From Dehalococcoidales bacterium (GTDB lineage: Bacteria; Chloroflexota; Dehalococcoidia; Dehalococcoidales; JAFGLR01), in assembly GCA_016927955.1 (NCBI GenBank), contig JAFGLR010000051.1, forward strand, positions 1 to 35,980: a stretch of 35,980 nucleotides of DNA. The letters run 5' to 3'. Below are positions 1-35,980 of this stretch, in pieces. Both the position numbers and the translations under genes were made by a program. A model generated the notes under the pieces. It ran no database searches, had not been told where the DNA came from, and saw only the letters and a program-made list of their open reading frames with translations. Each line of letters opens with the position of its first letter. Positions within the stretch are counted from its first letter, which is position 1.

Positions 1-72
1 CCCACATAGCTCAGTTGGTAGAGCACATTCTTGGTAAGAATGGGGTCATCAGTTCGAATCTGATTGTGGGCT
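1..72 (+). tRNA. tRNA-Thr (anticodon GGU), first base outside the window
   Basis: The sequence folds as a cloverleaf. The acceptor arm CCCACA pairs with TGTGGG near the 3' end, and the seventh pair needs a G one base before the window. The D arm is GCTC/GAGC. The anticodon arm CATTC/GAATG holds loop TTGGTAA with anticodon GGT, which reads ACC threonine codons. The T arm is ATCAG-TTCGAAT-CTGAT and the discriminator base is T72. CCA is not encoded. It lies 23 bases before tuf, a common bacterial arrangement (E. coli thrT-tufB), so the two are probably co-transcribed and processed. Confidence 0.95.
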
Positions 73-95
73 TATAAAGGGGAGGAATATTATAA

Positions 96-1298
96 ATGGC
101 TAAGAAAGTCTTCGAGAGAACCAAACCGCATGTAAACGTGGGTACTATCGGTCATGTAGACCACGGTAAAACAACCCTGACGGCAGCGATTACTTTAATA
201 TTGTCAAAACAGGGTTTTGCCGAATTCCGTGCGTTCGACCAGATTGATAACGCACCGGAAGAAAAAGCCCGTGGTATGACTATTGCTATCGCTCACGTCG
301 AATATGAGACAGCCAAACGGCATTACGCCCACATTGACTGCCCCGGTCATGCCGATTATATCAAAAATATGATTACCGGGGCCGCCCAGATGGATGGAGC
401 GATTCTGGTAGTCAGCGCTCCTGATGGGCCAATGCCCCAGACCAGAGAGCATGTTTTGCTGGCACGTCAGGTAGAGGTCCCGGCCATCGTCGTCGCTTTG
501 AACAAATGTGATTTGATGGAAGATGAGGAACTGCTCGAACTTGTTGAAATGGAACTTCGTGAAGTTCTTAGCAATCAGAACTTCCCCGGTGATACGACCC
601 CTATCGTAAGAGTAAGTGCCACCAAAGCTTTGGAATGTGGCTGTGGTAAGCCGGATTGCAAGTGGTGCGGCCCGATTTTGAAATTAATGGATGCGGTAGA
701 TGATTTTATTCCCACCCCGGTTCGTCCGAAAGACCAGCCTTTCTTAATGTCTGTTGAAGACGTATTTAGTATTAAAGGCCGCGGTACCGTGCCGACCGGT
801 CGTGTTGAAAGAGGCATTGTTAAATCCGGTGACGAAGTCGAACTCGTTGGGTTACATCATCAGGCCAAGAAGGTCGTTGTCACCAGTTGTGAAATGTTCC
901 ATAAGACGTTAAATGAAGCTGAAGCCGGTGACGCGGTAGGTCTTTTGTTACGCGGTGTTGAACGGAGTGATATTGAGCGCGGTATGGTGCTGGCAGCCCC
1001 CGGTTCTATTAAACCTCATACTGCATTTGAAGCTCAGGTTTACGTACTTAAAAAGGAAGAGGGCGGCCGTCACACACCTTTCTTCAATGGCTACAAACCC
1101 CAATTCTATATCCGGACTACGGATGTTACCGGTAGCATCGAACTACAGCCGGGCGTGGAAATGGTAATGCCGGGTGACAATACCACAATGAAAATTAAAC
1201 TCATCTACCCCGTCGCCATTGAGGTAGGCTTGCGTTTCGCAATTCGTGAAGGAGGTAGAACGGTAGGCGCCGGTTCCGTTTCTAAGATTATCGAATAA
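96..1298 (+). CDS. tuf: Translation elongation factor EF-Tu
   Basis: GTPase that delivers aminoacyl-tRNA to the ribosomal A site in the cytoplasm. All G motifs are visible: P-loop GHVDHGKT (residues 19-26), switch I RGMTI (59-63), DCPG (81-84), NKCD (136-139) and SAT (174-176), followed by the two beta-barrel domains. At 400 residues it has normal length. A strong ribosome binding site (GGGGAGGA) precedes the ATG. It is the first protein gene of the operon that runs to rplL. An unusual detail is a short insert in the G domain after SATKALE with four cysteines (C181, C183, C188, C191; spacing CxCx4CxxC), which looks like a small metal-binding knuckle. Confidence 0.98.
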
Positions 1299-1299
1299 C

Positions 1300-1464
1300 A
1301 TGGCAAAAGCAGAAAATAGAATCAACATTGAGCTTGCTTGCAGCGAATGCAAAGAGCGTAATTATAATACGGTCAAGAATAAGAAGAACGATACTCAGCG
1401 TATCGAGTTCAATAAATATTGCCCCCGTTGTCGCCGCCATACCATGCACCGGGAGGTAAAGTAA
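1300..1464 (+). CDS. rpmG: 50S ribosomal protein L33
   Basis: A 54-residue gene, begun one base after the tuf stop codon. The product starts [20 protein letters not shown] and ends with [14 protein letters not shown]. Two CxxC pairs (C14/C17 and C40/C43) mark the zinc-binding form of L33, a small protein of the large ribosomal subunit near the E site. The tuf-rpmG-secE-nusG order is typical of many bacteria. The tight spacing to tuf suggests translational coupling. Identity is clear from motif, length and context. Confidence 0.93.
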
Positions 1465-1492
1465 CGCTGCGTTCCGCAGCCGGAGTTAAACG

Positions 1493-1711
1493 ATGGTGAA
1501 TTCAACAGCCACGGCCAAGCAAGGCAAACAGAGGTTTAAAATCTTCCGGGAAATACTAAGCGAATTGAAGAAAGTCGTCTGGTTAACCCGGAGAGAAGCC
1601 CTCTATCTTACGATGCTGGTAATTATACTTTCAGTAGCCATCGGTATAATTTTAGGGGCTTTTGACTATGGATTTGTCGCTCTGGCTGAAAAGGTATTTA
1701 TAGGTGGATAA
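1493..1711 (+). CDS. secE: Preprotein translocase subunit SecE
   Basis: Small essential subunit of the SecYEG channel in the cytoplasmic membrane. The 72-residue product is the single-helix form: a basic cytoplasmic part with the conserved segment REILSELKKVVWLTRREA (about residues 19-36), then one membrane helix (about 39-62). This length is normal for bacteria other than enterics. It lies between rpmG and nusG, the standard location, and its stop codon is 3 bases before the nusG ATG, so the two are translated together. Confidence 0.95.
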   Translation: MVNSTATAKQGKQRFKIFREILSELKKVVWLTRREALYLTMLVIILSVAIGIILGAFDYGFVALAEKVFIGG

Positions 1712-1714
1712 ACG

Positions 1715-2251
1715 ATGACTCTGGAAAATGAGGGGAAGTGGTATGTTATCCACACCTATTCCGGTTACGAGGAACGGGTTAAAAAAAATATCGAGCAGCG
1801 TATTAAGTTTTCCGATGCCGGAAATGCGGTATTTGATATTGTCATTCCCACCGAAGAGGAAGTAGAAGTTCGGAGCGGTCAGAAACGCAATGTAACCAAG
1901 AAAATACTCCCCGGTTATATTCTGGTTAATATGAAGTTGGATGACCAGAGTTGGGGGTTGGTACGGAATACCGCTGGAGTTACCGGTTTTGTCAGTAGCG
2001 GCACAACGCCGGTTCCTTTACAAAAAGAAGAAGTCAGTCGTATATTGAAGCAGATGGAAACTAAGACTCCGGTAGTAAAGGTCGGGTTGCGTAAAGGGCA
2101 GGGCGTACGGGTTATTGATGGTCCGTTTACGGACTTTGTCGGTGCGATAGAAGAAGTAAATCCAGATAAAGGTAAAGTAAAAGTGTTGCTTTCGCTCTTC
2201 GGTCGTGAAACACCGGTCGAACTCGATTTCTTACAAGTAGAAAAGTTATAA
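1715..2251 (+). CDS. nusG: Transcription termination/antitermination factor NusG
   Basis: Cytoplasmic factor that binds RNA polymerase, increases processivity and links transcription to Rho or the ribosome. The N-terminal NGN domain begins with the typical KWYVIHTYSGYEERVKKNI and includes KILPGYILVNM and VRNTAGVTGFV. The C-terminal KOW motif is visible at GPFTDFVGAIEEVNPDKGKV, followed by LFGRETPVELDFLQVEKL. The length of 178 residues is normal. It follows secE by 3 bases and precedes rplK by 87 bases. Confidence 0.97.
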   Translation: MTLENEGKWYVIHTYSGYEERVKKNIEQRIKFSDAGNAVFDIVIPTEEEVEVRSGQKRNVTKKILPGYILVNMKLDDQSWGLVRNTAGVTGFVSSGTTPVPLQKEEVSRILKQMETKTPVVKVGLRKGQGVRVIDGPFTDFVGAIEEVNPDKGKVKVLLSLFGRETPVELDFLQVEKL

Positions 2252-2297
2252 AACATCTTTCAGTTACATGCTGTCAGGGGTAAAATAATAAAGAATT

Positions 2298-2325
2298 AAC
2301 TGATAGCTGAATGCTGAAAGCTGAT
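2298..2325 (+). repeat. Heptad repeat tract A (nusG-rplK spacer)
   Basis: Four consecutive 7-base units: AACTGAT, AGCTGAA, TGCTGAA, AGCTGAT, sharing the core CTGA. The tract fills the spacer just upstream of the rplK ribosome binding site (TTAGGAG). It is one of several intergenic tracts in this window with 7-base periodicity but different unit sequences. Its function is unknown. Confidence 0.7.
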
Positions 2326-2338
2326 TTAGGAGTAACCA

Positions 2339-2761
2339 ATGGCAAAGAAAATAAAAGCAGTAGTAAAACTTCAGATACCAGCCGGTAAAGCTAACCCGGC
2401 CCCTCCGGTCGGTCCGGCTCTCGGACAGCATGGTATCAACATAATGGGTTTCTGTAAGGAATATAATGAAAAGACAGCTTCGCAGGCCGGCTCTATTGTA
2501 CCGGTAGAGATTACGGTATATGAGGACAGGTCTTTTACTTTTATCACCAAAACCCCGCCGACTACTGATTTGTTGAAAAAAGCTCTCAGCGTGGAAAAGG
2601 GTTCCGGCAGTACCGGACATAGCAGCGCCGGTAAGTTAAGCAAACAGAAAATACAGGATATTGCCGACGTAAAAATGAAGGATTTGAATGCCAATAGCCC
2701 GGAAGCGGCTTATCGTGTCGTTGCCGGTACCGCTCGCAGTATGGGAATTGATATAGAATAA
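2339..2761 (+). CDS. rplK: 50S ribosomal protein L11
   Basis: Binds 23S rRNA at the GTPase-associated centre and takes part in factor binding and the stringent response. The product shows the classic start [20 protein letters not shown] followed by [22 protein letters not shown], and the C-terminal rRNA-binding domain with [12 protein letters not shown] and ARSMGIDIE. The length of 140 residues is normal. A TTAGGAG site precedes the ATG. It is 11 bases upstream of rplA and the two are normally co-transcribed. Confidence 0.98.
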
Positions 2762-2772
2762 AAGGGAATGCA

Positions 2773-3486
2773 ATGAAAGAACGCAGCAAGAGATACGAAG
2801 AAGCAGCTAAACTAATTGAGCCTAACAAGGCCTACGGTCCGTCAGAAGCATTGGCATTAATAAAAAAGATGCCGTTGCCTAAATTCGATGCTACCGTTGA
2901 GCTTCATATTAAGATGGGGCTCGACCCGCGTAATGCATCTCAGCAAGTACGCGGTGTAGCCACCTTGCCTAACGGATTAGGCAAAACAGTACGGGTATTG
3001 GTCTTCGCTCAAGGGGAAGCAGATAAAATTGCCAGGGATGCCGGTGCCGATAATGTAGGTGCTGATGATATCATTAAAAAAATCGAAGAGGGATGGCTCG
3101 AATTTGATGTCACTATAGCCACTCCCGATATGATGGGTAGAGTTAGCAAGCTCGGTAAAATACTTGGCCGTAAAGGATTGATGCCCAATCCTAAGTCGGG
3201 CACTGTCGTCCAGCCTGCTGATTTGCCGCGGGTTATTAACGAATCCCGAAAAGGCCGTGTCGAATTTAAGCTTGACCGTAACGGTTTGATTCATCTGGTT
3301 ATCGGGAAAATCAGTTTCGATGAAAAGAAATTGCTGGAAAACCTGACCGGTGTGATTGAAGCGATTGTTAAAGCCAAGCCGTCAGGCGCCAAAGGACAAT
3401 ATGTCGAGACGGCTACGGTTTCCGCGACCATGGGACCGGGTGTACCGTTAGACCTTAAGACTACTCTTGCACTTACCACCGAGTAG
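2773..3486 (+). CDS. rplA: 50S ribosomal protein L1
   Basis: Forms the L1 stalk of the large subunit and helps release E-site tRNA; in many bacteria it also represses its own L11-L1 mRNA. Family signatures include VELHIKMGLDPRNASQQVRG, KLGKILGRKGLMPNPKSGTV and KPSGAKGQYVETATVSATMGPG. The length of 237 residues is normal. It follows rplK by 11 bases. The 273 bases after it hold the L10 leader, which allows separate control of rplJ-rplL. Confidence 0.98.
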   Translation: MKERSKRYEEAAKLIEPNKAYGPSEALALIKKMPLPKFDATVELHIKMGLDPRNASQQVRGVATLPNGLGKTVRVLVFAQGEADKIARDAGADNVGADDIIKKIEEGWLEFDVTIATPDMMGRVSKLGKILGRKGLMPNPKSGTVVQPADLPRVINESRKGRVEFKLDRNGLIHLVIGKISFDEKKLLENLTGVIEAIVKAKPSGAKGQYVETATVSATMGPGVPLDLKTTLALTTE

Positions 3487-3510
3487 TAATATAATAATTT
3501 TGTTTAAAAA

Positions 3511-3597
3511 GTGAATATTCCGTAGACAGCGGGTGCCGTATAAGGCTTAATATATCGCCTGCCGAGGAAATTATACTGACTTACCAAAGTCGGCTAA
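3511..3597 (+). promoter_or_regulatory. Ribosomal protein L10 leader (autoregulatory mRNA element)
   Basis: The stretch CCGTAGACAGCGGGTGCC, then CTTAATATATCGCCTGCCGAGG about 10 bases later, matches the conserved core of the bacterial L10 leader, in which the L10(L12)4 complex binds a kink-turn region. The complementary GCGGG/TGCC and CGCCTGC segments give the expected stem. The element is located as expected, between rplA and rplJ, and is followed by an intrinsic terminator, so it probably works by attenuation: excess L10 favours termination. This rests on sequence resemblance and was not folded computationally. Confidence 0.82.
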
Positions 3598-3630
3598 AGT
3601 CCTTGTGCATTTCGGCATAAGGGCTTTTTT
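3598..3630 (+). terminator. Attenuator hairpin of the L10 leader
   Basis: The arms AGTCCTTGTGC (3598-3608) and GCATAAGGGCT (3615-3625) form an 11-bp stem with two G-U pairs, loop ATTTCG, followed at once by a run of six T. It stands before rplJ, not after it, and so is probably a conditional terminator for rplJ-rplL transcription. Confidence 0.85.
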
Positions 3631-3759
3631 ATTATCGCGGTACCGTTATTCTGGAGGATACCGGATACTTCTGACGCATGAGGACAACGAACAATGTTGG
3701 TGTGGGATGGTCTGTTTTTAGGTACTAATGAAAATATAATATTCATAAGGAGGTGAAAG

Positions 3760-4296
3760 ATGAAAAAAGAAGGCAAAGCTGTCATTATTGACAATCTTGA
3801 AGAATCCTTTAAGAAGTCCAGTGTCGGCATTTTAACCAATTATAAAGGTCTGAAAAATGTCGATTTACTTGAAATTAGGAAGAGGATGAGAACTGCCGGC
3901 GGCAAATTTGAGGTGGTTAAGAATACCCTCGCCAAGTTTGCAGCCGATAAAGCCGGTTATGACCAGATAGATAGTCTACTCAATGACACGACTGCGATTG
4001 CTTTCGGCTTCAAAGATGCCCGAGATATAGCCGTAGCCCTGGCCGATTATATCCGTACGACCAAGACCACGCTATCGATTAAAGGCGGTTTTCTCGGTAG
4101 TAAATTACTTACGCCACAAGATGTCCAGACAATTGCGACTCTACCTACCAGAGAAGTATTGCTGGCTATGTTATTGGGACAATTACAATCGCCCATCGTT
4201 ATGCTTATGGGACAGCTTAATGCTCCTGTAAGCGGTCTGGTTAATGTATTAAACGGAAGAAAGAAACAATTAGAAGGAGGCACAACTAATGGCTAA
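3760..4296 (+). CDS. rplJ: 50S ribosomal protein L10
   Basis: Base of the ribosomal stalk: it anchors L7/L12 dimers to 23S rRNA. The N-terminal RNA-binding part shows [20 protein letters not shown], then [20 protein letters not shown] and [15 protein letters not shown]. The C-terminal helix (about 140-170, [21 protein letters not shown]) is the L7/L12 docking region. The length of 178 residues is normal. The ribosome binding site is a near-perfect TAAGGAGGTG (3746-3755). The end overlaps rplL by 8 bases. Confidence 0.97.
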
Positions 4297-4669
4297 TATT
4301 GAAGAAATTATCGATCAAATTAAAGGTATGACTGTTCTTGAAGTTGCCGAACTGGTAAAGGCTCTGGAGAAAGAATTCGGCGTAAGTGCTGCTGCTCCGG
4401 TCGCTGTCGCTGCCGCACCGGCCGCCGGTGCCGCCGCTGCTCCGGCTGAAGAAGAGAAGACGGAATTCACCGTAATCCTCAAGGAAATCGGTGCGAACAA
4501 GATTAATGTTATCAAAGCAGTTCGGGAGCTCACTAACCTCGGTCTGAAAGAATCCAAAGACCTGGTTGAGGGTGCTCCCAAACCCGTAAAAGAGAACGTT
4601 AATAAAGATGATGCCGCTGCTGCTAAGGCTAAACTAGAAGAAGCCGGCGCAACCGTCGAAGTTAAATAA
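4289..4669 (+). CDS. rplL: 50S ribosomal protein L7/L12
   Basis: Multi-copy stalk protein that recruits translation GTPases. The 126-residue product has the usual three parts: an N-terminal dimerisation region (1-30), an alanine-rich hinge (about 35-52, [20 protein letters not shown]) and the C-terminal factor-binding domain with [28 protein letters not shown]. An AGAAGGAGG site lies inside the end of rplJ, and the 8-base overlap points to coupled translation. rpoB does not follow, unlike in many bacteria. Confidence 0.98.
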
Positions 4670-4687
4670 TCACTCTTTAATACAACA

Positions 4688-4715
4688 TTAAACTGGGAAC
4701 TTAAAACTATAAAGT
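4688..4715 (+). repeat. Heptad repeat tract B (after rplL)
   Basis: Four 7-base units: TTAAACT, GGGAACT, TAAAACT, ATAAAGT, sharing the ending AACT (AAGT in the last). It runs directly into the 5' arm of the terminator hairpin. It belongs to the same class of intergenic period-7 tracts as those elsewhere in the window. Confidence 0.6.
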
Positions 4716-4751
4716 CCTACCCATCTCGCTATGGGACGGGTAGGACTTTAT
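4709..4751 (+). terminator. Terminator hairpin at the end of the ribosomal protein operon
   Basis: The arms ATAAAGTCCTACCC (4709-4722) and GGGTAGGACTTTAT (4738-4751) are perfectly complementary over 14 bp. The 15-base loop can form a further small CCCAT/ATGGG pairing. The following sequence (GTTTCTT) is only moderately T-rich. The position after rplL and before a fresh promoter fits the end of the operon. Confidence 0.8.
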
Positions 4752-4801
4752 GTTTCTTAATGCCTGCTAAAAAATAATACGGAAGTCATTTTAAAATACT
4801 A

Positions 4802-4830
4802 TTGAAAAATAGTTTTTAACCGTCTATAAT
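4802..4830 (+). promoter_or_regulatory. Sigma-70 type promoter for the 88-residue membrane protein
   Basis: TTGAAA (4802-4807), a 17-base spacer and a perfect TATAAT (4825-4830). The predicted start lies about 30 bases before the ATG at 4866, which has an AGAGGAGAAG ribosome binding site. Confidence 0.8.
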
Positions 4831-4865
4831 TAGCCACAAGAGGATTCAAGAGGAGAAGACCACCG

Positions 4866-5132
4866 ATGCCGGTTTATATGTTGCTCTTTATTATGGGCGG
4901 TGCTTTTGTTGTCCTCGGTATTATCTTCTATTTCTGGGGACGGTACGAAGAAGAAAAATACTACAATACTATCGTCCACCGCCGTGATGTCAGAGAATAT
5001 ATCGAACATATGCCGTTACGTCCCGAGCCAGGCTCGTTGCGTATCGGCGGTATTGTAATGATATCTCTGGGTGTATTAATACTGATAGCGGCGGGTATTT
5101 TGCTGGGGTTACATGTCAACGTATCACAATAG
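4866..5132 (+). CDS. Small two-helix membrane protein of unknown function
   Basis: An 88-residue product that I do not recognise. It has a hydrophobic helix at about residues 3-24 (YMLLFIMGGAFVVLGIIFYFW), a charged loop of about 35 residues (RYEEEKYYNTIVHRRDVREY then EHMPLRPEP) and a second helix at about 60-82 (GGIVMISLGVLILIAAGILLG). Its own promoter and a good ribosome binding site (AGAGGAGAAG) support it as a real gene. It converges on radA, with only 17 bases between the stops. No catalytic motif is seen. A membrane-anchored accessory or structural role is possible but is a guess. Confidence 0.75.
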   Translation: MPVYMLLFIMGGAFVVLGIIFYFWGRYEEEKYYNTIVHRRDVREYIEHMPLRPEPGSLRIGGIVMISLGVLILIAAGILLGLHVNVSQ

Positions 5133-5149
5133 TAAGCTGACCGGGTAAG

Positions 5150-6556
5150 TTATTCAGAGTCAGCAGTCTTACTATTATTTTGCCGTCTTATTATGCCTTT
5201 CAAAATAGCTTCTCTAATCGTTCCCGCTGGAATTAACGTCAACGAATCGGGTATTTTGATGTTTTTCAGCCCCGTTTTCGATACCATACAGCGCTGGAAG
5301 CCCAGCCGCGCGACCTCACTCAGGCGTCTTTCCAGTTGGGATACCGCTCGAAGTTCGCCGCTCAAACCGAGTTCGCCGATAACCGCCAGTTTGGGGTCTA
5401 CTTCGTTATCGCTGAAGCTGGAGGCAATCGATAAAGCAATGCCTAAATCAGCCGCCGGCTCGTTGATTTTCAACCCGCCGGTTACGTTTACCACGATATC
5501 CTGATTGCCTAATTTCAGACCGGCACGCCTTGACAGTACGGCGGTTATGAGTAACAGCCGGCCGAAGTCCACGCCGTTAGCCACTCTCCGGGGCATCCCG
5601 AAGCTGGTAGTGTTCGTGAGCGCCTGGATTTCGACCAATAAAGGGCGACTGCCTTCCAGCGTACAGACGACTGAAGAACCGACCACTTCACCGGTGCGGG
5701 GCGAGAGGAAAATTTGCGATGGATTAGTGATTTCTGCCAGACCTTTCTCTTTCATTTCGAAAACGCCTATCTCATTAGTCGAGCCGAAGCGGTTTTTCAC
5801 ACACCGTAAAAGACGGTAGGAGCTGAACGGTTCGCCTTCAAGATATAGGACGACATCGACGATATGCTCAAGAACCCTAGGCCCGGCTATAGCTCCCTCT
5901 TTGGTTACGTGACCGGACAGGAAGACCGGGACGGCGGCCGGTTTGGCCCATTGCATTAAGCGCATTGTGCATTCCCGGACCTGAGTAATGCTGCCGGGTA
6001 AAGTATCCATTTCAGGCAGGTAGACGGTCTGAATCGAATCGATTATTACCAGGCTAGGGCTGAGTTCTTCCAGTCGTTCGATGATAGCATTAAGATTGGT
6101 CTCGGATAGCAGGTAAAGCTTTTTGCCGTCTAAGCCTAGCCGTTCCGCACGCAGTTTTATCTGGTAGGCGGTCTCTTCACCTGACACATAGACCACATTG
6201 CCTCTTTGGCGGGCAACGAGAGCCGCCGCCTGCAAAAGCAACGTGGACTTACCGATACCGGGGTCGCCGCTGATAAGCACCAGCGAACCGGGGACGACAC
6301 CACCGCCTAGCACGCGGTTAAACTCAGTGAGAGTGATGGGAAATCGCTCGGCGGCTTCGGTGGTTACCTGCGATAGTTCCTGGAGAATGCCGGAGGATGA
6401 TACATTCATAACAGTTGCAGCCGACACTTTTACTGTCTGTTCGGCGAAGCTGTTCCAGGCCTGACAGTTTGGACAGTGTCCGACCCATTTCAGACTCTCT
6501 TTGCCGCATTGCTGGCAGACAAAAACCGTTCTGGTTTGAGGCTTATCTTTGCTCAT
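5150..6556 (-). CDS. radA: DNA repair protein RadA (Sms)
   Basis: RecA-like ATPase helicase that promotes branch migration during recombination repair. The domain order is complete: a C4 zinc finger (C14, C17, C28, C31), Walker A GDPGIGKST (97-105), Walker B-like LVIIDSIQT (about 169-177), the RadA signature KNRFGST (254-260) and a C-terminal Lon-like domain (about 290-455) that begins near the GEVVGSSVVCTLEGSRPLLVE stretch. The length of 468 residues is normal. It lies 55 bases downstream of the ABC exporter pair on the same strand and may be read from their promoter or from one in that gap. Confidence 0.96.
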   Translation of the reverse strand: MSKDKPQTRTVFVCQQCGKESLKWVGHCPNCQAWNSFAEQTVKVSAATVMNVSSSGILQELSQVTTEAAERFPITLTEFNRVLGGGVVPGSLVLISGDPGIGKSTLLLQAAALVARQRGNVVYVSGEETAYQIKLRAERLGLDGKKLYLLSETNLNAIIERLEELSPSLVIIDSIQTVYLPEMDTLPGSITQVRECTMRLMQWAKPAAVPVFLSGHVTKEGAIAGPRVLEHIVDVVLYLEGEPFSSYRLLRCVKNRFGSTNEIGVFEMKEKGLAEITNPSQIFLSPRTGEVVGSSVVCTLEGSRPLLVEIQALTNTTSFGMPRRVANGVDFGRLLLITAVLSRRAGLKLGNQDIVVNVTGGLKINEPAADLGIALSIASSFSDNEVDPKLAVIGELGLSGELRAVSQLERRLSEVARLGFQRCMVSKTGLKNIKIPDSLTLIPAGTIREAILKGIIRRQNNSKTADSE

Positions 6557-6580
6557 TTGTTAAAGTGTAGCATAGCAAAG

Positions 6581-6601
6581 CTCAAATCTCAAAACTCAAA
6601 G
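6581..6601 (-). repeat. Heptad repeat tract C (upstream of radA)
   Basis: Three exact-period units CTCAAAT, CTCAAAA, CTCAAAG, followed by a decayed TTTAAAA. The tract lies in the 55-base gap between the ABC permease stop and the radA start. It belongs to the same 7-base-period class as the other tracts. Confidence 0.65.
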
Positions 6602-6611
6602 TTTAAAACTA

Positions 6612-7823
6612 TTACGCATTCTTCAGATATTTGAAAATATCCCGGGGAGATATTTTCTTACCGTACATCAATAGGAAGACTCTGAATATACGGGATGCAA
6701 ACCAGATACCGAAGACCACAGAACCGGCCAGTATGATTAAGCTAAGGGCTAATTCCCAGCCGGCGATGGAGTGGGAAGGCAAGCGCATCATTACTGTCAT
6801 CGGACTGGTTAGCGGGAATAGCGTTAATATGCGTGAAAAAACACTTTCCGGTTGAGTTACCACGAAGTAGCTGAAGTAATACGGTATAATAGCCGGGATG
6901 ACGAAAATCATGGATAAACTCTGTGATTCCTTAGCGGACGGGCCGACTGAACCAACTCCTGCGTAAATAGAGGCGAAGAGAAGATAGCCGAGTATGAAAT
7001 ACAGCAAAGCCCAACCGATAAGACTGATGGGAATAGATAGCCCGCTAAGAGCGGGTATTAATCCGGGAGCTAAGGCAGCGAAAACGACCACTGTAGCCAG
7101 CCAGACGGCAACCTGTAATAATCCGGCCAGTCCCAAACCGAGAATCTTACCGACCAATAATTGCCAGGATGACACGGAGGATAAAAGTATTTCGATAATC
7201 CGGTTTTCTTTTTCTTCGGTAACGCTTTGAAACAGGAATCCGGAAGCAAAGAAAACGGATATCATAAATATTATAGCGAAAACCAGCGGGACAACTATCA
7301 TGCTGACAATATCCTGCCCGGGAGCTATTTCACCGGTATCATCGAGGCGGATTGAATTCATAAAGAACGGGTCTTTCACGCGTTCGATAATCTCGGGACT
7401 GACACTGGAATCAAGCAGATTGGAAAGTAAAAAACTTTTCATCTGGCTGACGGTTGCCGCAGGTAATTCGTAGTCCCGGGAAAGCGTATAGCGGATGACC
7501 TGACCGGTAGCCAGGTAGTCGGATGGAATAACAAATAAATCGGTGATACCATTATCAAGCAGGGCCGTTTTTGCCTCATCTTCACTGTTATAGGCAATGA
7601 GTGTGCCGCCGTCCTGCACGGTATAGTTGGAAAATAGTCCGGTTTGGTCGACATAACCCGTGTTCATCACCTCGGTAGTCGGTTTATAAAGGTAAGAAAT
7701 ACCCTGATATACGCCTAATCCGAGAATGACCAGGACAGGAAGCGCCACAGTTAATATGATAAAAGATTTACTCTTCAGAGTCCGCAAAAATTCGTGTCTT
7801 AATATGGTTAATGACTTATTCAT
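6612..7823 (-). CDS. ABC-2 type exporter permease (NatB-like)
   Basis: Membrane subunit of an ABC exporter. One N-terminal helix (about residues 18-40, FIILTVALPVLVILGLGVYQG) is followed by a large outer domain (about 45-170). A block of five hydrophobic segments then runs from about 178 to 380, including the typical SVTEEKENRIIEILLSSVSS after the second helix. This layout matches the ABC-2 family proteins often called NatB (sodium exporter permease), but the true substrate cannot be told from sequence. At 403 residues it is of usual length. It begins directly after the ATPase gene, with no gap, so the two form one unit. Confidence 0.88.
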   Translation of the reverse strand: MNKSLTILRHEFLRTLKSKSFIILTVALPVLVILGLGVYQGISYLYKPTTEVMNTGYVDQTGLFSNYTVQDGGTLIAYNSEDEAKTALLDNGITDLFVIPSDYLATGQVIRYTLSRDYELPAATVSQMKSFLLSNLLDSSVSPEIIERVKDPFFMNSIRLDDTGEIAPGQDIVSMIVVPLVFAIIFMISVFFASGFLFQSVTEEKENRIIEILLSSVSSWQLLVGKILGLGLAGLLQVAVWLATVVVFAALAPGLIPALSGLSIPISLIGWALLYFILGYLLFASIYAGVGSVGPSAKESQSLSMIFVIPAIIPYYFSYFVVTQPESVFSRILTLFPLTSPMTVMMRLPSHSIAGWELALSLIILAGSVVFGIWFASRIFRVFLLMYGKKISPRDIFKYLKNA

Positions 7824-8714
7824 TTATCCCTCCTTCACCACCTGTATGAATACTTCATTTAAGGAAGGGGTTGAGACTTCAAAATGGGTTACGTTAGAGC
7901 CTTTATCAATAATCGCTTTTAGAACATCCTGCGGGGGCGTGTGCCCGTCCAGAAAAAGCTCGGTGAATTTTAAATGGTCCTTGCGGCCGGTGACCCCGGG
8001 AAGTTCCTCAGGGATACGGTCGGCCTCCAGGAATACCGAGTTATTGCGGTATTTGGCTTTGACCTCTCCCAGCCCGCCGTACAATACCATGCGTCCCTTA
8101 TTAATCATCAGCACTCTATCGCATAGTTCTTCGACCTGGTTCATCATATGGGTGCTTAAAACGATTGTCTTTTTTTGCTCTTTAAGGTCGATGATAAAAT
8201 CCTTAAGCAGTTGGGTGTTAACCGGGTCGAGAGCGACAAAGGGTTCGTCAAACACGATCAGGTCCGGATTATGCAGAACAGTAGCGACGAATTGAATAAG
8301 CTGCCCCATACCATGGCTGAGCTCATCGGTCTTTTTATTCCGGTGAACGTACATATTCACTTTTTTCAGTAGTTCCTCGGCTCTTGTTTGTGCCAGATGT
8401 TTGGGCATACTCTTTAACGAGGCTAAATAGACCAGCGATTCGGAGACGGAGAGCTTTTTATAAAGACCTCTTTCTTCCGGCAGGTAACCGATTTTGTCCT
8501 TCGTCGCGGGGTTAATCGGTTCGCCGAAAAGTTTTATCCGGCCGTTATCCGGCTTAATGATATCCATCAGCATCCGTATGGTAGTCGTTTTTCCGGCGCC
8601 GTTGGGCCCCATCATACCGAATATTTCCCCCTGTTCAATATTAAAAGAAAGGTTATCGACGACTTTATTGTTCTGAAAGGACTTATTTACCTGTAATACT
8701 TCGATGATTCTCAT
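7824..8714 (-). CDS. ABC exporter ATP-binding protein (NatA-like)
   Basis: ATPase subunit that drives the adjacent ABC-2 permease. Visible motifs are Walker A GPNGAGKTT (36-44), Q-loop region GYLPEERGLYKKLSV (76-90), a signature LSHGMGQ (132-138; the usual form is LSGGMxQ), Walker B DLIVFDEP (151-158) and the switch histidine in LSTHMM. The EERGLY segment and the extra C-terminal domain (about 220-296) are typical of the NatA/DUF4162-type exporters. It starts with ATG after AAGAAGGT. A promoter lies about 30 bases upstream. Confidence 0.92.
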   Translation of the reverse strand: MRIIEVLQVNKSFQNNKVVDNLSFNIEQGEIFGMMGPNGAGKTTTIRMLMDIIKPDNGRIKLFGEPINPATKDKIGYLPEERGLYKKLSVSESLVYLASLKSMPKHLAQTRAEELLKKVNMYVHRNKKTDELSHGMGQLIQFVATVLHNPDLIVFDEPFVALDPVNTQLLKDFIIDLKEQKKTIVLSTHMMNQVEELCDRVLMINKGRMVLYGGLGEVKAKYRNNSVFLEADRIPEELPGVTGRKDHLKFTELFLDGHTPPQDVLKAIIDKGSNVTHFEVSTPSLNEVFIQVVKEG

Positions 8715-8743
8715 AATATTACCTTCTTAAATTCGCTTCTTAA

Positions 8744-8772
8744 ACTTTAGCGGATTCTCAAGATATAGGCAA
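8744..8772 (-). promoter_or_regulatory. Candidate promoter for the ABC exporter pair
   Basis: On the minus strand TTGCCT (8767-8772), a 17-base spacer and TAAAGT (8744-8749) precede the ATPase ATG at 8714 by about 30 bases. The -10 box is imperfect (four of six consensus bases). Confidence 0.45.
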
Positions 8773-8815
8773 GTTGTGTAACCTTAATTAATTCTAAATT
8801 AACCTTCAGGGAGAA

Positions 8816-8850
8816 TAACTGGCCGTTATTATGGTTATTAACTGGCCGTT
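8816..8850. promoter_or_regulatory. Tandem palindromic site, candidate operator
   Basis: The 12-mer TAACTGGCCGTT occurs twice, at 8816-8827 and 8839-8850, exactly 23 bases apart (about two helical turns). Each copy is itself a partial inverted repeat (AAC-TGGCC-GTT). The pair lies in the 266-base gap between the divergent ABC exporter and the gene at 8981, about 45 bases upstream of the exporter -35 and about 55 upstream of the promoter at 8906. The layout suggests binding of a dimeric regulator side by side. The regulator is unknown. Confidence 0.55.
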
Positions 8851-8905
8851 CGGGTAGTTACGTTAAATAACAATACTTGATAATATTCTTTCTTGAAACA
8901 TATCG

Positions 8906-8934
8906 TTGCATAGAGTGTCTAAGTGGAGTATACT
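8906..8934 (+). promoter_or_regulatory. Sigma-70 type promoter for the orphan membrane protein
   Basis: TTGCAT (8906-8911), a 17-base spacer and TATACT (8929-8934). The start of transcription would be near 8941, 40 bases before the ATG at 8981. An AAGGAG ribosome binding site is at 8965-8970. Confidence 0.7.
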
Positions 8935-8980
8935 TCCGTCAAAGTCTACTGGCGGGAGTCAAAAAAGGAGATAATGAAAG

Positions 8981-9577
8981 ATGACACAATTAGAGTGGGC
9001 AACTTGGACGCTAGCAGGTAGTACAATACTTTTATTTGTTGTTGCTTTAGTAGCGGCTTTCTTCGCATGGAAAGCTTTTAAGATTAATAGAGAGCAATTG
9101 AAATCTCAGCAACGTTCTGCTAATGTGCAATTATTTTCTGAAATGCTGAAGCAATTATCCGAAGGTGAAACTCGCTATTATCGTGGCTTGGTTTGGGAAA
9201 GTGTTAATAACAGTATGACTATAGATGATATCAAAGAAAGAATAAATGAAGCCAGAAAAGCCTCAAAATTAATTATAAGGAGTCGTCTAACAGGCCAAAA
9301 ACTGGCCGACAATGATATATCGCATGAAGCTATCATAGGTTTTGCGATTGAAAATACTATAAATAGTTTTGATAGAGTGGCCTATTTCTTATTAGACCGT
9401 GAGAAATTGCGAGATGACATCGTGCCACCAGAATGGTTTTGGTCAATGGTAAATAATTTATGGTGCAGGCTCCATGATTGGATAGAATACAAACAGAATC
9501 GTGTTGAAGATAGCGAACATTATCAAAAAGGCTTCGCTATTTGTTTTCAAAGATTAGCTCAAATTTCGCCAAGGTAA
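8981..9577 (+). CDS. Orphan protein with one N-terminal membrane helix
   Basis: A 198-residue product that I do not recognise with confidence. Residues about 9-31 (TLAGSTILLFVVALVAAFFAW) form a membrane helix. The following FKINREQLKSQQRSANVQLF is a charged, coiled-coil-like stretch, and the remainder is a soluble, mostly helical domain with aromatic-rich motifs (ETRYYRGLVWE, PPEWFWSMVNNLWCRLHDWI). The build resembles the DUF4760-type membrane-anchored proteins of accessory regions, but this is only a resemblance. The gene is visibly richer in A and T than its neighbours and uses AT-ending codons, which suggests recent transfer. It has its own promoter and is followed by a 150-base AT-rich gap. 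Confidence 0.75.
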   Translation: MTQLEWATWTLAGSTILLFVVALVAAFFAWKAFKINREQLKSQQRSANVQLFSEMLKQLSEGETRYYRGLVWESVNNSMTIDDIKERINEARKASKLIIRSRLTGQKLADNDISHEAIIGFAIENTINSFDRVAYFLLDREKLRDDIVPPEWFWSMVNNLWCRLHDWIEYKQNRVEDSEHYQKGFAICFQRLAQISPR

Positions 9578-9657
9578 GCAAAATGGATGGTAATTATCGG
9601 AGAGTGCCTAAATGCAACGAGAAGTTACAAAAACCACAATATTGATTGAGAATTCGA

Positions 9658-9687
9658 TTGGAATAACAGGCGTTAAATGTGTATCAT
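9658..9687 (+). promoter_or_regulatory. Weak candidate promoter for the patatin-like gene
   Basis: TTGGAA (9658-9663), an 18-base spacer and TATCAT (9682-9687), 40 bases before the ATG at 9728. The match is moderate and no better alternative was seen. Confidence 0.3.
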
Positions 9688-9727
9688 CATTGACGCGACG
9701 TACTTTATAAATTAAAGTAAATGTCAT

Positions 9728-10552
9728 ATGACTGAAAAAAGAAAGAAAATCGGACTCGCGTTAGGCGGGGGTTTTGCCCGCGGACTCTCTCATATCGGCG
9801 TCCTGGAAGTGCTGGAACGCGAGGGTATTCCCATTGATGTTATTGCCGGTACCAGTATCGGTTCGGTCGTGGGTGCTTTATATGCCAGGGAGACTAATGC
9901 CGCGCTCGTAAAAAAACAGGCTCTTTCGCTGGATTGGCGGAGAGTCGCCTCCTTGGTCGACCCGATATTTGCTAAGGGCGGCTTACTGGGAGGAAGAAGG
10001 GTTATCAAACTATTGGAACGCTTTATCGGTAACGTACAGTTTAATGAACTTGCGATACCGCTATCCTGTGTAGCGACAGACTTAATAACGGGCGAAGAAG
10101 TAATACTTAACCAGGGCTCGGTAACCGAAGCGGTAAGAGCCAGTATTTCCATTCCGATGATATTCTCGGTAGTAAAAAGAAACGGCCGGTTCCTGGTGGA
10201 CGGTGGTCTGGTTAATCAAGTACCTGTCAGTATTGCAAAAAAGATGGGTGCGGATTTTGTTATCGCCGTGGATATTACTCCTACCAGGACGGAGAGAGCT
10301 AATTATCTTGCCAAACACAAAGAGGACAAAGAGCCCGGTATTTTACAGGTGATATTACAAACGGTTTATTTAGCTACGTATCGGTACGGTGAGATGACTA
10401 CCGCCGGTGCCGATGTTGTTATCCATCCGTCGCTTGCTCATATCGGCGCGGGAGAATTTTACCGGGCGCGAGAATGCATCCTGGAAGGCGAATTGGCAGC
10501 TGTGGATAGCATCTCGAAGATTAAACATTCGCTGGCAGCCGCTTCTTCATAG
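9728..10552 (+). CDS. Patatin-like phospholipase (RssA/YlbK type)
   Basis: Predicted lipid acyl hydrolase with a Ser-Asp catalytic dyad. The oxyanion motif is GGGFARG (13-19), the nucleophile elbow is GTSIGS (Ser43) and the aspartate lies in VDGG (Asp158). The length of 274 residues matches the short bacterial patatins of the RssA/YlbK group, which lack a signal peptide and act in the cytoplasm on unknown lipids. The ATG at 9728 has no clear Shine-Dalgarno site; an ATG at 9721 is ruled out because that frame stops at once. It converges on the next ABC permease with 13 bases between the stops. Confidence 0.9.
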   Translation: MTEKRKKIGLALGGGFARGLSHIGVLEVLEREGIPIDVIAGTSIGSVVGALYARETNAALVKKQALSLDWRRVASLVDPIFAKGGLLGGRRVIKLLERFIGNVQFNELAIPLSCVATDLITGEEVILNQGSVTEAVRASISIPMIFSVVKRNGRFLVDGGLVNQVPVSIAKKMGADFVIAVDITPTRTERANYLAKHKEDKEPGILQVILQTVYLATYRYGEMTTAGADVVIHPSLAHIGAGEFYRARECILEGELAAVDSISKIKHSLAAASS

Positions 10553-10565
10553 ACTGGTATATTTT

Positions 10566-11300
10566 CTAAGCCGAAGACCCTCGCCTTAATGTAAATGAGG
10601 CTAATATCATCAGCACTATAGCATAAGCAGCCAATATGACGACGTCTTTCCAGATATCCAGTAGGCTATCTCCGTTTAGCATCATCGCCCGTATGCCGTC
10701 TACTCCGTACGTTAACGGTAAGATATTAGCCAGCCACTGCAGGTAATTCGGCATATCGGCAACATCCCAGAGCAGACCGCAAAGAAACATCTGGGGTACG
10801 ATGATTAGAGGAATAAATTGCACCATCTGGAATTCGTTTTTAGCGAAAGTTGAGATGAAAATTCCCAGGCATACCGCAAGGATACCGATAATTATCTGGA
10901 AAACGATTATTTGCCACAGGTCGCCGTAGAAGTTTACATCGAATACATAGGCTGTATAGAAGAAAATAATCAGGGTTTGAGCCAGGGCAAAGGGTAAAAA
11001 GCCAAGTAAGTACCCGGCCGTAATATCGGCTCTGGAAACCGGCGAAGCCATCAGGCGTTCCATAGTGCCCTGTGACCGTTCTCTTAAAAAGCTGATGCCT
11101 GTGAGCAAAAAGCCAAAAAAAAGGACAAGTACAGCCAGTATAGCCGGCAGGGTGTGGTCTAACATGCGTTTGTCAGGTACGCTGACGCCAACGAGACTGG
11201 CAATAACCAGCGGAACGATTACAATCAGGGCTATCGTCCGACGGTCGCGTATAAGTTGGGTCATCACCCGTTGGGCAATCGTTAATGTATTACCGAACAT
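10566..11300 (-). CDS. ABC-2 type exporter permease (DrrB/YbhR-like)
   Basis: Membrane subunit of the TetR-controlled ABC exporter. Six hydrophobic segments lie between about residues 22 and 240, with the ABC-2 signature region FLRERSQGTMERLMASPVSR between helices 2 and 3 and the LCGLLWDVADMPNYLQWLA loop common to drug and lipid exporters. I chose the ATG at 11300 (244 residues, MFGNTLTIAQRV) because AGGAGG stands just upstream of it; a longer reading from 11357 would run deep into the ATPase gene. It overlaps the ATPase gene by 11 bases. Confidence 0.9.
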   Translation of the reverse strand: MFGNTLTIAQRVMTQLIRDRRTIALIVIVPLVIASLVGVSVPDKRMLDHTLPAILAVLVLFFGFLLTGISFLRERSQGTMERLMASPVSRADITAGYLLGFLPFALAQTLIIFFYTAYVFDVNFYGDLWQIIVFQIIIGILAVCLGIFISTFAKNEFQMVQFIPLIIVPQMFLCGLLWDVADMPNYLQWLANILPLTYGVDGIRAMMLNGDSLLDIWKDVVILAAYAIVLMILASFTLRRGSSA

Positions 11301-12057
11301 TTGCCTGTTCCTCCTGGCTTCTAATGAAATGGAGAAAAGCCTCTTCCAGAGTAGCATCCGGTTTGCCCGTAGCTGCCCGCAACTCGTTGGGAGAACCTAA
11401 AGCAATTATCCTGCCTTCCCTCAGGAAAATAAGCTGCTGGCAGTGAGCGGCATCATCCATCGTGTGGCTGGATATTATAAGGGTAGTGCCTGTCTGAGTC
11501 AGGCTGGTGAAATGCTCCCAGAAATGAGCTCTCAGGTCGGGGTCGAGTCCTACTGTTGGTTCATCCAGAAATAGGAGAGGGGGTTGATGCACGATCGCAC
11601 ATCCCAGGCTGACCCGTTGTTTCATGCCGCCGCTCAATTGATTTATGGATACGTTCCGTTTCGACTGTAGGTCGACCAGCTTAATGACTTCTTCGACCCG
11701 CTGCATACGTTGTTGCCGGTTTTTCAATCCGTAAATTTTGGCAAAGAAATCGATATTCTGCCTGACCGTAAGCTCGTTATACAGCGAAGGTAATTGCGGC
11801 ATATAGCCGATGTTTTTTGCGTTAGCCGGTACTGGAGGTTCCCCAAAGCATAATACATTGCCGCTTTTTGGTTTTAATAGTCCTACCATTAAGCGAATTA
11901 GTGTTGTCTTTCCGGAACCGTTCGGGCCTAGAAACCCGAAGCTGACACCCTTCGGAATTGCCAGTGATAGGTTATCGATAACCTGCAGACGGCCGTAACT
12001 GAAACTTATATTGTCAATATCGATAGCGGTGTTATCCATACGGTATCCCCCAATCAC
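11290..12057 (-). CDS. ABC exporter ATP-binding protein
   Basis: ATPase partner of the permease at 10566-11300. Motifs are Walker A GPNGSGKTT (44-52), Q-loop GYMPQLPSLYNELTV, signature LSGGMKQR, Walker B PLLFLDEPTVGLDP and switch histidine ISSHTM. The set is typical of DrrA/YbhF-like exporters of hydrophobic compounds or drugs. The GTG at 12057 overlaps the TetR stop as GTGA, the usual sign of coupled translation; an ATG at 12039 preceded by GGGGGA is a possible alternative start (249 residues). It belongs to a three-gene operon with the TetR regulator first. Confidence 0.92.
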   Translation of the reverse strand: MIGGYRMDNTAIDIDNISFSYGRLQVIDNLSLAIPKGVSFGFLGPNGSGKTTLIRLMVGLLKPKSGNVLCFGEPPVPANAKNIGYMPQLPSLYNELTVRQNIDFFAKIYGLKNRQQRMQRVEEVIKLVDLQSKRNVSINQLSGGMKQRVSLGCAIVHQPPLLFLDEPTVGLDPDLRAHFWEHFTSLTQTGTTLIISSHTMDDAAHCQQLIFLREGRIIALGSPNELRAATGKPDATLEEAFLHFIRSQEEQANVR

Positions 12058-12686
12058 TTTTTATTCTCATTGGCAAGTCCGTGGATTATGAAATTAGCCA
12101 GTTCAGCGGCTATCCTGTTCCTGGGTAATTTGTTTAGAGGGCTGGTCTCGCCTTCCATTATTCTTAACATAAGGAACCCGATAATCATTCCGGCGATAGC
12201 CCGGACCGCGATGGCCGGTTCCATTGATTCTGCTTTTTCGGGGGCATTTGTCTTGCGGTAAACACTCTCCATCTGTGACATCATCGGAAGGATAAATTTA
12301 TCTCTCCAGAGTGTCTTTAACTCTGGGTCACGCATAATTTCTCCCATAAGGGAAGGAATCCGCAACATAGTTTCGTTATCAAGTAGGTCGAGCCTGTTCT
12401 GCATAACTTGGCGGAAGGTGATGTTAACATCTGCTCCGTTCATATTAGTAAGTAAATTTAAAAGAGAAGGATTAATTATCGTGTTTTTAATGACGGACAG
12501 AAACAACTCGCGTTTACTGGGAAAGTATATGTAAATTGTACCTGCGGCAACTCCGGCCAGTCTGGCAATTTCCGGAATCGTAGCAGCAGCAAAACCTTTG
12601 TGGGTAAATATCTCTACCGCCGCTTTCAGAATTTGTTCCTGACGTTTGGCGGTTATCTGGGTTTTCCGGGTTTCTCGGTCGGGCAT
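12054..12686 (-). CDS. TetR family transcriptional repressor of the ABC exporter operon
   Basis: The N-terminal DNA-binding domain (about residues 14-60) shows the family pattern RQEQILKAAVEIFTHKGFAA, then TIPEIARLAGVAAGTIYIYF and PSKRELF. The C-terminal part (about 75-205) is the helical ligand-binding and dimerisation domain and has no recognisable effector signature. At 210 residues it has normal length. It is the first gene of the operon with the ABC ATPase and permease. A perfect 30-bp palindrome lies 15 bases before its start codon, between the -10 box and the ATG, so it very probably represses its own operon and releases it when a substrate of the exporter binds. Confidence 0.94.
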   Translation of the reverse strand: MPDRETRKTQITAKRQEQILKAAVEIFTHKGFAAATIPEIARLAGVAAGTIYIYFPSKRELFLSVIKNTIINPSLLNLLTNMNGADVNITFRQVMQNRLDLLDNETMLRIPSLMGEIMRDPELKTLWRDKFILPMMSQMESVYRKTNAPEKAESMEPAIAVRAIAGMIIGFLMLRIMEGETSPLNKLPRNRIAAELANFIIHGLANENKK

Positions 12687-12700
12687 TTATATCACCTGCC

Positions 12701-12730
12701 AATTAATGAATGAATATTCATTCATTAATT
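12701..12730. promoter_or_regulatory. TetR operator: perfect 30-bp palindrome
   Basis: Both strands read the same over all 30 bases, centred between 12715 and 12716, with core TGAATGAATATTCATTCA. The site is one base from the -10 box of the tetR promoter on the minus strand and covers its start of transcription. TGAATGAATATTCATTCA-like sites are typical of TetR/AcrR-family operators. Confidence 0.9.
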
Positions 12731-12731
12731 T

Positions 12732-12759
12732 ATTATAACACGGTTAAAATATTTTGCAA
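12732..12759 (-). promoter_or_regulatory. Promoter of the tetR-ABC exporter operon
   Basis: On the minus strand TTGCAA (12754-12759), a 16-base spacer and perfect TATAAT (12732-12737). The operator palindrome follows directly, which is the arrangement expected for autorepression. Confidence 0.75.
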
Positions 12760-12787
12760 AAAAGTAATCGTAAGAATTTGAAATAGG

Positions 12788-12818
12788 GTTGACAAATCAA
12801 CGGATTTAAGGAATTAAT
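12788..12818 (+). promoter_or_regulatory. Candidate promoter of the heliorhodopsin operon, with an inverted repeat on the -35 box
   Basis: A perfect TTGACA (12789-12794) is followed at 18 bases by ATTAAT (12813-12818), a weak -10. The -35 box is embedded in the small inverted repeat GTTGA-CAAA-TCAAC (12788-12801). The weak -10 suggests that an activator or an alternative sigma factor is needed. Transcription would begin about 40 bases before the ATG at 12867. Confidence 0.45.
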
Positions 12819-12866
12819 AGTCTTAAGAACATATTTTTCTCATAATAGATAAAACAGGAGGAAAAG

Positions 12867-13613
12867 ATGGAACGAAAATTCAGTAACCTTAGAGCCTGGA
12901 ACATCGGGGTGGGTGTAGTTCTTGCCGTACAGGCTATTGTAGTAGCCCTGCTCACCAATAATTTTGCTCTTCCGGTAACCTCCACGTTCATGCAAGGGCC
13001 GCCCGGTACGATGCCCCAGCTTCATTTCATGTTTAATATCTACACCGGCTGGGGTGTTTTTATTTTTTTGGCGATTTCGGCAATAGCTCTTTTATTAATT
13101 GCCTCCCCCTGGGTTTTTCCCTGGTATAAGCGTAATCTGGAACAAAGCCGCAACTACGGACGCTGGATAGAGTACTTCTTTAGTTCCTCGATTATGATAG
13201 TATTAATTTCTCAAATTTGCGGTATCAGTGACTTTGCCGCTTTATTAGCTATCTTCGGTATCAATGCCGGTATGATACTTTTCGGAGCACTACAGGAGAA
13301 ATACGAAAAACCCGGTAAACCGAGCTTATTGCCGTTCTGGTTTGGCTGCTGGGCGGGCATTATCCCCTGGGTAGCCATTGTAGTTTACGTCGTCGCTCCG
13401 GGATTGAATGTATCTCCGCCGGGATTTGTATATGGTATTATTGTTTCCCTGTTCATTTTCTTTATGATTTTCGCCGTTAATATGCTATTGCAATACAAAC
13501 AGGTCGGCCCCTGGCGGGATTACCTATTTGGTGAGAAGGTTTATATCATTCTAAGTCTCACCGCGAAGGCACTATTGGCCTGGCAGGTGTTTGCTTCAGT
13601 GCTGGTCTTATAA
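12867..13613 (+). CDS. Heliorhodopsin
   Basis: Seven-helix retinal protein of the cytoplasmic membrane, in a family whose members lie inverted relative to type-1 rhodopsins, have slow photocycles and mostly do not pump ions. The third-helix signature RWIEYFFSSSIMIVLI carries the counter-ion Glu102, and the last helix LSLTAKALLAWQVF carries the retinal-binding Lys234, with Ser230 one turn before and Glu223 eleven residues before it. These spacings agree with heliorhodopsin 48C12 (E107, S237, K241, E230). The length of 248 residues is normal. The positions that align with the two conserved pocket histidines of 48C12 (H23, H80) appear to be leucine here (about L19 and L75). AGGAGG (12856-12861) precedes the ATG. 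It is the first gene of a likely operon with the UGA-containing peroxiredoxin-like gene, a DegV gene and a membrane protein gene. Confidence 0.93.
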   Translation: MERKFSNLRAWNIGVGVVLAVQAIVVALLTNNFALPVTSTFMQGPPGTMPQLHFMFNIYTGWGVFIFLAISAIALLLIASPWVFPWYKRNLEQSRNYGRWIEYFFSSSIMIVLISQICGISDFAALLAIFGINAGMILFGALQEKYEKPGKPSLLPFWFGCWAGIIPWVAIVVYVVAPGLNVSPPGFVYGIIVSLFIFFMIFAVNMLLQYKQVGPWRDYLFGEKVYIILSLTAKALLAWQVFASVLVL

Positions 13614-13701
13614 CGTTTAAAGAAAAAAATTGTGTAACGGCGGGCGATAAAGAAATTGCCTATTTTGGAACATCGCAATTGCCGGCAAAGGGAGGAGAAA
13701 T

Positions 13702-14187
13702 GTGCTGGAATTAATCGAAAAAAGTCAGGCGGTACTGGCTCCCGATTTTGACCGGGTTGATACTGACGGTAAAGGTATAAAGCTTTCTAATTACAGGAAA
13801 AAATCCAGTGTTGTACTTGTATTTAATCGCGGTTTCAAGTGACCGTATACCCGAAAACATATGGTGCAGTTGCACCATGACTATGAAAATTTTCTTGCCC
13901 GGCAGGCTGAGATTATTGTTATCGGACCTGAAGATGAAAATACTTTCAAACAGTATTGGCAGGGAGAAAAAATGCCGTTTCCGGGTATTGCCGACCCTCA
14001 GCATACCCTGTCCAATCAATACGGTCAGGAAGTGAAAGTCCTTAAGGCGGGGCGTATGCCGGCTCTTTTTGTCATAGACAGAGCCGGGTTAATACGATTC
14101 AGCCATCACGGTAAATCGATGAGTGATATTCCTTTGGATGAAGAAGTACTTAACCTGTTAGGTAAGTTAATTAGCGAAGCGGTTTAA
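13702..14187 (+). CDS. Peroxiredoxin-like selenoprotein (in-frame UGA at the active site)
   Basis: A single open frame from GTG 13702 to TAA 14185-14187 is broken only by TGA at 13840-13842, codon 47. Reading it as selenocysteine gives a 161-residue AhpC/TSA (thioredoxin-fold) protein: PDFDRVDTDGKGIKLSNYR, then VVLVFNRGFK-Sec-PYTRKHMVQL, then IIVIGPEDENTF and PALFVIDRAGLIRFSHHG. Relatives carry Cys at this place (RGFxCPYCRxHxxQL), the peroxidatic residue. No other cysteine is encoded in the protein, so it would be a 1-Sec enzyme with a UxxT motif. A hairpin suitable as a SECIS lies 18 bases after the TGA. The GTG start has GGGAGG at a good distance (13690-13695). TGA serves as a normal stop in nearby genes (tetR, gatB), so this is not a changed genetic code. 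The alternative is a nonsense mutation, but the downstream half is fully conserved in character. It is 88 bases after heliorhodopsin and 23 before degV. Confidence 0.82.
13840..13878 (+). promoter_or_regulatory. UGA codon and bacterial SECIS-like hairpin
   Basis: TGA is at 13840-13842. After 18 bases the arms ATGGTGC (13861-13867) and GCACCAT (13872-13878) form a perfect 7-bp stem with loop AGTT (13868-13871). Bacterial SECIS elements are read by SelB as a stem-loop inside the coding region just after UGA, with a G among the first two loop bases; here G is the second base and the loop starts 25 bases after the UGA. The fold was judged by eye. Confidence 0.7.
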
Positions 14188-14210
14188 AAGTAACATGGGA
14201 GGGTTGTAGA

Positions 14211-15056
14211 GTGGTTCAGGTAATTACAGACAGTACGTCCGATATTACGCCGGAATTGGCCGAACAACTCGGTATAAGAGTGGTTCCGATATACGTCCGG
14301 TTCGGTGATAAAACATACCGTGACGGTGTCGACATCAGCCCCGGCGAATTTTATACCCGGTTAATTTCTTCTCCGGTATATCCGGCTACTTCCCAGCCTA
14401 ACCCCGAAGATTTTACGAATGTCTATAGAGAATATTGTGAAGATACAGACGGTATCGTTTCTATCCATGTCTCTTCTAAAATAAGCGGTACTTTTAATTC
14501 GGCAACTATGGCCCAACGCAGCTTGAAAAGCCGCTGTCATATCGAGGTCATCGATTCTCAGTTTAATTCTGCCGGTCTGGGTCTTGTTGTTACGGCTGCT
14601 GCCAGGTCAGCTAAATCCGGTGCTGGGGTGGGAGAAGTAATCGATGAGGCGAAAAAGGCCGTTAATGAAGTCAGGATGTTCGGTATTTTTGAAACCATGA
14701 AATATTTGGCACGCAGCGGGAGGGTAAATAAGACTATTGCAGCAGTATCCGGCATATTAAACGTCATGCCGCTGCTGACTTTTCGCGATGGCGAGATTAT
14801 GCGCGCGGGACTGGTGCGTACAGTTTCAAAGGGTTTGAATCGAATTTATGATTTTGTTATAAAAAATGCTCCTTTTACTGAGCTTACCATTGTCCACAGC
14901 GCGATAACAGACCACGCAGTCCGGTTGAGGAAAATGCTAGGCAATTGTATCGATGAGGAAAAAATTACAGTATCCGAACTGGGTGCCGGGCTGGGTGTGC
15001 ACGGCGGACCGGGAGTTTTGTTAGTGGCATTAAGACGGGCAGTTCCTACAGCTTAA
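14211..15056 (+). CDS. DegV family protein (fatty-acid binding)
   Basis: DegV proteins bind long-chain fatty acids; some (FakB) present them to a fatty acid kinase for phospholipid synthesis. The 281-residue product has the family opening VQVITDSTSDITPELAEQLG, the strongly conserved PVYPATSQPNPEDF (about 54-67), SSKISGTFNSATMA (about 90-103) and the C-terminal GAGLGVHGGPGVLLVALRR. The start is GTG, with GGGAGGG seven bases upstream. It stands 23 bases after the peroxiredoxin-like gene and 14 before the next membrane protein, so it is probably in the heliorhodopsin operon. No FakA kinase is visible in the window. Confidence 0.94.
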   Translation: MVQVITDSTSDITPELAEQLGIRVVPIYVRFGDKTYRDGVDISPGEFYTRLISSPVYPATSQPNPEDFTNVYREYCEDTDGIVSIHVSSKISGTFNSATMAQRSLKSRCHIEVIDSQFNSAGLGLVVTAAARSAKSGAGVGEVIDEAKKAVNEVRMFGIFETMKYLARSGRVNKTIAAVSGILNVMPLLTFRDGEIMRAGLVRTVSKGLNRIYDFVIKNAPFTELTIVHSAITDHAVRLRKMLGNCIDEEKITVSELGAGLGVHGGPGVLLVALRRAVPTA

Positions 15057-15070
15057 AAGGAGTTAATCTA

Positions 15071-15607
15071 ATGGCGACACAACATATTATTTTGCTTATT
15101 ATCAATGTCATCGGTGGTGTGATGGTTATCGCAAGCTATATTTACGGACTTGGCGGGCAATCAGGCGGTGCGAACGTATTGTGGGGTGGTGTACCGGCTA
15201 GTATCCGGCCGGTATATTTCGCCTCTATGATAATATCGGCTCTGGGTTTTTTCGCTTTCCTTTACTACCTTTTCTTCCGGATAACGCCCGGTGATGTCGT
15301 AATTGCCGGTAGGTTCGATTTTAGCCTATTTTATGTAATATTTATTCTGATGCTCCTGCCCTCGGCTTTATGGATGCCTCTAACGAATTTATATGTAGCT
15401 AATCCGGGTACTGGATTATGGGTGGGTGTGCGTACGGTTCTTGCCGTAGTCGGTCTCGCTTCCATTGCTCTTTGTTGGGCAATACTGAGTATCCAGACTA
15501 AAGTGCCGGGAGTAAGCTACTGGCTAGCGGTTGTTGGCAGCGGGTATTTTGCCTTTCATACCGCAATATTAGATGCGATTGTTTGGGCAGCTTTATTCAG
15601 GCAATAA
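15071..15607 (+). CDS. Five-helix membrane protein of unknown function
   Basis: A 178-residue hydrophobic product that I do not recognise. Membrane helices lie at about 7-28, 48-70, 83-104, 115-140 and 150-175. Short loops contain GGQSGGANVLWGGVPASIRP (after helix 1) and RITPGDVVIAGRFDFS (between 2 and 3). No nucleotide- or metal-binding motif is visible. It is 14 bases downstream of degV with an AAAAGGAG ribosome binding site, so it is likely the last gene of the heliorhodopsin operon. A hairpin follows its stop. Confidence 0.8.
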   Translation: MATQHIILLIINVIGGVMVIASYIYGLGGQSGGANVLWGGVPASIRPVYFASMIISALGFFAFLYYLFFRITPGDVVIAGRFDFSLFYVIFILMLLPSALWMPLTNLYVANPGTGLWVGVRTVLAVVGLASIALCWAILSIQTKVPGVSYWLAVVGSGYFAFHTAILDAIVWAALFRQ

Positions 15608-15625
15608 GGGTGATTTAGCAAATAG

Positions 15626-15655
15626 AAATTAATCGTTAAAAAACGGTTTTAATTT
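15626..15655. terminator. Imperfect hairpin between convergent genes
   Basis: AAATTAA (15626-15632) and CGTT (15634-15637) pair with AACG (15642-15645) and TTAATTT (15649-15655), with an internal mismatch and an AAAA loop. A/T-rich arms give T tracts on both strands, so it could end transcription both ways. It overlaps the stop codon of the minus-strand gene. Confidence 0.5.
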
Positions 15656-16095
15656 ATCTTTAACCGCTGCGTTTGCGAGAAACTAGCAACGATATATTCA
15701 GATATACCGACTGCTATTATAGCAGTGCCCGGTTGGTTTATAAATTCCTTTAAATAGGGATGCCGGGCTAGAAAAATAGACTTTGCCTGATTGGTACTAG
15801 TTGTTTCTTCATGAACAGTGCCGATGGCCGTAATAGCTACCGCACCGCTTAAATCTTCCGGCTGATTCCTCCGGTTATCAATCAGTAAGGATACTTGTTT
15901 ATTAGCCTTGATATTATCGTACTTCCTGGTATTCCGGCTGGTAATGAACCATATTGTCTTCAGGTCTTCTGTAAAAGTATAGGCAACCAGGTTGCTGTAG
16001 GGTTGCCCCTGGCCGACCGAAGCCAGCACCGCAAAGTACTGCTTTTCCATCACCTTTTTAATAAATAGTTGTATATCTGCGCTATCAGCAAACAC
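15649..16095 (-). CDS. Pyridoxamine 5'-phosphate oxidase-like flavin split-barrel protein
   Basis: The 148-residue product has the split-barrel pattern of the PNPOx-like superfamily: KQYFAVLASVGQGQPYSNLV (about 18-37), then TIWFITSRNTRKYDNIKANK (about 48-67), QVSLLIDNRRNQPEDLSGAV (68-87) and AITAIGTVHE (88-97). These correspond to the FMN- or F420-binding strands. Members include flavin reductases, heme-degrading-like proteins and many of unknown substrate; the exact reaction cannot be assigned. It is a single gene on the minus strand, between two plus-strand operons. Confidence 0.82.
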   Translation of the reverse strand: MFADSADIQLFIKKVMEKQYFAVLASVGQGQPYSNLVAYTFTEDLKTIWFITSRNTRKYDNIKANKQVSLLIDNRRNQPEDLSGAVAITAIGTVHEETTSTNQAKSIFLARHPYLKEFINQPGTAIIAVGISEYIVASFSQTQRLKIN

Positions 16096-16178
16096 CGGTA
16101 CACCTCAAACTTGTATTTCTACATCTATTGTATGCTAAAGCTAGACAAAGTACACTCGGTTAAGATAAGATTTAGAGT

Positions 16179-17645
16179 GTGAATTTTCAAACGATTATCG
16201 GTCTAGAAGTACACGCTCAGCTTGCAACACAAAGCAAAATGTTCTGCGGCTGCAGCGTCGATTATGCTGGTGACACGCCGAACACTCATGTCTGCCCGGT
16301 TTGCCTGGGAATGCCCGGTGTTTTACCTGTCATTAACCGTAAAGCCGTTGAGTTAACGGTAATGACTGCTCTGGCATTGCACTGTAATATTTCCCAATAC
16401 GCCCGGTTCGACCGTAAAAATTATCCTTATCCGGATTTGATGAAAGGATACCAGATTTCCCAGAATTACCTGCCTTTCGGGGAAAAAGGCTGGCTTAATA
16501 TTGAGGTTGGCGGACAAAAAAAACGCATCGGTATTACTAATGTCCACCTCGAAGAAGATACTGCCAAATTGACTCATCAGAACACCGGTGGCGAATCATT
16601 CAGCGTTGTCGATGTTAACCGTTCCGGTACGCCGCTTATGGAAATTGTCGGCGACCCTGATTTACGGTCTCCCGAAGAAGCCCGTCAATATTTAATGACC
16701 TTAAGAGCCATTCTGCAGTATCTCGGTGCCTCCACCGCCAATATGGAAGAGGGAAGTTTCCGTTGTGACGCTAATATCAGCGTTTTGCCAGAGGGAGCAA
16801 CTAAGACCACCGCCAAGGTAGAAGTTAAAAACATGAATAGCTTCCGGGCGGTCTACCGTGCTTTGGAGTTTGAGGCAGAACGGATTAGAAAAGCTGTTAT
16901 CGACGGCACACATTTGGCACAGGAAACACGGGGCTGGGTCGAGGAACAGTCCAAAACCGTATCCCAGCGCAGTAAAGAGTATGCCCATGATTACCGGTAT
17001 TTCCCGGAACCGGACTTGCCGCCGGTAGTCTTAACATCCGAATATATCGAAGGTTTAGAGGCTAAATTGCCGGAACTGCCAGAAGCCCGCCGCGACCGGT
17101 TTATGACAGAATTAGGTCTTTCACAATATGATGCCGACCTGCTTACGGTAACCAGGGCGATGGCAGATTATTTTGAAGCCTGTTTGAAGAAAGGTTCGTT
17201 AGATAATATAGGACTAAACGACCGGGCGAAAACTATTAGTAATTGGCTACTCGGTGAATTTAGTCGTCTAATGAATGCAACGAATACAGAAATTGATAAA
17301 GCTAAGATTACCCCGGAACAGTTAGGACATCTGGCAAGCCTGGTGTTAAACGGAACCATCAGCGGAACCAGTGCCAAAGAAGTATTTGAAGAGATGTTTA
17401 AGACCGGCAAAGACGCCGGAGAAATAATCAAGGCCAGAGGACTAAGCCAGATTAGCGATACCTCTGAAATTGAAGCTATCATAGCTCAGGTTATTTCCAA
17501 TAACCCCAAGCCTGTGGTAGACTATAAAGCAGGGAAAACTCAGGTGATGACCTTTTTAGTGGGGCAGGTAATGCGGGCGTCTAAAGGCCGCGCTAATGCC
17601 AAGTTGGTCAATGAGTTAATGAAGAAAAAACTAGAGGAAGGATGA
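16179..17645 (+). CDS. gatB: Aspartyl/glutamyl-tRNA amidotransferase subunit B
   Basis: Kinase-transamidase subunit of GatCAB, which converts Glu-tRNA-Gln (and Asp-tRNA-Asn) to the amide form in the cytoplasm. Family signatures are IIGLEVHAQLATQSKMFCGC (6-25), HVCPVCLGMPGVLPVIN, YPYPDLMKGYQISQNYLPF and DVNRSGTPLMEIV, with the C-terminal YqeY-like domain from about 335. The length of 488 residues is normal. The start codon is GTG, chosen because the conserved IIGLEVHAQL lies immediately after it; the ribosome binding site is weak. gatA and gatC are not adjacent. Confidence 0.97.
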   Translation: MNFQTIIGLEVHAQLATQSKMFCGCSVDYAGDTPNTHVCPVCLGMPGVLPVINRKAVELTVMTALALHCNISQYARFDRKNYPYPDLMKGYQISQNYLPFGEKGWLNIEVGGQKKRIGITNVHLEEDTAKLTHQNTGGESFSVVDVNRSGTPLMEIVGDPDLRSPEEARQYLMTLRAILQYLGASTANMEEGSFRCDANISVLPEGATKTTAKVEVKNMNSFRAVYRALEFEAERIRKAVIDGTHLAQETRGWVEEQSKTVSQRSKEYAHDYRYFPEPDLPPVVLTSEYIEGLEAKLPELPEARRDRFMTELGLSQYDADLLTVTRAMADYFEACLKKGSLDNIGLNDRAKTISNWLLGEFSRLMNATNTEIDKAKITPEQLGHLASLVLNGTISGTSAKEVFEEMFKTGKDAGEIIKARGLSQISDTSEIEAIIAQVISNNPKPVVDYKAGKTQVMTFLVGQVMRASKGRANAKLVNELMKKKLEEG

Positions 17646-17646
17646 A

Positions 17647-17865
17647 ATGCAGCTCTATTTAAATATCGGCCAGATAATTCTGGCGCTTGCATTGATTCTG
17701 GTCATAATGTTGCAGGTAAAAGGCGGCGGACTGGGAGGTATATTCGGCCAGGCAGATACCGTTTATCGCACTAAACGCGGTGTGGAGAAGACGTTATTTC
17801 AATTGACCATTGCCCTGGCGGTATTGTTTGTGGGTATAGCCATTGTTACTTTACGGTTACAATAG
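17647..17865 (+). CDS. secG: Preprotein translocase subunit SecG
   Basis: Accessory subunit of the SecYEG channel. The 72-residue product has two membrane helices (about 4-23 and 50-70) joined by the conserved loop VKGGGLGGIFGQADTVYRTKRGVEK. The ATG comes one base after the gatB stop, and the GAGGAAGG ribosome binding site is inside gatB, so translation is coupled. Confidence 0.94.
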   Translation: MQLYLNIGQIILALALILVIMLQVKGGGLGGIFGQADTVYRTKRGVEKTLFQLTIALAVLFVGIAIVTLRLQ

Positions 17866-17883
17866 TTTTTAGCGGAAAGCGGT

Positions 17884-18693
17884 ATGGGTACTATTATTAC
17901 CCTCACCACTGATTTCGGTCTGTCTGACGGCTATATTGCGGCGGTAAAAGGCGTTATATTAAGCATTAACCCCCGGGTAACCATTATCGATATCACTCAC
18001 CAGATACCTCCTCAAAATATTAATCAGGCGGCGTTTGTATTGAATGCCGCTTATAAGTATTTCCCGCCCCAAACCATTCATCTGGTCGTTGTTGACCCCG
18101 GCGTCGGGACAAAGCGGCGGGCAATCATTTTGAAGACACCTCGGTTCTATTTTGTAGCCCCGGATAACGGATTATTAAGTTACGTCATCCACAATTATTC
18201 GAGTAGTACGGAAATTAGTTCGAAGCTGGAAGCGGTGGCTATCACTAATCCGAAATACTGGCTTAATCCGGTAAGCCGTACGTTTCACGGTCGGGATATT
18301 TTCGCCCCGGTATCGGCACACCTGTCTTTGAGTGTTCCGATGAAAGAATTCGGCGAAACGATTAGTTCCGTTACGATTCTACCGCTAGCGGAAATCCGTA
18401 CCGAAACTGACGGCTCTATCATTGGGCAGGTAATCCATATCGATGGTTTCGGTAATCTGGTAACAAATATTAAAGAAGCAGACCTGCCGCCGGGGAAATT
18501 GGTAGTTACTATCGGTAATAGGAGAATACCCGGATTAAGCCCGAATTACGCCCAGGGTGAAAAACTGATGGCTCTTATCGGCAGCAGCGGCTATCTGGAA
18601 ATTGCCGTCCGGGAAGGCAGCGCGGCGAGTTATTTAAATACCGCGATAGGTTCTGAGGTTAAGGTAAAAATAAATACTCACGAAAGGGATTAA
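17884..18693 (+). CDS. SAM hydroxide adenosyltransferase (DUF62 family)
   Basis: Cytoplasmic enzyme of the DUF62 family that hydrolyses S-adenosylmethionine to adenosine and methionine; related members are fluorinases and chlorinases. Signatures are ITLTTDFGLSDGYIAAVKGV (5-24), VVVDPGVGTKRRAI (about 68-81) and RTFHGRDIFAPVSAHL (about 136-151), which contain the conserved Asp, Arg and His of hydroxide-type members. The length of 269 residues is normal. It follows secG by 18 bases and precedes ubiA by 3. Confidence 0.93.
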   Translation: MGTIITLTTDFGLSDGYIAAVKGVILSINPRVTIIDITHQIPPQNINQAAFVLNAAYKYFPPQTIHLVVVDPGVGTKRRAIILKTPRFYFVAPDNGLLSYVIHNYSSSTEISSKLEAVAITNPKYWLNPVSRTFHGRDIFAPVSAHLSLSVPMKEFGETISSVTILPLAEIRTETDGSIIGQVIHIDGFGNLVTNIKEADLPPGKLVVTIGNRRIPGLSPNYAQGEKLMALIGSSGYLEIAVREGSAASYLNTAIGSEVKVKINTHERD

Positions 18694-18696
18694 TCA

Positions 18697-19593
18697 ATGC
18701 GTCTGAAAATCTGGATTTTAGAAACACGCCCGCAGTTTTTGATTCTTTCTATTGTACTCGCTTTTTTAGGTTCGAGTATCGCCTGGTACTACGGATATTT
18801 TAATTGGGGGATTGCCCTCTTAGCCGGTTTCGGGCTTTTACTGACCCATATTAGCGTGAATACACTGAACGACTATTTCGATTACCGCAGCGGTATAGAC
18901 TTAAAAACGAAGCGGACTCCCTTCAGCGGCGGCAGCGGTATATTACCGGCAGGGATGTTAAAACCCCGGCAGGCACTTTGGCTTGGAGTGGTTACCCTTG
19001 TAATTGCCGCAGCTATTGGAATTTATTTCATATATACCAGCGGCTGGCAGTTATTACCGTTGCTGGTAGTAGCCGGACTGTGTGTAGTGCTTTATACACC
19101 CTTAATCCTGCGGTTGAAGTCACCGGAATGGGCGGCCGGACTCGGTCTGGGTTTTTTACCTGTATTAGGAATGTACTTTGTCCAATCTTCCGCTTACAGC
19201 ATACCGGTAATTATTGCCTCGATACCTTCCGGAATTCTCGTCCACAACCTTCTATTTTTAAACGAGTTCCCTGATGTCGAAGCCGATAAAACGGCGAAAA
19301 GACAGACTACACCTATTACTGCCGGACTTAAAACAGCAGGTAAGGTTTATATTGCACTGACGATAATAATGTATTTTTGGATTATCGCGGCAGTTGTCGC
19401 CCGGCAAATGCCTGTTTTTACCCTTATCGGACTCCTGACAGTACCCATCGCTGTTAAAGCAATCCGGGCTGCTTTAACACCTGAGGATATGAGTAAACTG
19501 GTCCCCGGTATGGCGAATAATGTCATGGTAATACTGATAACACAGTTTTTAATTGGTGCGGGTTATATACTGTCAAAAGTATTTATGGTATAA
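18697..19593 (+). CDS. UbiA family prenyltransferase (MenA-like)
   Basis: Integral membrane enzyme that attaches a polyprenyl chain to an aromatic acceptor. The first Asp-rich motif NDYFDYRSGID (about residues 57-67) and the second DVEADKTAKRQT (about 192-203) bind the magnesium-diphosphate, with about eight or nine helices in total. The motif NDYFD with the following SGGSGILPAGML matches MenA (1,4-dihydroxy-2-naphthoate prenyltransferase), which would fit with the menG-like gene at 22312; other quinone or lipid substrates are possible. The length of 298 residues is normal. Confidence 0.87.
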   Translation: MRLKIWILETRPQFLILSIVLAFLGSSIAWYYGYFNWGIALLAGFGLLLTHISVNTLNDYFDYRSGIDLKTKRTPFSGGSGILPAGMLKPRQALWLGVVTLVIAAAIGIYFIYTSGWQLLPLLVVAGLCVVLYTPLILRLKSPEWAAGLGLGFLPVLGMYFVQSSAYSIPVIIASIPSGILVHNLLFLNEFPDVEADKTAKRQTTPITAGLKTAGKVYIALTIIMYFWIIAAVVARQMPVFTLIGLLTVPIAVKAIRAALTPEDMSKLVPGMANNVMVILITQFLIGAGYILSKVFMV

Positions 19594-19605
19594 AATGTTA
19601 GAGAA

Positions 19606-20727
19606 ATGACGGAAGCAAATATTAATAAGAGTGAGAAAAAAAACTTTCGTATCCGTCTGCGTCTGCATTACACCTGGGTATTCGTATTTTTATTTATCAT
19701 CGGTATCGTAACTACGCAATACCCGGAATCTTATTCTTTTCCACGGCGCATACTGTTGGGTATAGCGGCTTCTTTAGTATTCCTCCTTTTAATTATCATC
19801 CGGCAGCTCGCGTTGAATTATATTGCTGGTCACCGGAATATAATATTCCGCAGGGTTACGCTGTATATCTACGGCGGTGTGCCCGGTATTATGCGTGAAT
19901 TTACCTCACCCGTGTTGGAGTTTTTACTGGGTGCCACAGGGTTGATGGTTAACCTTCTGATAACCGTAATATTATACTCCGTCTACATCGTGCTGGTAGT
20001 TATCGGCAATACTCTTTTCGGGAATATCATAGCATGGATGACATCCGTTTTCTTTTTGTTTACGGTCTTTCATTTTATCCCGGCTTATCCCCTTGATACC
20101 GGCAGGATTCTAAGGGCATTAATCTGGCGGATAACGCACAATTATGACCGGGCAACTGTCATTGCCTCTTGGATAGGGCAGGGGTTCGGTATTTTTTGTG
20201 TAGTAGTTGGAATAGTATTACTTATTTTGAATCAGAAGTGGTTCTCGGGATTAAGTCTCTTTCTGTCCGGATGGGCACTTTCATTGGCTACAGTCCATAT
20301 AAAGCGCAACATTGTGTTAAAGCGTTCTTTGAAAGAATTAACGGTATTGGATGTAATGTCACGGCAATATCCCTTTGCCGGGCACCAGATGAGCATCGGT
20401 AAAATTATTCGTGAATATAGTCTGATGAGCGGCCAACATTATTTTATGGTGGTAGCGGAAGACCGTCTCCTGGGCAGTATTAACTTAAAGAATCTTCAGT
20501 CCGTACCAAGAAGGTTACGTGAAAGAACAAGGGTAGAAAAGGTAATGGTTCCTTCACGGCATATATTAGTTGCTTATCCCGGTCAATCGGCAGCGGATGC
20601 CTGTGAGCAAATGGTGGAAATGGAAATTGATGAAATGCCGGTGATAGAAGACGGCAAAGTTATAGGGGTTGTCTTTAAAGAAAAATTGTCCCGGTTAGCT
20701 ACAATCAGAACAACACTGCGGATGTGA
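19606..20727 (+). CDS. Site-2-protease-like membrane protein with CBS domains, lacking the zinc motif
   Basis: The helix layout and the C-terminal pair of CBS repeats (about 240-370, including VMVPSRHILVAYPGQSAADA and EMEIDEMPVIEDGKVIGVVF) match the M50 site-2-protease/CBS family. In active members helix 2 or 3 has HELGH followed by ALVA and ITLFIFGG. Here the aligned segment is RQLALNYIA (66-74) before VTLYIYGG, so both histidines and the glutamate are gone. The second motif is FIPAYPLDTGR (157-167), which keeps Asp164 and replaces the usual LDGGR with LDTGR. The protein is otherwise intact at 373 residues. It is probably a non-proteolytic relative that binds or regulates a membrane partner. 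It is the last gene of the gatB run, 3 bases from the convergent hydrolase. Confidence 0.85.
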   Translation: MTEANINKSEKKNFRIRLRLHYTWVFVFLFIIGIVTTQYPESYSFPRRILLGIAASLVFLLLIIIRQLALNYIAGHRNIIFRRVTLYIYGGVPGIMREFTSPVLEFLLGATGLMVNLLITVILYSVYIVLVVIGNTLFGNIIAWMTSVFFLFTVFHFIPAYPLDTGRILRALIWRITHNYDRATVIASWIGQGFGIFCVVVGIVLLILNQKWFSGLSLFLSGWALSLATVHIKRNIVLKRSLKELTVLDVMSRQYPFAGHQMSIGKIIREYSLMSGQHYFMVVAEDRLLGSINLKNLQSVPRRLRERTRVEKVMVPSRHILVAYPGQSAADACEQMVEMEIDEMPVIEDGKVIGVVFKEKLSRLATIRTTLRM

Positions 20728-20730
20728 TAT

Positions 20731-22143
20731 TTACTCGAAGCCGGTAATCGGCATATCATCGATTATCTGCCGGGGATAATATTGCTCGAAGAAAGTCTTC
20801 CAGGTTACCTCAAAATTACGTAGCGGTCCTTCCGCTTGGGATTCGATATTAAGCCTGAAATCCATATCGTTTTCATCCGATACCCAGTGAACGTTTTTAA
20901 TTGATGTAAACGGAGTGCCGGTTTCGATTCTTACTTCGTAGCGGTTACGTAATCTGCCTTCAATTTCCTCAAATCCGTTAATCGACCAATTGGCTGATAC
21001 CGTCGACTTTGGTGCCGCACGCGTCTGTATTAATAATCGATGGTCGTTAATATCATGAGGGGATAGCCATTTCGCATCAAGTATGGCGGAAAGTACGGGT
21101 AAAGAAGTTCGCTCTACTTTAAAACTGCTGCGAATTAATTGGGATTCGGAAAGTTCCAGAATATCTTCATAATTCTGCCATTTGCAGGTATTATTTTTGT
21201 GTATCACCGTACCCTGTTCGATAGGTAATTCCCCAACTGTCTCTTTCCAGTTATATGAAATTGGAAACCAGCCGGCGGTATGTGTAAAATTACCCTGTTC
21301 GGCAAGGTAGGAATAATTAATTGTCCCGCCGAAGATATAACGCAGTATGAATTCCGCAAGATAGGTGGCTAAAACCGGGTCGTTAGTAAACTCACTATGA
21401 TAGTGTTCTCCGTAATAGACTACATCCGCTCCTTCAGCATATTGGGCGGATATCGGTACGATATGGTCGTCCATATCCCGCGGCAGGGGGTCGACCCCGC
21501 TGACATCAAATTGCTCGCTTTGCGGTGCCGATTCTGCCGAACAAAGTGCCAGCCAGTGTTTATTGGTGCCTACCCAGGTGCCGTCCGCACTGGCGTCATA
21601 TTGCTCCAGCGAACCGACGACACCATGGTCCTGGGGAATTAACCAAGCCGCCGACCAGTAGTCAGCCCCACCCGTAAAGTAGTAGTGGTTCAGGTTCTTT
21701 ACCGGGCTGTTAATTGTTATCACCGCGGCGACTTCATCCTGCAGACCTCCAATATCATTAGCGGTGGCGTACAGTGCCGTTTTTCCGCCCATACTGTGCC
21801 CGATTAATATCAGGTTGTTCTCGTGGAAAAATGACTTGCAGCTTGTGGCGATATTATTGGCCCAGACGTCGATGCTGACATTGTTGGGATAACACCGGTT
21901 CATCGAATCGACCCGTACCTTGACGCCGGGATGTTTTTCTTCATATGCGGCGATGAAATCCGGCAGTTTTAAGTTAATTATATCTGAGAGCAATTGCATA
22001 GCACGGGAAGTGCCGTTGGCTCCGTGCAAAAATACGAAATTTAGCTCTTTAATCTGGATGGCCGTGGCCGCATGTGCGGACGGGCCGAGCGTAAAAAGAG
22101 CAATACTAATGACCATCATACTGAGCAATAGAATTCTTTTCAT
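20731..22143 (-). CDS. Secreted alpha/beta hydrolase (lipase/esterase-like)
   Basis: A Sec signal peptide is visible: basic start MKR, hydrophobic core ILLLSMMVISIALFTLG and a likely cut after AHA at residue 25. The mature part begins with an alpha/beta-hydrolase fold: oxyanion region FVFLHGANG (36-44), nucleophile elbow GHSMGG (115-120, Ser117). Acid and histidine candidates lie in DDHIVP and GEHYHSEF. The fold seems to end near residue 275; the last about 190 residues form a beta-rich region without a recognised domain. The substrate is unknown; lipase or esterase is likely. It converges with the S2P-like gene and is divergent from menG. Confidence 0.85.
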   Translation of the reverse strand: MKRILLLSMMVISIALFTLGPSAHAATAIQIKELNFVFLHGANGTSRAMQLLSDIINLKLPDFIAAYEEKHPGVKVRVDSMNRCYPNNVSIDVWANNIATSCKSFFHENNLILIGHSMGGKTALYATANDIGGLQDEVAAVITINSPVKNLNHYYFTGGADYWSAAWLIPQDHGVVGSLEQYDASADGTWVGTNKHWLALCSAESAPQSEQFDVSGVDPLPRDMDDHIVPISAQYAEGADVVYYGEHYHSEFTNDPVLATYLAEFILRYIFGGTINYSYLAEQGNFTHTAGWFPISYNWKETVGELPIEQGTVIHKNNTCKWQNYEDILELSESQLIRSSFKVERTSLPVLSAILDAKWLSPHDINDHRLLIQTRAAPKSTVSANWSINGFEEIEGRLRNRYEVRIETGTPFTSIKNVHWVSDENDMDFRLNIESQAEGPLRNFEVTWKTFFEQYYPRQIIDDMPITGFE

Positions 22144-22229
22144 CGATAAACTATTTTAACATTAAATTGTAATCTTGGCGATACACGTAAAGTCAATTTC
22201 TGAAGAAGTATATAATAACGCCTAAAAAT

Positions 22230-22259
22230 TTGTAATACGTCGATATTACATAATATAAT
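22230..22259 (+). promoter_or_regulatory. Promoter of menG with an inverted repeat in the spacer
   Basis: TTGTAA (22230-22235), an 18-base spacer and a perfect TATAAT (22254-22259). The inverted repeat GTAATA-CGTCGA-TATTAC (22232-22249) fills the space between the two boxes, a position where a bound repressor would block polymerase. The start would be about 45 bases before the TTG at 22312. Confidence 0.6.
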
Positions 22260-22311
22260 TTGAATGTAATTTTAATACAAACATCGACTGCATCGAGAAC
22301 GGAATTATATA

Positions 22312-23028
22312 TTGAGTACACAACCCGGTAATCCAAGGCCGCTATATAAGATATTCAACGACGTACCGCCTCACTATGACATTATCAACCGCGTATTTAC
22401 GGGAGGTATGGATAAGAAATGGCGGCTGCTGGCGGCGGGTGAATGTCTGGCTGATAAGCCAAAACAGGTATTGGATTTAGCCTGCGGTACGGGTGATTTA
22501 GCCGTTACTATGGCGGAAATGGCGGATTATCCGGTAGAAATTACCGGATTGGATTTTAGCGAGCCGATGCTGGAAATCGCCCGGTGGAAAGCCGGTATTG
22601 CGGAAAAGGAAATAAAATTTATCGAAGGTGATGCTGCTAACTTACCTTTTCCAGACGCTTATTTTGATTGTGCGGGTATTTCCTTTGCTTTTCGTAATCT
22701 GACTTACCGCAATCCTAATGCCGCCAAACACCTCGCTGAAGTCTTTCGGGTATTGCGTCCCGGCGGTAAATTTGTCATCGTGGAAAGCAGCCAGCCGAAA
22801 AACTGGTTCATCAGACAGTTTGCCCATTTATATGTTCGCACTTTTGTTTACTGGATGGGCTGGTGGGTCTCGGGAAATCGTGGTGCCTACCGTTATTTGG
22901 GATTATCCGCGGCCAATTATTATACACCCGAAGCATTACAGGAACTGCTGTTAAATACAGGGTTCGGTAAAGTGAGTTACCGGAGGCTTTTTTTCGGCGC
23001 GGCTGCTCTTCACACGGCCATTAAATAA
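22312..23028 (+). CDS. menG: Demethylmenaquinone methyltransferase (UbiE/MenG family)
   Basis: SAM-dependent C-methyltransferase for the last step of menaquinone synthesis. The N-terminal signature IFNDVPPHYDIINRVFTGGMDKKWR (split by family as YDxxN...W), SAM motif I VLDLACGTGDLA (about 57-68), then ISFAFRNLTYRN and FRVLRPGGKFVIVE, all support the UbiE/COQ5 family. The length of 238 residues is normal. The start is TTG, chosen because the family N-terminus begins a few residues later; the next ATG (MDKKW) would remove the conserved YDIIN. The ribosome binding site is weak. It is followed after 13 bases by the B12 radical SAM gene. Confidence 0.9.
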   Translation: MSTQPGNPRPLYKIFNDVPPHYDIINRVFTGGMDKKWRLLAAGECLADKPKQVLDLACGTGDLAVTMAEMADYPVEITGLDFSEPMLEIARWKAGIAEKEIKFIEGDAANLPFPDAYFDCAGISFAFRNLTYRNPNAAKHLAEVFRVLRPGGKFVIVESSQPKNWFIRQFAHLYVRTFVYWMGWWVSGNRGAYRYLGLSAANYYTPEALQELLLNTGFGKVSYRRLFFGAAALHTAIK

Positions 23029-23041
23029 AGGAGTTTCACGG

Positions 23042-24739
23042 ATGCCCGACTTAATTCTATTGCACGCGCCGAGCGTTTATGATTTTCGCAAGAAGACGAT
23101 TCTCTACGGTCCGGTAAGTGATTTAATTCCTTCTACCACCGCTTTTGAAATGTATCCCATCGGCTTTGCCAGTATGGTGGATTACCTGACGCGGGCGGGC
23201 TATAACGTGCGTATTCTTAATCTGGCCGTACGGATGCTTAATAATAAGAATTTCGATGTCGAAGCGACAATAAATAAGTTAGAGTCACCGCTCTTTGGTA
23301 TCGACCTGCACTGGCTTTTACACTCTCACGGGGCTATTGAAATTGCCAGAATCGTAAAAAAATATCATCCGCATTCCAAAGTCCTTTTCGGAGGTCTTTC
23401 CTCGTCCTACTTCTTTAAGGACTTAATGACCTACGAAGAAATCGATTATGTATTGCGGGGAGACTCTACGGAAGAACCGTTACGCCAGCTCGTTGCGGCC
23501 GTGAAAGAAGGTAAAGAACCGGAAAACGTGCCGAACCTGGTCTGGAAAGATGAGAAGGGGCAGGTACGGGAAAATCCCTTTAACAACGTTCCTGAAGCCC
23601 TTACGACGGTGTTTAAAGACTATTACGCCAATATGGTGCGGTCGGTTATTAAATACCGTGATTTAGCCAGCTATTTGCCCTTTAAAAACTGGCGGACTTA
23701 CCCCATTACGGCGGTGCTTACCTGCCGTGGCTGTACGAAGAGCTGTGTCATTTGCGGTGGTTCCTCGTCGGCCTTCCGTAATTTTTATAACCGCTCGGCG
23801 CCGGCTTACCGTCCTCCGGAAGCCGTCATTGCTGACGTGAAGCAAATCGACCGTTTTAGCGGCGGGCCGATATTTATTTTAGGTGATTTGCGGCAACCCG
23901 GCGAAGACTATGCGGATAAAGTGTTCACTGGGTTGAAAAATGCCGGTGTCAAGAACCAGATTATCCTGGAGCTTTTCACCCCCGCCTCGAAAGAACTGCT
24001 GCAAAAGATGGCCGATACCTGCCCGAATTTCTGCCTGGAAATATCGCCGGAATCGCACGATACCGATATTATCAAGGCCTCCGGGCGGGGCTATACGAGG
24101 GAAGGTCTGGAACAGACTATTGCCGATGCTCTGGCCGTGGGCTGCGGCCGGGTCGATATATACTTTATGATAGGGATACCCAAGCAGACTTATCAATCAG
24201 TAATGGAGACTATCGAATTTTGCGAATACCTCTATAAAAAACATAACGGCGATAAGAGATTGGCTTTGTTTATCGCCCCGCTTTCGCCATTTCTCGATCC
24301 CGGCAGCCTGGGATTCGAGAACCCGGAAAAATTTGGTTATAAGCGTTTTTATAGTACGCTGGAAGAGCACCGGCAGGCCTTACTGTCGCCGAACTGGAAA
24401 TATGCCCTGAACTATGAGACCGAATGGCTGACCCGGCAGCAGATAGTTGATGTATCTTATGAAGCTATTTTACGTTTGAACAGCCTCAAGCTGAAATATG
24501 GTATCATTTCTCCGGAAATGGCCGCTGTTAGCGACGAGCGGTTGAAATCCGCCCGGGAAATGGCCCATTATCTTGAAGAGCTGATGACTAGAGGTAACTC
24601 GGAGATGGAGTTAGCCCGCTTAAAGCCGCAAATCGATACAATCAATGCTTTTCCGGTGGCGGAGAGAATCCAGCAGGAGTTACCCGGAAAGGTCGGCTTA
24701 AAGTGGTTCAAAGCCCTGGGAATGTGGTTTAAAAGATAG
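23042..24739 (+). CDS. B12-binding domain radical SAM protein
   Basis: The N-terminal part (about 1-165) resembles a cobalamin-binding domain: LPSVYD-like start, ASMVDYLTRAGYNVRILNLA, and SKVLFGGLSSSYFFKDLM then IDYVLRGDSTEEPLRQL. The radical SAM core follows, with CRGCTKSCVICGG; the cluster cysteines are C231, C235 and C238 (CxxxCxxC), with one extra cysteine at 228. ISPESHDTDIIKASGRGYTR and VDIYFMIGIPKQTYQSVMET are typical later SAM strands. At 565 residues it is similar to the uncharacterised B12-SAM proteins of archaea and Chloroflexota (the Ta0216-type family, from memory). The reaction is unknown. It is 13 bases after menG, with GGAG upstream, so it is probably co-transcribed and might act on a quinone or lipid (inference). 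Confidence 0.88.
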   Translation: MPDLILLHAPSVYDFRKKTILYGPVSDLIPSTTAFEMYPIGFASMVDYLTRAGYNVRILNLAVRMLNNKNFDVEATINKLESPLFGIDLHWLLHSHGAIEIARIVKKYHPHSKVLFGGLSSSYFFKDLMTYEEIDYVLRGDSTEEPLRQLVAAVKEGKEPENVPNLVWKDEKGQVRENPFNNVPEALTTVFKDYYANMVRSVIKYRDLASYLPFKNWRTYPITAVLTCRGCTKSCVICGGSSSAFRNFYNRSAPAYRPPEAVIADVKQIDRFSGGPIFILGDLRQPGEDYADKVFTGLKNAGVKNQIILELFTPASKELLQKMADTCPNFCLEISPESHDTDIIKASGRGYTREGLEQTIADALAVGCGRVDIYFMIGIPKQTYQSVMETIEFCEYLYKKHNGDKRLALFIAPLSPFLDPGSLGFENPEKFGYKRFYSTLEEHRQALLSPNWKYALNYETEWLTRQQIVDVSYEAILRLNSLKLKYGIISPEMAAVSDERLKSAREMAHYLEELMTRGNSEMELARLKPQIDTINAFPVAERIQQELPGKVGLKWFKALGMWFKR

Positions 24740-25123
24740 CCCGAAACCGGCTCAATCTTCTTTGAGGAGAGACCGGTCAGGTAATCCGACACCCGGTGTA
24801 CCGTTCTTAGCAGATATAGATTGATTTGTCTAATGGATAACTGCTATTTATAGTACCCGTTGAACTAGTTTGGTTCGAATCCCATATGGTAGTTCATGCT
24901 GTACTAAACGGTTTGTTATGGAAGTCCTATTTTATAAGAATCCGATATGCAATTAACTCGGTTTAATGTTATACTTAGTGACAATTAGATTTTAAAGCTG
25001 GAATTTTAACCGGGGATGCCGGTAAAATACAACCGGATGTCCGGAGCAGAGTTCCGGTTTGTTACTGTTTTCAGACGAAACAGTTCTGTGATTACAGGAG
25101 TTCATCACAAAAAAGGGCATTAC
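24740..25123 (+). other. Non-coding gap between the B12 radical SAM gene and the MFS gene
   Basis: The first part holds a hairpin-like segment: ACCGG and CTCAA (24746-24755) pair with TTGAG (24762-24766) and CCGGT (24773-24777), with a bulge and no T tract. A tRNA T-loop-like string GGTTCGAATCC (24872-24882) is present but has no cloverleaf around it. No clear promoter was found. The end of the gap may encode an N-terminal extension of the MFS gene if translation begins at 25016. Confidence 0.4.
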
Positions 25124-26326
25124 GTGGAGATAAAACTACCTGACTCTAAAAAGCGCTCATTCTTTCTAACTTCGCTGCCGTTTTTCATTTTAGCCCACGC
25201 TACCCACCATTTGCTTACTGCCCTACCTCAGCCGATGCTTCCGTATATTCAGGAAGAATTTAATCTTAACTACGCCCAATCTGCGGCAGTTACCTCCGCT
25301 TTTTCTCTATCGAATGGAGCAGCACAGCTGCCTGCCGGTTGGCTAGCCGATCGCATCGGGCCGACAATTCTCATCACTATCGGCATTCTCGGAGTAGCCG
25401 TTGGGGGTGTGTTCGTCGGAATTTCAAATACGTATATTTTACTACTTGTTGCCATGGTTTTTATGGGTTTGATGGCCGGGGGATATCATCCGGCTGCAAC
25501 GCCTCTGATATCTATGTCGGTGCCTGCCAATCAGCGCGGTAGGGCTCTCGGTCTTCATCTTATCGGCGGTAATTCCAGCTTCTTCCTGGCCCCGCTGGTC
25601 GCCGGTGCGATAGCGATTGCCTGGGGATGGCGGGGTGCCTATCTAACCTTAGCGATACCCACTGCGATATTAGGCGTTTTCTTTTTCATTTACCTGAAAC
25701 GCCGCTACGGCAAAGCACAAATGGAAGAAATTAAACGCCGTCAGGAGGTGGAGAACCCGCCGCAGCCCGGATATAAGCGGCGGCTGATAGCTTTCCTCAT
25801 TATGATGATTGTTGGGGGAGGCGCGGGAGCGTCCGTCCTTGCTTTTCTCAGTCTGTATATGGTGAACGAACTTGGTGCCTCCAAGGAAGTGGGAGCTATG
25901 GCGTTGTCTATCGTGTTCTCGTCGGGCTTATGGGCCGGACCGGTAGGCGGATTTATATCTGACCGAATCGGCAGTACAAAGGTCGTTATCATTACGGGTA
26001 TTCTCAGCGGCTTAATAATATTCGCTCTGGCAGAAGTAAAGTTTGGCTTTGGCTTATGGGCTGTTCTATGGGTAATGGGTGTCATCCAGGCAGTGCGTTT
26101 CCCGGTGACAGAAGTGTTCATTATGAGCCAAACACCCGCCAAGCACCGTTCTACGATATATGGCGTATACTATTCCACCATGCAATACACCGGTGCTATC
26201 TTTGCCCCGATTATGGGGGTTCTTATCGATATCTATGGCTTTCATACCGTATTTACTTACTCTGCCATAGCCGTAACGGCAGTAGCCATATTAACAGGTT
26301 TCTTCATCTGGGGTGCTAAAGGTTAG
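25124..26326 (+). CDS. Major facilitator superfamily transporter
   Basis: Twelve-helix secondary transporter of the cytoplasmic membrane. The loop between helices 2 and 3 has the MFS signature GWLADRIGP, and the matching loop in the second half reads GGFISDRIGSTKV. I place the start at GTG 25124 (about 400 residues, VEIKLPDSKKRS) because family members have only a short basic tail before helix 1 (FFLTSLPFFILAHATHHLL). The open frame extends upstream to ATG 25016 (436 residues), but that ATG has no spaced ribosome binding site. The substrate is not predictable; it resembles general anion or drug MFS proteins. It is apparently a single gene. Confidence 0.85.
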   Translation: MEIKLPDSKKRSFFLTSLPFFILAHATHHLLTALPQPMLPYIQEEFNLNYAQSAAVTSAFSLSNGAAQLPAGWLADRIGPTILITIGILGVAVGGVFVGISNTYILLLVAMVFMGLMAGGYHPAATPLISMSVPANQRGRALGLHLIGGNSSFFLAPLVAGAIAIAWGWRGAYLTLAIPTAILGVFFFIYLKRRYGKAQMEEIKRRQEVENPPQPGYKRRLIAFLIMMIVGGGAGASVLAFLSLYMVNELGASKEVGAMALSIVFSSGLWAGPVGGFISDRIGSTKVVIITGILSGLIIFALAEVKFGFGLWAVLWVMGVIQAVRFPVTEVFIMSQTPAKHRSTIYGVYYSTMQYTGAIFAPIMGVLIDIYGFHTVFTYSAIAVTAVAILTGFFIWGAKG

Positions 26327-26412
26327 TTCGTGGTAAATTATCTCTAGTTTCCTCTCCTTGCTGGCCGTATGATCGCATTTATCGGGAGATAGGGTTAGAG
26401 CCAGACTCGTAC

Positions 26413-26439
26413 TTGAGACGGGGGTGAAGGTGATATAAT
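26413..26439 (+). promoter_or_regulatory. Candidate extended -10 promoter for the GGCT-fold gene
   Basis: TGATATAAT (26431-26439) is an extended -10 element (TGnTATAAT). A TTGAGA at 26413-26418 stands only 15 bases away, which an extended -10 can tolerate. The start would be about 37 bases before the TTG at 26483. Confidence 0.5.
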
Positions 26440-26482
26440 AGTATAAAATATAGTTTTAAGCTTTTACTTTTGAGGTAATACA

Positions 26483-26884
26483 TTGTACTATTTCGCCTAT
26501 AGTTTGAATATCCCTAAAAAGGCCATGAAAGAACGATGTCCGGATAGCAAGCCTGTATCATCGGCCACTTTACCCAACTACAAGCTTATTTTCGTCGGCT
26601 GGTCGCGGCAATGGCAGGGCGGCCTCGCCAGTATCCGGCGTGTGCAGGGCGGTAAAGTCTCCGGCGTCGTCTATGAAATTTCCGATAAAGACCTGAACCG
26701 TCTCGATAAAGCCAAAGGCTTTCCCAATGATTATAACCGTATCAAAGTTATCGTCTTCGATGAGGACGGCACCGCCATGGAGGCTGTAACTTACGTTAAA
26801 ACCGGCCAGCCTGAAGACTCCCAGCCCTCAAAAGAATACGCTTCAATTATCTATCAGGGATATCGGGAGTGGGGAATAGTGTAA
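26483..26884 (+). CDS. Gamma-glutamylcyclotransferase (AIG2)-fold protein, catalytic Glu replaced
   Basis: The 133-residue product opens with YYFAYSLNIPKKAM, equivalent to the YFAYGSN loop of the GGCT/AIG2 fold, and contains GWSRQWQGGLASIRRVQG and SGVVYEISDKDLNRLDKAKG, then DYNRIKVIVF. In active enzymes the LDxxEG stretch carries the catalytic glutamate; here it reads LDKAKG, with Lys78 in that place. The first loop also has YSLN instead of YGSN. The fold is therefore clear but the known cyclotransferase chemistry is doubtful. The start is TTG (26483), supported by TGAGGT six bases upstream and by the conserved YFAY being next to it. Confidence 0.8.
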   Translation: MYYFAYSLNIPKKAMKERCPDSKPVSSATLPNYKLIFVGWSRQWQGGLASIRRVQGGKVSGVVYEISDKDLNRLDKAKGFPNDYNRIKVIVFDEDGTAMEAVTYVKTGQPEDSQPSKEYASIIYQGYREWGIV

Positions 26885-26911
26885 TTCCAAATTCCAAGAC
26901 ACAAACTACAA
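26884..26911 (+). repeat. Heptad repeat tract D
   Basis: Units ATTCCAA, ATTCCAA, GACACAA, ACTACAA: two exact copies, then two that keep only the ending CAA. It begins at the stop codon of the GGCT-fold gene. It is in the same class as the other 7-base-period tracts. Confidence 0.65.
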
Positions 26912-27186
26912 ACAAATATTAACTCCTATATAGCAAAAAACAAACTATTACTTAGTCATAGGCTCTCTCCCTTTTGTGGGATTTGTATTATATTCAAGTA
27001 GTTTGACTTTAAAGAAACGAAAATATTCATTCCGGCTCCTGAATTAAAATTCGGTAATATCTGAAAGATTATCGAATTAATGTCTAATCAGGTCTAAGGC
27101 GGAGGAGCCTTACAGTTGCCTTTTCAAACATAATAGGGCGGATATTTAATCCGCCCTATTATATCGTAGATAACGAAAAATATCGT
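26912..27186. other. Non-coding gap with two hairpins
   Basis: This AT-rich stretch separates two convergent genes. It contains a 6-bp hairpin TAAGGC-GGAGGA-GCCTTA (27095-27112), whose loop looks like a Shine-Dalgarno sequence, and the strong terminator hairpin at 27130-27162. TTGACT at 27001-27006 has no good -10 partner and no gene downstream. No open frame of note was seen. Confidence 0.5.
27130..27162. terminator. Bidirectional terminator hairpin
   Basis: A perfect 14-bp stem, ATAATAGGGCGGAT (27130-27143) with ATCCGCCCTATTAT (27149-27162), loop ATTTA. It lies between the convergent GGCT-fold and URO-D family genes, just after the URO-D stop. T tracts on either side are short. Confidence 0.8.
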
Positions 27187-28527
27187 TTACTTTTTATATA
27201 CGCCGTATTCTCGAACGGCGTCGACCATTGCTATTATATTCTCCATTTTAGCTTCGTCAGCTTGGGCTCCGGGTGATAAAATGTAACCGCCGCCCGGGGC
27301 ACAGGTTTCAATTAGCTTACGGCAATATTCTTCAACGTCTTTAGGTGTACCGGTGACTAACAGTGAGACCGGCACATTGCCCTGGATACAGCACCGGTCG
27401 CCCAATATCTTCTTAGCTTTGGCCATATCAGTCAGGTCGAACCACCATTGCACGGCGCCTTTCGGGAACTGATTGATGGTTTCCAGGCGTGTATTATAGC
27501 TGCCTTCCGCAAAGCAGCGAACGATGATACCTTCTTTAATGACGGCATCGATGACTTTCTTGAGTGATGGCCAGTAAAAAGTATCGAACTGTTTTTGTGA
27601 CATCCAACCGTCCGCACCTTTATGCAGCGGGAATGTGGCGATTAAACCTTCGTTGGCATTAACGGAACTTATCACCGAGTTTATAGTCATATCTGCGACT
27701 GAATCAAGGGCTTGCAGTAACTTACCCGGCTGGCTATACATATCCTTCATAATACCTTTAGTACCCCTTAACGTGTCCCCGATAGTATCGAAGGGAGCTT
27801 TCCCGAAACCAAGTCCGTCTACGGAAGGGAAACCCTTTGACTTGCCGTGGCTGCTGTACGTACCGACTTTCTGACTCCAGCGGAATAATTCCTGAGATAT
27901 TTCCTGGAACTTTTGCCACATCTCCTGAAACTCCGGCATCATAAAGGGCATAAAATAGGCATGGGGGAATTCGACAAGGCTAAATAAGGGCGATGAATAT
28001 TTATAAGGTTTAAAGACTCCAAAGACACGAGGTAAATAGACTCTCATAAAGAAATCAGAGGAGTCTCTAATCAGGTGGTCGTACTCGTCATCACGCATAT
28101 TCACAGATTCAACAAATTGCTGGGATAAAGCGCTATCCGGCAGACCGTGACCCGGCCAGAGATACAGTTTAAAGTCTATCAAATCGTATACCGAAGCCGG
28201 TAATACCATGGATGGTGCAGTGAAGGTATCGAGTTTTTCGGCATATTCATCGTTGAACTTGCTCCAGGCACTAATTAATTTGTCATAATCATACATTATG
28301 GTTTTACCGTTAATACCATAAACGCTGGCTGGGCTTGCGTAAATATTTACCGGTACGCGGTCAGGCTCTTTAATTTGATAGGCATCTAAAATGCGTTGCA
28401 GACGGATGTTGTAGTTCTTTTCCGCCAGCGGGCTTTCGAAATTAATCCCTTCCTTGTTTAATAGACGGTCATATCTTTTTGCACGCTTCTGTTCCGGAGT
28501 GAGTTGAGCCCATTTTTCATCTAACAT
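27187..28527 (-). CDS. Uroporphyrinogen decarboxylase (URO-D) family protein, probably a corrinoid-linked methyltransferase
   Basis: The C-terminal half has the URO-D/MtaA barrel pattern: MSQKQFDTFYWPSLKKVIDA, IIVRCFAEGSYNTRLETINQ, FDLTDMAKAKKILGDRCCIQ and GNVPVSLLVTGTPKDVEEYC, then PGGGYILSPGAQADEAKMEN. The 446 residues include an N-terminal extension of about 60 residues with a RILDAYQIKEPDRVPVNIY start of the barrel. True heme-pathway HemE is about 340-360 residues and has a different N-terminus, so this is more likely one of the many methyltransferase-like members that act on methylated compounds with a corrinoid partner (family knowledge; substrate unknown). ATG with AAGGAG ten bases upstream. 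It is a single gene before GT39. Confidence 0.83.
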   Translation of the reverse strand: MLDEKWAQLTPEQKRAKRYDRLLNKEGINFESPLAEKNYNIRLQRILDAYQIKEPDRVPVNIYASPASVYGINGKTIMYDYDKLISAWSKFNDEYAEKLDTFTAPSMVLPASVYDLIDFKLYLWPGHGLPDSALSQQFVESVNMRDDEYDHLIRDSSDFFMRVYLPRVFGVFKPYKYSSPLFSLVEFPHAYFMPFMMPEFQEMWQKFQEISQELFRWSQKVGTYSSHGKSKGFPSVDGLGFGKAPFDTIGDTLRGTKGIMKDMYSQPGKLLQALDSVADMTINSVISSVNANEGLIATFPLHKGADGWMSQKQFDTFYWPSLKKVIDAVIKEGIIVRCFAEGSYNTRLETINQFPKGAVQWWFDLTDMAKAKKILGDRCCIQGNVPVSLLVTGTPKDVEEYCRKLIETCAPGGGYILSPGAQADEAKMENIIAMVDAVREYGVYKK

Positions 28528-28621
28528 ACGGTGCTATTCTCCTTAAAGTAATGAGATAGTATAGCAGAAAGTCACTAAAATGACAAAAACAGATTGGAAA
28601 ACATACAATTTTACTCAGAGA

Positions 28622-30172
28622 TTAATTTCCCGAAGGATTAAACAATATTACCGTAACCGCCAAATATCCCCGGCCATCTTCAATGGAATCCTTTCCATAA
28701 GCGTTCTCGAATACATAATATACATCGGACTCATCATATGCTAGTACTAGCCACAACCTCCCCTGGTTTTTTAAATCTTGGCCGTCTTCAGAGTTAATAA
28801 AGTCCGTAGCGTCTTCTGTGGAACGTATCCCCTGTTCCGTCAGACTGCCCTTATAATAATAGTCAAAAGGCAGATGGTAGTGGCCTTTGCATATGATAAT
28901 CAAATCATCAGGCTGAGAATGGGTTTCGATATAGCGGACGGCTTCACGCCATTGCTCTCTGTTGGGATACTTGTAATAACTATATAAACCGACACTTGAT
29001 AGAATAATAATTAGTATCAAGACCGGGTAAATGAGCCATTTGGATCTTAAATAACTAATACCGGCAGCTACCATTATTACCAGTGCGGGATAGGCTCCAA
29101 CAACATATTTGGTCTGGAAAATCGGGACCAGTAATTTTGATTCGATAAATGGAATCAGTGTCGGAATAAATAACCATAAAAGAAGAAGTACCATCGTTGG
29201 CGTAGACCCTAATCCTGGACACTCTTCTTCAATAATATTGTGAGCTTTGTTTTTATTATACTTGGGATTCTTTCTACAGGGTTTATTAGTATTCCGGAAT
29301 AAGCTGATAATTCCCCATATCGCCAGTATAATAAAAATAGCAAAAACAACGTATCGTGTTGAACCGGTAGCGGAGAAATTAATAAGGGTGTTAAAAAATG
29401 CCGTATTACTCGGTTCGGTAATCCAGAAACCCCCGCCGCCTATTCTGTTAATATTATCTTTCAATAATAATAACATCGGAATAATCGAGACAATAATTAT
29501 CGCTAGGGGAATAAGGTGTTTAATCTTCAGTCCGGGGTATTTTTTAATGAAAATAAGGTAGAATAGTATTTGTGCACCAATAAGAAATAGACTGAAAAAG
29601 TGCGTGTAAATTAACAAAACCGTAACGACCGTGTAGGCTATATAATATTTCTTTTCATCCGTATTAAAAATTTTAATGAAGAATAAGTAAGATAATGTTG
29701 ATAACAGCACTAGCAAACTGTAAGCCCTAGCGTCTTGGGAATAATAAATTAATGTAACGCCAAATGACGCTAAGAAAGCACTTAATAAACCGATTCTTTT
29801 ATTAAACAAAGTTTTCCCGGTAAAATAGATTGGGATGATGGTGAATACACCGAATATTGCTGATAGGGAGCGTATGGCAAACTCGCTGGTGCCAAATATG
29901 TCTATCCAAACGCGTAAAATCCAGAAATATAACGGCGGATGATTTGAACTGGCTGCGATTCCCTGTACGGATAGGTGACTTTCTATAATACTATAAGCTT
30001 CATCCAGCCAGATGCTCTCAGAGCCTAAAGTGAAGAACCTCAGAAAAATTGCCAGGGCTGTTATTAGTGCAAGTAAAAGTAGGGTCGGATGGTTTTTTAC
30101 CCATTCAAAAACAGAGGTTTTTGTCGGATTAGTTGTTTCTTTATTCTTTTGGCTGATTTTCTTGGCTGACAT
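28622..30172 (-). CDS. Membrane glycosyltransferase, GT39/ArnT-like
   Basis: Lipid-linked sugar transferase of the GT-C fold. After a basic N-terminus and helix 1 (about residues 31-50), the first outer loop contains SESIWLDEAYSIIESH, with the acidic DE pair expected of GT39 (PMT/ArnT) members. HPPLYFWILRVWIDIFGTSEFAIRSLSAIFG follows, another strong GT39 signature. About ten to eleven further helices run to residue 405, and a C-terminal soluble domain of about 110 residues ends the protein. The length of 516 residues is usual. The acceptor, protein or lipid, is unknown. It is transcribed alone, between the URO-D gene and cysS. Confidence 0.87.
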   Translation of the reverse strand: MSAKKISQKNKETTNPTKTSVFEWVKNHPTLLLLALITALAIFLRFFTLGSESIWLDEAYSIIESHLSVQGIAASSNHPPLYFWILRVWIDIFGTSEFAIRSLSAIFGVFTIIPIYFTGKTLFNKRIGLLSAFLASFGVTLIYYSQDARAYSLLVLLSTLSYLFFIKIFNTDEKKYYIAYTVVTVLLIYTHFFSLFLIGAQILFYLIFIKKYPGLKIKHLIPLAIIIVSIIPMLLLLKDNINRIGGGGFWITEPSNTAFFNTLINFSATGSTRYVVFAIFIILAIWGIISLFRNTNKPCRKNPKYNKNKAHNIIEEECPGLGSTPTMVLLLLWLFIPTLIPFIESKLLVPIFQTKYVVGAYPALVIMVAAGISYLRSKWLIYPVLILIIILSSVGLYSYYKYPNREQWREAVRYIETHSQPDDLIIICKGHYHLPFDYYYKGSLTEQGIRSTEDATDFINSEDGQDLKNQGRLWLVLAYDESDVYYVFENAYGKDSIEDGRGYLAVTVILFNPSGN

Positions 30173-30324
30173 ATGTAAAGTATTTTAACACATTAGGAGG
30201 TTATTTAATATAGTAATTAGATGGATTTACAGAGATAACAGATACATAAAAATCCCATTTTGGCGGGTTGAACCTTTTTAATATACATTTTGAAATAGGT
30301 ATATTGCGGGAAACTTTGGGATTT

Positions 30325-31686
30325 CTACTTCCCCTTCCATGTAGTACCCTTGGCGGTGTCTTCCAGCACTATGCCCAATTCAAGTAATTTGGTTCTGATG
30401 TCATCAGCGAGCTGAAATTGCTTGGCATCACGGAGTTGTTTACGGGTCGCAATTAAAAGTTCAATAAACGGGGTTGCCTCGACGCTTTTCTCCGGAGATT
30501 TAAGTGTCAGACCTAAATTTTTGGACAGTTCCTTTAATAATTCTTGCCCTGCTTTCGCCGAAGCACCGCCTTCAATGGTGCGGTTGATATCGCGGACTAA
30601 ATCGAATAATACGGCTATAGCCTGTGCGGTATTGAAATCATCATCCATCGCATCGATAAAACGCTGTTTGTAAGTCTCCGTGACGATATTGCCTTCTATA
30701 GCATTTTCCTTAGCTTCAGCAGTAGCAGCCTGTTGTAGCCTTTCCGCTCCGCGTCCGGCACTCTCGACGTTTTCGGTGGTATAGGTTATCGGACTGCGGT
30801 AATGACCACTCAGGAAGAAAATCCGCAGGGCATCGGCGCCGAACTTCTGCAGAGCGTCCTTTATCGTTATGAGGTTACCCAGCGACTTGCTCATCTTTTC
30901 CGTACCGAGTTGGAGCATGGCGTTGTGCATCCAGTATTTAACGAACGGCTTTTTACCGGTAAAGCTCTCCGATTGGGCAATTTCATTCTCGTGGTGAGGG
31001 AAGATTAAATCCTGTCCGCCGCCGTGGATATCCAGCGTTGCCCCGAGATACTTCAAAGACATCGCACTGCATTCGATATGCCAGCCCGGACGTCCGGGTC
31101 CCCACGGGCTTTCCCACTGTGGTTCGCCCGGTTTAGCCCCTTTCCATAGGACAAAATCCCTTGGGTCTTCTTTCTCTTCTCCAGACTCGATTCTGGCTCC
31201 TGCCATCATCATATCCAGAGTGCGGTGAGATAGTTTACCGTAGTCTGTCATCTGCCTGACGCGGAAATAAACGCTGCCCTGTGAGGGATAAGCATAACCT
31301 TTCTCCGCCAGACCCTTTATGACCTCAATAATTTTGGGGATTTCCTGAGTCGCTCTCGGGTAAATATCTGCCGGAACGACGTTGAGAGCAGTTATATCAT
31401 CGAAGAAGCTCTGTGTGAACTTTTCCGCCAGTTCGTTCGGCGGGATGCCTATCTGATTTGCACGGTTGATTATTTTATCATCGATATCGGTAACGTTCTG
31501 TACGAATTTCACTTTATAACCGCGGTATTTTAAATACCGGCGGACAACATCAAAATAAATATAGCTCATCGCATGACCGAGGTGACTGTTATCATAAGGT
31601 GTAACGCCGCAGACATACATTAATACCGTATCTCCCTGGGGGACGAATTCCTCTTTTTGAGAGGTGAGTGTGTTGTAGATTTTCAT
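30325..31686 (-). CDS. cysS: Cysteinyl-tRNA synthetase
   Basis: Class I aminoacyl-tRNA synthetase that charges tRNA-Cys. The zinc-cysteine and HIGH region reads [20 protein letters not shown] (residues 23-42; HLGHA replaces HIGHA). [15 protein letters not shown] and [20 protein letters not shown] hold the other zinc ligands, and KMSKSLGN is the second ATP loop. The C-terminal DALR-type domain reads [20 protein letters not shown]. The length of 453 residues is normal. It follows ispF by 16 bases and is the third gene of the ispD-ispF-cysS operon. Confidence 0.97.
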
Positions 31687-31702
31687 TTATATTCCCTTCT
31701 GG

Positions 31703-32191
31703 CTATTTTAGGTCTTCAATTAACGCCACGGCATAGGCAGCTATACCTTCACCGCGTCCAATAGCTCCAAGGCCGTTATTCGTACTGGCTTTGAGGCTAA
31801 TCTGTTCAAGGGTAATACCCAGTGTCTTGCTGAGTAACTGCCGTATCGCTTCGATATGGTCTTTGAGTTTCGGCTCTTCCGTGACTATAGTGGCATCGAT
31901 GTTGCCGATTTGCCAGCTATGCTTAGCGAGCATGTCTTTTACTTTATCCAGCATAATAAGGCTCGAAATATCTTTATATTGCGGGTCGCCGGCGGGGAAA
32001 TGACGGCCGATGTCCCCGAGGGCGGCTGCCCCGAGCAGGGCTTCTATAATAGCGTGGGTGAGCACATCGGCGTCACTCCACCCTTCCAGCCCTCTGGCGA
32101 AGGGCAGCGTAATGCCGCCCAGCACCAGCAGCCGGTCGGGGACCAGTGGGTGTGTATCATAGCCGATGCCTACTCGAATCTTATTGACCAT
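31703..32191 (-). CDS. ispF: 2-C-methyl-D-erythritol 2,4-cyclodiphosphate synthase
   Basis: Forms the cyclic diphosphate in the MEP isoprenoid pathway. The metal site DxH is at GYDTHPL (9-15), followed by GWSDADVLTHAIIEALLGAA and GDIGRHFPAGDPQYKDISS, with VTEEPKLKDHI and the C-terminal NNGLGAIGRGEGIAAYAVAL. The length of 162 residues is normal. It overlaps ispD by 11 bases, as often seen for these partners. Confidence 0.97.
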   Translation of the reverse strand: MVNKIRVGIGYDTHPLVPDRLLVLGGITLPFARGLEGWSDADVLTHAIIEALLGAAALGDIGRHFPAGDPQYKDISSLIMLDKVKDMLAKHSWQIGNIDATIVTEEPKLKDHIEAIRQLLSKTLGITLEQISLKASTNNGLGAIGRGEGIAAYAVALIEDLK

Positions 32192-32864
32192 TCTTTTTCA
32201 ATATTGATTCTGCCAGAATTAAATCATCCGGCGTCGTAATCTTGATGTTATCGGTGGCACCAGGGGAGATGACAACCTTGTATTTTATTTGCTCGACTAG
32301 TGAGGCATCGTCCGTTGCGTCCGAGGAAACTTTGCTGTGAGCTTCGGTTATAATGTCATAGCGGAATACCTGCGGTGTTTGGGCTGCCCATAACACGTGC
32401 CGCGGTACGGTCTGCTTTACTTTGTTATTCCTTACTATTTTCACCGTGTCGGTTATGGGAACCGCCGCGATAGCCGTGCCGGTTTCACGAGCCGCCTCCA
32501 GACAGCGTTCGATTAAATCGGTCGTAACCAAGGGCCGGGCACCGTCATGGATAACCACCCACTGACATTCGCTCAACTTTGCCAGACCGGCTGCCACGGA
32601 ATCCTGCCGGCGTTTGCCGCCCGTACACAGGGTGATTTTCTTAGCGGCGGCCAGTTCTTTTTTTAGCAGACGTCCCTTTTTCAGGTTCATTTTATTCAGG
32701 ACGATAACGATGTGGTCGATAGCATTGCAATTCGCAAATACCTCTATAGTGCGGGCCAAGACAGGTTTGCCGTCAATTAAAGCCCACATTTTATCAATAC
32801 CGCCCATACGCTTACTTTCGCCGGCGGCTACGATAATCGCACCTGCTTTCTGACGTGTGCTCAT
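32181..32864 (-). CDS. ispD: 2-C-methyl-D-erythritol 4-phosphate cytidylyltransferase
   Basis: Transfers CMP to methylerythritol phosphate in the MEP pathway. The nucleotide-binding start IIVAAGESKRMGGIDKMWAL (9-28), the CTP-binding stretch GGKRRQDSVAAGL, the VVIHDGARPLV motif (about 101-111) and ATDDASLVEQIK are all present. The length of 227 residues is normal. It is the first gene of the ispD-ispF-cysS operon, with a promoter about 35 bases upstream. There is no clear Shine-Dalgarno site before the ATG, so the message may have a very short or weakly binding leader. Confidence 0.97.
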   Translation of the reverse strand: MSTRQKAGAIIVAAGESKRMGGIDKMWALIDGKPVLARTIEVFANCNAIDHIVIVLNKMNLKKGRLLKKELAAAKKITLCTGGKRRQDSVAAGLAKLSECQWVVIHDGARPLVTTDLIERCLEAARETGTAIAAVPITDTVKIVRNNKVKQTVPRHVLWAAQTPQVFRYDIITEAHSKVSSDATDDASLVEQIKYKVVISPGATDNIKITTPDDLILAESILKKNGQ

Positions 32865-32897
32865 GATTATATCGTAGCTTAATGACGGTTATTTCGC

Positions 32898-32926
32898 AAT
32901 ATATAAATACGGCTTCCATCTGTCAG
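32898..32926 (-). promoter_or_regulatory. Promoter of the ispD-ispF-cysS operon
   Basis: On the minus strand CTGACA (32921-32926), a 17-base spacer and TATATT (32898-32903). The -35 box overlaps the heptad tract E. The start would be about 27 bases before the ispD ATG. Confidence 0.6.
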
Positions 32927-32947
32927 CCGTCAGTTATCAGTGGTGAG
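32920..32947 (+). repeat. Heptad repeat tract E
   Basis: Units CTGTCAG, CCGTCAG, TTATCAG, TGGTGAG, consensus ending TCAG. The tract lies in the gap between ispD and pfkA and overlaps the -35 box of the proposed ispD promoter. Confidence 0.55.
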
Positions 32948-33106
32948 TTTCGCTTCGCGGCACTTACTCCACATTACTATCGTTTAAGGTTGCTTTGCCT
33001 CACGATTTCACGGGGATAGTGTCGTGATAACAAGAATGATAAGAACCACCGTAAGAGTCACGGCTACGAAATTGTTACTGGTTTCCGCTCAGGTTGGAAA
33101 TGAGGA

Positions 33107-33128
33107 AACTAGTAATTTGTAATTTTGT
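33107..33128 (+). repeat. Heptad repeat tract F (decayed)
   Basis: Units AACTAGT, AATTTGT, then AATTTTGT (one extra base). It lies 10 bases from the pfkA stop and is a weaker example of the same class. Confidence 0.45.
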
Positions 33129-33137
33129 ATTAGCGGC

Positions 33138-34109
33138 TTATTTATTCAGAGCCTTCGCCAGTTTCAATAGCTTTAAGTCTAATTTCTTTTTATGGGAGAC
33201 AACATTTTCCAGCGGCAGGGTGCTTATTTCACCTTTATACAGGCCGACCAGGACCCCCTCTTTTTTCTGGGTAAGGGCATCGGTTGCCGCCGCACCCATG
33301 CGTGTCCCTAATAAGCGGTCAAAAGCCCCCGGAGCACCACCGCGCTGCACGTGCCCGATAATCGTCATCCGTAAATCAAAGCCAAGCCGTTCTTGGTGTT
33401 TCTTGAAATATGCGCTAAGCTTTTCTGCATTGTATTTCGCCCCCTCCGCCACGACGATTATCGCATGCTGCTTGCCTTTCTGGTAATCCGCCCGGAGCCG
33501 CTGGGCGATTTCTTCGGGGTCAGTGTCTACTTCAGGGAGTACCACGTATTCCGCCCCGCCGGCAATACCAGACATCATAGCTAGGTAACCGCAGTTCCGC
33601 CCCATCACTTCGACCAGGAAGGCACGCTGGTGGGAAGAGGCCGTCACCTTGAGCCTATCGATAGCTTCCAGTGCTATATTCAGGGCGGTATCGACGCCGA
33701 GCGTAATATCCGGACCGTACAGGTCGTTATCGATGGTGGAGGCAATACCGACGATAGGGAAACCCCGCTTCGAAAGAGAGAAAGCACCCTGCTGCGAACC
33801 GTTACCGCCGATGACGATGAGTGCCTCTATATCATGACGCTTTAAATTCCGGATAGCTTTTAGCTGGCCTTCCTCCGTCTCAAATTCCGGTGAGCGGCTG
33901 CTGCCTAGTATCGTCCCGCCCCGCTGAATTACGCCGCCGACATCGCGGGCACCGAGAGGAATAATGTTATCGTTGAGCAGGCCGTGGTAACCGTTATTAA
34001 CGCCACATACTTGCCAGCCTTTGTCGATGCCCGTTCGCACGACGGCCCGGATGGCCGCATTCATACCGGGGGCATCGCCGCCGCTGGTGAGTACTGCTAT
34101 CTGTTTCAT
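33138..34109 (-). CDS. pfkA: 6-phosphofructokinase (ATP type)
   Basis: Phosphorylates fructose 6-phosphate in glycolysis. The N-terminal ATP site GGDAPGMNAAIR (10-21) and the catalytic TIDND (125-129, Asp127) are intact, as are GVDTALNIALEAIDRLK, EVMGRNCGYLAMMSGI and the C-terminal HVQRGGAPGAFDR. Gly at position 104 indicates ATP and not pyrophosphate use. Position 103 is Asn (GGNGS), where the E. coli enzyme has the magnesium-linked Asp103 (GGDGS); GGNGS variants are known in other bacteria. The length of 323 residues is normal. A GGAGGTG site and a good promoter are upstream. Confidence 0.95.
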   Translation of the reverse strand: MKQIAVLTSGGDAPGMNAAIRAVVRTGIDKGWQVCGVNNGYHGLLNDNIIPLGARDVGGVIQRGGTILGSSRSPEFETEEGQLKAIRNLKRHDIEALIVIGGNGSQQGAFSLSKRGFPIVGIASTIDNDLYGPDITLGVDTALNIALEAIDRLKVTASSHQRAFLVEVMGRNCGYLAMMSGIAGGAEYVVLPEVDTDPEEIAQRLRADYQKGKQHAIIVVAEGAKYNAEKLSAYFKKHQERLGFDLRMTIIGHVQRGGAPGAFDRLLGTRMGAAATDALTQKKEGVLVGLYKGEISTLPLENVVSHKKKLDLKLLKLAKALNK

Positions 34110-34158
34110 AAGTATTCACCTCCATATCCGGTAAGGTTAAGATTATTTACCTGAATGT

Positions 34159-34188
34159 AGAATATTTCAAACCAGGTATATATGTCAA
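34159..34188 (-). promoter_or_regulatory. Promoter of pfkA
   Basis: On the minus strand a perfect TTGACA (34183-34188), an 18-base spacer and TATTCT (34159-34164). The start would be about 42 bases before the ATG. Confidence 0.65.
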
Positions 34189-34206
34189 TGGGATTACGGA
34201 TTAAGT

Positions 34207-34249
34207 AATCAGTAATTTGCAGTTAGTAGTTTGTATTGTTGTAATTGTA
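34207..34249 (+). repeat. Heptad repeat tract G
   Basis: Units AATCAGT, AATTTGC, AGTTAGT, AGTTTGT, ATTGTTGT (8 bases) and AATTGTA. Most keep T or GT at the unit end. The tract lies in the gap between pepA and pfkA, upstream of the pfkA promoter. Confidence 0.55.
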
Positions 34250-34303
34250 AAAAGGTAAAAACAGGCCGGCGGAATAGATATAGGGACGCTTTTAAACCCG
34301 CTC

Positions 34304-35815
34304 TTACTTTCCCGTTTTCTTAACCAGCGACAGGATAAAGCTGATGAGGGTACGGGTCGGTATACCGGTGGCCCCTCGGAGGAAATAGCCACGGTCTTTT
34401 TCTAGGGTACTGGTACCGGCTATATCGAGGTGAGCCCACGGTGTTTCCCCGACGAATTCGCCGAGGAATTTAGCGGCAGTGATGGCCCCGCCCCAGCGGC
34501 CGCCAGTGTTCTTAATATCAGCAACATCGCTTTTATTCAACTCTTTATAAACGTCAAACATCGGCATCTGCCACATTGGTTCTCCAGTATTGTTACCGGC
34601 GGCGACGATTTTATCGGCCAGCTTCTGGTTGTTCGTGAAGACGCCGGTGCAGACATCACCCAGAGCGATATGACAGGCCCCGGTAAGGGTGGCAACGTCG
34701 ATAATGTATTTCACGTCAAAGGTCTTGGTATAGGCCAGGGCGTCAGCGAGAATGAGGCGGCCTTCGGCATCGGTGGAGATAATTTCGATGGTTTTGCCGT
34801 TCATAGAAGTGAGAATGTCACCCGGTTTAAAGGCACTCCCGCTGGGCATGTTTTCCGTAGCCGGAATTACAGCGATAACATTGATTTCTTCCTTGAGTCG
34901 GGCAATGGCGCTGATAGCAGACATGACCGAGGCCCCACCGGCCATATCTCCCTTCATTTCCCCCATGCCGTCGGAAGGCTTGATAGAAATGCCGCCGGAA
35001 TCGAAAGTGATGCCTTTCCCGACCAGGGCTACGTCGATTTTCTCCGATTCTTTGCCGTGATACCGCAGGGTGATAAATTTAGGCGGCCGGTCGCTGCCCT
35101 GGCTGACGCCGAGCAGAGCACCCATTTTCAATTCCTGCATCTGCTCACGTTCTAGTATGTTAATCTTGAGTCCGTAGGCCTCAGCTAGATTTTTCGCCGT
35201 GGCGGCCATGCTGGACGGTGTCATATAGTTTGAAGGTTCGTTGACCATATCGCGCGTTAAAATACAGGCTTCAGCAGTTATTTCCCCTTTATGGATACCT
35301 GCCTTTAGTCCGTCCAGTTTAGCCTCATTTGCTTCGATAATCGTAAGTTGCTTGACCTCTTCATAATCGGGGTCGCCGGTCATATGTTTACGGTAGGAAT
35401 ATAGGCCTAGGATAGCCCCTTCGGCAATTGCCCAGGCCGATTGTTCAGAGGAAATACCGGCGATATCCATACCAAGAGCAGCGGTAGCGATGTCTAAGGC
35501 TCCTTGTTTGCGTAACTGGCGTAATACAGCGGCGGTGGCAGTGCGGACTTTTTCCGGTGTTAAATTATTACGTTTGCCCAGTCCGACGATAGCGACACGG
35601 CTAGCCGGCAGCTTATTTAAAGTACGGATGATGTTTACTTCATTAACCTTTCCCTTGATTTCCTTTTGAGTAATGAGTTCGGTAATAACTCCATTTAATG
35701 CTTTGTCTATGCCGGATATTGTGGCGGTCAGGTTTTCCATGCCCTCGAAGTAGCCGATGATAATAGCATCTACCTGTATTTTGCTGAGTTTACCGCTGAT
35801 AGCTTTAATTTCCAA
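34304..35815 (-). CDS. pepA: Leucyl aminopeptidase (M17)
   Basis: Two-metal cytosolic exopeptidase that removes N-terminal residues; hexameric in relatives. The metal-binding loops GKGITFDSGGISIKP (about residues 265-279), DMAGGASVMSAISAIA and STDAEGRLILADALAY (family form NTDAEGRL) are intact, as is WGGAITAAKFLGEF with HLDIAGT. The N-terminal M17 domain covers about 1-160. The length of 503 residues is normal. The start is TTG with GAGAGGAG eight bases upstream. A candidate promoter lies at 35851-35879. Confidence 0.95.
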   Translation of the reverse strand: MEIKAISGKLSKIQVDAIIIGYFEGMENLTATISGIDKALNGVITELITQKEIKGKVNEVNIIRTLNKLPASRVAIVGLGKRNNLTPEKVRTATAAVLRQLRKQGALDIATAALGMDIAGISSEQSAWAIAEGAILGLYSYRKHMTGDPDYEEVKQLTIIEANEAKLDGLKAGIHKGEITAEACILTRDMVNEPSNYMTPSSMAATAKNLAEAYGLKINILEREQMQELKMGALLGVSQGSDRPPKFITLRYHGKESEKIDVALVGKGITFDSGGISIKPSDGMGEMKGDMAGGASVMSAISAIARLKEEINVIAVIPATENMPSGSAFKPGDILTSMNGKTIEIISTDAEGRLILADALAYTKTFDVKYIIDVATLTGACHIALGDVCTGVFTNNQKLADKIVAAGNNTGEPMWQMPMFDVYKELNKSDVADIKNTGGRWGGAITAAKFLGEFVGETPWAHLDIAGTSTLEKDRGYFLRGATGIPTRTLISFILSLVKKTGK

Positions 35816-35850
35816 TCCGGACTCCTCTCGTGTATAAACTAAGTGAATCT

Positions 35851-35879
35851 ATTTTACATCGCAAAACAATCGTAAGCAA
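35851..35879 (-). promoter_or_regulatory. Candidate promoter of pepA
   Basis: On the minus strand TTGCTT (35874-35879), a 17-base spacer and TAAAAT (35851-35856), about 36 bases before the TTG start. Confidence 0.5.
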
Positions 35880-35914
35880 TAGGAGAAAAATATCTTGTTA
35901 TTGTTCTATGATTT

Positions 35915-35980
35915 TGTCACCGTTTAAGTGTTCTGTGAAAATGTCACCATATGAATGTGACGTTGAACGATAAAGAACAA
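35915..35980 (+). mobile_element. Probable left end of an insertion sequence (runs out of the window)
   Basis: The heptamer TGTCACC occurs at 35915-35921 and 35942-35948, 27 bases apart, the spaced terminal repeats seen at the ends of several IS families. TTCTGTGAAAATGTCACC is the second copy with its flank. An open frame starts just after it at 35951 (next entry). The other end and the transposase are beyond the window, so the family is not fixed. Confidence 0.45.
35951..35980 (+). CDS. Partial start of a probable transposase (truncated by the window edge)
   Basis: From ATG 35951 the visible codons give MNVTLNDKEQ and stay open to the end. Transposases of the ISNCY/IS481-like type often begin in just this way (xVTLxxKEQ before a helix-turn-helix), and the spaced TGTCACC repeats lie directly upstream. 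Only ten residues can be read, so this is a resemblance from memory and not a firm assignment. Confidence 0.4.
   Translation, partial: MNVTLNDKEQ

Follow-up and report, generated by a model that had tools for sequence, protein, structure and literature searches.

A peroxiredoxin-like gene with a probable selenocysteine codon next to heliorhodopsin in a Dehalococcoidales genome

The window studied here, a stretch of 35,980 nucleotides from a Dehalococcoidales bacterium (GenBank assembly GCA_016927955.1, contig JAFGLR010000051.1), harbors a gene that very probably encodes a peroxiredoxin-like selenoprotein, here termed Sec-Prx, in which UGA at codon 47 would be read as selenocysteine (Sec). Direct reading confirmed a continuous frame (Table 1) whose sole internal stop is this TGA, located within RGFK-U-PYTRKH. 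The translated gene contains no cysteine codon and the GTG start is preceded by a good ribosome binding site, both as stated in a preliminary description of this DNA that had proposed a probable selenoprotein with UGA at the active-site position. That proposal is now supported by conservation of the TGA, the occurrence of Sec genes, a cysteine homologue and a hairpin downstream of the UGA. As standard gene finders take the in-frame UGA as a stop, the gene seems broken, and calling with table 11 indeed yielded the C-terminal part alone.

Table 1. Features of the window discussed in the text, numbered from its first nucleotide.
Feature	Position	Strand	Remarks
Heliorhodopsin gene	12867..13613	+	PF18761, 313 bits; directly 5' of Sec-Prx, gap of 88 nt
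Shine-Dalgarno sequence GGGAGGAG	13690..13697	+	4 nt 5' of GTG; read directly
Putative Sec-containing Prx-like gene	13702..14187	+	GTG start, 161 aa, TAA stop; PF00578 match, 78.2 bits
UGA predicted to be read as selenocysteine, residue 47	13840..13842	+	TGA in 14/14 copies of the order, TGC in one Cys homologue
Fragment of 108 aa from standard calling, without active site	13861..14187	+	ORF calling
Predicted bacterial SECIS hairpin	13861..13878	+	Stem AUGGUGC/GCACCAU, loop AGUU at 13868-13871, loop 25 nt past UGA
DegV-family gene	14211..15056	+	PF02645, 249 bits; 23 nt 3' of Sec-Prx
Predicted membrane protein of 178 aa (TM178)	15071..15607	+	After DegV; elsewhere in the order likewise found with DegV and heliorhodopsin

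With regard to related genomes, a full-length copy of Sec-Prx is present in 14 of the 156 genomes of the order, the source genome of the window included, the 13 others being 37-54% identical to the window copy. All 14 carry TGA at the same codon, which is far above chance. When the search was extended to the class (393 genomes), no match scoring above about 78 bits lacked TGA; some of the lower-scoring TGA matches are related but distinct Prx-like selenoproteins, and the first match devoid of TGA is a different, Cys-type Prx-like protein. In a phylum sample of 400 genomes, about 46 have a TGA-bearing match above 140 bits, so that this wider sample adds about 40 copies to the 14 of the order, and all matches above 112 bits contain TGA save one. 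This exception (G704, locus L130), the only Cys homologue found within the family, scores 160 bits against the family profile and has TGC in alignment with codon 47 (RGLVCPFCRRY). The earlier statement that relatives have the active Cys was thus mostly wrong, nearly all close relatives having TGA, while the random stop codons in relatives that would have spoken against a selenoprotein were not encountered. The same codon is TGA in a Calditrichota metagenome-assembled genome (MAG; locus L019) and in the complete genome of the cultured Thermomicrobium roseum (L172, 2971-3450, megaplasmid NC_011961.1). The latter was the one annotated genome checked, and RefSeq cuts its gene at the UGA, listing a hypothetical protein of 42 aa, WP_012643006.1. 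A widespread, almost purely Sec-containing Prx-like form in the phylum is therefore liable to be lost in annotation.

Several further sequences emerged from these searches. One Sec-Prx copy (L032 in G032) carries a further stop, TAA, at a position occupied by Tyr in its relatives and is probably decaying. Distant UGA-containing Prx-like proteins (L093, L101, L096-L099) feature motifs such as FYRAFWUTYC and FYRGFFUGIC, some of them in tandem pairs or triplets, and several possess a different recurrent stretch 3' of the UGA, CTCGTGGAGCTGCAA. In a sister group (L131, L132, L134, L135, L138) Cys occupies the site, e.g., RETSCPQC, with one Sec member, REFNUMQC (L138), representing a Sec/Cys exchange.

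The hairpin that had been noted 3' of the UGA fits the published constraints for bacterial SECIS elements, i.e., a stem of 4-16 bp and a loop of 3-9 nt that has G within its first two positions, frequently with G/U next, and is situated 16-37 nt past the UGA (PMC13188914), the corresponding values in the window being 7-8 bp, AGUU and 25 nt. Its minimum free energy as a single sequence is -10.9 kcal/mol (z = -2.2), which taken alone is only modest evidence for a SECIS. Covariation was assessed on 34 distinct sequences, with the hairpin at positions 22-28/33-39 numbered from the U of UGA. In this set 84.9% of cells are paired and 36 are double-changed; the covariation score is 0.446 vs. 0.140 for shuffled data (0/500) and 0.05-0.14 for slid structures. 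Compensatory changes occur in five of the seven pairs, few sequences form the outermost one (22-39), and the closing C-G as well as most of the AGUU loop are invariant. The loop of Escherichia coli fdhF is G-G-U-C, with the GU read by SelB at the same loop positions. TTG serves as the Leu codon of the loop in 15 of 15 cases, vs. 27 of 199 for the other Leu codons of the same genes, and the Cys homologue G704 lacks the hairpin, having CAACTT in place of the loop sequence CAGTTG. When the region 3' of the UGA was folded as single sequences, the lower structures were mixed in several relatives and consistency was confined to the upper hairpin.

In a subclade comprising L117-L119, L122-L124, L126, L127 and L129 the hairpin is located about 9 nt nearer to the UGA with a mostly retained GUU-containing loop, which provides a natural test of the spacing tolerance of SelB; the peptide RAQLAR replaces RHMAQLR there. 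The AGUU loop was also sought in two other UGA-containing genes of the window's genome: the small hairpin of ahpC ends in a GGUU loop and selD shows a different shape, so that the loop is not common in detail across the genome. With its dense relatives, the family offers a clean covarying SECIS along with a shifted version of it and a naturally occurring Cys control, which may be of use in training selenoprotein finders.

The source assembly is a MAG of 177 contigs (91.9% complete, 6.3% contaminated), in which the window constitutes contig C64, and the Sec genes accordingly lie on other contigs. All four genes whose presence had been proposed as a check were found in it, the outcome that would have spoken against Sec, i.e., absence of selB and selC, thus not having occurred. 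Profile searches placed selB (301.7 bits) above its curated cut-off, selD above its cut-off and tRNA-Sec (75.6 bits) above gathering; the latter, on contig C23, was assigned the anticodon TCA by ARAGORN. Contig C83 carries a selD-selA-selB cluster with a complete selA-like middle frame, identified as SelA from its sequence and place rather than by a profile. selB runs off the contig end, and selD (L050, 3-743, minus strand), which has an in-frame TGA of its own (SGAGUAAK), is incomplete at the contig end and seemingly split between two contigs. The GC content of C83 and C23 (45.5-47.4%) is close to that of the window (45.6%). Within the order, selB is present in 13 of the 14 genomes with Sec-Prx vs. 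80 of the 142 without (Fisher p = 0.006, kinship ignored), the sole carrier without selB being a MAG of 77% completeness. The genome also has a gene for a second peroxiredoxin with UGA (AhpC type, FTFVUPTE; L001, 1384-2082, contig C89), which follows that of an Mrp-like ATPase.

Could the gene instead have decayed into a pseudogene, or be split in two, the TGA being a genuine stop or an artifact of sequencing? Standard annotation does treat the TGA as a stop, and the copy with the additional TAA (G032) indicates that some copies may decay. We nevertheless consider this very unlikely for the window copy, given that dozens of genomes assembled independently, complete ones included, have the TGA at one and the same codon, that the frame is conserved on either side of it and that additional constraint acts on the hairpin and the TTG codon; for the family as a whole, the conserved TGA refutes it. 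Slightly more improbable still is that an altered genetic code or an atypical tRNA inserts Trp, Gly or Cys at this codon. The frame can be read through its UGA, and unusual UGA-decoding tRNAs do exist, but TGA terminates 3 of the 35 genes in the window, the selA/B/D/C set is present together with a covarying SECIS, and the residue aligned in the homologue without UGA is Cys. Selenocysteine is hence the preferred reading, according to which the UGA of codon 47 would be decoded by SelB and Sec-tRNA(UCA) with the AGUU-loop hairpin as a guide.

The resulting protein would be a selenoprotein of 161 residues from the AhpC/TSA (thioredoxin-fold) superfamily. Its designation as peroxiredoxin-like holds in the sense that it exceeds the PF00578 (AhpC/TSA) cut-off of 26 by far (78.2 bits), but it is not a classical peroxiredoxin, since the motif PxxxTxxC(U) is absent: in VFNRGFKU, V40 and G44 occupy the P and T positions. 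Of the active-site motif RGFxCPYCRxH ascribed earlier to its relatives, the first Cys position coincides with UGA 47, whereas the position of the partner Cys is held by Thr (UPYT). Nearly all close relatives exhibit the complete UxxC/UxxU motif (UPYC, UPFC or UPHC), and in the phylogenetic tree the window protein nests among such UxxC copies within a 15-row set consisting entirely of Sec sequences (support 99/90). No curated NCBIfam model reaches its cut-off for the window protein. The best match is NF040769, a SelL-related redox protein (residues 13-108; 66.5 bits vs. a cut-off of 120, hence not a member; best E value among A1 members, 7.6e-24), and the second-best is ResA. The Pfam profile search yielded no match to PF00255. 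AlphaFold2, run with an alignment of two rows only (window and L019), returned a pLDDT of 36.6 and a pTM of 0.29, too low to be informative about the fold.

Judging from its superfamily, the window protein is fairly likely to be a peroxidase. Sec would stand in for the active-site Cys of RGFx-C-PYC, the place of the nucleophilic Cys in thioredoxin-fold redox proteins, and the selenol would reduce peroxides. Owing to UPYT and the lack of any Cys, an internal selenenylsulfide is impossible, so that a peroxidase would have to follow a 1-Sec mechanism in which an outside thiol recharges the oxidized Sec. A role as thiol:disulfide oxidoreductase or repair reductase, with no peroxidase activity, is a possibility of lesser yet appreciable probability. 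It is retained because classical PxxxTxxU is absent and because the known UxxC Prx-like family carries the name thiol:disulfide oxidoreductase (PMC13188914), and the rank of ResA among the NCBIfam matches points the same way; against it stands the lack of the partner Cys, which precludes UxxC disulfide exchange by the window copy, and of any other Cys. Replacement of the partner Cys by Thr could also mean an altered or relaxed function.

In the window, Sec-Prx is situated between genes for heliorhodopsin and a DegV-family protein, a setting not mentioned in the preliminary description. DegV is a reported neighbor of heliorhodopsins (PMC9385722), which have also been reported close to genes for redox functions and oxidative stress, among them peroxiredoxin (PMC8612252). 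As heliorhodopsin and DegV, often together with TM178 (for which Pfam gave no match), occur as a Prx-free block in several further members of the order, Sec-Prx appears to have been inserted into it. Genome G100 shows the order msrA-msrB-Fur-family regulator-heliorhodopsin-ABC pair-DUF3243-Sec-Prx-DegV-like remnant-TM178-PNPOx, with a short remnant and 2.5 kb between heliorhodopsin and Sec-Prx; its MsrA (L170, 872-1561, minus strand) has UGA at the active site (GUFWG). In G564, a genome from another class, the heliorhodopsin gene is located about 160 nt 5' of Sec-Prx, with photolyase and lycopene cyclase genes nearby. A general adjacency of both genes was rejected, as beyond the window and G100 only G564 has it in the phylum sample, and heliorhodopsin directly adjoins Sec-Prx in just two sampled genomes. 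Co-occurrence is broader, heliorhodopsin being present in 10 of 14 genomes with Sec-Prx vs. 37 of 142 others in the order (p = 0.001) and, by manual count, in 16 of 46 vs. 39 of 354 in the phylum sample (p = 9e-5), kinship being ignored in both comparisons. Between the heliorhodopsin and Prx genes, the scan for promoters and terminators detected no promoter-like or terminator-like site on the plus strand, which is no evidence for an operon because counts were near the shuffle mean. PADLOC returned no match.

The linkage, recurring in two other genomes, suggests but does not prove a role in photo-oxidative stress. Sec-Prx might be co-transcribed with heliorhodopsin and degV and protect from light-induced or other peroxide stress, which is the weakest step of the proposed mechanism; a functional tie to heliorhodopsin is tentative and on the whole improbable. 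Equally speculative is the notion that in Sec-using members of the phylum heliorhodopsin controls or partners the Sec peroxidase as a light-sensing and peroxide-defense unit, the effector gene of which would have escaped notice because of its truncation at the UGA in gene calling. No paper joining heliorhodopsin with this selenoprotein was found in the literature searched. For heliorhodopsins, a class of light-sensing proteins, the neighborhood offers a candidate effector that can be put to the test.

Among known systems, Sec-Prx shares with glutathione peroxidase (UxxT) the Thr at +3 of Sec, a likeness of motif only, as PF00255 is not matched and the flanking sequence in the window is AhpC/TSA; the portions of the 2026 table considered (PMC13188914) contain no UxxT entry under PF00578. 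Sec peroxiredoxins (PF00578, PxxxTxxU), represented in the same genome by the TxxU copy on C89, belong to the same superfamily and have T at -3 and P at -7 of Sec, both of which the window protein lacks. The SelL-related redox proteins are its best match, albeit below cut-off. Closest are the Prx-like thiol:disulfide oxidoreductase selenoproteins (UxxC/UxxU; PMC13188914, Table 1; the "Prx-like protein" of PMC1088965), with which it has in common the Pfam domain, an active-site Sec and a bSECIS 3' of the UGA; compared by motif, it differs in UPYT and the lack of any Cys. The Prx-like kind of selenoprotein is thus already known, and the window copy is a UPYT variant of it without a resolving Cys.
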